This document shows positions 1 to 33,590 of a stretch of 33,590 nt of DNA, piece by piece. Under the pieces are notes generated by a model that searched no databases, was not told where the DNA came from, and worked only from the letters and a program-made list of their open reading frames with translations. The DNA lies in the NCBI GenBank assembly GCA_003662995.1, contig QMZC01000018.1, positions 1 to 33,590 on the forward strand, read 5' to 3'. Positions within the stretch are counted from its first letter, which is position 1. Each line of letters opens with the position of its first letter. Position numbers and translations under genes: made by a program. This DNA comes from Archaeoglobales archaeon. GTDB lineage: Archaea > Halobacteriota > Archaeoglobi > Archaeoglobales > Archaeoglobaceae.

Positions 1-42
1 GAGTATAAAAATAACTTATTATATCAAATTTTATCAGCTTCG

Positions 43-2166
43 TTGAACGTCAAGAAACAAAGGTTTTTAAATTTAGACTTTCAACATTTTTTGATGCTAT
101 CTAAAAAAAACTGGACTAACAAAGATGTCGCTAAAATCTATCCAGAAAAAGACAACATATCTGAGAAAATTCAAAAATGGAAGGAGAAAAGACGTGTAGA
201 GGGAGTAAGCCCTAAATTTGTCTTAAACAGGTATAATTTATCCGTATTATTGGTAGTCTTCGGGATTTTGTTCTTGATAATAGGAATAGTTTTTGCATTA
301 ATTTACAAACTTAATCGTTTTTCATCACCAGATGTTGTCTTCACATCTGTGTTAATCTCCGCATCAGGACTGGGGATATCATTAGTGGGTACAAATACGA
401 TAATTAATCTGAGAAGATTGGGCATGTACGTTCTTTTTGCATGTGTTGCTGGCTTAGTTCTCTCAACACTTCTTTTTATCCTAAATTATCCTAAAAATTG
501 GTATTATCCAACGATTTCATACATAACGGTAGTATATGCATCTTCAATAGCTCTGTTAATCTTAAATGCATTCGTTAACGTAGTCTTTAACATAATACAG
601 GATCAGCAAATCCTAATAAACAGAGTTCCAATTAAACCGAAAACTAAAAAGAAACTGTGGTTTAGGAGGGGAAAACAAGATTATACAACATTGTACAACA
701 AAATAAGAGAAATAGACTACTCCAAATACTTCGAATTCCACAACTCCCAAGTTGTAGAGAAATACTGGCTGGATAAACCATTTTCAATGGCGATAATTTG
801 CAAGGATAAGGAGATAACGTACAATTTAGTAGAACCCAAGATCACTCAGGAAGAGTACTACATCCTCGAAAAAATACATAGGGAGATAAGAGACAAGATA
901 ATACTAAAAGAAGCTAAAGAATTGGAAAACAAAGAAGAATTGTTATTCAAAGAACTCGTTTCACTCCTTAGAAAACACAACTACGATTTAAGCGTAGAAT
1001 CGATCGGAAAACTCTGGTATTACCTTTCCAGAAACTTCATAGGGTATGAGAAGATAAATTCGCTCCTTAAAGACCCGTATATTGAAGATGTATCGTGTAA
1101 CGGCTACAACCTACCAGTTTACGTTTTTCATAAAGCACATGGTAGCATTCCCACAAACATAATTTACGAGGCTGAAGAACTCGACCATTTTGTGCTAAAA
1201 TTGTCTCAAAAAGCCAACTCCCAAGTTTCGTTAGAAAAACCATTAGTTGATGCAACGTTACCATCTGGTGCAAGAATTCAAATCACCTATAGGAACGTTG
1301 TAAGCACAAAAGGCTCTTCATTCACAATCAGAAAGTTTAGTGAAGAACCGATTACACCCGTGGATTTGATTTCATGGAATACCATTAACGCTGAAATAAT
1401 GGCGTTTGTTTGGTTGGCAGTTGAGAACAGAAAAAACATGCTGATAGTTGGTGGTACTGCTAGCGGTAAAACGACAATGATGAACGCTATTTCATTCTTC
1501 ATTCCATACAACTCAAAGATAGTATCATTGGAGGACACGCGAGAAGTACAACTTCCCCACAAAAATTGGCTTCCATTGATGACCAAGGAATCCGAAAAAG
1601 GTAGAGTCGATTTATTTGATTTGTTAAAGGCAGCATTAAGGCAAAGACCCGAATACATCTTAGTTGGGGAGATTAGAGGCAAAGAAGCAATCACGCTGTT
1701 TCAGGCAATGAACACTGGACATACGACTTACTCAACACTACATGCTGGCGATATTGAATCAGCGATAAACAGGTTGATTTACGACCCAATAAACGTGCCT
1801 ACTGCCATGTTTGAGTCGTTGGACTTGGTTATGACGTTGAGCTTGGAGTACATGGGGGGTAATGTTGCTAGAAGGATGACAGCGTTACACGAAATCTCAT
1901 TAGATAAAAAAGGTAGAATTACACATTCACCAATTGTAGAGTGGATTAGAAGTGACGATAACTTTACAAAAATTGGAGAATTTGGAAAGTCGAGGGTTGT
2001 AGAAGATATTGGTAAGATATACGGTATGAATTACGATGAAACTATTGGTGAAATCCAGAAAAGAGCCGTTTTTCTCAAAAATCTAACAGAACATAGACCG
2101 TACACGATGAGTGAGTTGATGGATAAATTGAACGAGTACAGGCGTGATTTTTATGGTAGGGGTTGA
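43..2166 (+). CDS. Type II/IV secretion (archaeal pilus) ATPase with a membrane-spanning N-terminus
   Basis: This is a VirB11/TadA/FlaI-family hexameric ATPase that would power pilin assembly. The catalytic domain is in the C-terminal half: Walker A GGTASGKTT at about residues 470-478, Walker B region ILVGEIRG at about 539-546, and a His box starting TGHTTYSTLHA at about 558. Unusually, residues about 66-184 hold four strongly hydrophobic segments (about 66-88, 98-117, 127-148, 158-184); most relatives are soluble. The chosen start is a TTG at 43, but the frame is open to the window edge, so the true start may lie upstream. The stop overlaps the next gene by 23 bases, so the two are probably translationally coupled. 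Family assignment is firm; the exact appendage made (adhesive pilus or other) is inferred. Confidence 0.9.
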   Translation: MNVKKQRFLNLDFQHFLMLSKKNWTNKDVAKIYPEKDNISEKIQKWKEKRRVEGVSPKFVLNRYNLSVLLVVFGILFLIIGIVFALIYKLNRFSSPDVVFTSVLISASGLGISLVGTNTIINLRRLGMYVLFACVAGLVLSTLLFILNYPKNWYYPTISYITVVYASSIALLILNAFVNVVFNIIQDQQILINRVPIKPKTKKKLWFRRGKQDYTTLYNKIREIDYSKYFEFHNSQVVEKYWLDKPFSMAIICKDKEITYNLVEPKITQEEYYILEKIHREIRDKIILKEAKELENKEELLFKELVSLLRKHNYDLSVESIGKLWYYLSRNFIGYEKINSLLKDPYIEDVSCNGYNLPVYVFHKAHGSIPTNIIYEAEELDHFVLKLSQKANSQVSLEKPLVDATLPSGARIQITYRNVVSTKGSSFTIRKFSEEPITPVDLISWNTINAEIMAFVWLAVENRKNMLIVGGTASGKTTMMNAISFFIPYNSKIVSLEDTREVQLPHKNWLPLMTKESEKGRVDLFDLLKAALRQRPEYILVGEIRGKEAITLFQAMNTGHTTYSTLHAGDIESAINRLIYDPINVPTAMFESLDLVMTLSLEYMGGNVARRMTALHEISLDKKGRITHSPIVEWIRSDDNFTKIGEFGKSRVVEDIGKIYGMNYDETIGEIQKRAVFLKNLTEHRPYTMSELMDKLNEYRRDFYGRG

Positions 2167-3895
2167 ACTTTATCTATTACCAATCAATAGGGAGAAATTT
2201 AAGAGGATTTTAAGGGGAGCGTTGCTCACAACCCCTCCAGATTTGTTCTCAGTTTATTCAATTTTGGTTGCACTGTCTGGCAGTGTTGTTGGACTAATCG
2301 TATATTCCCTATTTTTACCAAAAATGAAGTACGGTGAAGTATTCTTTTCTCTATCTTTCTTCTTAATCTTTTATTTGACATCCATCCTCTACCCAATGAT
2401 TAAAATGAGGACGAGAAAAACTAAGATCGATTTAAAATTGCCACATGCAATCACCTACATGCAATCTTTGTGCAATTCAATGCCCCTATACGAAGTTTTT
2501 AAGAGCATATTTCAGGAAAAAGACCTTTATGGAGAAGTATCTGAGGAATTTGGATTTATCGTTAGGGATGTGGAGTTGTTTGGGGAGAATTTAATAAATG
2601 CCATGGTAAACCTGATGAACACAACACCTTCAGAAAATTTGAAAGAGCTTTTAGAAGGCTTAATCGTTGTTTTTGAGAGTGGTGGAGACTTGCAGAATTA
2701 CTTCGCAACAAAATCATACCATTACAGGGAGAAAGCGAAGAAACAGCTTGAAATTCATCTAAAAACATTGGAAATACTTTCTGAGGTTTTTGTTGTTGTC
2801 TTTGTTGCCATGCCAATATTTTTAATTGTTATGATTTCTACCATGAGTTTACTTGGAAAATCTATCGGTTATGAACTTTTTGTCTATCTCTACTTCTTCA
2901 TACCAGTCGGCTCCATGCTTTTAATATACGTAATAGACTTGATGAACATAAAAGAGGACTTGAGCTTAACAAGGGTAGAGAGGAAGAAGATATACTATCC
3001 TCCATCTATAATTTCGGAAAAATCTGCTGAAATTCCAAAAAAAGTTGAAAAGAGAAGTTTTAAAGATTTGCTATATTTACCATTTAAAGCTGTTAAAATG
3101 GACTACTACAACGGTATCTATTTCAGCGTAATGGTTACATTGGTCTTATCTCTCTTTTTCTACTTCAATAAAACTCTGTTCAGATTTGTTGAAAGTTTTG
3201 TGTCCTTAGCAACCATTTCATTCTGTATTCCGTTGTTAATAGCCTTTGAATACAGAGCAAGATTTGTCAGAAACGTTGAGAAGGAGATACCTGAGTTGCT
3301 GAGGCAGATGTTAAATCTGAAAGACATAGGGTTAACGCTTCAGAGTGTTATAAACATAATCAAAGACTCAAAAATCGGTGTTTTGAGTAGGGAGCTTAAG
3401 ATGGTTGATGCAGACATTGGCTGGGGAGCGACGATTATCGACGCTTTGGTGGAATTCATAAATCGTGTTGGAATTTCAAGTGTTCGGAGGGTAATATCGT
3501 TAATCGTCAAGGCAAGTAATGTGACTGAGAACGTTAGAGACATCCTGTTAATATCAATAGAGGATTTTGAATACGAATTAAAGATGAAGAGCGACAGATT
3601 TACCACTGGATTCGCATACCTTGTCATAATTTACGTATCTTTTTTCACGTTTTTATATACTGCATACAGTATGCAGTCTTCATTTCTGGCTGGTCTGGCA
3701 AAACTAAACGTCCCAATTAACCTAAGTGGTAGTCTTTCATTGATGTACAGAATATCACTAATTTTGGCTTTATTTTCAGGAATACTGTCTGGACAAATGG
3801 AGAAGGGACATATACTCAATGGATTAAAACACGTCTGCGTGTTTATGCTCTCTTCATTTATTCTTTTTGAGGTTATACTGGGTGGTGGATTATGA
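2144..3895 (+). CDS. Type II secretion F-domain platform protein (TadC/FlaJ-like)
   Basis: This is a polytopic inner-membrane protein of the T2SSF class that forms the platform on which the pilus ATPase acts. Two halves are visible, each with a cytoplasmic helical region followed by hydrophobic helices: early helices at about 36-85 and 205-262, then a second set at about 327-370 and 486-580. This matches the double T2SSF arrangement of archaeal FlaJ-like proteins. The GTG at 2144 overlaps the ATPase gene; an ATG nine bases downstream (2153) is an equally good start. Its stop codon shares ATGA with the downstream pilin gene. ATPase, platform and pilins in this order define an archaeal type IV pilus operon. 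Confidence 0.88.
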   Translation: MIFMVGVELYLLPINREKFKRILRGALLTTPPDLFSVYSILVALSGSVVGLIVYSLFLPKMKYGEVFFSLSFFLIFYLTSILYPMIKMRTRKTKIDLKLPHAITYMQSLCNSMPLYEVFKSIFQEKDLYGEVSEEFGFIVRDVELFGENLINAMVNLMNTTPSENLKELLEGLIVVFESGGDLQNYFATKSYHYREKAKKQLEIHLKTLEILSEVFVVVFVAMPIFLIVMISTMSLLGKSIGYELFVYLYFFIPVGSMLLIYVIDLMNIKEDLSLTRVERKKIYYPPSIISEKSAEIPKKVEKRSFKDLLYLPFKAVKMDYYNGIYFSVMVTLVLSLFFYFNKTLFRFVESFVSLATISFCIPLLIAFEYRARFVRNVEKEIPELLRQMLNLKDIGLTLQSVINIIKDSKIGVLSRELKMVDADIGWGATIIDALVEFINRVGISSVRRVISLIVKASNVTENVRDILLISIEDFEYELKMKSDRFTTGFAYLVIIYVSFFTFLYTAYSMQSSFLAGLAKLNVPINLSGSLSLMYRISLILALFSGILSGQMEKGHILNGLKHVCVFMLSSFILFEVILGGGL

Positions 3896-4311
3896 GTGAT
3901 AAAGCTGTATCTGAAATCATTGGGGAGATGCTTTTACTTGCAATAGTTGTCATACTTGCTGCCGTTCTATCGGCAAATGTTAGCAATTTGATGCCAAGCT
4001 TTGAAGATATACCATATGCAACTTTTGTTGGTAAAGATAACGGCAACTTCATCATAACACACGAAGGTGGCGACCCAATACCGCTGAGTAAGTTAAGGAT
4101 AGTAATAGACAATGGAAGCGTTATGTCATGCACTTTTAACAACAGCAGCCTATACTTTCAAGATGTTTTGGTTGGAAGGTTGATGGGTAATGGGAACAAC
4201 TATTGGGAGTTTGGAGAGACGCTCATCATCTACAAGAGTGTGGTTGGAGATAGTGTAATGGTAACAATAGCTCATGAGAAACTCGTTTTGTGTAAGTTGT
4301 ATTTCGGGTGA
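3892..4311 (+). CDS. Archaeal type IV pilin (class III signal peptide)
   Basis: This is a small secreted or pilus subunit of 139 residues. The N-terminus has the archaeal pilin pattern: a short charged leader (MSDK), the AVSEIIGEM motif, then a hydrophobic helix to about residue 30, as in the type IV pilin N-terminal family (DUF1628). A prepilin peptidase would cut just before the hydrophobic helix. The remaining domain is rich in beta-forming and polar residues with Asn-Xaa-Ser/Thr sites. The start overlaps the stop of the platform gene (ATGA). Co-location with the ATPase and platform genes supports a structural role. Whether it is the major or a minor pilin cannot be told. Confidence 0.85.
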   Translation: MSDKAVSEIIGEMLLLAIVVILAAVLSANVSNLMPSFEDIPYATFVGKDNGNFIITHEGGDPIPLSKLRIVIDNGSVMSCTFNNSSLYFQDVLVGRLMGNGNNYWEFGETLIIYKSVVGDSVMVTIAHEKLVLCKLYFG

Positions 4312-4315
4312 TGTG

Positions 4316-5128
4316 ATGGGCACGATTGGCAAAACTAATAGAATGGATGACAAAGCAGTTTCACCGATAATAGCTATAATGTTGATTTTGGCAATATTGG
4401 TTACGTCCATTTCTGTATTAGCATCTAATTGGTTTCCAATTGTTAAAAAAAGAGCAGAAATACAACATAACAAAGAATTGATAGACAAATTCCTAAGCAC
4501 AGTTACAGTTTATTCGACACTCAATGAAAACAGAAGTAGTGCCATGTCTATTAAACTGGGTGGCGGTGATACGTTTTTCAGCCAAACTACAACGAGTTCG
4601 ACGCTAAGCGTCAACCAAAGTGGCTGGATTAACATCAATATGGTGTGTGATGGTACACCTTTGCTACTAACACTTAAGTTGTTTAAAGTAAGTCTATCAA
4701 CCCATAATACTCTGATACCTGACCAAACTTTCGTTTTTTCAGAAGGTGGAATCAGAATATTTCAATATGGCAAAAACATAACGCGATTGGAGCCGGATAT
4801 AGACAAATCGAATGGGTTTAGAGAAGGTATTCTCTATTTAATAGCAGATAATTTAACATCAGAACCTCAAGAAGTCTCTGGAAATGGCATAGTTTTCTTA
4901 AGATTTAAATCCAACTTAAACCCGAATTCTGGACTGTATAAAAATTGTACAGGAAGGATACTTGTCGAAGATGGCGTATTTAATGGAAAATGGGAAGATG
5001 TGATGGTAAAATTAGAAACAAATAATCCGACGGTCTTTTCATTTAATCAGAACACCAATACCTTACAAATCCTCACTCAAATAAACGTGTCACTCACAAT
5101 AAGAGATTTTGAGGTGCAAATTCAATAA
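4316..5128 (+). CDS. Second archaeal type IV pilin-like protein
   Basis: This secreted subunit has the same N-terminal pattern as its neighbour: DDKAVSPIIAIMLILAIL is a class III signal peptide followed by the polymerisation helix. The mature domain of about 230 residues is Ser/Thr/Asn-rich and predicted to be beta-rich, with many N-glycosylation sequons. Start choice: ATG 4316 is preceded by GGGTGATGTG, a good ribosome site, and gives a nine-residue N-extension. ATG 4343 gives a leader (MDDKAVS) matching the upstream pilin (MSDKAVS) but has no ribosome site. It lies five bases after the first pilin and closes the pilus operon. Its larger size suggests a minor or tip pilin, which is inference. 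Confidence 0.8.
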   Translation: MGTIGKTNRMDDKAVSPIIAIMLILAILVTSISVLASNWFPIVKKRAEIQHNKELIDKFLSTVTVYSTLNENRSSAMSIKLGGGDTFFSQTTTSSTLSVNQSGWININMVCDGTPLLLTLKLFKVSLSTHNTLIPDQTFVFSEGGIRIFQYGKNITRLEPDIDKSNGFREGILYLIADNLTSEPQEVSGNGIVFLRFKSNLNPNSGLYKNCTGRILVEDGVFNGKWEDVMVKLETNNPTVFSFNQNTNTLQILTQINVSLTIRDFEVQIQ

Positions 5129-5197
5129 ATTTTTAATTATTGTTAACCATATATTGTCAACCCATATGTTGCTTAACCACCCAATAACCTATACATC

Positions 5198-5515
5198 TTA
5201 TCTATACATCCTTCGCTCTATTCTGTCTAACCTTTCATCCAAAGCATCAACGTATGCAGCAATCTTGTTCTCAATCCTCTCCTCCAGATTGTCAGAGTTT
5301 ACAGCTATAACTCTCTTTGTGTTCTCGAACTCCTCCATTATTTTTTGCATCCTAAGCTCTATGCTTATCAACAAACCACCCAACGACAGAGTTAGCAGGA
5401 ATGCAAAGAATATTACTGCTACATCAACGTTGTCATACAATGATAGCCACTTGTAAGTAAGCATTACGGCTGAGAAAACCATCAAAATAGCCAGACCAAT
5501 ATCTCTTGGTTCCAT
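5198..5515 (-). CDS. Small membrane protein with coiled coil, unknown function
   Basis: This is a 105-residue protein. Two hydrophobic helices (about residues 7-24 and 31-51) are followed by a charged amphipathic region (about 52-105) with heptad-like Leu/Ile spacing that is probably a coiled coil facing the cytoplasm. It has a good ribosome site (GGTGGT shortly before the ATG) and a clear TATA-like box, which argues that it is real. An ORF on the opposite strand over the same bases has no such support. It is convergent with the pilus operon. No family is recognised. Confidence 0.7.
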   Translation of the reverse strand: MEPRDIGLAILMVFSAVMLTYKWLSLYDNVDVAVIFFAFLLTLSLGGLLISIELRMQKIMEEFENTKRVIAVNSDNLEERIENKIAAYVDALDERLDRIERRMYR

Positions 5516-5545
5516 ACAACCACCGTTTTAAATTAACACTCAATA

Positions 5546-5554
5546 CTATATATG
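5546..5554 (-). promoter_or_regulatory. TATA-like box for the small membrane protein gene
   Basis: On the minus strand the bases read CATATATAG, with a purine-rich BRE-like stretch (CAAAAAG) just upstream. It lies about 31-39 bases before the start at 5515, leaving room for a short leader containing GGTGGT. This shows the gene is transcribed separately from the amidohydrolase behind it. Confidence 0.5.
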
Positions 5555-5577
5555 CTTTTTGAATAATTTTACCCAAT

Positions 5578-6579
5578 TTACTCAATTATCAACTCTTTGT
5601 TTATTATCTTCAGAATGTCGTTGGTATTTGCCCTTCTCACAACACTCCTAAGACTGTTTGCTCTGTACAAATTCCCATTGGTATGGAATATTGTTATGCC
5701 GTGGTTATACCTAAAAACGTCAAATCCCGCTGTAGCTGCTTGAAAAATTTTTTTCTCTCTTTTGAGTATGTAAGAGGCGAAGTTCATTTCAGATAACATG
5801 TTTGGTGATGAAATCATCACATTGTCAGTTCCAATCAACCATCTCTCATAATCCAAAAGAATCTGATAGTTCTTTTGATTCATTAAATTAAAAAATGCGT
5901 TTGACCTCAAACAAGTAACTATTGGTATTCTCTCATCCATTGCATTTTTCAAGTTTTTTATACTCGCATTGTTCATGTGGATGAGTAAGTCTGGCTCCAA
6001 TGCCAGTGCACCCTCAACGTCTCCATCATCTCTCTCTCCAGCATGTATTGCAAACATAAGTCTATTTTTCCTTGCAAAATCCCTCAACTCCTCCAAAAAA
6101 GTCAAATCGTGATCTCTAACACTGCTCATTCCAAATCCATCGATGTTGTATTCTACGGTCAATTCTGCCTCATCAACACTTGAGGGGCGAGCGAAAGTTA
6201 CGCAAACGTTTTTCTCATCTGCTTCCTTTAGTAATTTAACACCATCAACCCCTCCCTCCCTAAACTCAGCCAAAGCTGATGTACCACTATTCAAAGCCAC
6301 ATCAATCGAGTTTTTAATAGAGGAAACCAACTCTTTTTTACTCGCTTTACCCAACACCTTGAATTTGAAACCGTAAGGACCTACTAGTTTTTCTAACTCC
6401 ATGAATTCTGGATCCTTCGCCACTGAATCTCCCAAATGAACGTGAGAGTTAAAGAAGGTCGGTGTAATTATGTACTCAACGTCATCAATCTTTTTTTCCT
6501 CAAAATGAGCCATATCATCTATTGTTAACTCTCCAAACAGCTCATCACCATCCTTGGTAATCAAAATTCCTCTGAACAT
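5578..6579 (-). CDS. Amidohydrolase-superfamily metal-dependent hydrolase
   Basis: This is a TIM-barrel amidohydrolase of the cytosine/SAH-deaminase or chlorohydrolase type. Visible metal-site motifs are SHVHLGD (His46, His48), AIHAGE, LIHMNN and, near the end of the barrel, LIGTDNVM with the catalytic Asp. Some nucleoside, pterin or other cyclic amidine is the likely substrate, but the sequence does not say which. The ATG at 6579 (MFRGILITK) is preferred because longer versions would run into the divergent Sec61-beta gene. The 37-bp spacer between the two starts must hold both promoters. At 333 residues it is slightly shorter than typical SAH deaminases (about 400-430). Confidence 0.75.
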   Translation of the reverse strand: MFRGILITKDGDELFGELTIDDMAHFEEKKIDDVEYIITPTFFNSHVHLGDSVAKDPEFMELEKLVGPYGFKFKVLGKASKKELVSSIKNSIDVALNSGTSALAEFREGGVDGVKLLKEADEKNVCVTFARPSSVDEAELTVEYNIDGFGMSSVRDHDLTFLEELRDFARKNRLMFAIHAGERDDGDVEGALALEPDLLIHMNNASIKNLKNAMDERIPIVTCLRSNAFFNLMNQKNYQILLDYERWLIGTDNVMISSPNMLSEMNFASYILKREKKIFQAATAGFDVFRYNHGITIFHTNGNLYRANSLRSVVRRANTNDILKIINKELIIE

Positions 6580-6616
6580 AGTTAAGGTTAAATACAACTT
6601 GACTATAATGTTTACC

Positions 6617-6802
6617 ATGGCAAAGGTTAGGAAATCAAAGAAATCCTCCGCCCCCCCTCTGATGTCATCGGCAGGTATAATGAGGTACTTTGAGGAGGAA
6701 AGAACACAGATCAGGATAAGTCCAAAGAGTGTAGTAGCTTTTGGTTTGATTGCGGGTGTGCTGATTATAATTTTGAATGCTTTTTACGGACTCTGGCCTT
6801 AG
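6617..6802 (+). CDS. secG: Preprotein translocase Sec61-beta (SecG) subunit
   Basis: This is the 61-residue beta subunit of the SecYE-beta translocon. The pattern is typical of archaea: a basic, Ser-rich N-terminus (MAKVRKSKKSS), a PLMSSAGIMRYFEEE segment, the conserved IRISPKSVV stretch, then one C-terminal transmembrane helix (about 40-59). It begins at ATG 6617 and its last 26 bases overlap engB. The overlap suggests co-expression of translocon and ribosome-assembly GTPase genes. Confidence 0.92.
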   Translation: MAKVRKSKKSSAPPLMSSAGIMRYFEEERTQIRISPKSVVAFGLIAGVLIIILNAFYGLWP

Positions 6803-7382
6803 CGGAAAAAACAAGAAAGTTAAGGAGATAGTTTTAGTAGGCAGATCAAACGTTGGAAAGTCAACCCTATTCTATCAGCTTTTTGGAAAGAGAGTTCGGA
6901 GAGGTAGAAAACCTGGAACAACATTAAAACCCAACGTAATTCGATTTAAAGACTTGATAATTACAGATTTACCTGGATTCGGATACATTAGGGCTGATAG
7001 AAAGCTAAATGAGAAAATTAAGGACTTTTTTGTGCGATATATAGAAACAAACGATAGAATTATTGCTGCAATACAGGTTTTGGATGCCTCATCGTTTTTT
7101 GAAATTGTCGAGAGATGGGAAAAGAGAAATGCGATACCTGTTGATGTTGAGATGTACGAATTTCTGAGGGAGTTTGACATTGAAGTATTCGTGGCAGCAA
7201 ATAAGATGGACAAGGTTGAGGATTCAGATTGCATAAAAAAGATAGCAGAAAAATTAGGAGTTAAATTGGAAAGGGTATATCCGGTTTCAGCAAAATTTGG
7301 GGAAATTGAAAATTTAAAAAATGCTTTGAAACGATATTTTAGAGAGATTGGAAAGAGTGATTGGATTGGTGTTTTGCGATAG
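6777..7382 (+). CDS. engB: EngB-family GTP-binding protein
   Basis: This is a TRAFAC-class small GTPase implicated in ribosome assembly or the cell cycle. All G motifs are visible: P-loop GRSNVGKST at about 22-30, G2 PGTT, G3 DLPGFGY, G4 NKMD and G5 VSAKFGE. The 201 residues match the usual family length (190-210). The ATG at 6777 lies inside the Sec61-beta gene; no later ATG before the P-loop is available. A 205-codon antisense frame over this gene is a shadow. Confidence 0.9.
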   Translation: MLFTDSGLSGKNKKVKEIVLVGRSNVGKSTLFYQLFGKRVRRGRKPGTTLKPNVIRFKDLIITDLPGFGYIRADRKLNEKIKDFFVRYIETNDRIIAAIQVLDASSFFEIVERWEKRNAIPVDVEMYEFLREFDIEVFVAANKMDKVEDSDCIKKIAEKLGVKLERVYPVSAKFGEIENLKNALKRYFREIGKSDWIGVLR

Positions 7383-7395
7383 CCATTAATAAAGT

Positions 7396-7403
7396 TTAAA
7401 TAA
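7396..7403 (+). promoter_or_regulatory. TATA-like box upstream of alba
   Basis: TTTAAATA lies in the 52-bp gap after engB, about 32-39 bases before the Alba start codon. A short transcript leader containing GGGTGAT would follow it. This fits an own promoter for the abundant chromatin protein. Confidence 0.45.
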
Positions 7404-7434
7404 CGAACAAAACTTTGCCTTTTGGGTGATAAAA

Positions 7435-7707
7435 ATGACAGAGCACGTGGTGTACGTCGGAAACAAACCGGTAATGAATTATGTATTGGCAACCCTTACG
7501 CAGTTTAACGAGGGGGCTGATGAGGTCGTAGTAAAGGCAAGAGGGAGAGCCATTAGCAGAGCTGTGGATGTGGCTGAGATAGTGAGGAACAGATTTCTGC
7601 CGAACGTTGGTGTTAAAGATATAAAAATAGACACAGAGGAGCTAAATTCAGAAAGGGGGAACATTAACGTTTCAACGATTGAAATAGTGCTGGCAAAGGC
7701 AGCTTAA
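7435..7707 (+). CDS. albA: Alba DNA/RNA-binding chromatin protein
   Basis: This is an abundant archaeal nucleoid protein that binds double-stranded DNA and RNA as a dimer. The 90 residues show the conserved [15 protein letters not shown] start, the [20 protein letters not shown] helix with the RNA/DNA-binding loop, and the C-terminal beta-hairpin. The Lys that is acetylated in Sulfolobus Alba corresponds to the NKPVMNY region. Start 7435 is chosen over the in-frame GTG at 7426 because GGGTGAT sits at ideal spacing and homologues begin M-x-E-H-V-V. Confidence 0.95.
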
Positions 7708-7713
7708 ATAATT

Positions 7714-8202
7714 TTAATCTAATTTGTATCCCAGTTTTTCTACAAGTTCCCTCCTTTCTTCTTTTTCTTTATCGCTCTCAACTTTGTTTACTGCTGTCCC
7801 GTCAACTGCCCCTAAAACAGCTTTGCCAAGCTCAGTCTCGGCAACAATGATTTCTATTGGATTTGCTGAGGCAACAAAGATGTTACATACCGCTGGATGC
7901 AGTTTAATTGTATTGAGAACATTCAATGGAAAAGCATTTGACGTTACAATTATAAATGCATGACTTGCCCCAATAGCTAAAGCATTCTTCGCAGCCAACT
8001 TCTTTAGTCCCTCATCGTTGCCAGTAACTCTTACAAGCTTTGGTGCAGCCTCATTCATCGCTACCGCACACTTTATGTTGGGCACTGCCGTCAACAAAGC
8101 TTTGAACAAGTCATCGCATGTAAACACTGCAAAGTTCCCCTGTCCAACGATTATCTGGTATTTCAAATCAGGATTCTCGATTTTAACAACCTCAAGCTTC
8201 AT
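7714..8202 (-). CDS. Adenosine-specific kinase (DUF355 family)
   Basis: This protein of about 162 residues belongs to the small family named adenosine-specific kinase in Pfam. The sequence is highly conserved over its length: CAVAMNEAAPKLVRVTGND, a GASHAFII segment, NAFPLNVLN, VCNIFVASANP and VIVAETELGKAVLGAVDG. The true cellular reaction is poorly established; the name follows the family. ATG 8202 is preferred over the upstream TTG (8220) because GTGGAG lies 8-9 bases before it. It is convergent with alba, seven bases apart, and divergent from the gamma-carbonic-anhydrase-like gene, sharing a 99-bp AT-rich promoter region. Confidence 0.88.
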   Translation of the reverse strand: MKLEVVKIENPDLKYQIIVGQGNFAVFTCDDLFKALLTAVPNIKCAVAMNEAAPKLVRVTGNDEGLKKLAAKNALAIGASHAFIIVTSNAFPLNVLNTIKLHPAVCNIFVASANPIEIIVAETELGKAVLGAVDGTAVNKVESDKEKEERRELVEKLGYKLD

Positions 8203-8301
8203 GGGTTTTACTCCACTCAAATAAATATAAAACTAATGTTTTGTGTATGTTACCTAAAACAAAAAACACAAACCATAAAATCTACAATTGAACTTGGTGT
8301 C

Positions 8302-8814
8302 ATGGAGCCCAAAATAGGTGAAAGCGTGTTTATTGCGCCAAATGCTGTCATTGTTGGTGATGTTGAATTAAAAGACAATTCGAGTGTTTGGTTCAATGCG
8401 GTTTTGAGGGGCGATTTAAATTCGATAAAAGTTGGGGAATACACGAGCATTCAAGATAATGCTGTGTTGCATGTGGACGTACACACCCCAATCAAGATTG
8501 GCAAATGTTGCACAATCGGACATTCCGTTGTCTTACATGGATGCGAAATCGGAGATAACGTTGTTGTTGGATTGAATTCATCTGTGCTTGACGGAGCAGT
8601 AATCGGCGAATACAGTGTTGTAGGAGCGAATTCTTTGGTAACATCGAAAGAATATCCTCCAAATTCACTCATAATTGGCGTTCCAGCAAAGGTTGTTAGA
8701 GAGTTGAGCAATAAAGAGATAGAGTTGATAGAAAGAAGCTGGAAGGAATACCACAAGATGGCGAAGAAATACAAAGAAGTTTTTAAGGACTATCCCATAA
8801 TAGCCAAGATTTAA
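8302..8814 (+). CDS. Gamma-class carbonic anhydrase-like left-handed beta-helix protein
   Basis: This is a 170-residue trimeric beta-helix protein of the CaiE/YrdA/gamma-CA group. Hexapeptide repeats fill residues about 10-135, followed by a C-terminal helix. The three zinc-ligand histidines of gamma-CAs can be placed in NAVLHVD, TIGHSVV and VLHGCEIG. It may hydrate CO2 or act as an acyltransferase-like protein; the family is functionally mixed. ATG 8302 (MEPKIGES) fits the family start; an upstream extension in the same frame is AT-rich and not protein-like. Confidence 0.85.
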   Translation: MEPKIGESVFIAPNAVIVGDVELKDNSSVWFNAVLRGDLNSIKVGEYTSIQDNAVLHVDVHTPIKIGKCCTIGHSVVLHGCEIGDNVVVGLNSSVLDGAVIGEYSVVGANSLVTSKEYPPNSLIIGVPAKVVRELSNKEIELIERSWKEYHKMAKKYKEVFKDYPIIAKI

Positions 8815-8825
8815 TAAATCAAATA

Positions 8826-8896
8826 TGCGGCCGCCGGGATTTGAACCCGGGCTAACGGCTCGGGAGGCCGTTGTCCTGCCACTAGACTACGACCGC
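8826..8896 (-). tRNA. tRNA-Gly (anticodon CCC)
   Basis: Read on the minus strand it starts GCGGTCG and folds into a full cloverleaf. The acceptor stem pairs GCGGTCG with CGGCCGC, the D-arm contains AGTGG, the anticodon stem is ACGGC/GCCGT around loop CTCCCGA (anticodon CCC), and the T-arm is CCGGG-TTCAAAT-CCCGG. The discriminator is A and no CCA is encoded. No intron is seen. The stems are almost all G-C, as expected for a thermophile in an AT-rich genome. Confidence 0.97.
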
Positions 8897-8920
8897 TTAT
8901 TATTGTTTATTCCTACATGA

Positions 8921-8930
8921 ATATAACGGT
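8921..8930 (-). promoter_or_regulatory. Box A (TATA-like) for tRNA-Gly
   Basis: On the minus strand ACCGTTATAT ends about 25 bases upstream of the mature tRNA 5' end, the normal archaeal box A distance. A purine-rich stretch (AAGGGAA) just upstream resembles a BRE. Confidence 0.45.
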
Positions 8931-8955
8931 TTCCCTTAGAGATTTGCTAACTTAA

Positions 8956-9846
8956 CTAATACCAATAAACGGCATCCTCAACTTTAACCCTAACTTGTTT
9001 CTCGTTGTACAAATAACTCAGATATGCTCTAATTGTTGAAGCCATCAAGTAATATTCCACTAAATTTGATATTTTGATGCCAAAATACCTGCAAACCTCT
9101 TTAAAGATTTGCTCCGTTGTCTTTGGCTTGTTAATTGATAACACAAAATTTTCAACTTTTTCTATAACTTTCAAGTTTGCATTGATCAAATCTGTTATGT
9201 CATCAGTTGCATCAGCGTGAGATGGAATGTAAAGGTCATACTTACTTTTTTCAAGAAGCTTTAGTGTTTTTTTCTGATTTTCTATGTCAACAAACAGTGG
9301 AATTTTATACTTATTGATTATACTTTCGGAAAATACCGTATCAGCACAAAATAAAGTGTTTTCAACTTCAATTCCAATTTGGTTTGGTGAATGGCCAAGC
9401 AAAGGAATTACTTTTAATTTTAGTCCACAAAATTCGATTGTATCTTGGTTTTTTATCACACAATCAACTTTTGACGGTTTAGCCATCAGAAATTTGCCCA
9501 TCAAATCCTTTGGGGGATGTGCTGAGAACAAATAAAATGGTTCGAGGTAGGGATACTGTATAACTCCAACTTCTACTTCTGGTGCATAAACCTTAGCATT
9601 TGTTTTGTTGGTTAAGTAATTGTTTCCACCAAAGTGGTCAGCATGAGAATGGGTGTTAACAATGGCTTTTAGTGTCAGCCCATGATCATTTAACAGCTTA
9701 AAAATTTTCCTTCCTGCCTCTTTATCCAACCCTGAGTCTACTATCAATGCATTACCATCTTCCACAATCACTCCAATGTTCACAGGGTTGGGTATGTAAT
9801 ATACGTTGTCACCAATCTGTTTTAGTTGCATTGTGGATAGTTTCAA
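8956..9846 (-). CDS. MBL-fold metallo-hydrolase with C-terminal winged-helix-like domain
   Basis: This is a metallo-beta-lactamase-fold enzyme. The metal motif THSHADHFGG is at about residues 65-74; further ligands fit GHSPNQIG, FCADTVF and IPSHAD. The C-terminal ~70 residues (KTTEQIFKEVCRYFG onward) look like the small helical or winged-helix domain found in glyoxalase-II-like and LACTB2-like relatives. The substrate is unknown. Two ATGs (9846 and 9831) are possible starts. The gene is divergent from the beta-helix protein gene. Confidence 0.8.
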   Translation of the reverse strand: MKLSTMQLKQIGDNVYYIPNPVNIGVIVEDGNALIVDSGLDKEAGRKIFKLLNDHGLTLKAIVNTHSHADHFGGNNYLTNKTNAKVYAPEVEVGVIQYPYLEPFYLFSAHPPKDLMGKFLMAKPSKVDCVIKNQDTIEFCGLKLKVIPLLGHSPNQIGIEVENTLFCADTVFSESIINKYKIPLFVDIENQKKTLKLLEKSKYDLYIPSHADATDDITDLINANLKVIEKVENFVLSINKPKTTEQIFKEVCRYFGIKISNLVEYYLMASTIRAYLSYLYNEKQVRVKVEDAVYWY

Positions 9847-9929
9847 TCCAAATTTATTAGTGTTGTTGTTCTATCTCTTCATGTCATCAATAGGTAAAAG
9901 TAATAAAGGATGGAGTTAGCAAATCCATA

Positions 9930-10976
9930 ATGCTAGAAAAGTTCGTGATTCCAGAGAATACGAAGTTCGAGGAAAAGAACATTGTGGTTGAGGGTGATGC
10001 AATAATAGGGGCAAATTCAAATTTGAGTTATGGAGTAATTGCAAAAAAGATCGTTGTTGGAGATAAGACGAGTATTGATGGAGATTTGATTGGCGAGGAA
10101 GTTAGGGTTGGGGAGTGGTGTAATGTAAGGGGCAACATCACCTCTAACAACGATGCCTACATCGGAGAATTCACAACTATTGGTGGGAAGCTAACAGTGT
10201 ATGGTGATTTAGAGATTGGTAGAAACGTTAGGATTAAAGATGGATTTGAGGCAAAGGGTTTAATCACAATTCAAGATCCCTTACCAATTATAATGTTCAT
10301 ATTCCTCTACATCTTGGAGCTTTTGAGGTTGGGGAGATTAGAAGACATAGAAAAGTTGTTTGAAGAAGAAAAATTTGAAACTCCTTTTATAGCTCCTGAA
10401 AACTCCATTGTAACGATTGAGAAAATAGAGACTCGCAAAGACATGGAGATCGTTGGAAGCAGGGTTTTGGGGAATTTGAGGGCTAAAAACGTTCTCATTG
10501 AGAGCAGTGAGATTTTTGGGAGTGTTAGGGGTAAAGACATAGTACTTGATGGTTGCAAAGTGCATGGCGCCGTTGAGGGTAGAACTGTTTACATTGTGAA
10601 TGGAAGCGAGGTTGTGGGATACATAAAAGCTGAAAAGGTATACATGGAAGAGAAGTGCTGTGTTGAGGGTAGTATCATCGGTAGGCAGGGGGTTTGGATT
10701 AAGCCAACCGTTGAGTTGCCAACAGAAGGGTTGGAAATGCAAGTAGAAAAAACCAAAGACGAAAAAGCTGAGGAGGGCATTTTAGAGAAGGTAGAAGATG
10801 GTGAGAGTTTAGAAAGTGTAGAAATAAAAGAAAAAGAGTCGATTGAGGAAAAAGATAAAGGTGAAGTTAAAGTTAAAGAAATTGAGGATAAAAACACCAA
10901 AAACACAAAAATAAATGACCAAGTGGTCGAAGATGTTGGAGTGGAGGAAAGAGAAGTTCAGAAGGATGTTTCCTAA
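9930..10976 (+). CDS. Bactofilin/acyltransferase-like beta-helix protein with central hydrophobic segment and charged tail
   Basis: This 348-residue protein consists of short beta-strand repeats rich in Gly, Val and Ile, as in polymer-forming cytoskeletal (bactofilin-like) or hexapeptide proteins. The first beta-helix spans about 7-115. A hydrophobic stretch (PIIMFIFLYILELL, about 119-132) and a charged helix interrupt it, and a second beta-helix runs from about 152 to 265. The last about 80 residues are almost entirely Lys, Glu, Asp and Val, so probably disordered. No catalytic residues are evident. It may be a membrane-associated scaffold; this is inference. Its 3' end overlaps the next gene by 62 bases. 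Confidence 0.7.
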   Translation: MLEKFVIPENTKFEEKNIVVEGDAIIGANSNLSYGVIAKKIVVGDKTSIDGDLIGEEVRVGEWCNVRGNITSNNDAYIGEFTTIGGKLTVYGDLEIGRNVRIKDGFEAKGLITIQDPLPIIMFIFLYILELLRLGRLEDIEKLFEEEKFETPFIAPENSIVTIEKIETRKDMEIVGSRVLGNLRAKNVLIESSEIFGSVRGKDIVLDGCKVHGAVEGRTVYIVNGSEVVGYIKAEKVYMEEKCCVEGSIIGRQGVWIKPTVELPTEGLEMQVEKTKDEKAEEGILEKVEDGESLESVEIKEKESIEEKDKGEVKVKEIEDKNTKNTKINDQVVEDVGVEEREVQKDVS

Positions 10977-11199
10977 CTTGTTTAATGAGCTTGAAGGTGA
11001 TAAAATTCCAACCATTTTAGACCATCTTGAAATTTGTGAGGATGAGAGGGAGGCTTTGGAGATTATTGAATACTTTGAGAGGAGAGAGGAGATTACACCA
11101 GAATACGCATCTTTTTTAAAGACAAACATTGACAAACTAAAATTTTTGTTCAAAACAAGAAAGCGTGGAGATTACACAAGGAGGGGTTTAGTTGATTGA
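10915..11199 (+). CDS. DUF2095-like archaeal protein of unknown function
   Basis: This is a 94-residue charged helical protein with a FRRMFPNLFNELEG segment and an EICEDEREALEIIEYFERRGEI-like helical stretch. It resembles uncharacterised archaeal DUF2095 proteins; I recognise this only moderately. Start is uncertain: ATG 10915 overlaps the upstream gene by 62 bases, ATG 10933 (MLEWRKEK) by 44. The stop overlaps the next gene's TTG start by eight bases, so beta-helix protein, this protein and the GTPase form one operon. Confidence 0.6.
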   Translation: MTKWSKMLEWRKEKFRRMFPNLFNELEGDKIPTILDHLEICEDEREALEIIEYFERREEITPEYASFLKTNIDKLKFLFKTRKRGDYTRRGLVD

Positions 11200-12358
11200 G
11201 ATTGGATTGGCTGGAAAGCCAAATGCTGGCAAATCTACTTTTTTCAAAGCCGCCACACTTGTTGATGTTGAGATAGCAAACTACCCATTCACAACAATTG
11301 AGCCAAACGTTGGTGTGGGTTACGTTAGGGCTGAATGTGTTTGTAAAGAGTTGGGTGTTGAATGTAAGCAATGCATTGATGGATGGAGGTTTATTCCTGT
11401 AAAACTAATCGATGTTGCTGGTTTGGTGCCAGAAGCACACAGGGGAAGGGGCTTAGGCAATGAATTTTTAGACAACCTCAGGCAGAGTGAGGCGATAATC
11501 CATGTTGTTGATGCATCAGGCTCAACGGATGCTGAAGGGAATGAAGTTGGAATTAGTGAGAGAGACCCAAGGGAAGATGTGAAGTTTTTGTATCATGAAT
11601 TGGACATGTGGCTTTTCAACATTCTGAAAAAAAATTGGGACAAGATAGTTAGGAGGATTCAGATGGAGAGGAGAGACCCAGCAAAGTTTATAGAGGAGCA
11701 ACTTGCTGGCTTGGGGTTTAAAGAGTGGCAGGTTAAGGAGAGTTTAAGGGTAGTTAATAAACAAGTTTCAGAGTTTAATTATGAAGATTTGGAATTGTTT
11801 GCAAAGGAGTTGAGAAAAAGGAGAATGAAGATGGTTATAGCGGCAAACAAGGCTGATAAGGCGCCAAACGAGTTGATTAAAAGTTTAATGGACATGGATG
11901 AAATCGTTATTCCATCTTCAGCAGCATACGAATTGGTTTTGAGATTGGCAGCCAAAAACGATTACATTAAGTATTTGCCCGGAGATTCAGATTTTGAAGT
12001 GTTAAAGGAGTTGAATGAAAAACAAAAGAAGGCGTTGGAAGCTATTAAAAGCTACATGCAAAAATATGGTGATACAGGGGTGCAGAAGATTATAAACTCT
12101 GTTGTTTTTGATTTGCTTGACTACATTGTCGTTTACCCAGTTGAAGATGAGGGCAAATACACGGATACGAAAGGGGACGTTTTGCCAGACGCTTTGCTCG
12201 TTAAAAAAGGAACAACAGCAAGACAATTAGCATACTTAATCCACACGGACATCGGAAAACACTTCATTTATGCGGTTGATGCAAAAAAGAAGATGAGAAT
12301 TGCTGAAGATAGTGAGTTAAAGCACAATGACGTTATAAAGATAGTTTCGTCTGCTTAG
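11192..12358 (+). CDS. YchF/OLA1-related GTPase with TGS domain
   Basis: This is an Obg-family translation-associated NTPase. The P-loop GLAGKPNAGKST is at 5-16, G3 is DVAGLVPEAHRGRGLGN, and a TGS domain occupies about the last 80 residues. G4 reads NKAD, the GTP-specific form, unlike bacterial YchF and OLA1 (NxxE, ATP-preferring), so GTP is expected. A four-Cys patch (CVCKELGVECKQC, about 50-62) follows switch I and could bind metal. The start is TTG 11192, supported by GGAGGGG five bases upstream and by the residue spacing to the P-loop. Confidence 0.88.
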   Translation: MIEIGLAGKPNAGKSTFFKAATLVDVEIANYPFTTIEPNVGVGYVRAECVCKELGVECKQCIDGWRFIPVKLIDVAGLVPEAHRGRGLGNEFLDNLRQSEAIIHVVDASGSTDAEGNEVGISERDPREDVKFLYHELDMWLFNILKKNWDKIVRRIQMERRDPAKFIEEQLAGLGFKEWQVKESLRVVNKQVSEFNYEDLELFAKELRKRRMKMVIAANKADKAPNELIKSLMDMDEIVIPSSAAYELVLRLAAKNDYIKYLPGDSDFEVLKELNEKQKKALEAIKSYMQKYGDTGVQKIINSVVFDLLDYIVVYPVEDEGKYTDTKGDVLPDALLVKKGTTARQLAYLIHTDIGKHFIYAVDAKKKMRIAEDSELKHNDVIKIVSSA

Positions 12359-12598
12359 ACGTCATTTTATCTTCAGTCAGTAATCATCAAGCGAATACTC
12401 AACACCTTCACCAACTGTTGTAGGAACTTGAGTAAGAAAGCTGAAGTACATGAATCTCTACGTTAGTGTCTCATCAGACTCACTTTCGAAGGAGAGTTGA
12501 TTAGATTGCCGAGTCCGTGGTTAATTTTATTTTTATCTTAATTTTTACTTATTCGTTCTATTCCGTCAATCAATCTTAAGCTTCAATCAAGTATATTA
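12359..12598. other. 240-bp intergenic region without a recognisable gene
   Basis: No ORF or known RNA family is recognised. The first about 160 bases are less AT-rich than other spacers here, and the last about 80 are AT-rich with T tracts (12522-12548), which may be a terminator for the GTPase operon and/or the promoter of the DUF362 gene. On the minus strand there are two TGATGA-type boxes (near 12387 and 12472) and CTGA motifs. They are too far apart for a standard C/D guide RNA. Confidence 0.4.
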
Positions 12599-13453
12599 AT
12601 GGTCTGTGATAAAAATACAAGCATGAAATTTAAGGTAATCGTTGGTAAGATTGAAGACTATGGCAAAGTCGATAAATTCATCGAAGAGGTTTTTGATCAG
12701 TTTGATGTCAAACTTGAAGATGAAATTATTGTTAAACCCAATTTTCTGAAATTTGATGATCCGATGAATGGCTGTATAACGCATCCGAGTATAATCAAGG
12801 CGGTTGTTAAGGTTTTAAAAGATTGGGGAATTAAGCCGATAATAGCTGAAGGCGGGTTCAGAAAAAATGCGGCAGATGAGTGTTTTTCAGCCTTTAAGCT
12901 TAAAGAGATTGCTGAATGTGTAAACCTAAACAAAGAAGAGTTTATAAAGGTTGAAGTTAATGGTAAATCCTTAAAAAATGTGCCAATTGCAAAAACAGCT
13001 TTTAAATCCTTGAATAAGCCTTTTGTTAGCCTGCCAAAGATGAAGGTTCATGGTTTAACAAAAGTAACTTTGGGCATCAAAAACAACATGGGTTTTTTGA
13101 AGAAGCCAGCCATGTACATGCACTTCAAAATCCATCAAAAGCTTGTTGATTTGCTAAAACTGTTCAATCCAGCCTTGACACTAATAGATGGTGTTATTGG
13201 AGGGACTTCATCGGAAATGAGGACAAAGCCAATAAAGCATGGAGTAATGGTGGCAAGTAATAATGTTATAGCTGCCGATGCTGTTGCTGCGTCTTTGATG
13301 GGTTTTAATGTCAAAGAGATTGAACATATCAAGCTGGCAGCGCATCAGTATAAAGTTGATTTGAATTTAATTGTGAATGAAAATATTGAAGAATTAAAGA
13401 TTGATTACTCACTCTCTTTTCTTAGCAGAGGTCTTGGTTTGTTAGGTACGTAA
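12599..13453 (+). CDS. DUF362-domain protein
   Basis: This 284-residue protein matches the DUF362 pattern: IIVKPNFLKFD near residue 40-50, HPSIIKAVVKVLKDWG, FVSLPKMKVHGLTKVTLGIKNNMGFL in the centre and a LTLIDGVIGG segment. Some DUF362 proteins carry extra ferredoxin clusters; this one has none. Function is unknown for the family. ATG 12599 is used; ATG 12623 (MKFKVIVGK) is also plausible and neither has a strong ribosome site. Confidence 0.82.
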   Translation: MVCDKNTSMKFKVIVGKIEDYGKVDKFIEEVFDQFDVKLEDEIIVKPNFLKFDDPMNGCITHPSIIKAVVKVLKDWGIKPIIAEGGFRKNAADECFSAFKLKEIAECVNLNKEEFIKVEVNGKSLKNVPIAKTAFKSLNKPFVSLPKMKVHGLTKVTLGIKNNMGFLKKPAMYMHFKIHQKLVDLLKLFNPALTLIDGVIGGTSSEMRTKPIKHGVMVASNNVIAADAVAASLMGFNVKEIEHIKLAAHQYKVDLNLIVNENIEELKIDYSLSFLSRGLGLLGT

Positions 13454-13490
13454 TCTTAACATTTTCCTGAAAAGTAAAATTAACCGAACT

Positions 13491-13563
13491 GCTCCGAATC
13501 CTAAAAACTATTTCTTTCAGAAGTTTGAGGTGATTGGAGCTTTTGCTTCGCGTTCTTGGGAAC
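13491..13563. other. Pair of hairpins in a convergent spacer
   Basis: GCTCCGAATC (13491-13500) can pair with GATTGGAGC (13532-13540) with one bulged base, enclosing a smaller TTCT/AGAA hairpin. A second hairpin, GTTC-TTGG-GAAC, lies at 13552-13563. They sit between the ends of two convergent genes. They may act in 3' end formation or belong to a small RNA. Confidence 0.35.
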
Positions 13564-13564
13564 C

Positions 13565-14053
13565 CTAGGAAGACTTTGCATACAACTCCTTGCAGAATTC
13601 AACCAAGCCACTCTTTTCCATAATTTGTTTTAAAAACTCTGGAAGCGGATTTATTGGATACTCTTCATTCTTTGTTTTGTTAATAATCTTGCCATTTGAA
13701 TAATCTACTTCCAACTCGTCTCCCTCATCAATCTTATCCGCATCTCTACACTCCAACACCTTTAAGCCTATGTTTACGGCATTCCTGAAAAAAATCCTCG
13801 CATAGGATTTTGCTATTACCGCCTCAATTCCCGTTGCCTTCAAAGCTATTGGAGCATGCTCCCTACTACTTCCACAGCCAAAGTTCTCGCCAGCAACAAC
13901 AAAGTCACTTTTTTTAACTTCCTTAGCAAATTCAGGCTTTACATTCTCAAAAACGTGCTTGGCAAGTTCTTCAGGCTCGTTTATGACCAAGTATTTCCCT
14001 TGGATAATCACATCGGTATCAACATCATCACCAAACTTCCAAGCTTTTCCCAT
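13565..14053 (-). CDS. leuD: 3-isopropylmalate dehydratase small subunit (LeuD-type)
   Basis: This is the swivelling small subunit of an aconitase-family isomerase. Diagnostic parts are [21 protein letters not shown] at the N-terminus (residues 2-22), the [11 protein letters not shown] motif and [17 protein letters not shown]. The substrate loop reads YLVI; methanogen homoaconitase small subunits carry YLRT there, so isopropylmalate (leucine synthesis) is favoured. Start 14053 fits the family. No ribosome site precedes it, but an AT-rich box (AATTTTTAAACC) lies about 25 bases upstream, compatible with a leaderless transcript. The large subunit is not in the window. Confidence 0.87.
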
Positions 14054-14118
14054 GTTCGTTGGATGATGTAGGGGTTTAAAAATTTGTTTGCTCTGTTTGA
14101 TTTTCATTTTTACTAACA

Positions 14119-15033
14119 CTAATCGCTATACCCGACTTCAAAACTCATAAAATCCTCTGCAACTACTGTATTTTCAAAAATCTCTTTAGCTTCATTCAAC
14201 AAAGGCGACGTATCCTTTGAATACCTCGCGCTGATGTGTGTAAGTATTAGCATTTTTGCGTTTGCCTTTTTTGCCAATTCTGCTGCCTCTCTGGCAGTTG
14301 AATGTTTGCTCTCCATAGCCCATTCTATTAAATCTGTCGTAAAAGATGCATCATGTATTAAAACATCCGCATCCCTTGCCATTTCCACCGTTCTGCTGCA
14401 AGGTCTTGTGTCCCCGGTGTAAACGATCTTCCTCCCCCTTCTGGGTTTACCGATCACCATATCAGGGGTTATAATTTTGCCGCCAACTTCCACACTTTCT
14501 CCCCTAACAAGCTTTGCATACAATGGACCGGGAGGAATTCCAAGTTCTTCAGCCCTTTTCCTATTGAATTTGCCCCTTCTCTCATTCTCAACCAAAGCAT
14601 AACCCAAGCTTGGGATTATGTGATCCGTCTTAAAAGCAATAACCTTGAAATTTTTGAATTCAACAACATCACCATTTCTTAGCTCAACAACCTCTATTGG
14701 AAAATCAAGATAATGATAGCCAAACACTTTAAACAAACTTTCGAGAAACTTTGCATTTGGTGAGTAGAACGTTAGCTTGTTTTTCCTTTCATTCAACGAC
14801 ATTGTCTCGATCAATCCAAAACATCCTATAAAGTGGTCAGTGTGTAAGTGAGTGATGAATATGTTGTTTAGGTTTCTAAATCCAACCCTAGAAATCATCA
14901 TTTGCCTTTGGGTCCCTTCACCACAATCAAAGAGAATTCTCTCTCCTCCAAACTGAATTAGAATGGCAGACGGATTCCTATTAACGCTAGGAATTGTTCC
15001 TGATGTACCAAGAAAAGTGATCTTTAGCAGCAT
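14119..15033 (-). CDS. rnz: Ribonuclease Z (tRNA 3' endonuclease)
   Basis: This enzyme cuts the 3' trailer from tRNA precursors; the tRNA in this window lacks an encoded CCA and so needs such processing. The 304 residues match the short archaeal/bacterial form. Motifs: [17 protein letters not shown] at the N-terminus, the metal site [10 protein letters not shown], the GIPPGP segment of the exosite region, [12 protein letters not shown] and [11 protein letters not shown] 15033 is preceded by GAGGAGGAGAGG. It is divergent from hypA. Confidence 0.93.
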
Positions 15034-15115
15034 GAAGTTGCCTCTCCTCCTCGTTTTTAAAATTTTTAGTGTTTTGTTTAGTTAACATTTTAAGCAAATC
15101 CGATTTATAAACAAT

Positions 15116-15448
15116 GTGCATGAAATGAGCTTTGCTACAGCCCTGTTGGAAAATGTATTGAGCATTGCTGAGGAAAAAAATGCTAAACAAGTAACGAAGA
15201 TAAAGATTGAAATCGGTGATTTACTGCTAATTAATCCCGAACAGCTTGAATTCTGTTTTGAGGCAGTATCTAATGGAACGATTGCTGAAGGTGCAGAATT
15301 AAATATTGAATTTGTTCCACCAAAAATTAAATGCAGTGTTTGTGGAAGGGAATATAACGAGGTTGTTGGAGTTTGTGAGTGTGGGGGTTTTGTGGGGGTT
15401 GATGGTGGAAAGGAAATGATTATAAGAAAGGTTGAAATGGTGGTATAA
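15116..15448 (+). CDS. hypA: Hydrogenase nickel-insertion protein HypA
   Basis: HypA delivers Ni to the large subunit of [NiFe]-hydrogenases. The N-terminal MHEMS puts the Ni-binding His at position 2 and fixes the GTG at 15116 as the start. The zinc domain has CSVC and CEC motifs (about residues 75-95). The 110 residues are normal. It is the first gene of a six-gene operon; its stop overlaps hypB (TAATG). No ribosome site is seen, and a TATA-like stretch around 15084-15094 suggests a leaderless start. Confidence 0.93.
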   Translation: MHEMSFATALLENVLSIAEEKNAKQVTKIKIEIGDLLLINPEQLEFCFEAVSNGTIAEGAELNIEFVPPKIKCSVCGREYNEVVGVCECGGFVGVDGGKEMIIRKVEMVV

Positions 15449-16113
15449 TGCATAAGATCGAAGTTGATGCAGAAATAGATGTGTTATCTTTGAACAAGAG
15501 GTATGCGAAAGAGAACAGGGAGTTTTTCAGGAGAAACAACATCCTAGCAATCAACATAATGGGTGCTATAGGCTCTGGAAAGACACTATTAATTGAGAAG
15601 ACAATTGACAGCTTAAACTACTACAAAATAGGGGCAATACTCGGCGATGTGGTGTGCAAGGCTGATTTCGAGAGAGTTTCCAAACACAAAGTGAAAGCTA
15701 AAGCTATAAACACCGGAAAAGAGTGTCATTTGGATGCCCACCTCATCCACCACAAAATTGAAGATTTTGATGAAGTTGACATTTTGTTTATAGAGAACGT
15801 TGGGAATTTGATTTGCCCAGTTGACTTTGATTTGGGCGAAGATGTTAGGGTTGTTATGGTTAGCGTTACGGAGGGTGATGATGTAATTGCCAAGCATCCG
15901 GAAATTTTCAGGCTTGCTGATGTCATAGTAATCAACAAGGTTAAATTGGCTGAATTTGTTGAGGCTGATGTGGATAAAATGATTAGAGATGCTAAAAATT
16001 TAAATCCGAAAGCCAAGATAATCAAGATGGACTTAAAAGAAAATTTGGGATTTGATGAATGGTTAAAATATTTGGAGGGACTCTATGTGTCTCGCTGTAA
16101 TAGGGAAGGTTGA
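15448..16113 (+). CDS. hypB: Hydrogenase nickel-insertion GTPase HypB
   Basis: This SIMIBI-class GTPase works with HypA. P-loop GAIGSGKT is at 39-46, the Ni/Zn-binding CHLDAHLIHH region is in the middle, followed by IENVGNLICP and VINKVKLAE (NK specificity motif). It lacks the N-terminal His-rich or CxxCGC Ni-storage segments seen in some bacteria, as is common in archaea. Its last 29 bases overlap hypC. Confidence 0.93.
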   Translation: MHKIEVDAEIDVLSLNKRYAKENREFFRRNNILAINIMGAIGSGKTLLIEKTIDSLNYYKIGAILGDVVCKADFERVSKHKVKAKAINTGKECHLDAHLIHHKIEDFDEVDILFIENVGNLICPVDFDLGEDVRVVMVSVTEGDDVIAKHPEIFRLADVIVINKVKLAEFVEADVDKMIRDAKNLNPKAKIIKMDLKENLGFDEWLKYLEGLYVSRCNREG

Positions 16114-16309
16114 AAGTATCGAGTATCCCTTCGCTACGGTAGATTTCAGGGGTACGAAGAAGAGGATTAGAATAGACTTGATAGATGATTTAAAGATAGG
16201 AGAATACGTGTTGGTACACGTGGGTTTTGCGATTCAGAAGGTTGATAGTAGGGAAGTTGAGGAGTACGATAAAGTATGGAGTGACGTGATAAGCAATTTG
16301 CAATTATGA
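16085..16309 (+). CDS. hypC: Hydrogenase assembly chaperone HypC
   Basis: This 74-residue chaperone carries the Fe(CN)2CO unit with HypD. It begins MCLAVIGKV, with the essential Cys2, and ends with the GEYVLVHVGFAIQKVD stretch typical of HypC/HybG. It overlaps hypB (29 bases) and hypD (ATGA). Confidence 0.93.
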   Translation: MCLAVIGKVESIEYPFATVDFRGTKKRIRIDLIDDLKIGEYVLVHVGFAIQKVDSREVEEYDKVWSDVISNLQL

Positions 16310-17358
16310 GGGCTAAGGTAATTTCTACACTGGCTGAGGAAATAAAGGAAGAGATGGACGGCTTTGACGAAATTAAAATTATGCACCTCTGCGGCACACA
16401 TGAGGACACTATAACTAGGTACAATTTGAGGAGCTTATTACCAAAAAATTTGAAGTTGTTGAGTGGTCCTGGCTGTCCAGTTTGCATTATTCCTGATTAC
16501 GATTTGCAATTGGTTTTCCACCTCATTAAAAGCTCAAACATAATCTTTACAACCTTTGGTGATATGGCTAGAGTGCCTTTCGAAGGAAAATCCCTCTTTT
16601 ATTTTAAATCAAAAGGATACGACATAAAAATTGTTTACAGCATATTTGATGCGCTAGAAATCGCTAAAATCAGCGATAAACCTGTTGTACACTTTGGAAT
16701 CGGTTTTGAGACAACAATGCCCTCAACAGCCTTGGCAATCTTGGATGGTATAGAGAATTTTTATGTGTTTTCATCTCACAGGTTTTTTGTTCCTGCAGTC
16801 GAACATTTGTTATCAGCAAACATAAAAATTGATGGATTTATAAATCCCGGACACGTATCAACAATTGTTGGTGTTAGGGCTTATGAAAAGTTGAATAAGA
16901 TACCGCAGGTAATTGCGGGGTTTGAGCCCGAAGATGTCATGCTTGCAATTTATCAGCTTGTTAAGGCAATAAAGAATGGGGAAAACAAAGTGTTTAATGA
17001 GTATAAGAGGGCTGTAAAGTATGAAGGCAATTTAAAAGCTCAAGAAGCTATGAACGAGGTTTTTAGGAGGCAAAGTTGGGAGTGGAGGGGATTGGGCGTG
17101 GTAAAAAATTCTGGTGGAAAGATAAGGAAAAAATATGAGGATTTTGATGCTTTAAAGGCGTTTGAAGATGTTTTTACAGATTTTGAGGTTAAAGAAGATT
17201 CTAAAAAGAGGGCTTGCAGGTGTGGAGATGTTTTGAAAGGTTTGATCGAACCGTCAGACTGCCCTTTGTTTATGAAAGCCTGTAACCCAAAAAATCCAGT
17301 GGGCCCGTGCATGGTCAGTGTTGAGGGGGCGTGCAACATCTGGGCGAGGTTGGGATAA
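16306..17358 (+). CDS. hypD: Hydrogenase Fe-cyanide assembly protein HypD
   Basis: This [4Fe-4S] protein assembles the Fe(CN)2CO moiety of [NiFe]-hydrogenase with HypC. Motifs: MHLCGTHEDT (about 26-35), LSGPGCPVCIIP, HFGIGFETTMP, and the C-terminal Cys set CRCGDVLKG, DCPLF, ACNPKNPVGPCMVS. The 350 residues are the usual length. hypE and hypF, also needed, are not in the window. The following gene starts immediately after the stop. Confidence 0.94.
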   Translation: MRAKVISTLAEEIKEEMDGFDEIKIMHLCGTHEDTITRYNLRSLLPKNLKLLSGPGCPVCIIPDYDLQLVFHLIKSSNIIFTTFGDMARVPFEGKSLFYFKSKGYDIKIVYSIFDALEIAKISDKPVVHFGIGFETTMPSTALAILDGIENFYVFSSHRFFVPAVEHLLSANIKIDGFINPGHVSTIVGVRAYEKLNKIPQVIAGFEPEDVMLAIYQLVKAIKNGENKVFNEYKRAVKYEGNLKAQEAMNEVFRRQSWEWRGLGVVKNSGGKIRKKYEDFDALKAFEDVFTDFEVKEDSKKRACRCGDVLKGLIEPSDCPLFMKACNPKNPVGPCMVSVEGACNIWARLG

Positions 17359-17865
17359 ATGATAAAGAAGGTTATAGCCGCTGCGTACAAAAGTAAAGGC
17401 AAAAAGGAGATGTCAAAATCCGAGTTAATCCATACTCTATCCTTTGATCTCAAGTTCTTTTCCCACGACACGAGCAAAAAGGTTGTGGAGTACGCTGCAA
17501 AGAACAAGGTTGTAGGTGGTGAAGATAAAATTAGGCCACTGTTTGATCTGGATTCCATTGAAGTTCAACCTAACTTCAAACCCGATGTAAAAAAGCTGTT
17601 TTCCTCGTCACTGTTCGATGAGCTAATAGAGAAAATTGCTGAAAAAATTGGAAAAAGCCATAGCGAAGTGGTTGCGATGATAAACGAAAGGCAAGAAAAG
17701 TTTAGCAATCTCTTGGCAGCAGAGGTTGTAGCATTGATAATGGCTAAGGAAGTTGGGATAGATATTGTGGATTACGTTGATAAGGTGGAAAAAGAAGTGT
17801 TGGGAGAAGGAGAACAGAAGGAAAGAAGTGGAGTCAATCAATTTAAATTTGAACTGCAGGAATGA
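17359..17865 (+). CDS. DUF2240-family protein
   Basis: This 168-residue archaeal protein has an N-terminal winged-helix-like segment (KKEMSKSELIHTLSFDLKFFSHDTSKKVVEYA), a linker reading LDSIEVQPNFKPD and a C-terminal helical part. That matches DUF2240; members are uncharacterised. The ATG abuts the hypD stop and its own stop overlaps the phosphoesterase gene (ATGA), so it is co-expressed with the hyp genes. Confidence 0.75.
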   Translation: MIKKVIAAAYKSKGKKEMSKSELIHTLSFDLKFFSHDTSKKVVEYAAKNKVVGGEDKIRPLFDLDSIEVQPNFKPDVKKLFSSSLFDELIEKIAEKIGKSHSEVVAMINERQEKFSNLLAAEVVALIMAKEVGIDIVDYVDKVEKEVLGEGEQKERSGVNQFKFELQE

Positions 17866-18503
17866 GAATAAAGATAATTCCCAATACACCAGCATTGATA
17901 CTAAAAAACAAGGTTGTAATAGCCGATTTGCATTTGGGATTGTTCAATTTCTTTGATAAGTTTGTAATAGAGAAAGCTTTAGAAATTGCTGAGTTGGGCG
18001 ATGAACTCATCGTTCTTGGTGATTTAAAGCATTTGGGTAAAAAAGGAAAGGTTAGAGAGTTTATTGAATCTGTCAAATCCGTAGGGGTGCATTTAATCGT
18101 TGTTAAGGGCAATCACGACATTAACTTCGATGTTAACGTCAACTTGGAAAGTTCAAGAGGGATAAGAGTTGGAAAATACGGGCTTTTTCATGGACACGCA
18201 AATCCAAGCGATGATGTGTTACAGGCTAAAAAACTGATTTTTGCCCACGCACACCCTTCAATATTATTAATAGATAGTGTCGGAGGGATAAAGAAGAGGG
18301 TCTGGTTAGAGGGTAAGGTGGAGATAGGTGGTGATAAAAAAGATTTGCTCGTAATGCCAGCATTTAATGATCTCTGCGCATCAACAGCCGTGAACATTGA
18401 GAAGCCAGCAGGTGTTATGTTTAAAAAGTGGGATTACAAAACAGCAAAGGCAATTCTATTAGACGGAACTTTGCTAAATCTGGACAATTTGCTGAGTTTT
18501 TAA
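17862..18503 (+). CDS. Calcineurin-like metallophosphoesterase (archaeal MJ0037-like)
   Basis: This 213-residue phosphoesterase has all five metal motifs: ADLHLG (about 20-25), VLGDLKH, KGNHD, HGHAN and AHAHP. It resembles the archaeal SbcD-like/YkuE-type single-domain enzymes often found beside helicase or DNA-metabolism genes. Here it closes the hyp operon, overlapping the DUF2240 gene. The substrate is unknown. It is convergent with ubiX and overlaps it by four bases. Confidence 0.85.
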   Translation: MRIKIIPNTPALILKNKVVIADLHLGLFNFFDKFVIEKALEIAELGDELIVLGDLKHLGKKGKVREFIESVKSVGVHLIVVKGNHDINFDVNVNLESSRGIRVGKYGLFHGHANPSDDVLQAKKLIFAHAHPSILLIDSVGGIKKRVWLEGKVEIGGDKKDLLVMPAFNDLCASTAVNIEKPAGVMFKKWDYKTAKAILLDGTLLNLDNLLSF

Positions 18504-19057
18504 AATCTCGCCCCTCTCCACCTCGGATAATCAACATCAACTCCAAAAATCTCCAAAGCCCTTAAAATAGTGTGACTTACTATCTCATCTATGCTTTTCG
18601 GTTTGGTGTAGAAAGTTGGAATGGGAGGCATTATTGTGGCTCCAATCTTTGCAAGCCTTGTTAGTGTTTTTAGATGTCCGTAGTGTAGCGGTGTTTCCCT
18701 TATCAACAAAATGAGTTTTCTACCTTCTTTCAAACAAACATCTGCTGCTCTACTAATCAAATTATCTGTTATCCCGTATGCTATGCTTGATGCTGTTTTT
18801 ATGCTGCATGGTGCAATTAACATTCCATCATGCTTAAAACTTCCACTCGAAATCGGTGCTGTCAAATCGTTCTCCTCATAAAAATGGGTTGCCAAAGATT
18901 TTATGCGTTCAAAATCGTAGCCTTCAACTTCCATTGTAATTTTTGCCGAATTTGAAATTACCAGATGAGTTTCAACATCTTTATCCTTTAAAATTTCCAA
19001 TGCTTTAACACCGTAAATCTGACCGGATGCACCCGTTAGAGCAACCACTAGTTTCAT
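18500..19057 (-). CDS. ubiX: UbiX-family flavin prenyltransferase
   Basis: The enzyme attaches a dimethylallyl unit to FMN to make prenylated FMN, the cofactor of UbiD decarboxylases. The 185 residues show VALTGASGQIYGVKALEIL, ISSGSFKHDGMLIAPCS(I)K, RAADVCLKEGRKLILLIRETPLH (split by normal spacing) and a MPPIPTFYTKP segment. In archaea it serves UbiD-like steps such as menaquinone or mevalonate-pathway decarboxylation; no ubiD is in the window. Its start overlaps the preceding surface-protein gene (ATGA). Confidence 0.9.
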   Translation of the reverse strand: MKLVVALTGASGQIYGVKALEILKDKDVETHLVISNSAKITMEVEGYDFERIKSLATHFYEENDLTAPISSGSFKHDGMLIAPCSIKTASSIAYGITDNLISRAADVCLKEGRKLILLIRETPLHYGHLKTLTRLAKIGATIMPPIPTFYTKPKSIDEIVSHTILRALEIFGVDVDYPRWRGARF

Positions 19058-20292
19058 TTAAGCTCGTCCCACTTTCTTCTCCGTCTGTATCTTCCTATTC
19101 CCTTGTAAACACCAAATGCTGCAATTGCAATTAAAACGATTGCTGCAACAACTTTTAGGATAAGGTAAACGTTTTTTGTTATAAAGCTAAAGTCGAACGG
19201 AAATTGGGTTGGAGAGGGTGAGGGGGATGGAGTTGGTGTAGTTGTTTGTGCGGCAACCAGTTCCTTGATTTTTGCAATGTTATCTTCAAGATATGTCTTT
19301 ATGTCTGCAGTGGCGTTTATCACATCATTTGCCTTTTCCTTAGCTTTATCGTACTCCTCCTCCTCAATATAATCATTAACTTTCTCCACCCTATCAAGTT
19401 GTATGTTGTAATCACTCTTTGCTTTCGTTAAGTTGAACTCGTAAAGTGTGACAATGATATTCTCGCTCTTAGCCTGCTGAAGCAGATATTCAAATTGGAC
19501 GATTAAGAGTTGAACTTCATTAAGTTTTTCCTGAGCAGTGTCGTACAAGTATTCAGCTTCAGCTTTGTTTAACTCTTTTTCAGCATCGTTTAACTCCTCT
19601 TCAACATCCTTGAGTTTTTCATCGGCTTTCAAGTAATTTGCATCTTTGTAGTAGCTTTCGGCATCGTCCAAGTCTTCAGATGCTGATTTTAAAATCTTAT
19701 CTGCGTCAACAACATCCGCCCCCATTTCATCCAAATTCTTGGATCTATCTTCCAATTCTTTCAACCTTGATTTTAATGAATTTATATCGTCTGTAAACTT
19801 ATTGAAATCGATGACTTTGACTTTTACCGGTGGTAAAACGTCATAATCCGCATCGCTAACGTTTATCCACAGAATTGATACTTCTTCCAACCTCGTTTGG
19901 GGGGCCGGGATTTTGCCGCTTAATTCCACCTTAATATTATCCAGTCCATCTTCCCAATCTCCAACTTCTATACTTACATCTTTCTCCCAGGGTTTTATGC
20001 TTGGGTAAAGTATACCCCCATTTCTATATGCAATTACAACTGTAAAAGTAGGATAGTTTAAAGATGTGTGCAAGTCGTAGTATCTACCATCCACGTCTGT
20101 GGCATCCGCATCCGTTTTTGGGGCAATCGTGTAGTTCAAACTAATTTCATCGCCTTCCCTATAATAATCCTTCTTTGGCTCCACAACGGGATGTGGATCA
20201 GCAAAATCACTTGCATTCAGGTGAACAGCAGCTAAACAAGGATGCACAATAAAGAGTAAGAAAACAAAAAGAAGTGGTATTTTCAGTTTCAT
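19054..20292 (-). CDS. Membrane-anchored extracellular coiled-coil protein
   Basis: This 412-residue surface protein has a signal peptide (about 1-21, ending PCLA-AV), a beta-rich domain (about 25-165), a long Glu/Asp/Lys/Leu coiled coil (about 165-345), a Thr/Pro/Ser spacer (about 350-367) like a cell-wall-spanning linker, one transmembrane helix (about 375-398) and a short basic cytoplasmic tail. No family name is recognised. It lies 9 bp downstream of cetZ and overlaps ubiX, so the three are one operon. Confidence 0.75.
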   Translation of the reverse strand: MKLKIPLLFVFLLFIVHPCLAAVHLNASDFADPHPVVEPKKDYYREGDEISLNYTIAPKTDADATDVDGRYYDLHTSLNYPTFTVVIAYRNGGILYPSIKPWEKDVSIEVGDWEDGLDNIKVELSGKIPAPQTRLEEVSILWINVSDADYDVLPPVKVKVIDFNKFTDDINSLKSRLKELEDRSKNLDEMGADVVDADKILKSASEDLDDAESYYKDANYLKADEKLKDVEEELNDAEKELNKAEAEYLYDTAQEKLNEVQLLIVQFEYLLQQAKSENIIVTLYEFNLTKAKSDYNIQLDRVEKVNDYIEEEEYDKAKEKANDVINATADIKTYLEDNIAKIKELVAAQTTTPTPSPSPSPTQFPFDFSFITKNVYLILKVVAAIVLIAIAAFGVYKGIGRYRRRRKWDELK

Positions 20293-20301
20293 TTGACCAC
20301 C

Positions 20302-21468
20302 TCAAATGAGGGGTTCTATATCTTCATCAAACAAAGCTAGTGTTTTTTCTATTCTGCTCCTTTCAGCAATCTCCACTTCCTCTTTTGCCTCAGCAGCTAA
20401 CCTCTGCAATTCTTTAACCCTAGGTATCTCGGTAACGTTTGCAAGTAAAACTAATGCAGCCACATGCTTTGTTTTTCTTGTCGGATAATCTCCAGCTCTG
20501 ACCTCAACTCCAGCTATTTGATCTTCTAGCCAAAGCTTGGCCTTCTCCAAACCTTTCCTGTCCAAATGATCGGGAGGTCCAGCAATCAACACCAAAGCCC
20601 TTTCAGCACTTCTTATGTTGCACGGAATTGTTAATCTTCCTAGGGCAGCCCTCCTAACCAACGATGCGATTTTTAACGGCTTATCGTTTTCTATCTCTTC
20701 CAACTCTTGCTCTTTTTTCTTGAAGAACGAAAATCTTCCCTTTTTTCTTTCCTCAGCTTTTGAGGTTGCATAACCTATTGATGAAATCCCTCCACCCCTT
20801 AAAGTGTTGATGACCTCAGAGCTATCTACAACCATCTCTCCTACTAGGCCTTCCTCAACCGGCTCTCCAGCTCTTGCCAAAACAGCCAACCTCCTCACGA
20901 TCTCCTCATTGATCTTGGAAAAAGACTCCTTTAAACTCAAACCCTCAAACTTCCAAGCACCGTTATCAACTAAGATTAGGTTATCAACATACTTCAACAT
21001 CGAAATCATGCTTCTTGCCGCATTTAGTGAATATAGCTTGCCCTCTTCAGGAGCTGGCAAAATCCCAATTGCGTAAACGGGTTCGGAATACATTTCCGAA
21101 AGATATTTAGCCAAAACAGGTGATCCGCCACTTCCTGTTCCACCACCCAATCCTGAAATTATAAGAAAAGCATCAATTTCATGAGTGCCACGCTCATCTA
21201 TGGCATTTAAGATCGTTTCAATTTCTTCCTGAGCAATTTTAGCTCCCAATCTGTTGTCCGTTCCAACTCCATGACCTTTAACAATCGTTTGACCTATTAA
21301 AATTCTGTCTTTCATTGCCACGTTTTTCAAGCCCATTAAATCTGTTCTCGCCGTATTTACGGCTAAAGATCTCATTCTTGTGTCTGCTCCTCTCATTCTT
21401 TCATTTTCAATGAATAAATCGAGGATCTTCCCACCTGCTTGACCAAATCCTATAACAAAGAACCTCAT
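20302..21468 (-). CDS. cetZ: CetZ-type tubulin/FtsZ-superfamily GTPase
   Basis: This is a cytoskeletal GTPase affecting cell shape rather than division in haloarchaea. T1 loop GFGQAGG is at about 8-14 and the signature GGGTGSGG at about 108-115; LAVNTARTDL and GHGVGTDNR match CetZ rather than FtsZ. A charged insertion (about 238-260, with RKKGRFSFFKKKEQ) sits between the two domains. ATG 21468 follows AGGTGG at good spacing; the GTG nine bases upstream is part of that site. It is divergent from L37Ae and followed by a membrane-anchored coiled-coil protein. Confidence 0.9.
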   Translation of the reverse strand: MRFFVIGFGQAGGKILDLFIENERMRGADTRMRSLAVNTARTDLMGLKNVAMKDRILIGQTIVKGHGVGTDNRLGAKIAQEEIETILNAIDERGTHEIDAFLIISGLGGGTGSGGSPVLAKYLSEMYSEPVYAIGILPAPEEGKLYSLNAARSMISMLKYVDNLILVDNGAWKFEGLSLKESFSKINEEIVRRLAVLARAGEPVEEGLVGEMVVDSSEVINTLRGGGISSIGYATSKAEERKKGRFSFFKKKEQELEEIENDKPLKIASLVRRAALGRLTIPCNIRSAERALVLIAGPPDHLDRKGLEKAKLWLEDQIAGVEVRAGDYPTRKTKHVAALVLLANVTEIPRVKELQRLAAEAKEEVEIAERSRIEKTLALFDEDIEPLI

Positions 21469-21610
21469 TATTTCCACCTTTTATTTTTAATGTTTTTAAG
21501 ACGTTCTTCAGCTTAATAAATTTTTGGATGGTTATATCTTTCCCATCATATCTTTCTCTTACATTTAAACATGCGTAAACGTTAAATGCTGTTGGAATGT
21601 TAGCAAATCG

Positions 21611-21859
21611 ATGGCAACTAAAAAGGTAAAATCAGCAGGTAGATTTGGGGCAAGGTACGGTGTCAGGGTAAGGAGGAGCCTCATCAAAATAGAAGAGATG
21701 CAGAAAAAGAAGTATGTTTGTAAGAGGTGTGGCAAAACAGCAGTAAAAAGAATTGGAACTGGAATTTGGGAGTGTAAAAGTTGTGGTTATAAGTTTGCTG
21801 GTGGATGTTATATCCCAAGAACATCAGCAATGAAAATCGTTGATCAGGTGTGTAAATGA
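21611..21859 (+). CDS. rpl37ae: Large-subunit ribosomal protein L37Ae (eL43)
   Basis: This 82-residue zinc-ribbon ribosomal protein has CKRC and CKSC motifs (about 37-40 and 55-58), GRFGARYGVRVRR at the N-terminus and a FAGGCYIP segment. Length and order match the archaeal family. Its stop overlaps the RNA polymerase subunit gene. Confidence 0.96.
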   Translation: MATKKVKSAGRFGARYGVRVRRSLIKIEEMQKKKYVCKRCGKTAVKRIGTGIWECKSCGYKFAGGCYIPRTSAMKIVDQVCK

Positions 21860-21996
21860 GCTACATCTGCCTTGTTTGCGGGGCAGAAGTTGATGTGGAT
21901 TTGGAAAGAAATTTAATTCAGTGTACAAGGTGTGGTAACAGAATTTTGATGAAACCTAGACCACCAGCTTTAAAAAAGAGGGTAAAAGCCATCTAA
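21856..21996 (+). CDS. rpoP: DNA-directed RNA polymerase subunit P (Rpo12)
   Basis: This is a 46-residue zinc-ribbon subunit of archaeal RNA polymerase, translated MSYICLVCGAEV followed by a CTRCGNRIL ribbon and the basic tail RPPALKKRVKAI. The two CxxC pairs bind zinc. It starts within the L37Ae stop (ATGA), the arrangement seen in many archaea. It ends only ten bases from the convergent nuoG-like gene. Confidence 0.95.
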   Translation: MSYICLVCGAEVDVDLERNLIQCTRCGNRILMKPRPPALKKRVKAI

Positions 21997-22006
21997 AATT
22001 TTACCA

Positions 22007-22720
22007 TCAAAGTTGTTTACTGTTGAAATACTTTTCAGCTTGCATCAGTCTCTTGCAATTTTCGCAAAGAATATCCTTAACACCCAGTTTTTCATAGTGT
22101 CTCTCAGTCAAAACTTCCTTTCCACACCTCACACATCTCAGTAGTTTATGTTCTGACAAAACCCTATCTCCGACCATCAACTTACCATTCTCAAACCTAA
22201 TTGCCCCAGTTGGGCAGAGATTTGTACATGCCAAACAACCAACACAGAATTCTGTTGGAATTCCAAATGGTGCGTTTACTCTCCTTTCAACGCCTCTGTT
22301 TTCAAATGAAATTGCTGAAATGCCAATGAGGTTGCAAACGTTGACGCACAAACCACACAGCACACATTTCTTATCTCCTTTAACCTCTATTTTGTACAGA
22401 GATGCAAGTTCTTTTACAATTTCCGATGACGTGTGGTTTGCAAGCAATTCAACAACTCCTTTTCTTAACTCCCAGATTCTTTGCGATTTTGTTCTTACCT
22501 TCATTCCTTCTTTGACGTCTGTAGAGCATGATGTTACTATTCTCCATCCATCTCCATTCTCTTTAACCTCCACCAAACAAAGTCTGCAGGCACCATAACT
22601 TCCAATGGCTTTGTGATAGCAGAGGTGTGGAATGTCAAAACCTAAGTCAATCAAAACATCAAGGAGCTTGCCCTTTTTAACTTCGTAATTTTTTCCATCA
22701 ACTTCAATTTTTATTGCCAT
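22007..22720 (-). CDS. NuoG/HoxU-like iron-sulfur subunit of the CODH-linked dehydrogenase
   Basis: This 237-residue subunit is predicted to carry electrons within the diaphorase. Residues 34, 45, 48 and 65 form a plant-type [2Fe-2S] site (CYHK, CRLCLVE). C119/122/125/129 and C159/162/165/169 form two [4Fe-4S] clusters. The His-Cys3 cluster region normally found between these in NuoG and HoxU has no cysteine. A C-terminal CxxC-x19-CxxC pair (196/199, 219/222) could bind another metal. Start 22720 follows GGTGGT. It lies 19 bp after the nuoF-like gene and ends the operon. Confidence 0.85.
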   Translation of the reverse strand: MAIKIEVDGKNYEVKKGKLLDVLIDLGFDIPHLCYHKAIGSYGACRLCLVEVKENGDGWRIVTSCSTDVKEGMKVRTKSQRIWELRKGVVELLANHTSSEIVKELASLYKIEVKGDKKCVLCGLCVNVCNLIGISAISFENRGVERRVNAPFGIPTEFCVGCLACTNLCPTGAIRFENGKLMVGDRVLSEHKLLRCVRCGKEVLTERHYEKLGVKDILCENCKRLMQAEKYFNSKQL

Positions 22721-22739
22721 TGCCACCACCTACAATTAC

Positions 22740-24536
22740 CTACCATCTTTCAACTGCTTCAAACTTGCAAACGTTAAAGCATGAACCGCATTTGATGCAT
22801 TTTTTATCGTCTATTTTGTAAACTTCATCAACTTCTTCAATCGCATCGGCGGGACAATTCAGCTTACACAAACCACAGCCTGTGCATTTGTCTTCAACAA
22901 TCCTGTATCTTACAAGAGCCCTGCAAATTCCTGCCAGGCACACTCCTTTTATGTGCTCCTCGTATTCTTCTTTGAAATATCTCAATGTGGTCAACAGGGG
23001 GTTTGGTGCAGTCTTTCCAAATCCGCAAAGTGATGTATTTGCCACTACATCTGCTAACCTTTCAAGTTCTTCAAGGTCGTTCAAGCTCCCTTCACCTTTT
23101 GTTATTCTTTCTATTATATCTACCATCTCTGCCAAACCCAATCTGCAAGGCACACATTTTCCACAAGACTCAATCTTTGAAAATTCGAGGAAGTACTTCG
23201 CAACATCCACCATGCATGTAGCATTGTCTAACACAACCATTCCACCTGAACCCATGATTGAGCCAAGTTTTGTTAATTCTTCGTAATCAACAGCCACATC
23301 CATCAGATTTTTAGGTACACAACCACCAGTGGGACCACCAGTTTGAACGGCTTTTACGTTTTCAGCCATGCCTATCTCTTCAACAACCTCTCTAAGGCTT
23401 ATTCCCATAGGGACTTCTATAAGTCCTGAGTTTTTGACTTTGCCAACCAATGAGAATACTTTTGTCCCCTTACTCTTTTCAGTACCTAACGATGCAAAAA
23501 ATTTCCAGCCATTAAGTATTATGGGAGAGATGTTTGCCCAAGTCTCAACGTTGTTTATTACCGTTGGCTTTCCCCACAATCCTTTTTCTGCTGGATACGG
23601 CGGTCTAATTCTCGGCTCACCGATGTAACCTTCTATAGATGCTATTAAAGCCGTTTCCTCACCACAAACAAAGGCTCCTGCCCCTCTGACAACGTGTATA
23701 TCGAATGAGAAATCTGTATTCATGATGTTCTTGCCGAGAAAGCCGTATTTCTTTGCAATTTCAATCACCTTTTCAATCCTTTTAACAGCCAATGGATATT
23801 CGTTTCTTACATAAACAAACCCCAACTCAGCACCTATTGCATATGCTCCAATTGTCATGCCCTCTATAACGCTGAACGGGTCTCCTTCAAGCACACTTCT
23901 GTCCATGTACGCTCCAGGATCGCCCTCATCAGCGTTGCAGATCACGTATTTCTCACCCTCATTCTTTCTTGCTATCTCCCATTTCAAACCTGTGGGAAAT
24001 CCCGCTCCACCTCTACCACGTAATCCCGATTTTTTCACCTCTTCAACAACATCTTCAGGCTTTTTCTCAAGAACTTTCTGTAAAGCGCAATAGCCGCCCA
24101 TCGCTACATACTGGTTGATGCTTAAGGGCTCAATAATTCCACAATTCCTTAAAACAATCTTTACCTGCTTTCTGTAGAATGGATGCTCTATTAGCCTTGG
24201 ACACTCTCTATAGCCTTCCAACTCGGGATGCTCAAGTTTCAGTGGTGAAAACTCCCAAGGGTAGAACCATCCTAAAATCTCAGCTTCTTCAATTTTTTCA
24301 GTTTTCTTTACATTTCTGTAAACTAAAGCTGCTTTTCCGTCTTCTTGCACATAAACTAAGGGTTCTGCAGAACAAAAACCCAAACAACCAACCTCAACAA
24401 CGTTTTTCGTATCGTCTAAAGCTAAAACTTCCAAAACTTCCAAAGCTCCTGCAGCTACACCGCAGGTTGAGGTTCCAACAGCAATTCTATCGCCATACAA
24501 CTCATCAATCCCTTTTTCTTTAAGCTTATCGAGCAT
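22740..24536 (-). CDS. NuoF/HoxF/HndC-like NAD(P)H- and FMN-binding subunit
   Basis: This flavoprotein of about 598 residues would exchange electrons with NAD(P). Order: a thioredoxin-like domain (STCGVAAGA; GCLGFCSAEP) with three cysteines (25, 51, 55); the FMN/NADH domain with GRGGAGFPTGLKWE (about 174-187) and CNADEGDPGAYMDR; SLBB-like segment; SCGKCVPCRLG ([4Fe-4S]); and a C-terminal two-cluster ferredoxin domain (CTGCGLC, CIKCGSC). This layout is that of HndC/HydB and NADH-dependent formate dehydrogenase beta subunits. ATG 24536 follows AGGGG; earlier ATGs would overlap the nuoE-like gene further. NAD versus NADP preference cannot be read from sequence. Confidence 0.93.
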   Translation of the reverse strand: MLDKLKEKGIDELYGDRIAVGTSTCGVAAGALEVLEVLALDDTKNVVEVGCLGFCSAEPLVYVQEDGKAALVYRNVKKTEKIEEAEILGWFYPWEFSPLKLEHPELEGYRECPRLIEHPFYRKQVKIVLRNCGIIEPLSINQYVAMGGYCALQKVLEKKPEDVVEEVKKSGLRGRGGAGFPTGLKWEIARKNEGEKYVICNADEGDPGAYMDRSVLEGDPFSVIEGMTIGAYAIGAELGFVYVRNEYPLAVKRIEKVIEIAKKYGFLGKNIMNTDFSFDIHVVRGAGAFVCGEETALIASIEGYIGEPRIRPPYPAEKGLWGKPTVINNVETWANISPIILNGWKFFASLGTEKSKGTKVFSLVGKVKNSGLIEVPMGISLREVVEEIGMAENVKAVQTGGPTGGCVPKNLMDVAVDYEELTKLGSIMGSGGMVVLDNATCMVDVAKYFLEFSKIESCGKCVPCRLGLAEMVDIIERITKGEGSLNDLEELERLADVVANTSLCGFGKTAPNPLLTTLRYFKEEYEEHIKGVCLAGICRALVRYRIVEDKCTGCGLCKLNCPADAIEEVDEVYKIDDKKCIKCGSCFNVCKFEAVERW

Positions 24537-24954
24537 CTTCATCCCCTTTTGATGTCTTATCCTTATCCTCAAACAGCTTAGGCACCATTTTCTTCAAACG
24601 GCTCACAGTCATCTTTCCGTAAACCTTGCCGTCAATAACAACAACTGGAGCTAAACTACAGGCACCAAAGCACCTTATTGGCTGATACGTAAAATCTTCA
24701 TCATCCAGAATTCCCAGTTGTTTTAAGGTGTCTTCAAAAACTCCCGAACCTCCCATAACGCAAGCAGTTCCTTTACATACATGAATAACATGCTTCCCAA
24801 CGGGTTTTAGTGAGAAGGCATTGTAAAAGGTTGCTATGCTATAAATCCTGCTTATTGGAACGTTGAACTCTACAGAAATTCTTTCCATTTCATCTTTTGG
24901 CAGATAGCCATGCTTATTCTGAATTTCAAGCAAAGAGTTTATGAGGAATTTCAT
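24526..24954 (-). CDS. NuoE/HoxE-like [2Fe-2S] thioredoxin-fold subunit
   Basis: This 142-residue subunit binds one [2Fe-2S] cluster through C60, C65 (CKGTAC), C95 and C99 (CFGAC). The N-terminal helical bundle contains GYLPKDEMERIS and IYSIATFYNAF, as in NuoE. It overlaps the nuoF-like gene by 11 bases and follows cooS by 48 bp, so it is read as part of the same transcript. Confidence 0.93.
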   Translation of the reverse strand: MKFLINSLLEIQNKHGYLPKDEMERISVEFNVPISRIYSIATFYNAFSLKPVGKHVIHVCKGTACVMGGSGVFEDTLKQLGILDDEDFTYQPIRCFGACSLAPVVVIDGKVYGKMTVSRLKKMVPKLFEDKDKTSKGDEDAR

Positions 24955-25002
24955 TTAATCACCTTTTAATTCAATCATCTGATACAAAAAACGAAAAATA
25001 AA

Positions 25003-26901
25003 TTAGATTCCAAGTTTTTTCCTCTTCTCCATTATTATTTCTTCCATTTTTTCAACCGTTTTTATTGGATCACCCTCTATAAAGAAATAGCCACCAAGCA
25101 ATTCTTTCACGTCTTCAGTCAAAATCTTAGTGACTTTCTCACTCCCCAATACTGGTGGTACAGGCCATAGATGTACGGGGATTCCGGAAGCTATGAAGTA
25201 CGTTCCAATTGAGACTGCTTTCTCAGTATACCACTCTGGAGCGGATCCAACCAATGGTAGATCAGAGATGTCCACGTTTAGGTAATCTGCGATTGCCCCA
25301 GCCAAAACGAGCATTCTCGAACAGTCAACACACGAGCCCATGTGTAAGACGGGAGGAATGTTTAAAGCCTGACACACGCTTTTCAGTCCATCTCCTGCTA
25401 GGTTTACAGCATCCATCGTCATCAATCCAGCTTTTGCGGCAGCTATTGCCCAGCATCCCGTGCCTATAACAAGAATATCCCTTGAAATTAATTCTTTGGT
25501 TAAAGTTACATGGAAGTAATCTTGCTTAACCTTTGGATTGTTGCAACCAACGATTCCAGCAACCCCCTTAATTTTACCTTCAACTATCACATCTACAATC
25601 GGCTTAACACTTCCACCTAAAGCCTTCAGTATCTGTTCAACACTGAAACCAACAATAGCCTTGCTCTTCTGTTTTGGAACGTAAATCTTGGATTTGTCCC
25701 TCTTGCTGTAAGCTTCGATGGCTTTCTCGATTATCTTCTTTGCAGTCTCAATAGCTTTATCTTCTTCAAACTGAATGTGTATGCCTTTCTCAAACTTAGC
25801 CTGTTCGCTGGTTGAAATAAACGCGGTATGGAAGCAGTCAGCCAACTCCGCCAAAGCCGGGAAGATGCATTGCACATCAACAACCATCGCATCTATTGCT
25901 CTCGTGATAATAGAAAGTTCTGAATGCAGAATGTTTCCTGCTATCGGCACTCCTTGTCTCATTAAAATTTCATTGCCCGTACAACACATACCCATGAGGT
26001 TTATTCCCTTAGCACCAGCTTGCTTTGCCTTCTCCTGCATCTCCTCGCTTTCAGCCACCTCAACAATTTTCTCAGATAACACAGGTTCGTGTCCATGGAC
26101 AACTATGTTTACGTAATCTGGATCAATGATGCCAAGATTTGCCTCAACTTCCTTAACCATCGGCGTTCCGAAGAGTATATCCTGAAATTCTGTTGCAATC
26201 AATGAACCACCCCAACCATCTGCCAAAGCAGCCCTGATGCCCTGAGCCAACAACGACAAAGCTTCGTTATCAACACCAATGTGTGTTCTGTGCATTATGT
26301 CCACAACTTCCCTATCTATGTTCCTTGGCAGTATCTTGATTTTTGCGTTGGTCGATAAAACCTCTTCAACCTTCTTCCACAACTCAATTCTTTTTTTAGG
26401 AGCATAAGCCATCAAGAACTTTATCGGCTCTTCATCCTGCTTACCAAAATCGTTTAAAGCAATTTCAGCAACCTTTAATGCTATTTCATTAACCTCCGCA
26501 TTCACATCAACACCAAGTTTTTGAGCCACAGCCTTAAGCTTGTCAACATCCTTTATCTGATAATCTTTGTTTTTCCCTTCAGCGACTTCCTTTAGAAGTA
26601 TTGCAGGTCTTCTTCCATGATCGGAATGTGCCGAAGCTCCACCAGCGATCATCCTGTCAACATTTCTTGCAACGATCACGTCTGCAGTTGCACCACAAAC
26701 ACCTCTTTGAGGCTCATCACCGAATGGATTTATTCTGCAAGGCCCCATCGTGCAATTTCTGCAACAAACACCAAGCAATCCAAAACCACATTGGGGCTGT
26801 TGTTTTTCCAGCCTTTTCCAAGCAGTCTCATAACCCTCCTTCTTTACTATTTCGAGCATCTCCAAAGCTGCAGGATCAAAACTTTTTTCCACATTATCCA
26901 T
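25003..26901 (-). CDS. cooS: Anaerobic Ni-Fe carbon monoxide dehydrogenase, catalytic subunit
   Basis: The enzyme interconverts CO and CO2 at a Ni-Fe-S C-cluster. The 632 residues align well with monofunctional CooS. D- and B-cluster cysteines are C38, C46, C47, C50, C55 and C69. C-cluster ligands can be placed at VHGHEP (His269/271), GMCCTGN (C307), VQCIFP (C345), VGCNNP (C453), TGCWA (C483) and GSCVDC (C524, the Ni ligand). The catalytic Lys fits TEKAVSIG (561). All key residues are present, so it should be active. No cooC, cooJ or acetyl-CoA synthase subunit is nearby. It starts four bases after cooF. Confidence 0.96.
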   Translation of the reverse strand: MDNVEKSFDPAALEMLEIVKKEGYETAWKRLEKQQPQCGFGLLGVCCRNCTMGPCRINPFGDEPQRGVCGATADVIVARNVDRMIAGGASAHSDHGRRPAILLKEVAEGKNKDYQIKDVDKLKAVAQKLGVDVNAEVNEIALKVAEIALNDFGKQDEEPIKFLMAYAPKKRIELWKKVEEVLSTNAKIKILPRNIDREVVDIMHRTHIGVDNEALSLLAQGIRAALADGWGGSLIATEFQDILFGTPMVKEVEANLGIIDPDYVNIVVHGHEPVLSEKIVEVAESEEMQEKAKQAGAKGINLMGMCCTGNEILMRQGVPIAGNILHSELSIITRAIDAMVVDVQCIFPALAELADCFHTAFISTSEQAKFEKGIHIQFEEDKAIETAKKIIEKAIEAYSKRDKSKIYVPKQKSKAIVGFSVEQILKALGGSVKPIVDVIVEGKIKGVAGIVGCNNPKVKQDYFHVTLTKELISRDILVIGTGCWAIAAAKAGLMTMDAVNLAGDGLKSVCQALNIPPVLHMGSCVDCSRMLVLAGAIADYLNVDISDLPLVGSAPEWYTEKAVSIGTYFIASGIPVHLWPVPPVLGSEKVTKILTEDVKELLGGYFFIEGDPIKTVEKMEEIIMEKRKKLGI

Positions 26902-26905
26902 AAAA

Positions 26906-27472
26906 TCACCCCATAACCCAAATCAAATCTCTAAAAGTGGCTGTTGTTTTTGATATCTCTTCCTTAGCCTCTCTCTCCACCTCTCTCGCATAAACAAACT
27001 TCTTTGCCGCCTCAACTTTCTCTCTTTTGGCAATCTCTTCAACTCTTTCAAACTTCAAAGCATTAACTGGACAAGCTTCAACACAAGCTGGCATCAATCC
27101 ATTTGCAAGTCTCTCGTTGCACTGATCACACTTGTAAGCCACTTTTTCAAACTTTATAGCCCCATAAGGGCAAACTACAACACAACTTCTACATCCTATG
27201 CACCTCGATGTGTCAATAACCACTGGTCCATCCTTGCTTACCCTATCAATAGCCCCAGTTGGGCAAACTTCCAAGCATGGGGCATTGTCGCAATGCCTAC
27301 AATTCATCGGAACCGGAACTCCAACATAAACGACATCCATGTGCGGTTTTACTCTTTGCAAAACAGCTGAAACCAAATCTTTTCCCTTTGAATGCTCAAT
27401 GGCACAAGCAATCTCGCACGTTTTGCATCCGAGACACAAATCAATGTCTGGGTAGAGAACAAACTGGTACAT
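26906..27472 (-). CDS. cooF: CooF-like ferredoxin with four [4Fe-4S] clusters
   Basis: This electron carrier takes electrons from CooS. The 188 residues hold 16 cysteines in four groups: 13/16/19/23, 58/61/66/70, 91/94/97/101 and 115/118/130/134, the dimethylsulfoxide-reductase-B/CooF pattern. The C-terminal ~50 residues are charged and helical. ATG 27472 is chosen because GGGTG precedes it and the upstream extension (from 27499) is not family-like. It is the first gene of the operon, directly preceding cooS. Confidence 0.9.
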   Translation of the reverse strand: MYQFVLYPDIDLCLGCKTCEIACAIEHSKGKDLVSAVLQRVKPHMDVVYVGVPVPMNCRHCDNAPCLEVCPTGAIDRVSKDGPVVIDTSRCIGCRSCVVVCPYGAIKFEKVAYKCDQCNERLANGLMPACVEACPVNALKFERVEEIAKREKVEAAKKFVYAREVEREAKEEISKTTATFRDLIWVMG

Positions 27473-27605
27473 CTTAAGCACCCAATTTAACATTATCATT
27501 CATGAATTTAAGTTTGCTGTTCACTTTTGATTATCATAAGAACAAAGTAGAATAATTTGTGAATTAATAAGATTTTCTAAATTATTTTTTAATTTAATTA
27601 ATAAT
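27473..27605 (-). promoter_or_regulatory. AT-rich promoter region of the coo-nuo operon
   Basis: This 133-bp spacer between the regulator remnant and cooF is very AT-rich. Several TATA-like stretches occur on the minus strand (for example TTATTAATTC at 27562-27571). An inverted repeat, AATAATTT (27551-27558) with AAATTATT (27579-27586), may mark an operator, but such AT repeats also arise by chance here. Confidence 0.4.
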
Positions 27606-28320
27606 CTACAATTTTTTATCTAAACGAACATCAAACTCACAGTATTCGTAGCCAGTCCCCCAGCACTTCGTTTCTATTGCAAATGCTGGTCTTTTAAGTT
27701 CCAGCCATCAATCCACCTTCAAAGTAACATACAGTCTTACCGATGTTTGGCATACCTGAGCAACTCACACACTCGTATATTCTAATGTTAACAACATCAT
27801 CTCTACACTTTTCAAGCTCAAGAATGCCAATTCTGAGTTTCTCAAAAATTTTAGCTAATCCGTTAAATATGTCCTCATTGCTACCACTTTCTACAATTTC
27901 TGGAGACACTTCTCTGGCTATTTCCTGACCAATTCTGAACATTATACTGTCAGCACCACTCATTAGGATTAACGCCATCCTTTCAAGCCTGAAAAGGTGT
28001 AAAGAAATAAAATCGCCCAGTCTCTTTCTTATCGGTTCGGATTCCTCACTCTTTAGCATTCTAAGTATATATGGCTTTTCAGCCTCGTGAATTATATACT
28101 TTGCCTCTAAATAATTCTCAGACAGATACCAAAGTTTTGCAGGGCCTATAGGCCTATAATCTACAAAGCCCCTTGCTTTTAGAATTTCTAAGTGTCTCGA
28201 TACAGTCATTCTATTTAATCCCGTAAGGTTAGCAATTTGAGATGTTGACAAACCGTGGGGATGTTTTTTCAAAGTTTCAACAATCCTTGTATCAATGTTG
28301 TTTTGGGTAACCGCACGCAT
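27606..28320 (-). pseudogene. HTH + V4R-domain (MsvR-like) regulator with a C-terminal frameshift
   Basis: This is a transcription factor with an ArsR-like winged helix (LSTSQIANLTGLNRMTVSRH, about 24-43) and a V4R ligand/redox domain (about 90 onward, with CVSCSGMPNIGKTVC). Translation stops at 27694-27696 after 208 residues, inside V4R. The missing end is readable in another frame: after a one-base shift near 27697-27700 the sequence continues LKRPAFAIETKCWGTGYEYC to a stop at 27606-27608, which is the conserved V4R terminus. V4R regulators of the MsvR type use cysteines for redox sensing in methanogens. It lies directly upstream of the coo operon on the same strand. Whether the short form is functional, or the shift a sequence error, is open. 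Confidence 0.8.
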
Positions 28321-28340
28321 AACTTAGTAAAGGCAAGATG

Positions 28341-28362
28341 ATATTTAAGTTTAAGCTTAACT
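28341..28362 (-). promoter_or_regulatory. TATA box and near-palindrome upstream of the V4R regulator
   Basis: On the minus strand TTAAATAT lies about 20-28 bases before the ATG at 28320. There is no ribosome site, so a leaderless mRNA is likely. The BRE side holds a near-perfect palindrome (AGTTAAGCTTAAACT, one extra base), a candidate site for autoregulation. Confidence 0.4.
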
Positions 28363-28389
28363 CCAACGTGATTTGCAATATTGTCACAA

Positions 28390-29148
28390 TTAGAACAACT
28401 TGATTAACTTTTCATGCAGAATTTTGTTGGTGGCAACTACATGCAACTTTTCTTCCATTGTAAACTGCTTATTATCCAAACTATTGCCTTTCAAATCCGT
28501 AACAACTGCATTTGCACACTTTGCAATGTAAGCACCAGCAGCTACATCATATATCCTCAAAAATCCTTTGTCGCCTCTCAAATCAATAAAGCAATCAACG
28601 CTACCATCTGCCACAAAGCAAAGCTCTAATGCAGCACTACCAAAAATCCTAATCCTCTTAAAACCATAATCCTTTTTTGGATAGTAAACTATCGCATTGC
28701 AGTATATGCTACCCTCATTTGACGCTTCAATCCTCTCTCCATTTTTGTATGCCTTGTTATTGGCATAATATTCCACATCGGTGGCGAGGTTATAAACGTA
28801 GCCAAAAAAAGCATCTTTGAAGTATTCGCTTTTTGAGAAACACAAAGACAAGCTGTAGATTGGAATGTCTCTTGATGCGTTGAATGTGCCATCTATGGGG
28901 TCTAAAGCAACGATTACATCTCCCTCTCCAACAACTCCTGATTCTTCGCTCACAACCTTAACGTCGTACTCTCTCAAAATTTCCAACGCTGCATCTTCAG
29001 CAACCTTGTCAATTTTTTTTGTTGGCGTTCCGTCTTTACCCATTCCAACGGTAACGCCTTTATCTTCAACTTTCTCAATGGATTTCTTTACATTTTCTTT
29101 GACCTTCCTTGAAATCTCCAATGCTTTTTTGGCATTCATAACTGCCAT
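28390..29148 (-). CDS. suhB: Inositol monophosphatase / archaeal class IV fructose-1,6-bisphosphatase
   Basis: This Mg-dependent sugar phosphatase is about 252 residues long. Metal-site motifs: VVSEESGV (Glu), ALDPIDGTFN (Asp-Pro-Ile-Asp) and IYDVAAGAYI near the C-terminus. Thermophilic archaeal relatives act on both inositol-1-phosphate and fructose-1,6-bisphosphate. ATG 29148 overlaps the stop of the upstream DUF1405 gene (TGATG), showing coupling; ATG 29139 is possible. Confidence 0.88.
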   Translation of the reverse strand: MAVMNAKKALEISRKVKENVKKSIEKVEDKGVTVGMGKDGTPTKKIDKVAEDAALEILREYDVKVVSEESGVVGEGDVIVALDPIDGTFNASRDIPIYSLSLCFSKSEYFKDAFFGYVYNLATDVEYYANNKAYKNGERIEASNEGSIYCNAIVYYPKKDYGFKRIRIFGSAALELCFVADGSVDCFIDLRGDKGFLRIYDVAAGAYIAKCANAVVTDLKGNSLDNKQFTMEEKLHVVATNKILHEKLIKLF

Positions 29149-29708
29149 CAATCAGAAAGTAAGATAGACTTTTCGTAATGCTTTGCCAATACGTAAACGA
29201 TTATGAACGATATTATTGTTAACGAGAAAGTCAGAATTTCAACCACCTCAATCCCCTCCTCCGGCATGTAAGGGTGAGTGTTTGCAAAGTAATCCAAATA
29301 ATCGTTTGTGAGAAACCAGAGCAATGTTAGATATGCATATTTACTAAATCGAGTTGCGTATGCAAGCAGCATCCCTTCTACAATGAGTAAAGCATGAGTT
29401 ACAAACATTGCGGAGTACAGATTAAAATTTACCGCAAAAAAGTAGGTACGATGGAAAAGCAAAACAAAGCAAGTCCAAATTCCGTATTTAATCAGATTTG
29501 CTGATGCAAAGAAATTAAAAAAATTGTTCTTTTTCCCATTAATCATCAGAAAAAGGGATACAGAAAAAAATAAGGTTGAGTTTGGACAGTCTGCAATGAA
29601 CATCCAAAGGTAATACGGGCTGTTTAATAGCTGACTCTCATAATAATACCAACCGTAAATGGTTCCTAAAACGTTGGCTAACAATATGAACAAAATAAAT
29701 CGTTTCAT
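29148..29708 (-). CDS. DUF1405-family membrane protein
   Basis: This polytopic membrane protein has about five or six hydrophobic helices. Family marks are GTIYGWYYYESQL, LWMFIADCPNSTLFF and NLIKYGIWTC. Function is unknown in both archaea and Bacillus (YpjA-like). ATG 29708 follows AGGG at good spacing; ATG 29744 could be used by a leaderless transcript from the shared tbp promoter region. It is divergent from tbp. Confidence 0.8.
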   Translation of the reverse strand: MKRFILFILLANVLGTIYGWYYYESQLLNSPYYLWMFIADCPNSTLFFSVSLFLMINGKKNNFFNFFASANLIKYGIWTCFVLLFHRTYFFAVNFNLYSAMFVTHALLIVEGMLLAYATRFSKYAYLTLLWFLTNDYLDYFANTHPYMPEEGIEVVEILTFSLTIISFIIVYVLAKHYEKSILLSD

Positions 29709-29756
29709 CTTCATTTCCCTAAATAAATTGATAATTTTCTGCATGCAACCAAAAGT

Positions 29757-29776
29757 ATTTATATAGTTTATAAACT
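29757..29776 (+). promoter_or_regulatory. Divergent promoter with perfect palindrome, tbp/DUF1405
   Basis: TTTATATA (about 29757-29764) preceded by AACCAAAAG (BRE-like) fits the tbp promoter. Right after it AGTTTATAAACT (29765-29776) is a perfect 12-bp palindrome that contains a symmetric TATA element usable in both directions, so it could also drive the DUF1405 gene or serve as an operator. Confidence 0.5.
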
Positions 29777-29795
29777 CTTTTAGTAAGGTGATAGG

Positions 29796-30347
29796 GTGAA
29801 GGATTATAAAATCAAAATTGAAAACGTGGTTGCTTCAACCCAAATAGGGGAGAACATCGACCTGAACAAGATTGCTAAGGAGATTAAAGATGCGGAATAC
29901 AAACCAAAGCAATTCCCTGGTTTAGTTTTAAGAACTAAAAATCCAAAAGCAGCAGCTCTCGTTTTTAGGAGTGGTAAGGTTGTTTGTACTGGTTCGAAGA
30001 GTGTTGAAGATGCAAATAGGGCTGTAAGGCAGGTTGTTAAGATTATAAACAAGCTTGGCATCCCCGTCATTTTGGAGCCTGAAGTTAAGGTACAAAACAT
30101 CGTAGCATCAGCTGATTTAGGGGTTGATTTAAATTTAAACGCAATAGCTATTGGTTTGGGTTTGGAAAACATCGAGTATGAGCCTGAGCAGTTTCCTGGA
30201 TTGGTTTACAGGCTTGACAAACCAAGAGTAGTTGTTTTGATATTTGGCTCTGGAAAGATGGTTGTTACTGGTGGAAAAAATCCTGAGGATGCCCAAAAAG
30301 CTGTTGAAAGGATTGCTGAAGAACTTTCAGCTTTGGGATTGATGTAA
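29796..30347 (+). CDS. tbp: TATA-box-binding protein
   Basis: This general transcription factor is 183 residues long, with two imperfect direct repeats. Each has the [10 protein letters not shown] or [10 protein letters not shown] segment and a [10 protein letters not shown] or [11 protein letters not shown] strand followed by an amphipathic helix. GTG 29796 is the start, with AAGGTGAT shortly upstream. No acidic C-terminal tail is present. It is a single-copy-type TBP, firmly archaeal. Confidence 0.97.
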
Positions 30348-30376
30348 AATAAGCAAGAAATTAGATGCGTTAGTAT

Positions 30377-30402
30377 TAAATTAATTTTATTTTTAGTTTT
30401 AG
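30377..30402 (+). terminator. T-rich terminator after tbp
   Basis: A run of T tracts (TTAATTTTATTTTTAGTTTT) begins about 30 bases after the tbp stop, the usual archaeal termination signal. No hairpin is needed. Confidence 0.4.
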
Positions 30403-30450
30403 ATTGTTTAATTGTACAAAAAAGAAGCGTAGCGGTATGATGTAACGATT

Positions 30451-31005
30451 TTAATAAGCATCGTACAATCTTTTCTTCCTCAGGTACTCTCCTCTATCAA
30501 CTAAATTTTCAACGACTACCCTATTTTCATCAACACTCCGCATAATCTCAGCATTAAACCTGCTTTTACCAATCCCCAAGACATCACCATCCCTATTGCA
30601 AACCATCACTACGTCGTTTTCCCTAACATCATCCGTAACTTTTACAACGGATGCGGAAAAAATATCTCTGCCATACAAAAAGAGCATTTCTCCCCTATCG
30701 TTCACGTAAACTCTCTTTCTCTTTTTCCTTGCAATATAGTAGCTCCCCTCCAGTGAGAATCTAAATCTCTTGCCAACCTCTCCAACTTTTATTCCTGCAA
30801 AAACCAATTTATCCCTTAAATTTTTGTCTGGATTGTTTAAAAAATTCAGTAGGTCTCTAGAAAGTAGCAGTACTTCTTTAATTTTTTTGTGTTTTTGTGC
30901 AACTTCTCTAACAACAACTTCTTTATCATCCAATTCAAACCCATTGGCCCTAAAGGCAGATAAAATGGTCTTTAATTCCTTCTTATTAAGTTTTCTGAAC
31001 TCCAT
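30451..31005 (-). CDS. Nip7-like pre-PUA/PUA RNA-binding protein
   Basis: This 184-residue protein has an alpha/beta N-domain and a C-terminal PUA domain (about 95-180: KRVYVNDRGEMLFLYGRDIFSAS is a typical Nip7 segment with FLYG). Eukaryotic Nip7 acts in large-subunit ribosome assembly, and archaeal relatives bind RNA. It overlaps the upstream unknown gene by 34 bases, so the pair is co-transcribed. Confidence 0.82.
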   Translation of the reverse strand: MEFRKLNKKELKTILSAFRANGFELDDKEVVVREVAQKHKKIKEVLLLSRDLLNFLNNPDKNLRDKLVFAGIKVGEVGKRFRFSLEGSYYIARKKRKRVYVNDRGEMLFLYGRDIFSASVVKVTDDVRENDVVMVCNRDGDVLGIGKSRFNAEIMRSVDENRVVVENLVDRGEYLRKKRLYDAY

Positions 31006-31388
31006 ATTCTTCTAAAAGCTTTGATAATCTTTGTGTAATCACCGTCTATCCTAAAACTCTCAACCGTGTTAATTATAACTTCCTTGCCCTCATTTTTTCC
31101 AAACTTGTCCTCCAATTCTTCAGACAAAACAACCTCACCATTTTTTGAGAGTTCATAACAATCCATGTATTCTTCGATTCCAACAATTTTGAACGTTTCT
31201 CTTAGGAAGTAAGGTTTACACTCATTAAAAAACTTAAGTTTCGCAAAGGTCTCATTGGCTATTATAGATGTGTTTACTTCAATTGCCTTTGCATTAATTC
31301 CGATTTCATTCCTATCCATCTCGTAGCTAAAACCGCCTAATCGGCTGACGTAAATGTCAGACACTATTTCTTTCGGATACAAGTACAT
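30972..31388 (-). CDS. Conserved-looking archaeal protein of unknown function
   Basis: I do not recognise this 138-residue protein. It is acidic, with mixed alpha/beta patterning, no membrane segments and few cysteines. It starts at ATG 31388 with AAGG just upstream and overlaps the Nip7-like gene by 34 bases, suggesting a linked RNA or ribosome role, which is inference only. A TATA-like AGATAAAAATAAG lies about 30 bases before the start. Confidence 0.6.
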   Translation of the reverse strand: MYLYPKEIVSDIYVSRLGGFSYEMDRNEIGINAKAIEVNTSIIANETFAKLKFFNECKPYFLRETFKIVGIEEYMDCYELSKNGEVVLSEELEDKFGKNEGKEVIINTVESFRIDGDYTKIIKAFRRIWSSENLIRRN

Positions 31389-31405
31389 ATACCTTCGTTT
31401 GGTAT
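31389..31405 (-). promoter_or_regulatory. Small inverted repeat at the translation start of the unknown gene
   Basis: ATACC and GGTAT (31389-31393, 31401-31405) flank a seven-base loop immediately before the ATG at 31388 and include the AAGG ribosome site. A hairpin could mask the site, but the stem is only five base pairs. Confidence 0.25.
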
Positions 31406-31499
31406 CTTATTTTTATCTCTTTTGCTTGAATTTACTGCACAAGATTAGTAAATAAAAAAGTTTTTCAAGAATTGATAATTATTGTTTCAGGGGATGGGC

Positions 31500-31940
31500 A
31501 TGGAGGAGGTTAGGTTTGTTTTCTGGAAAGATAGAATAGGTGGTGAATTTGCTACTTTAACCGAAAAACTTGAGCCCTACGGGTATAGGGTTTCGGGGGT
31601 TGCAGAATGGGTAATGGCTATTGCAGATGAGGATAAGACAGTTAAAAAAGATGAGAGCGTAAATATAAAGATTAAGCCAGTTGAGTTTCCTGGAGGTGCT
31701 ATAGCATTTCCATGTAGTTTTATGAGGCACGCATTAGGCGTTGTACTTGGAATCCATAAAGCAGGCTCCCCAAAACATGTCGAATCTACAAGAGTGGCGG
31801 ATGAAGTAATATTCTTTCCAATAAAAGATGGAGAAGTGAAAAAAGGTGACCTACTTAGTGTTATAAACGTTATATATGTGAGTGTAAAGGAAAAGGAAAT
31901 TATAAGGGATTACGTAAAGAAAATAAAGAGATTTAGGTGA
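31500..31940 (+). CDS. DUF22-family archaeal protein
   Basis: This 146-residue protein matches DUF22, found in methanogens and Archaeoglobus relatives: HALGVVLGIHKAGSPKHVES, a beta-rich middle and KKGDLLSVINVIYV near the end. Function is unknown. ATG 31500 follows AGGGG at six bases; the TTG 31482 and ATG 31494 alternatives lack spacing. A TATA-like AGTAAATAAAA lies about 45 bases upstream. Confidence 0.78.
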   Translation: MEEVRFVFWKDRIGGEFATLTEKLEPYGYRVSGVAEWVMAIADEDKTVKKDESVNIKIKPVEFPGGAIAFPCSFMRHALGVVLGIHKAGSPKHVESTRVADEVIFFPIKDGEVKKGDLLSVINVIYVSVKEKEIIRDYVKKIKRFR

Positions 31941-32124
31941 TTTATAGGCTTAAAGATGTTATCTTATTTTTTTATTAATTTCTAATCTTCTTAAAATTTT
32001 TATTAAATTTTGTAACTAATAATATAATACCAAATTAATTATAGATTTTTTCCAGCAATATAATATTTTTGAGCAAAAAGTTTATAATGTAAGATTTTTA
32101 ATTATTATTAATTAAAAAGGTGAT
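31941..32124. other. 184-bp AT-rich spacer with terminator and promoter signals
   Basis: A T-rich run (31964-31977) follows the DUF22 stop and probably terminates it. Near the other end TTTATAATG (32081-32089) preceded by GCAAAAAG is a good BRE/TATA for the FrhB-like gene, and AAGGTGAT (32117-32124) is its ribosome site. No gene was found between. Confidence 0.45.
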
Positions 32125-33167
32125 TTGTATGGGTTTTTAGAGTTGGAGGAGGATGTTATAAAAAATGGTTTTTGCACGTATTGCGGTGCATGTAGTTCAT
32201 TTTGTAAGAACATTGTTCTAAACGAGACACCACGCATGGTTGGAAGTTGTGTTTTAACGCATGAGAACGTAATAAGTTGCGGTAAGAAGGGATTGTGTTA
32301 CGACATCTGCCCAGTAACACCTCTTGATGAAAGAATCGTTGAGATGAAGTTTCTTGATGGAAAGAAGGATGATCTCATTGGAAAATATTTGGAAGTTACT
32401 GCTGGAAGGTCGCACATTGAAGGTCAGGATGGTGGAATGGTGTCATCAATTCTCCAAAAGGGTCTTGAAATGGGCTATGAGTGTGCAATAGTGGCAATGA
32501 AAAAAGATGGTTTTGATGCAGTGCCATCAATAGCCAAATCGTATCAAGACATTCTTGAGGCAAAGGGTACAAAGTACGTTAGCGTACCAATGATGTCCAA
32601 GCTCAAAGAAGCTGTTAAATCGGGGTTTAGGAAAATAATGATTGTTGCCACCCATGCGGTGTGAAGGCAGCTAGAAAAATACAGTTAAATCTTTTCGGTG
32701 ATGTTATTAAACTAATGATAGTGGGGTATGTTATTAAACTAATGATAGTGGGGTTGTTCTGTTTTGAAAGTTTTAACTATGATGCTTTAAGGAATAGGGT
32801 TGAGGAAATATTAGGAATAGATATCGATGAGGCTAAAAAGATTCAGATTAGTAGGGGCAAATTTACCGTTAAGATGGATGATAAAATACACTCTATCAAT
32901 GTGTCAGATTTGGATGTAGCTGTCAGATATAACTGCAAATTCTGCCATGATTTCACAGCTAGGTTTGCTGATATTTCTGTTGGTTCAGTTGGCTCAAGGG
33001 AGGGATATTCTACAATAATTGTGAGATCTATGGAAGGTAAGCGAATTCTGGATGCAATCGATTTTGAAGAATCCTCTGTAAATCTGAATGGGTTGTATAA
33101 GGTATCATCGTTGAAAAGGAGAAAAGCTATTAAGAAAATTCCAAGAGGTATTAAAATTAATTTTTAA
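32125..33167 (+). pseudogene. FrhB-family (F420-hydrogenase/dehydrogenase beta subunit-like) gene, frameshifted
   Basis: The intact protein would be an iron-sulfur flavoprotein of the F420-reducing hydrogenase beta family. The 5' half has CTYCGACSSFC and GLCYDICPVTPLDE. It stops at 32664 just after VATHAV, where relatives read GTPC-x-VKAARK. One extra C in the CCC at 32651-32653 restores TPCGVKAARK and joins the 3' half (32661-33167), which has LFCFE, CKFCHDFTARFADISVGSVGS and a normal end. The 5' start is also odd: the ribosome site GGTGAT points to ATG 32129, but that frame ends after three codons unless one T is added to the TTTTT run; TTG 32125 opens the main frame. A 27-bp tandem duplication lies in the 3' half. 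Confidence 0.8.
32701..32754 (+). repeat. Perfect 27-bp tandem duplication
   Basis: Two identical 27-base units (32701-32727 and 32728-32754), each starting ATGTTATTAAACTAATGATA and ending GTGGGGT, lie within the FrhB-like gene. The unit length keeps frame and doubles nine residues (VIKLMIVGY) of a buried strand ahead of LFCFE. Perfect identity indicates a recent event. Confidence 0.95.
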
Positions 33168-33252
33168 TTTTTTTAATTTATTTAATCTATAATATGGTCT
33201 AATCGGTGTCTAAGCGCAATTTTTAAATTATTAATAATCTATAAATTTAATA
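33168..33252 (+). promoter_or_regulatory. Terminator and promoter region before hdrA
   Basis: T tracts (TTTTTTTAATTTATTT) follow the FrhB-like stop. AATTTTTAAATT (about 33219-33230) lies 23-34 bases before the ATG, and no ribosome site is present. A leaderless transcript is likely. Confidence 0.35.
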
Positions 33253-33590
33253 ATGAGAGTAGGTGTCTTTATTTGTGGTTGTGGTGGTGATGTAAGCGAT
33301 ACTGTTGATGTTGAAAAATTGGTGAATCATTCAAAAAAGCTTGATTGTGTAATCGTAGCAAGGAATCATGATTTCCTATGCTTAGATGGATTGAAGTTGA
33401 TAGAGGAAGATATAAAGGAAAACAAGCTCGATGCAGTTGTTATTGCTGCATGCGATTTATATCAACAAACATTCAGAGCAGCGATTGAAGAAGCAGGTTT
33501 AAACCCCTTCTGCTTGGAAATGGCTAACATAAGGGAGCATTGCTCATGGGTACATAAAGACAAGGAGAAAGCCACACAAAAAGCTAAGGA
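33253..33590 (+). CDS. hdrA: HdrA-like heterodisulfide reductase subunit, N-terminal part (runs off the window)
   Basis: The start of an HdrA flavoprotein, which bifurcates or relays electrons between ferredoxin, F420 or H2 donors and the heterodisulfide-type HdrBC unit. Readable residues include RVGVFICGCGGDVSDTVDVE, a VVIAACDLYQQTFRAAIEEAGL segment and LEMANIREHCSWVH-KDKEKAT, all hallmark HdrA N-terminal sequence. The FAD domain and remaining clusters lie beyond the window. Adjacency to an FrhB-like gene resembles F420-linked Hdr clusters of methane- and sulfate-metabolising archaea. Confidence 0.9.
   Translation, partial: MRVGVFICGCGGDVSDTVDVEKLVNHSKKLDCVIVARNHDFLCLDGLKLIEEDIKENKLDAVVIAACDLYQQTFRAAIEEAGLNPFCLEMANIREHCSWVHKDKEKATQKAK

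Follow-up and report, generated by a model that had tools for sequence, protein, structure and literature searches.

Control of archaeal CO dehydrogenases (CODH) is little known: in the literature searched, CorQR alone is named as an archaeal system responsive to CO, and no known CO regulator is present in 80 of 179 genomes that have Ni-CODH/hydrogenase loci (PMC13077300). The stretch of DNA analyzed here (hereafter the window; 33,590 nucleotides of contig QMZC01000018.1 from a heat-loving Archaeoglobales archaeon) carries a disrupted regulator gene directly upstream of a cooFS-nuoEFG operon. What did this gene encode, what might it have sensed, and is its disruption real? The reading that we favor, with a probability of about 0.62, is that it encoded a one-component, non-haem V4R regulator of cooFS-nuoEFG that has been disabled in the window by a 14-bp deletion.

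The regulator gene, its lesion and its operon

A first-pass annotation had described the gene (Table 1) as an MsvR-like V4R regulator beside a CODH operon, cut by a frameshift. Its frames and coordinates are correct: the ORF runs from 28320 to 27694, ending in CYFEGGLMAGT followed by TAA at 27696-27694, and the peptide KRPAFAIETKCWGTGYEYCEFDVRLDKKL with its stop lies in a different frame, with its final base at 27606. Positions 38-61 of the V4R profile map to 27624-27695, and the remnant shares 27 of 29 residues with the tail read in frame in the orthologue from G001 (MAG AUK153, of the same genus as the window) and closely matches the tail in G032 (MAG GB_MAG3_049), so we judge it to be no chance match. 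Pfam detects HTH_IclR, HTH_24 and HTH_5 above cut-off in the window ORF, together with positions 3-31 of the 62 in the V4R profile (PF02830; 25.1 bits for this half domain against a cut-off of 31); the G001 orthologue covers positions 2-61 with 62.4 bits. The Pfam scan of the regulator found no haem-binding CRP-type or PAS sensor domain, and with the alignments it bears out the description of a disrupted HTH-V4R protein lacking a haem sensor. No relatives were found among viral contigs, and an AlphaFold model of the G001 protein, built on a four-row alignment, was unusable (mean pLDDT 33).

Table 1. Regulator gene, lesion and CODH operon in the window (positions count from its first nucleotide)
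Feature	Position	Strand	Basis
Regulator ORF cut short at 208 aa; carries a winged HTH (approximately residues 7-57), a linker and the N-terminal half of V4R (Cys184, Cys187, Cys198)	27694..28320	(-)	ORF list, Pfam, alignment
14-bp deletion site and new stop (GGA ACT TAA)	27694..27702	(-)	DNA alignment with G001 and G032
Out-of-frame V4R C-terminus remnant KRPAFAIETKCWGTGYEYCEFDVRLDKKL, containing the conserved Glu and two of the conserved Cys	27606..27695	(-)	
Conserved block spanning the cooF start and the bases ahead of it, candidate promoter/operator	27491..27539	(-)	three-genome alignment
cooF, Fe-S electron carrier	26906..27499	(-)	conserved order in three genomes
cooS, Ni-CODH catalytic subunit	25003..26901	(-)	TIGR01702, 789.7 bits (cut-off 478)
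nuoE/hoxE-like subunit	24526..24954	(-)	
nuoF-like NADH/FMN subunit with ferredoxin domain	22740..24572	(-)	
nuoG/hoxU-like N-terminal Fe-S subunit	22007..22729	(-)	

The reading frame is broken with the net effect that the annotation had proposed, but the cause is not the single-base shift it suggested, which alignment rules out: relative to G001 and G032, 14 bp are missing from the window between GGAACTT and AAAAGACC, at a site where the orthologues read ...GGLMAGTYEIITKRPAFAIETKCWGTG... and ...GGLMAGAYEVITKRPAFAIETKCWGTG... The window and G001 proteins are 91% identical over the part common to both, and G001 does not end at the same point, carrying the V4R tail in frame. The deletion retains a Cys-x2-Cys pair and the first cysteine of a Cys-26-Cys-8-Cys set, and pushes a Glu and the last two cysteines out of frame. 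If the lesion is real and not an assembly error, the window copy would have been disabled recently.

The gene order regulator-cooF-cooS-nuoE-nuoF-nuoG is common to the window, G001 and G032, and the regulator lies directly upstream of cooF-cooS in all three genomes that carry it, in keeping with the position first assigned to it. The NuoEFG-like subunits suggest CO-dependent NAD reduction. The candidate promoter block ahead of cooF is almost unchanged in the three genomes and contains an archaeal TATA-like element, AAACTTAAAT.

Sensor site, relatives and signal

With few exceptions, the V4R regulators compared share the Cys-x2-Cys and Cys-26-Cys-8-Cys motifs and a conserved Glu three positions before the second cysteine of the latter. 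The five V4R cysteines counted in the first-pass annotation are present once the tail is included, at positions conserved across 16 other aligned V4R regulators. The spacing of 26 and 8 is that of C206, C232 and C240 in MaMsvR, changes to which affect DNA binding by this redox-responsive regulator (PMC3729527); G001 and G032 have the same three cysteines, the last two of which are out of frame in the window. MsvR also resembles the window regulator in size and in carrying an HTH and a C-terminal V4R domain in one chain. It differs in its gene neighbors, in having a TTCG-N7-9-CGAA box, absent from the window intergenic region, and in the separate, long-branched position of the window clade. Against the curated MsvR model NF053755, the window protein scores 69.6 bits and the G001 protein, with its tail intact, 81 (cut-off 220). 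Membership in MsvR was rejected on this basis, leaving "MsvR-like" apt for architecture and cysteines but not for family. The sensor domains of DmpR, MopR and PoxR likewise have the V4R scaffold and the same cysteine spacing, and bind zinc through three Cys and one Glu (cysteines 151, 177 and 185 in DmpR, with Glu172 given as a ligand; PMC7264223), but these are bacterial sigma54 activators that bind phenols, with another architecture and signal, and the offset of Glu172 is not that of the Glu in the regulators compared here. CooA and RcoM are also one-component regulators adjoining CODH genes; they sense through haem, and the contrast drawn with them at first pass is upheld by the Pfam scan.

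A close precedent for non-haem control is CorQR, described in PMC6557876 (citing Kim 2015) as a CO-responsive, V4R-containing system next to CODH genes in Thermococcus, with the V4R domain in CorR and a LysR-type HTH in CorQ. A V4R regulator beside CODH is, by that account, already known, so the "new type of CO control" claimed at first pass was too strong. What differs, as far as gene structure indicates, is the fusion of V4R to a non-LysR HTH upstream of cooF: CorQR of Thermococcus onnurineus is likewise a non-haem regulator with its V4R protein beside the CODH cluster, but consists of two proteins. The original CorQR paper reportedly makes the reverse assignment, with V4R in CorQ and the HTH in CorR.

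In a genome neighborhood survey, V4R-CODH linkage was seen again in several lineages. Archaeoglobaceae show three layouts, of which the window type is the first (A). In the second (B), an ArsR-type HTH-V4R gene points away from cooS and, on contigs that extend far enough, two CydA-like genes come after cooS; the regulator is directly adjacent in G009, G019, G028 and G069, separated by two small ORFs in G012 and on a short contig in G030. In four genomes of this layout, cooS is preceded at 17-18 bp by the inverted repeat GTTAGA-N6-TCTAAC, which is absent from the window region. Loci of this kind, with cooS and two CydA-like (PF01654) membrane genes, were observed at L130 (8375-12880) and at L129, L132 and L133 (in G028, G069, G012 and G009); it is possible, from gene content, that the layout B operon represents a CODH linked to a cytochrome-bd-like complex. 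The third layout (C), in G017 (L100, 6576-11774), comprises a V4R protein, a LysR-type HTH protein, cooF, cooS and a CooC-like ATPase, matching CorQR in gene layout.

Outside the family, V4R regulators diverge from cooS in G048, G057 and G085 (L138, L139 and L140), with a GNAT gene between in G048, and these proteins are MsvR by NF053755 (254-285 bits, cut-off 220). MsvR-type boxes are found upstream of cooS in G085 (TTCGTAATAATACGAA, at 34 bp) and G057 (TTCGTATTCTCACGAA, at 45 bp), each with a chance of about 0.3-0.4% per region in base-shuffled sequence, and between cooS and the GNAT gene in G048 (TTCGTGATTATACGAA). Because true MsvR adjoins cooS with such boxes upstream, the MsvR redox regulon is suggested to include CO metabolism. 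Overall, about 10 V4R-cooS pairs within 3 kb were counted by hand against about 0.5 expected (Poisson), the CODH genomes having given about 109 V4R hits and including related, non-independent genomes. CODH linkage changes at least four times on the tree, with the CorQ-like protein left out, and long branches weaken the placement of the window clade (86/85). A single common origin of CODH-linked V4R regulators was rejected on the tree (p-AU 3e-38). From this distribution, archaea seem to have recruited the V4R sensor family for CODH control more than once.

The first-pass annotation left the signal as CO or redox, and both halves of that statement survive, since the nearest named relatives and most relatives in Archaeoglobaceae indicate redox or oxygen sensing as much as CO. 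The other HTH-V4R genes examined in Archaeoglobaceae lie mostly beside rubrerythrin, often with CydA-like genes, and some lie beside a guaA-like gene; relatives of the window regulator have oxygen-defence neighbors as often as CODH neighbors. HTH-V4R genes adjoining rubrerythrin, some with CydA-like genes, were recorded at L142, L144-L146 and L149-L151, in Archaeoglobaceae and a sister family. We give even odds to the family controlling oxygen or redox defence and not CO use, a reading that contests the signal and not the anatomy: the regulator would sit beside cooF because this CODH works as a redox valve or has to be turned off under oxidation. The rubrerythrin and CydA-like neighbors and the redox response of MsvR favor redox sensing, as do the two CydA-like genes that follow cooS itself in layout B. 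Direct CO sensing is favored by CorQR, which is reported as CO-responsive, and the window operon contains no oxygen-defence gene.

Three lesions in three genomes

Neither intact nor further members of the window regulator clade were found in the 55 Archaeoglobaceae and 394 phylum genomes sampled, so the functional reading leans on relatives. The three copies carry three different lesions. Besides the 14-bp deletion in the window, in G001 unrelated sequence containing a TAA stands in place of the first ~20 codons, which puts the earliest remaining start codon within the HTH while the tail is kept, and in G032 a tandem duplication of 14 bp (CCGACAGCATAATG twice) leaves HTH and V4R as separate ORFs with a one-base overlap. 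Although every copy is disrupted somewhere, each domain survives whole in one genome or more. Regulators are broken in 3 of 3 cases and operon genes in 0 of 15 (five genes in three genomes; Fisher p 0.0012); as the regulator was picked because it is broken in the window, a fairer figure is about 0.014, from the two relatives and by share of length. Between the window and G001, the regulator has a dN/dS of 0.068 (dS 0.60), similar to cooF (0.098) and nuoG (0.091), and in comparison with G032 synonymous sites are near saturation. On these ratios purifying selection acted on the regulator through most of the time since divergence, and the lesions would therefore be recent or assembly errors.

The outer neighbors of the regulator-to-nuoG cassette (22007-28320 in the window, compared with L098 and L099) differ in each genome, implying that the cassette has relocated; its edge in G001 cuts into the 5′ end of the regulator. 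The nearest CooS proteins outside the clade in a named scan are bacterial (65-66% identical, from Thermodesulfobacteriota and Tharpella MAGs), and no V4R gene was found in the DNA flanking those genes, up to 7 kb on each side.

This mobility, the diversity of the lesions and the purifying selection still acting on the operon genes lend some support to parallel loss, whereby, in this branch of Archaeoglobaceae, the regulator became dispensable or harmful once a mobile CODH-Nuo cassette reached new sites and was disabled independently in each lineage, yielding constitutive expression. We put the odds somewhat below even, as only three genomes are involved and, with no sign yet of relaxed selection, three separate losses, all very recent, would be needed. 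Parallel loss is compatible with our favored reading and would supply a reason for the disablement.

It is unlikely, to our mind, that the lesion is an assembly or consensus artefact, with the gene whole in the living cells and the difference of 14 bp an error of the draft. All three regulator-bearing genomes are drafts (230 and about 100 contigs, and 187 for the window genome), purifying selection appears strong up to the present, and the G001 lesion could be a mis-join. The window also holds a second split gene 4.3 kb away, an FrhB-like gene (32125-33167, + strand) whose N part (PF04422) and C part (PF04432) occupy overlapping frames and which contains a perfect tandem duplication of 27 bp at 32701-32758, so that small lesions or errors do occur elsewhere on the contig. 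Against this, indels of 14 bp, such as this deletion and the clean tandem duplication in G032, are atypical of base-call errors, and in each of three separate assemblies the lesion lies within the regulator, with none in the 5.4 kb of operon genes.

Least probable by far is that the broken forms function, through recoding or reinitiation that yields the V4R tail or as two polypeptides like CorQ/CorR, since, for all that the stop of the G032 HTH ORF overlaps the ATG of its V4R ORF in a coupling-like layout and CorQR is itself a two-protein V4R/HTH system, the G032 split arose from a fresh tandem duplication, and a programmed +1 shift or separate translation of the window tail was rejected, the tail having no ATG, GTG or TTG and the stop no recognisable slippery site.

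Proposed role and meaning for CODH control

Under our favored reading, the gene would once have encoded a one-component, non-haem regulator coupling a winged-HTH DNA reader to a V4R sensor with a putative Cys/Cys/Cys/Glu metal or thiol site. The protein would presumably have occupied the promoter immediately ahead of cooF in dimeric form, tying expression of cooFS-nuoEFG, and with it CO oxidation and the passage of electrons to NAD, to redox or CO state, probably as a repressor and less probably as an activator, by analogy with MsvR. The 14-bp deletion would halve the V4R domain and take out three of the four candidate metal ligands, and the product is for this reason expected to have lost stability or the ability to sense, so that the operon would escape this control. 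Judging from the gene as it now stands in the window, regulated control of the operon has most likely been lost.

A broader proposal, tentative and rather doubtful, is that V4R-HTH constitutes a general non-haem module for archaeal CODH, recruited at least four times and including true MsvR, and that its cooFS-nuoEFG copy in Archaeoglobaceae is being lost in parallel through different small lesions in different vent populations, leading to constitutive CO oxidation. The repeated linkage of V4R genes to cooS, with matching operator-like sites, provides testable candidates for CODH control in archaea, and the three differently broken copies, if real, would constitute a natural experiment on losing it.
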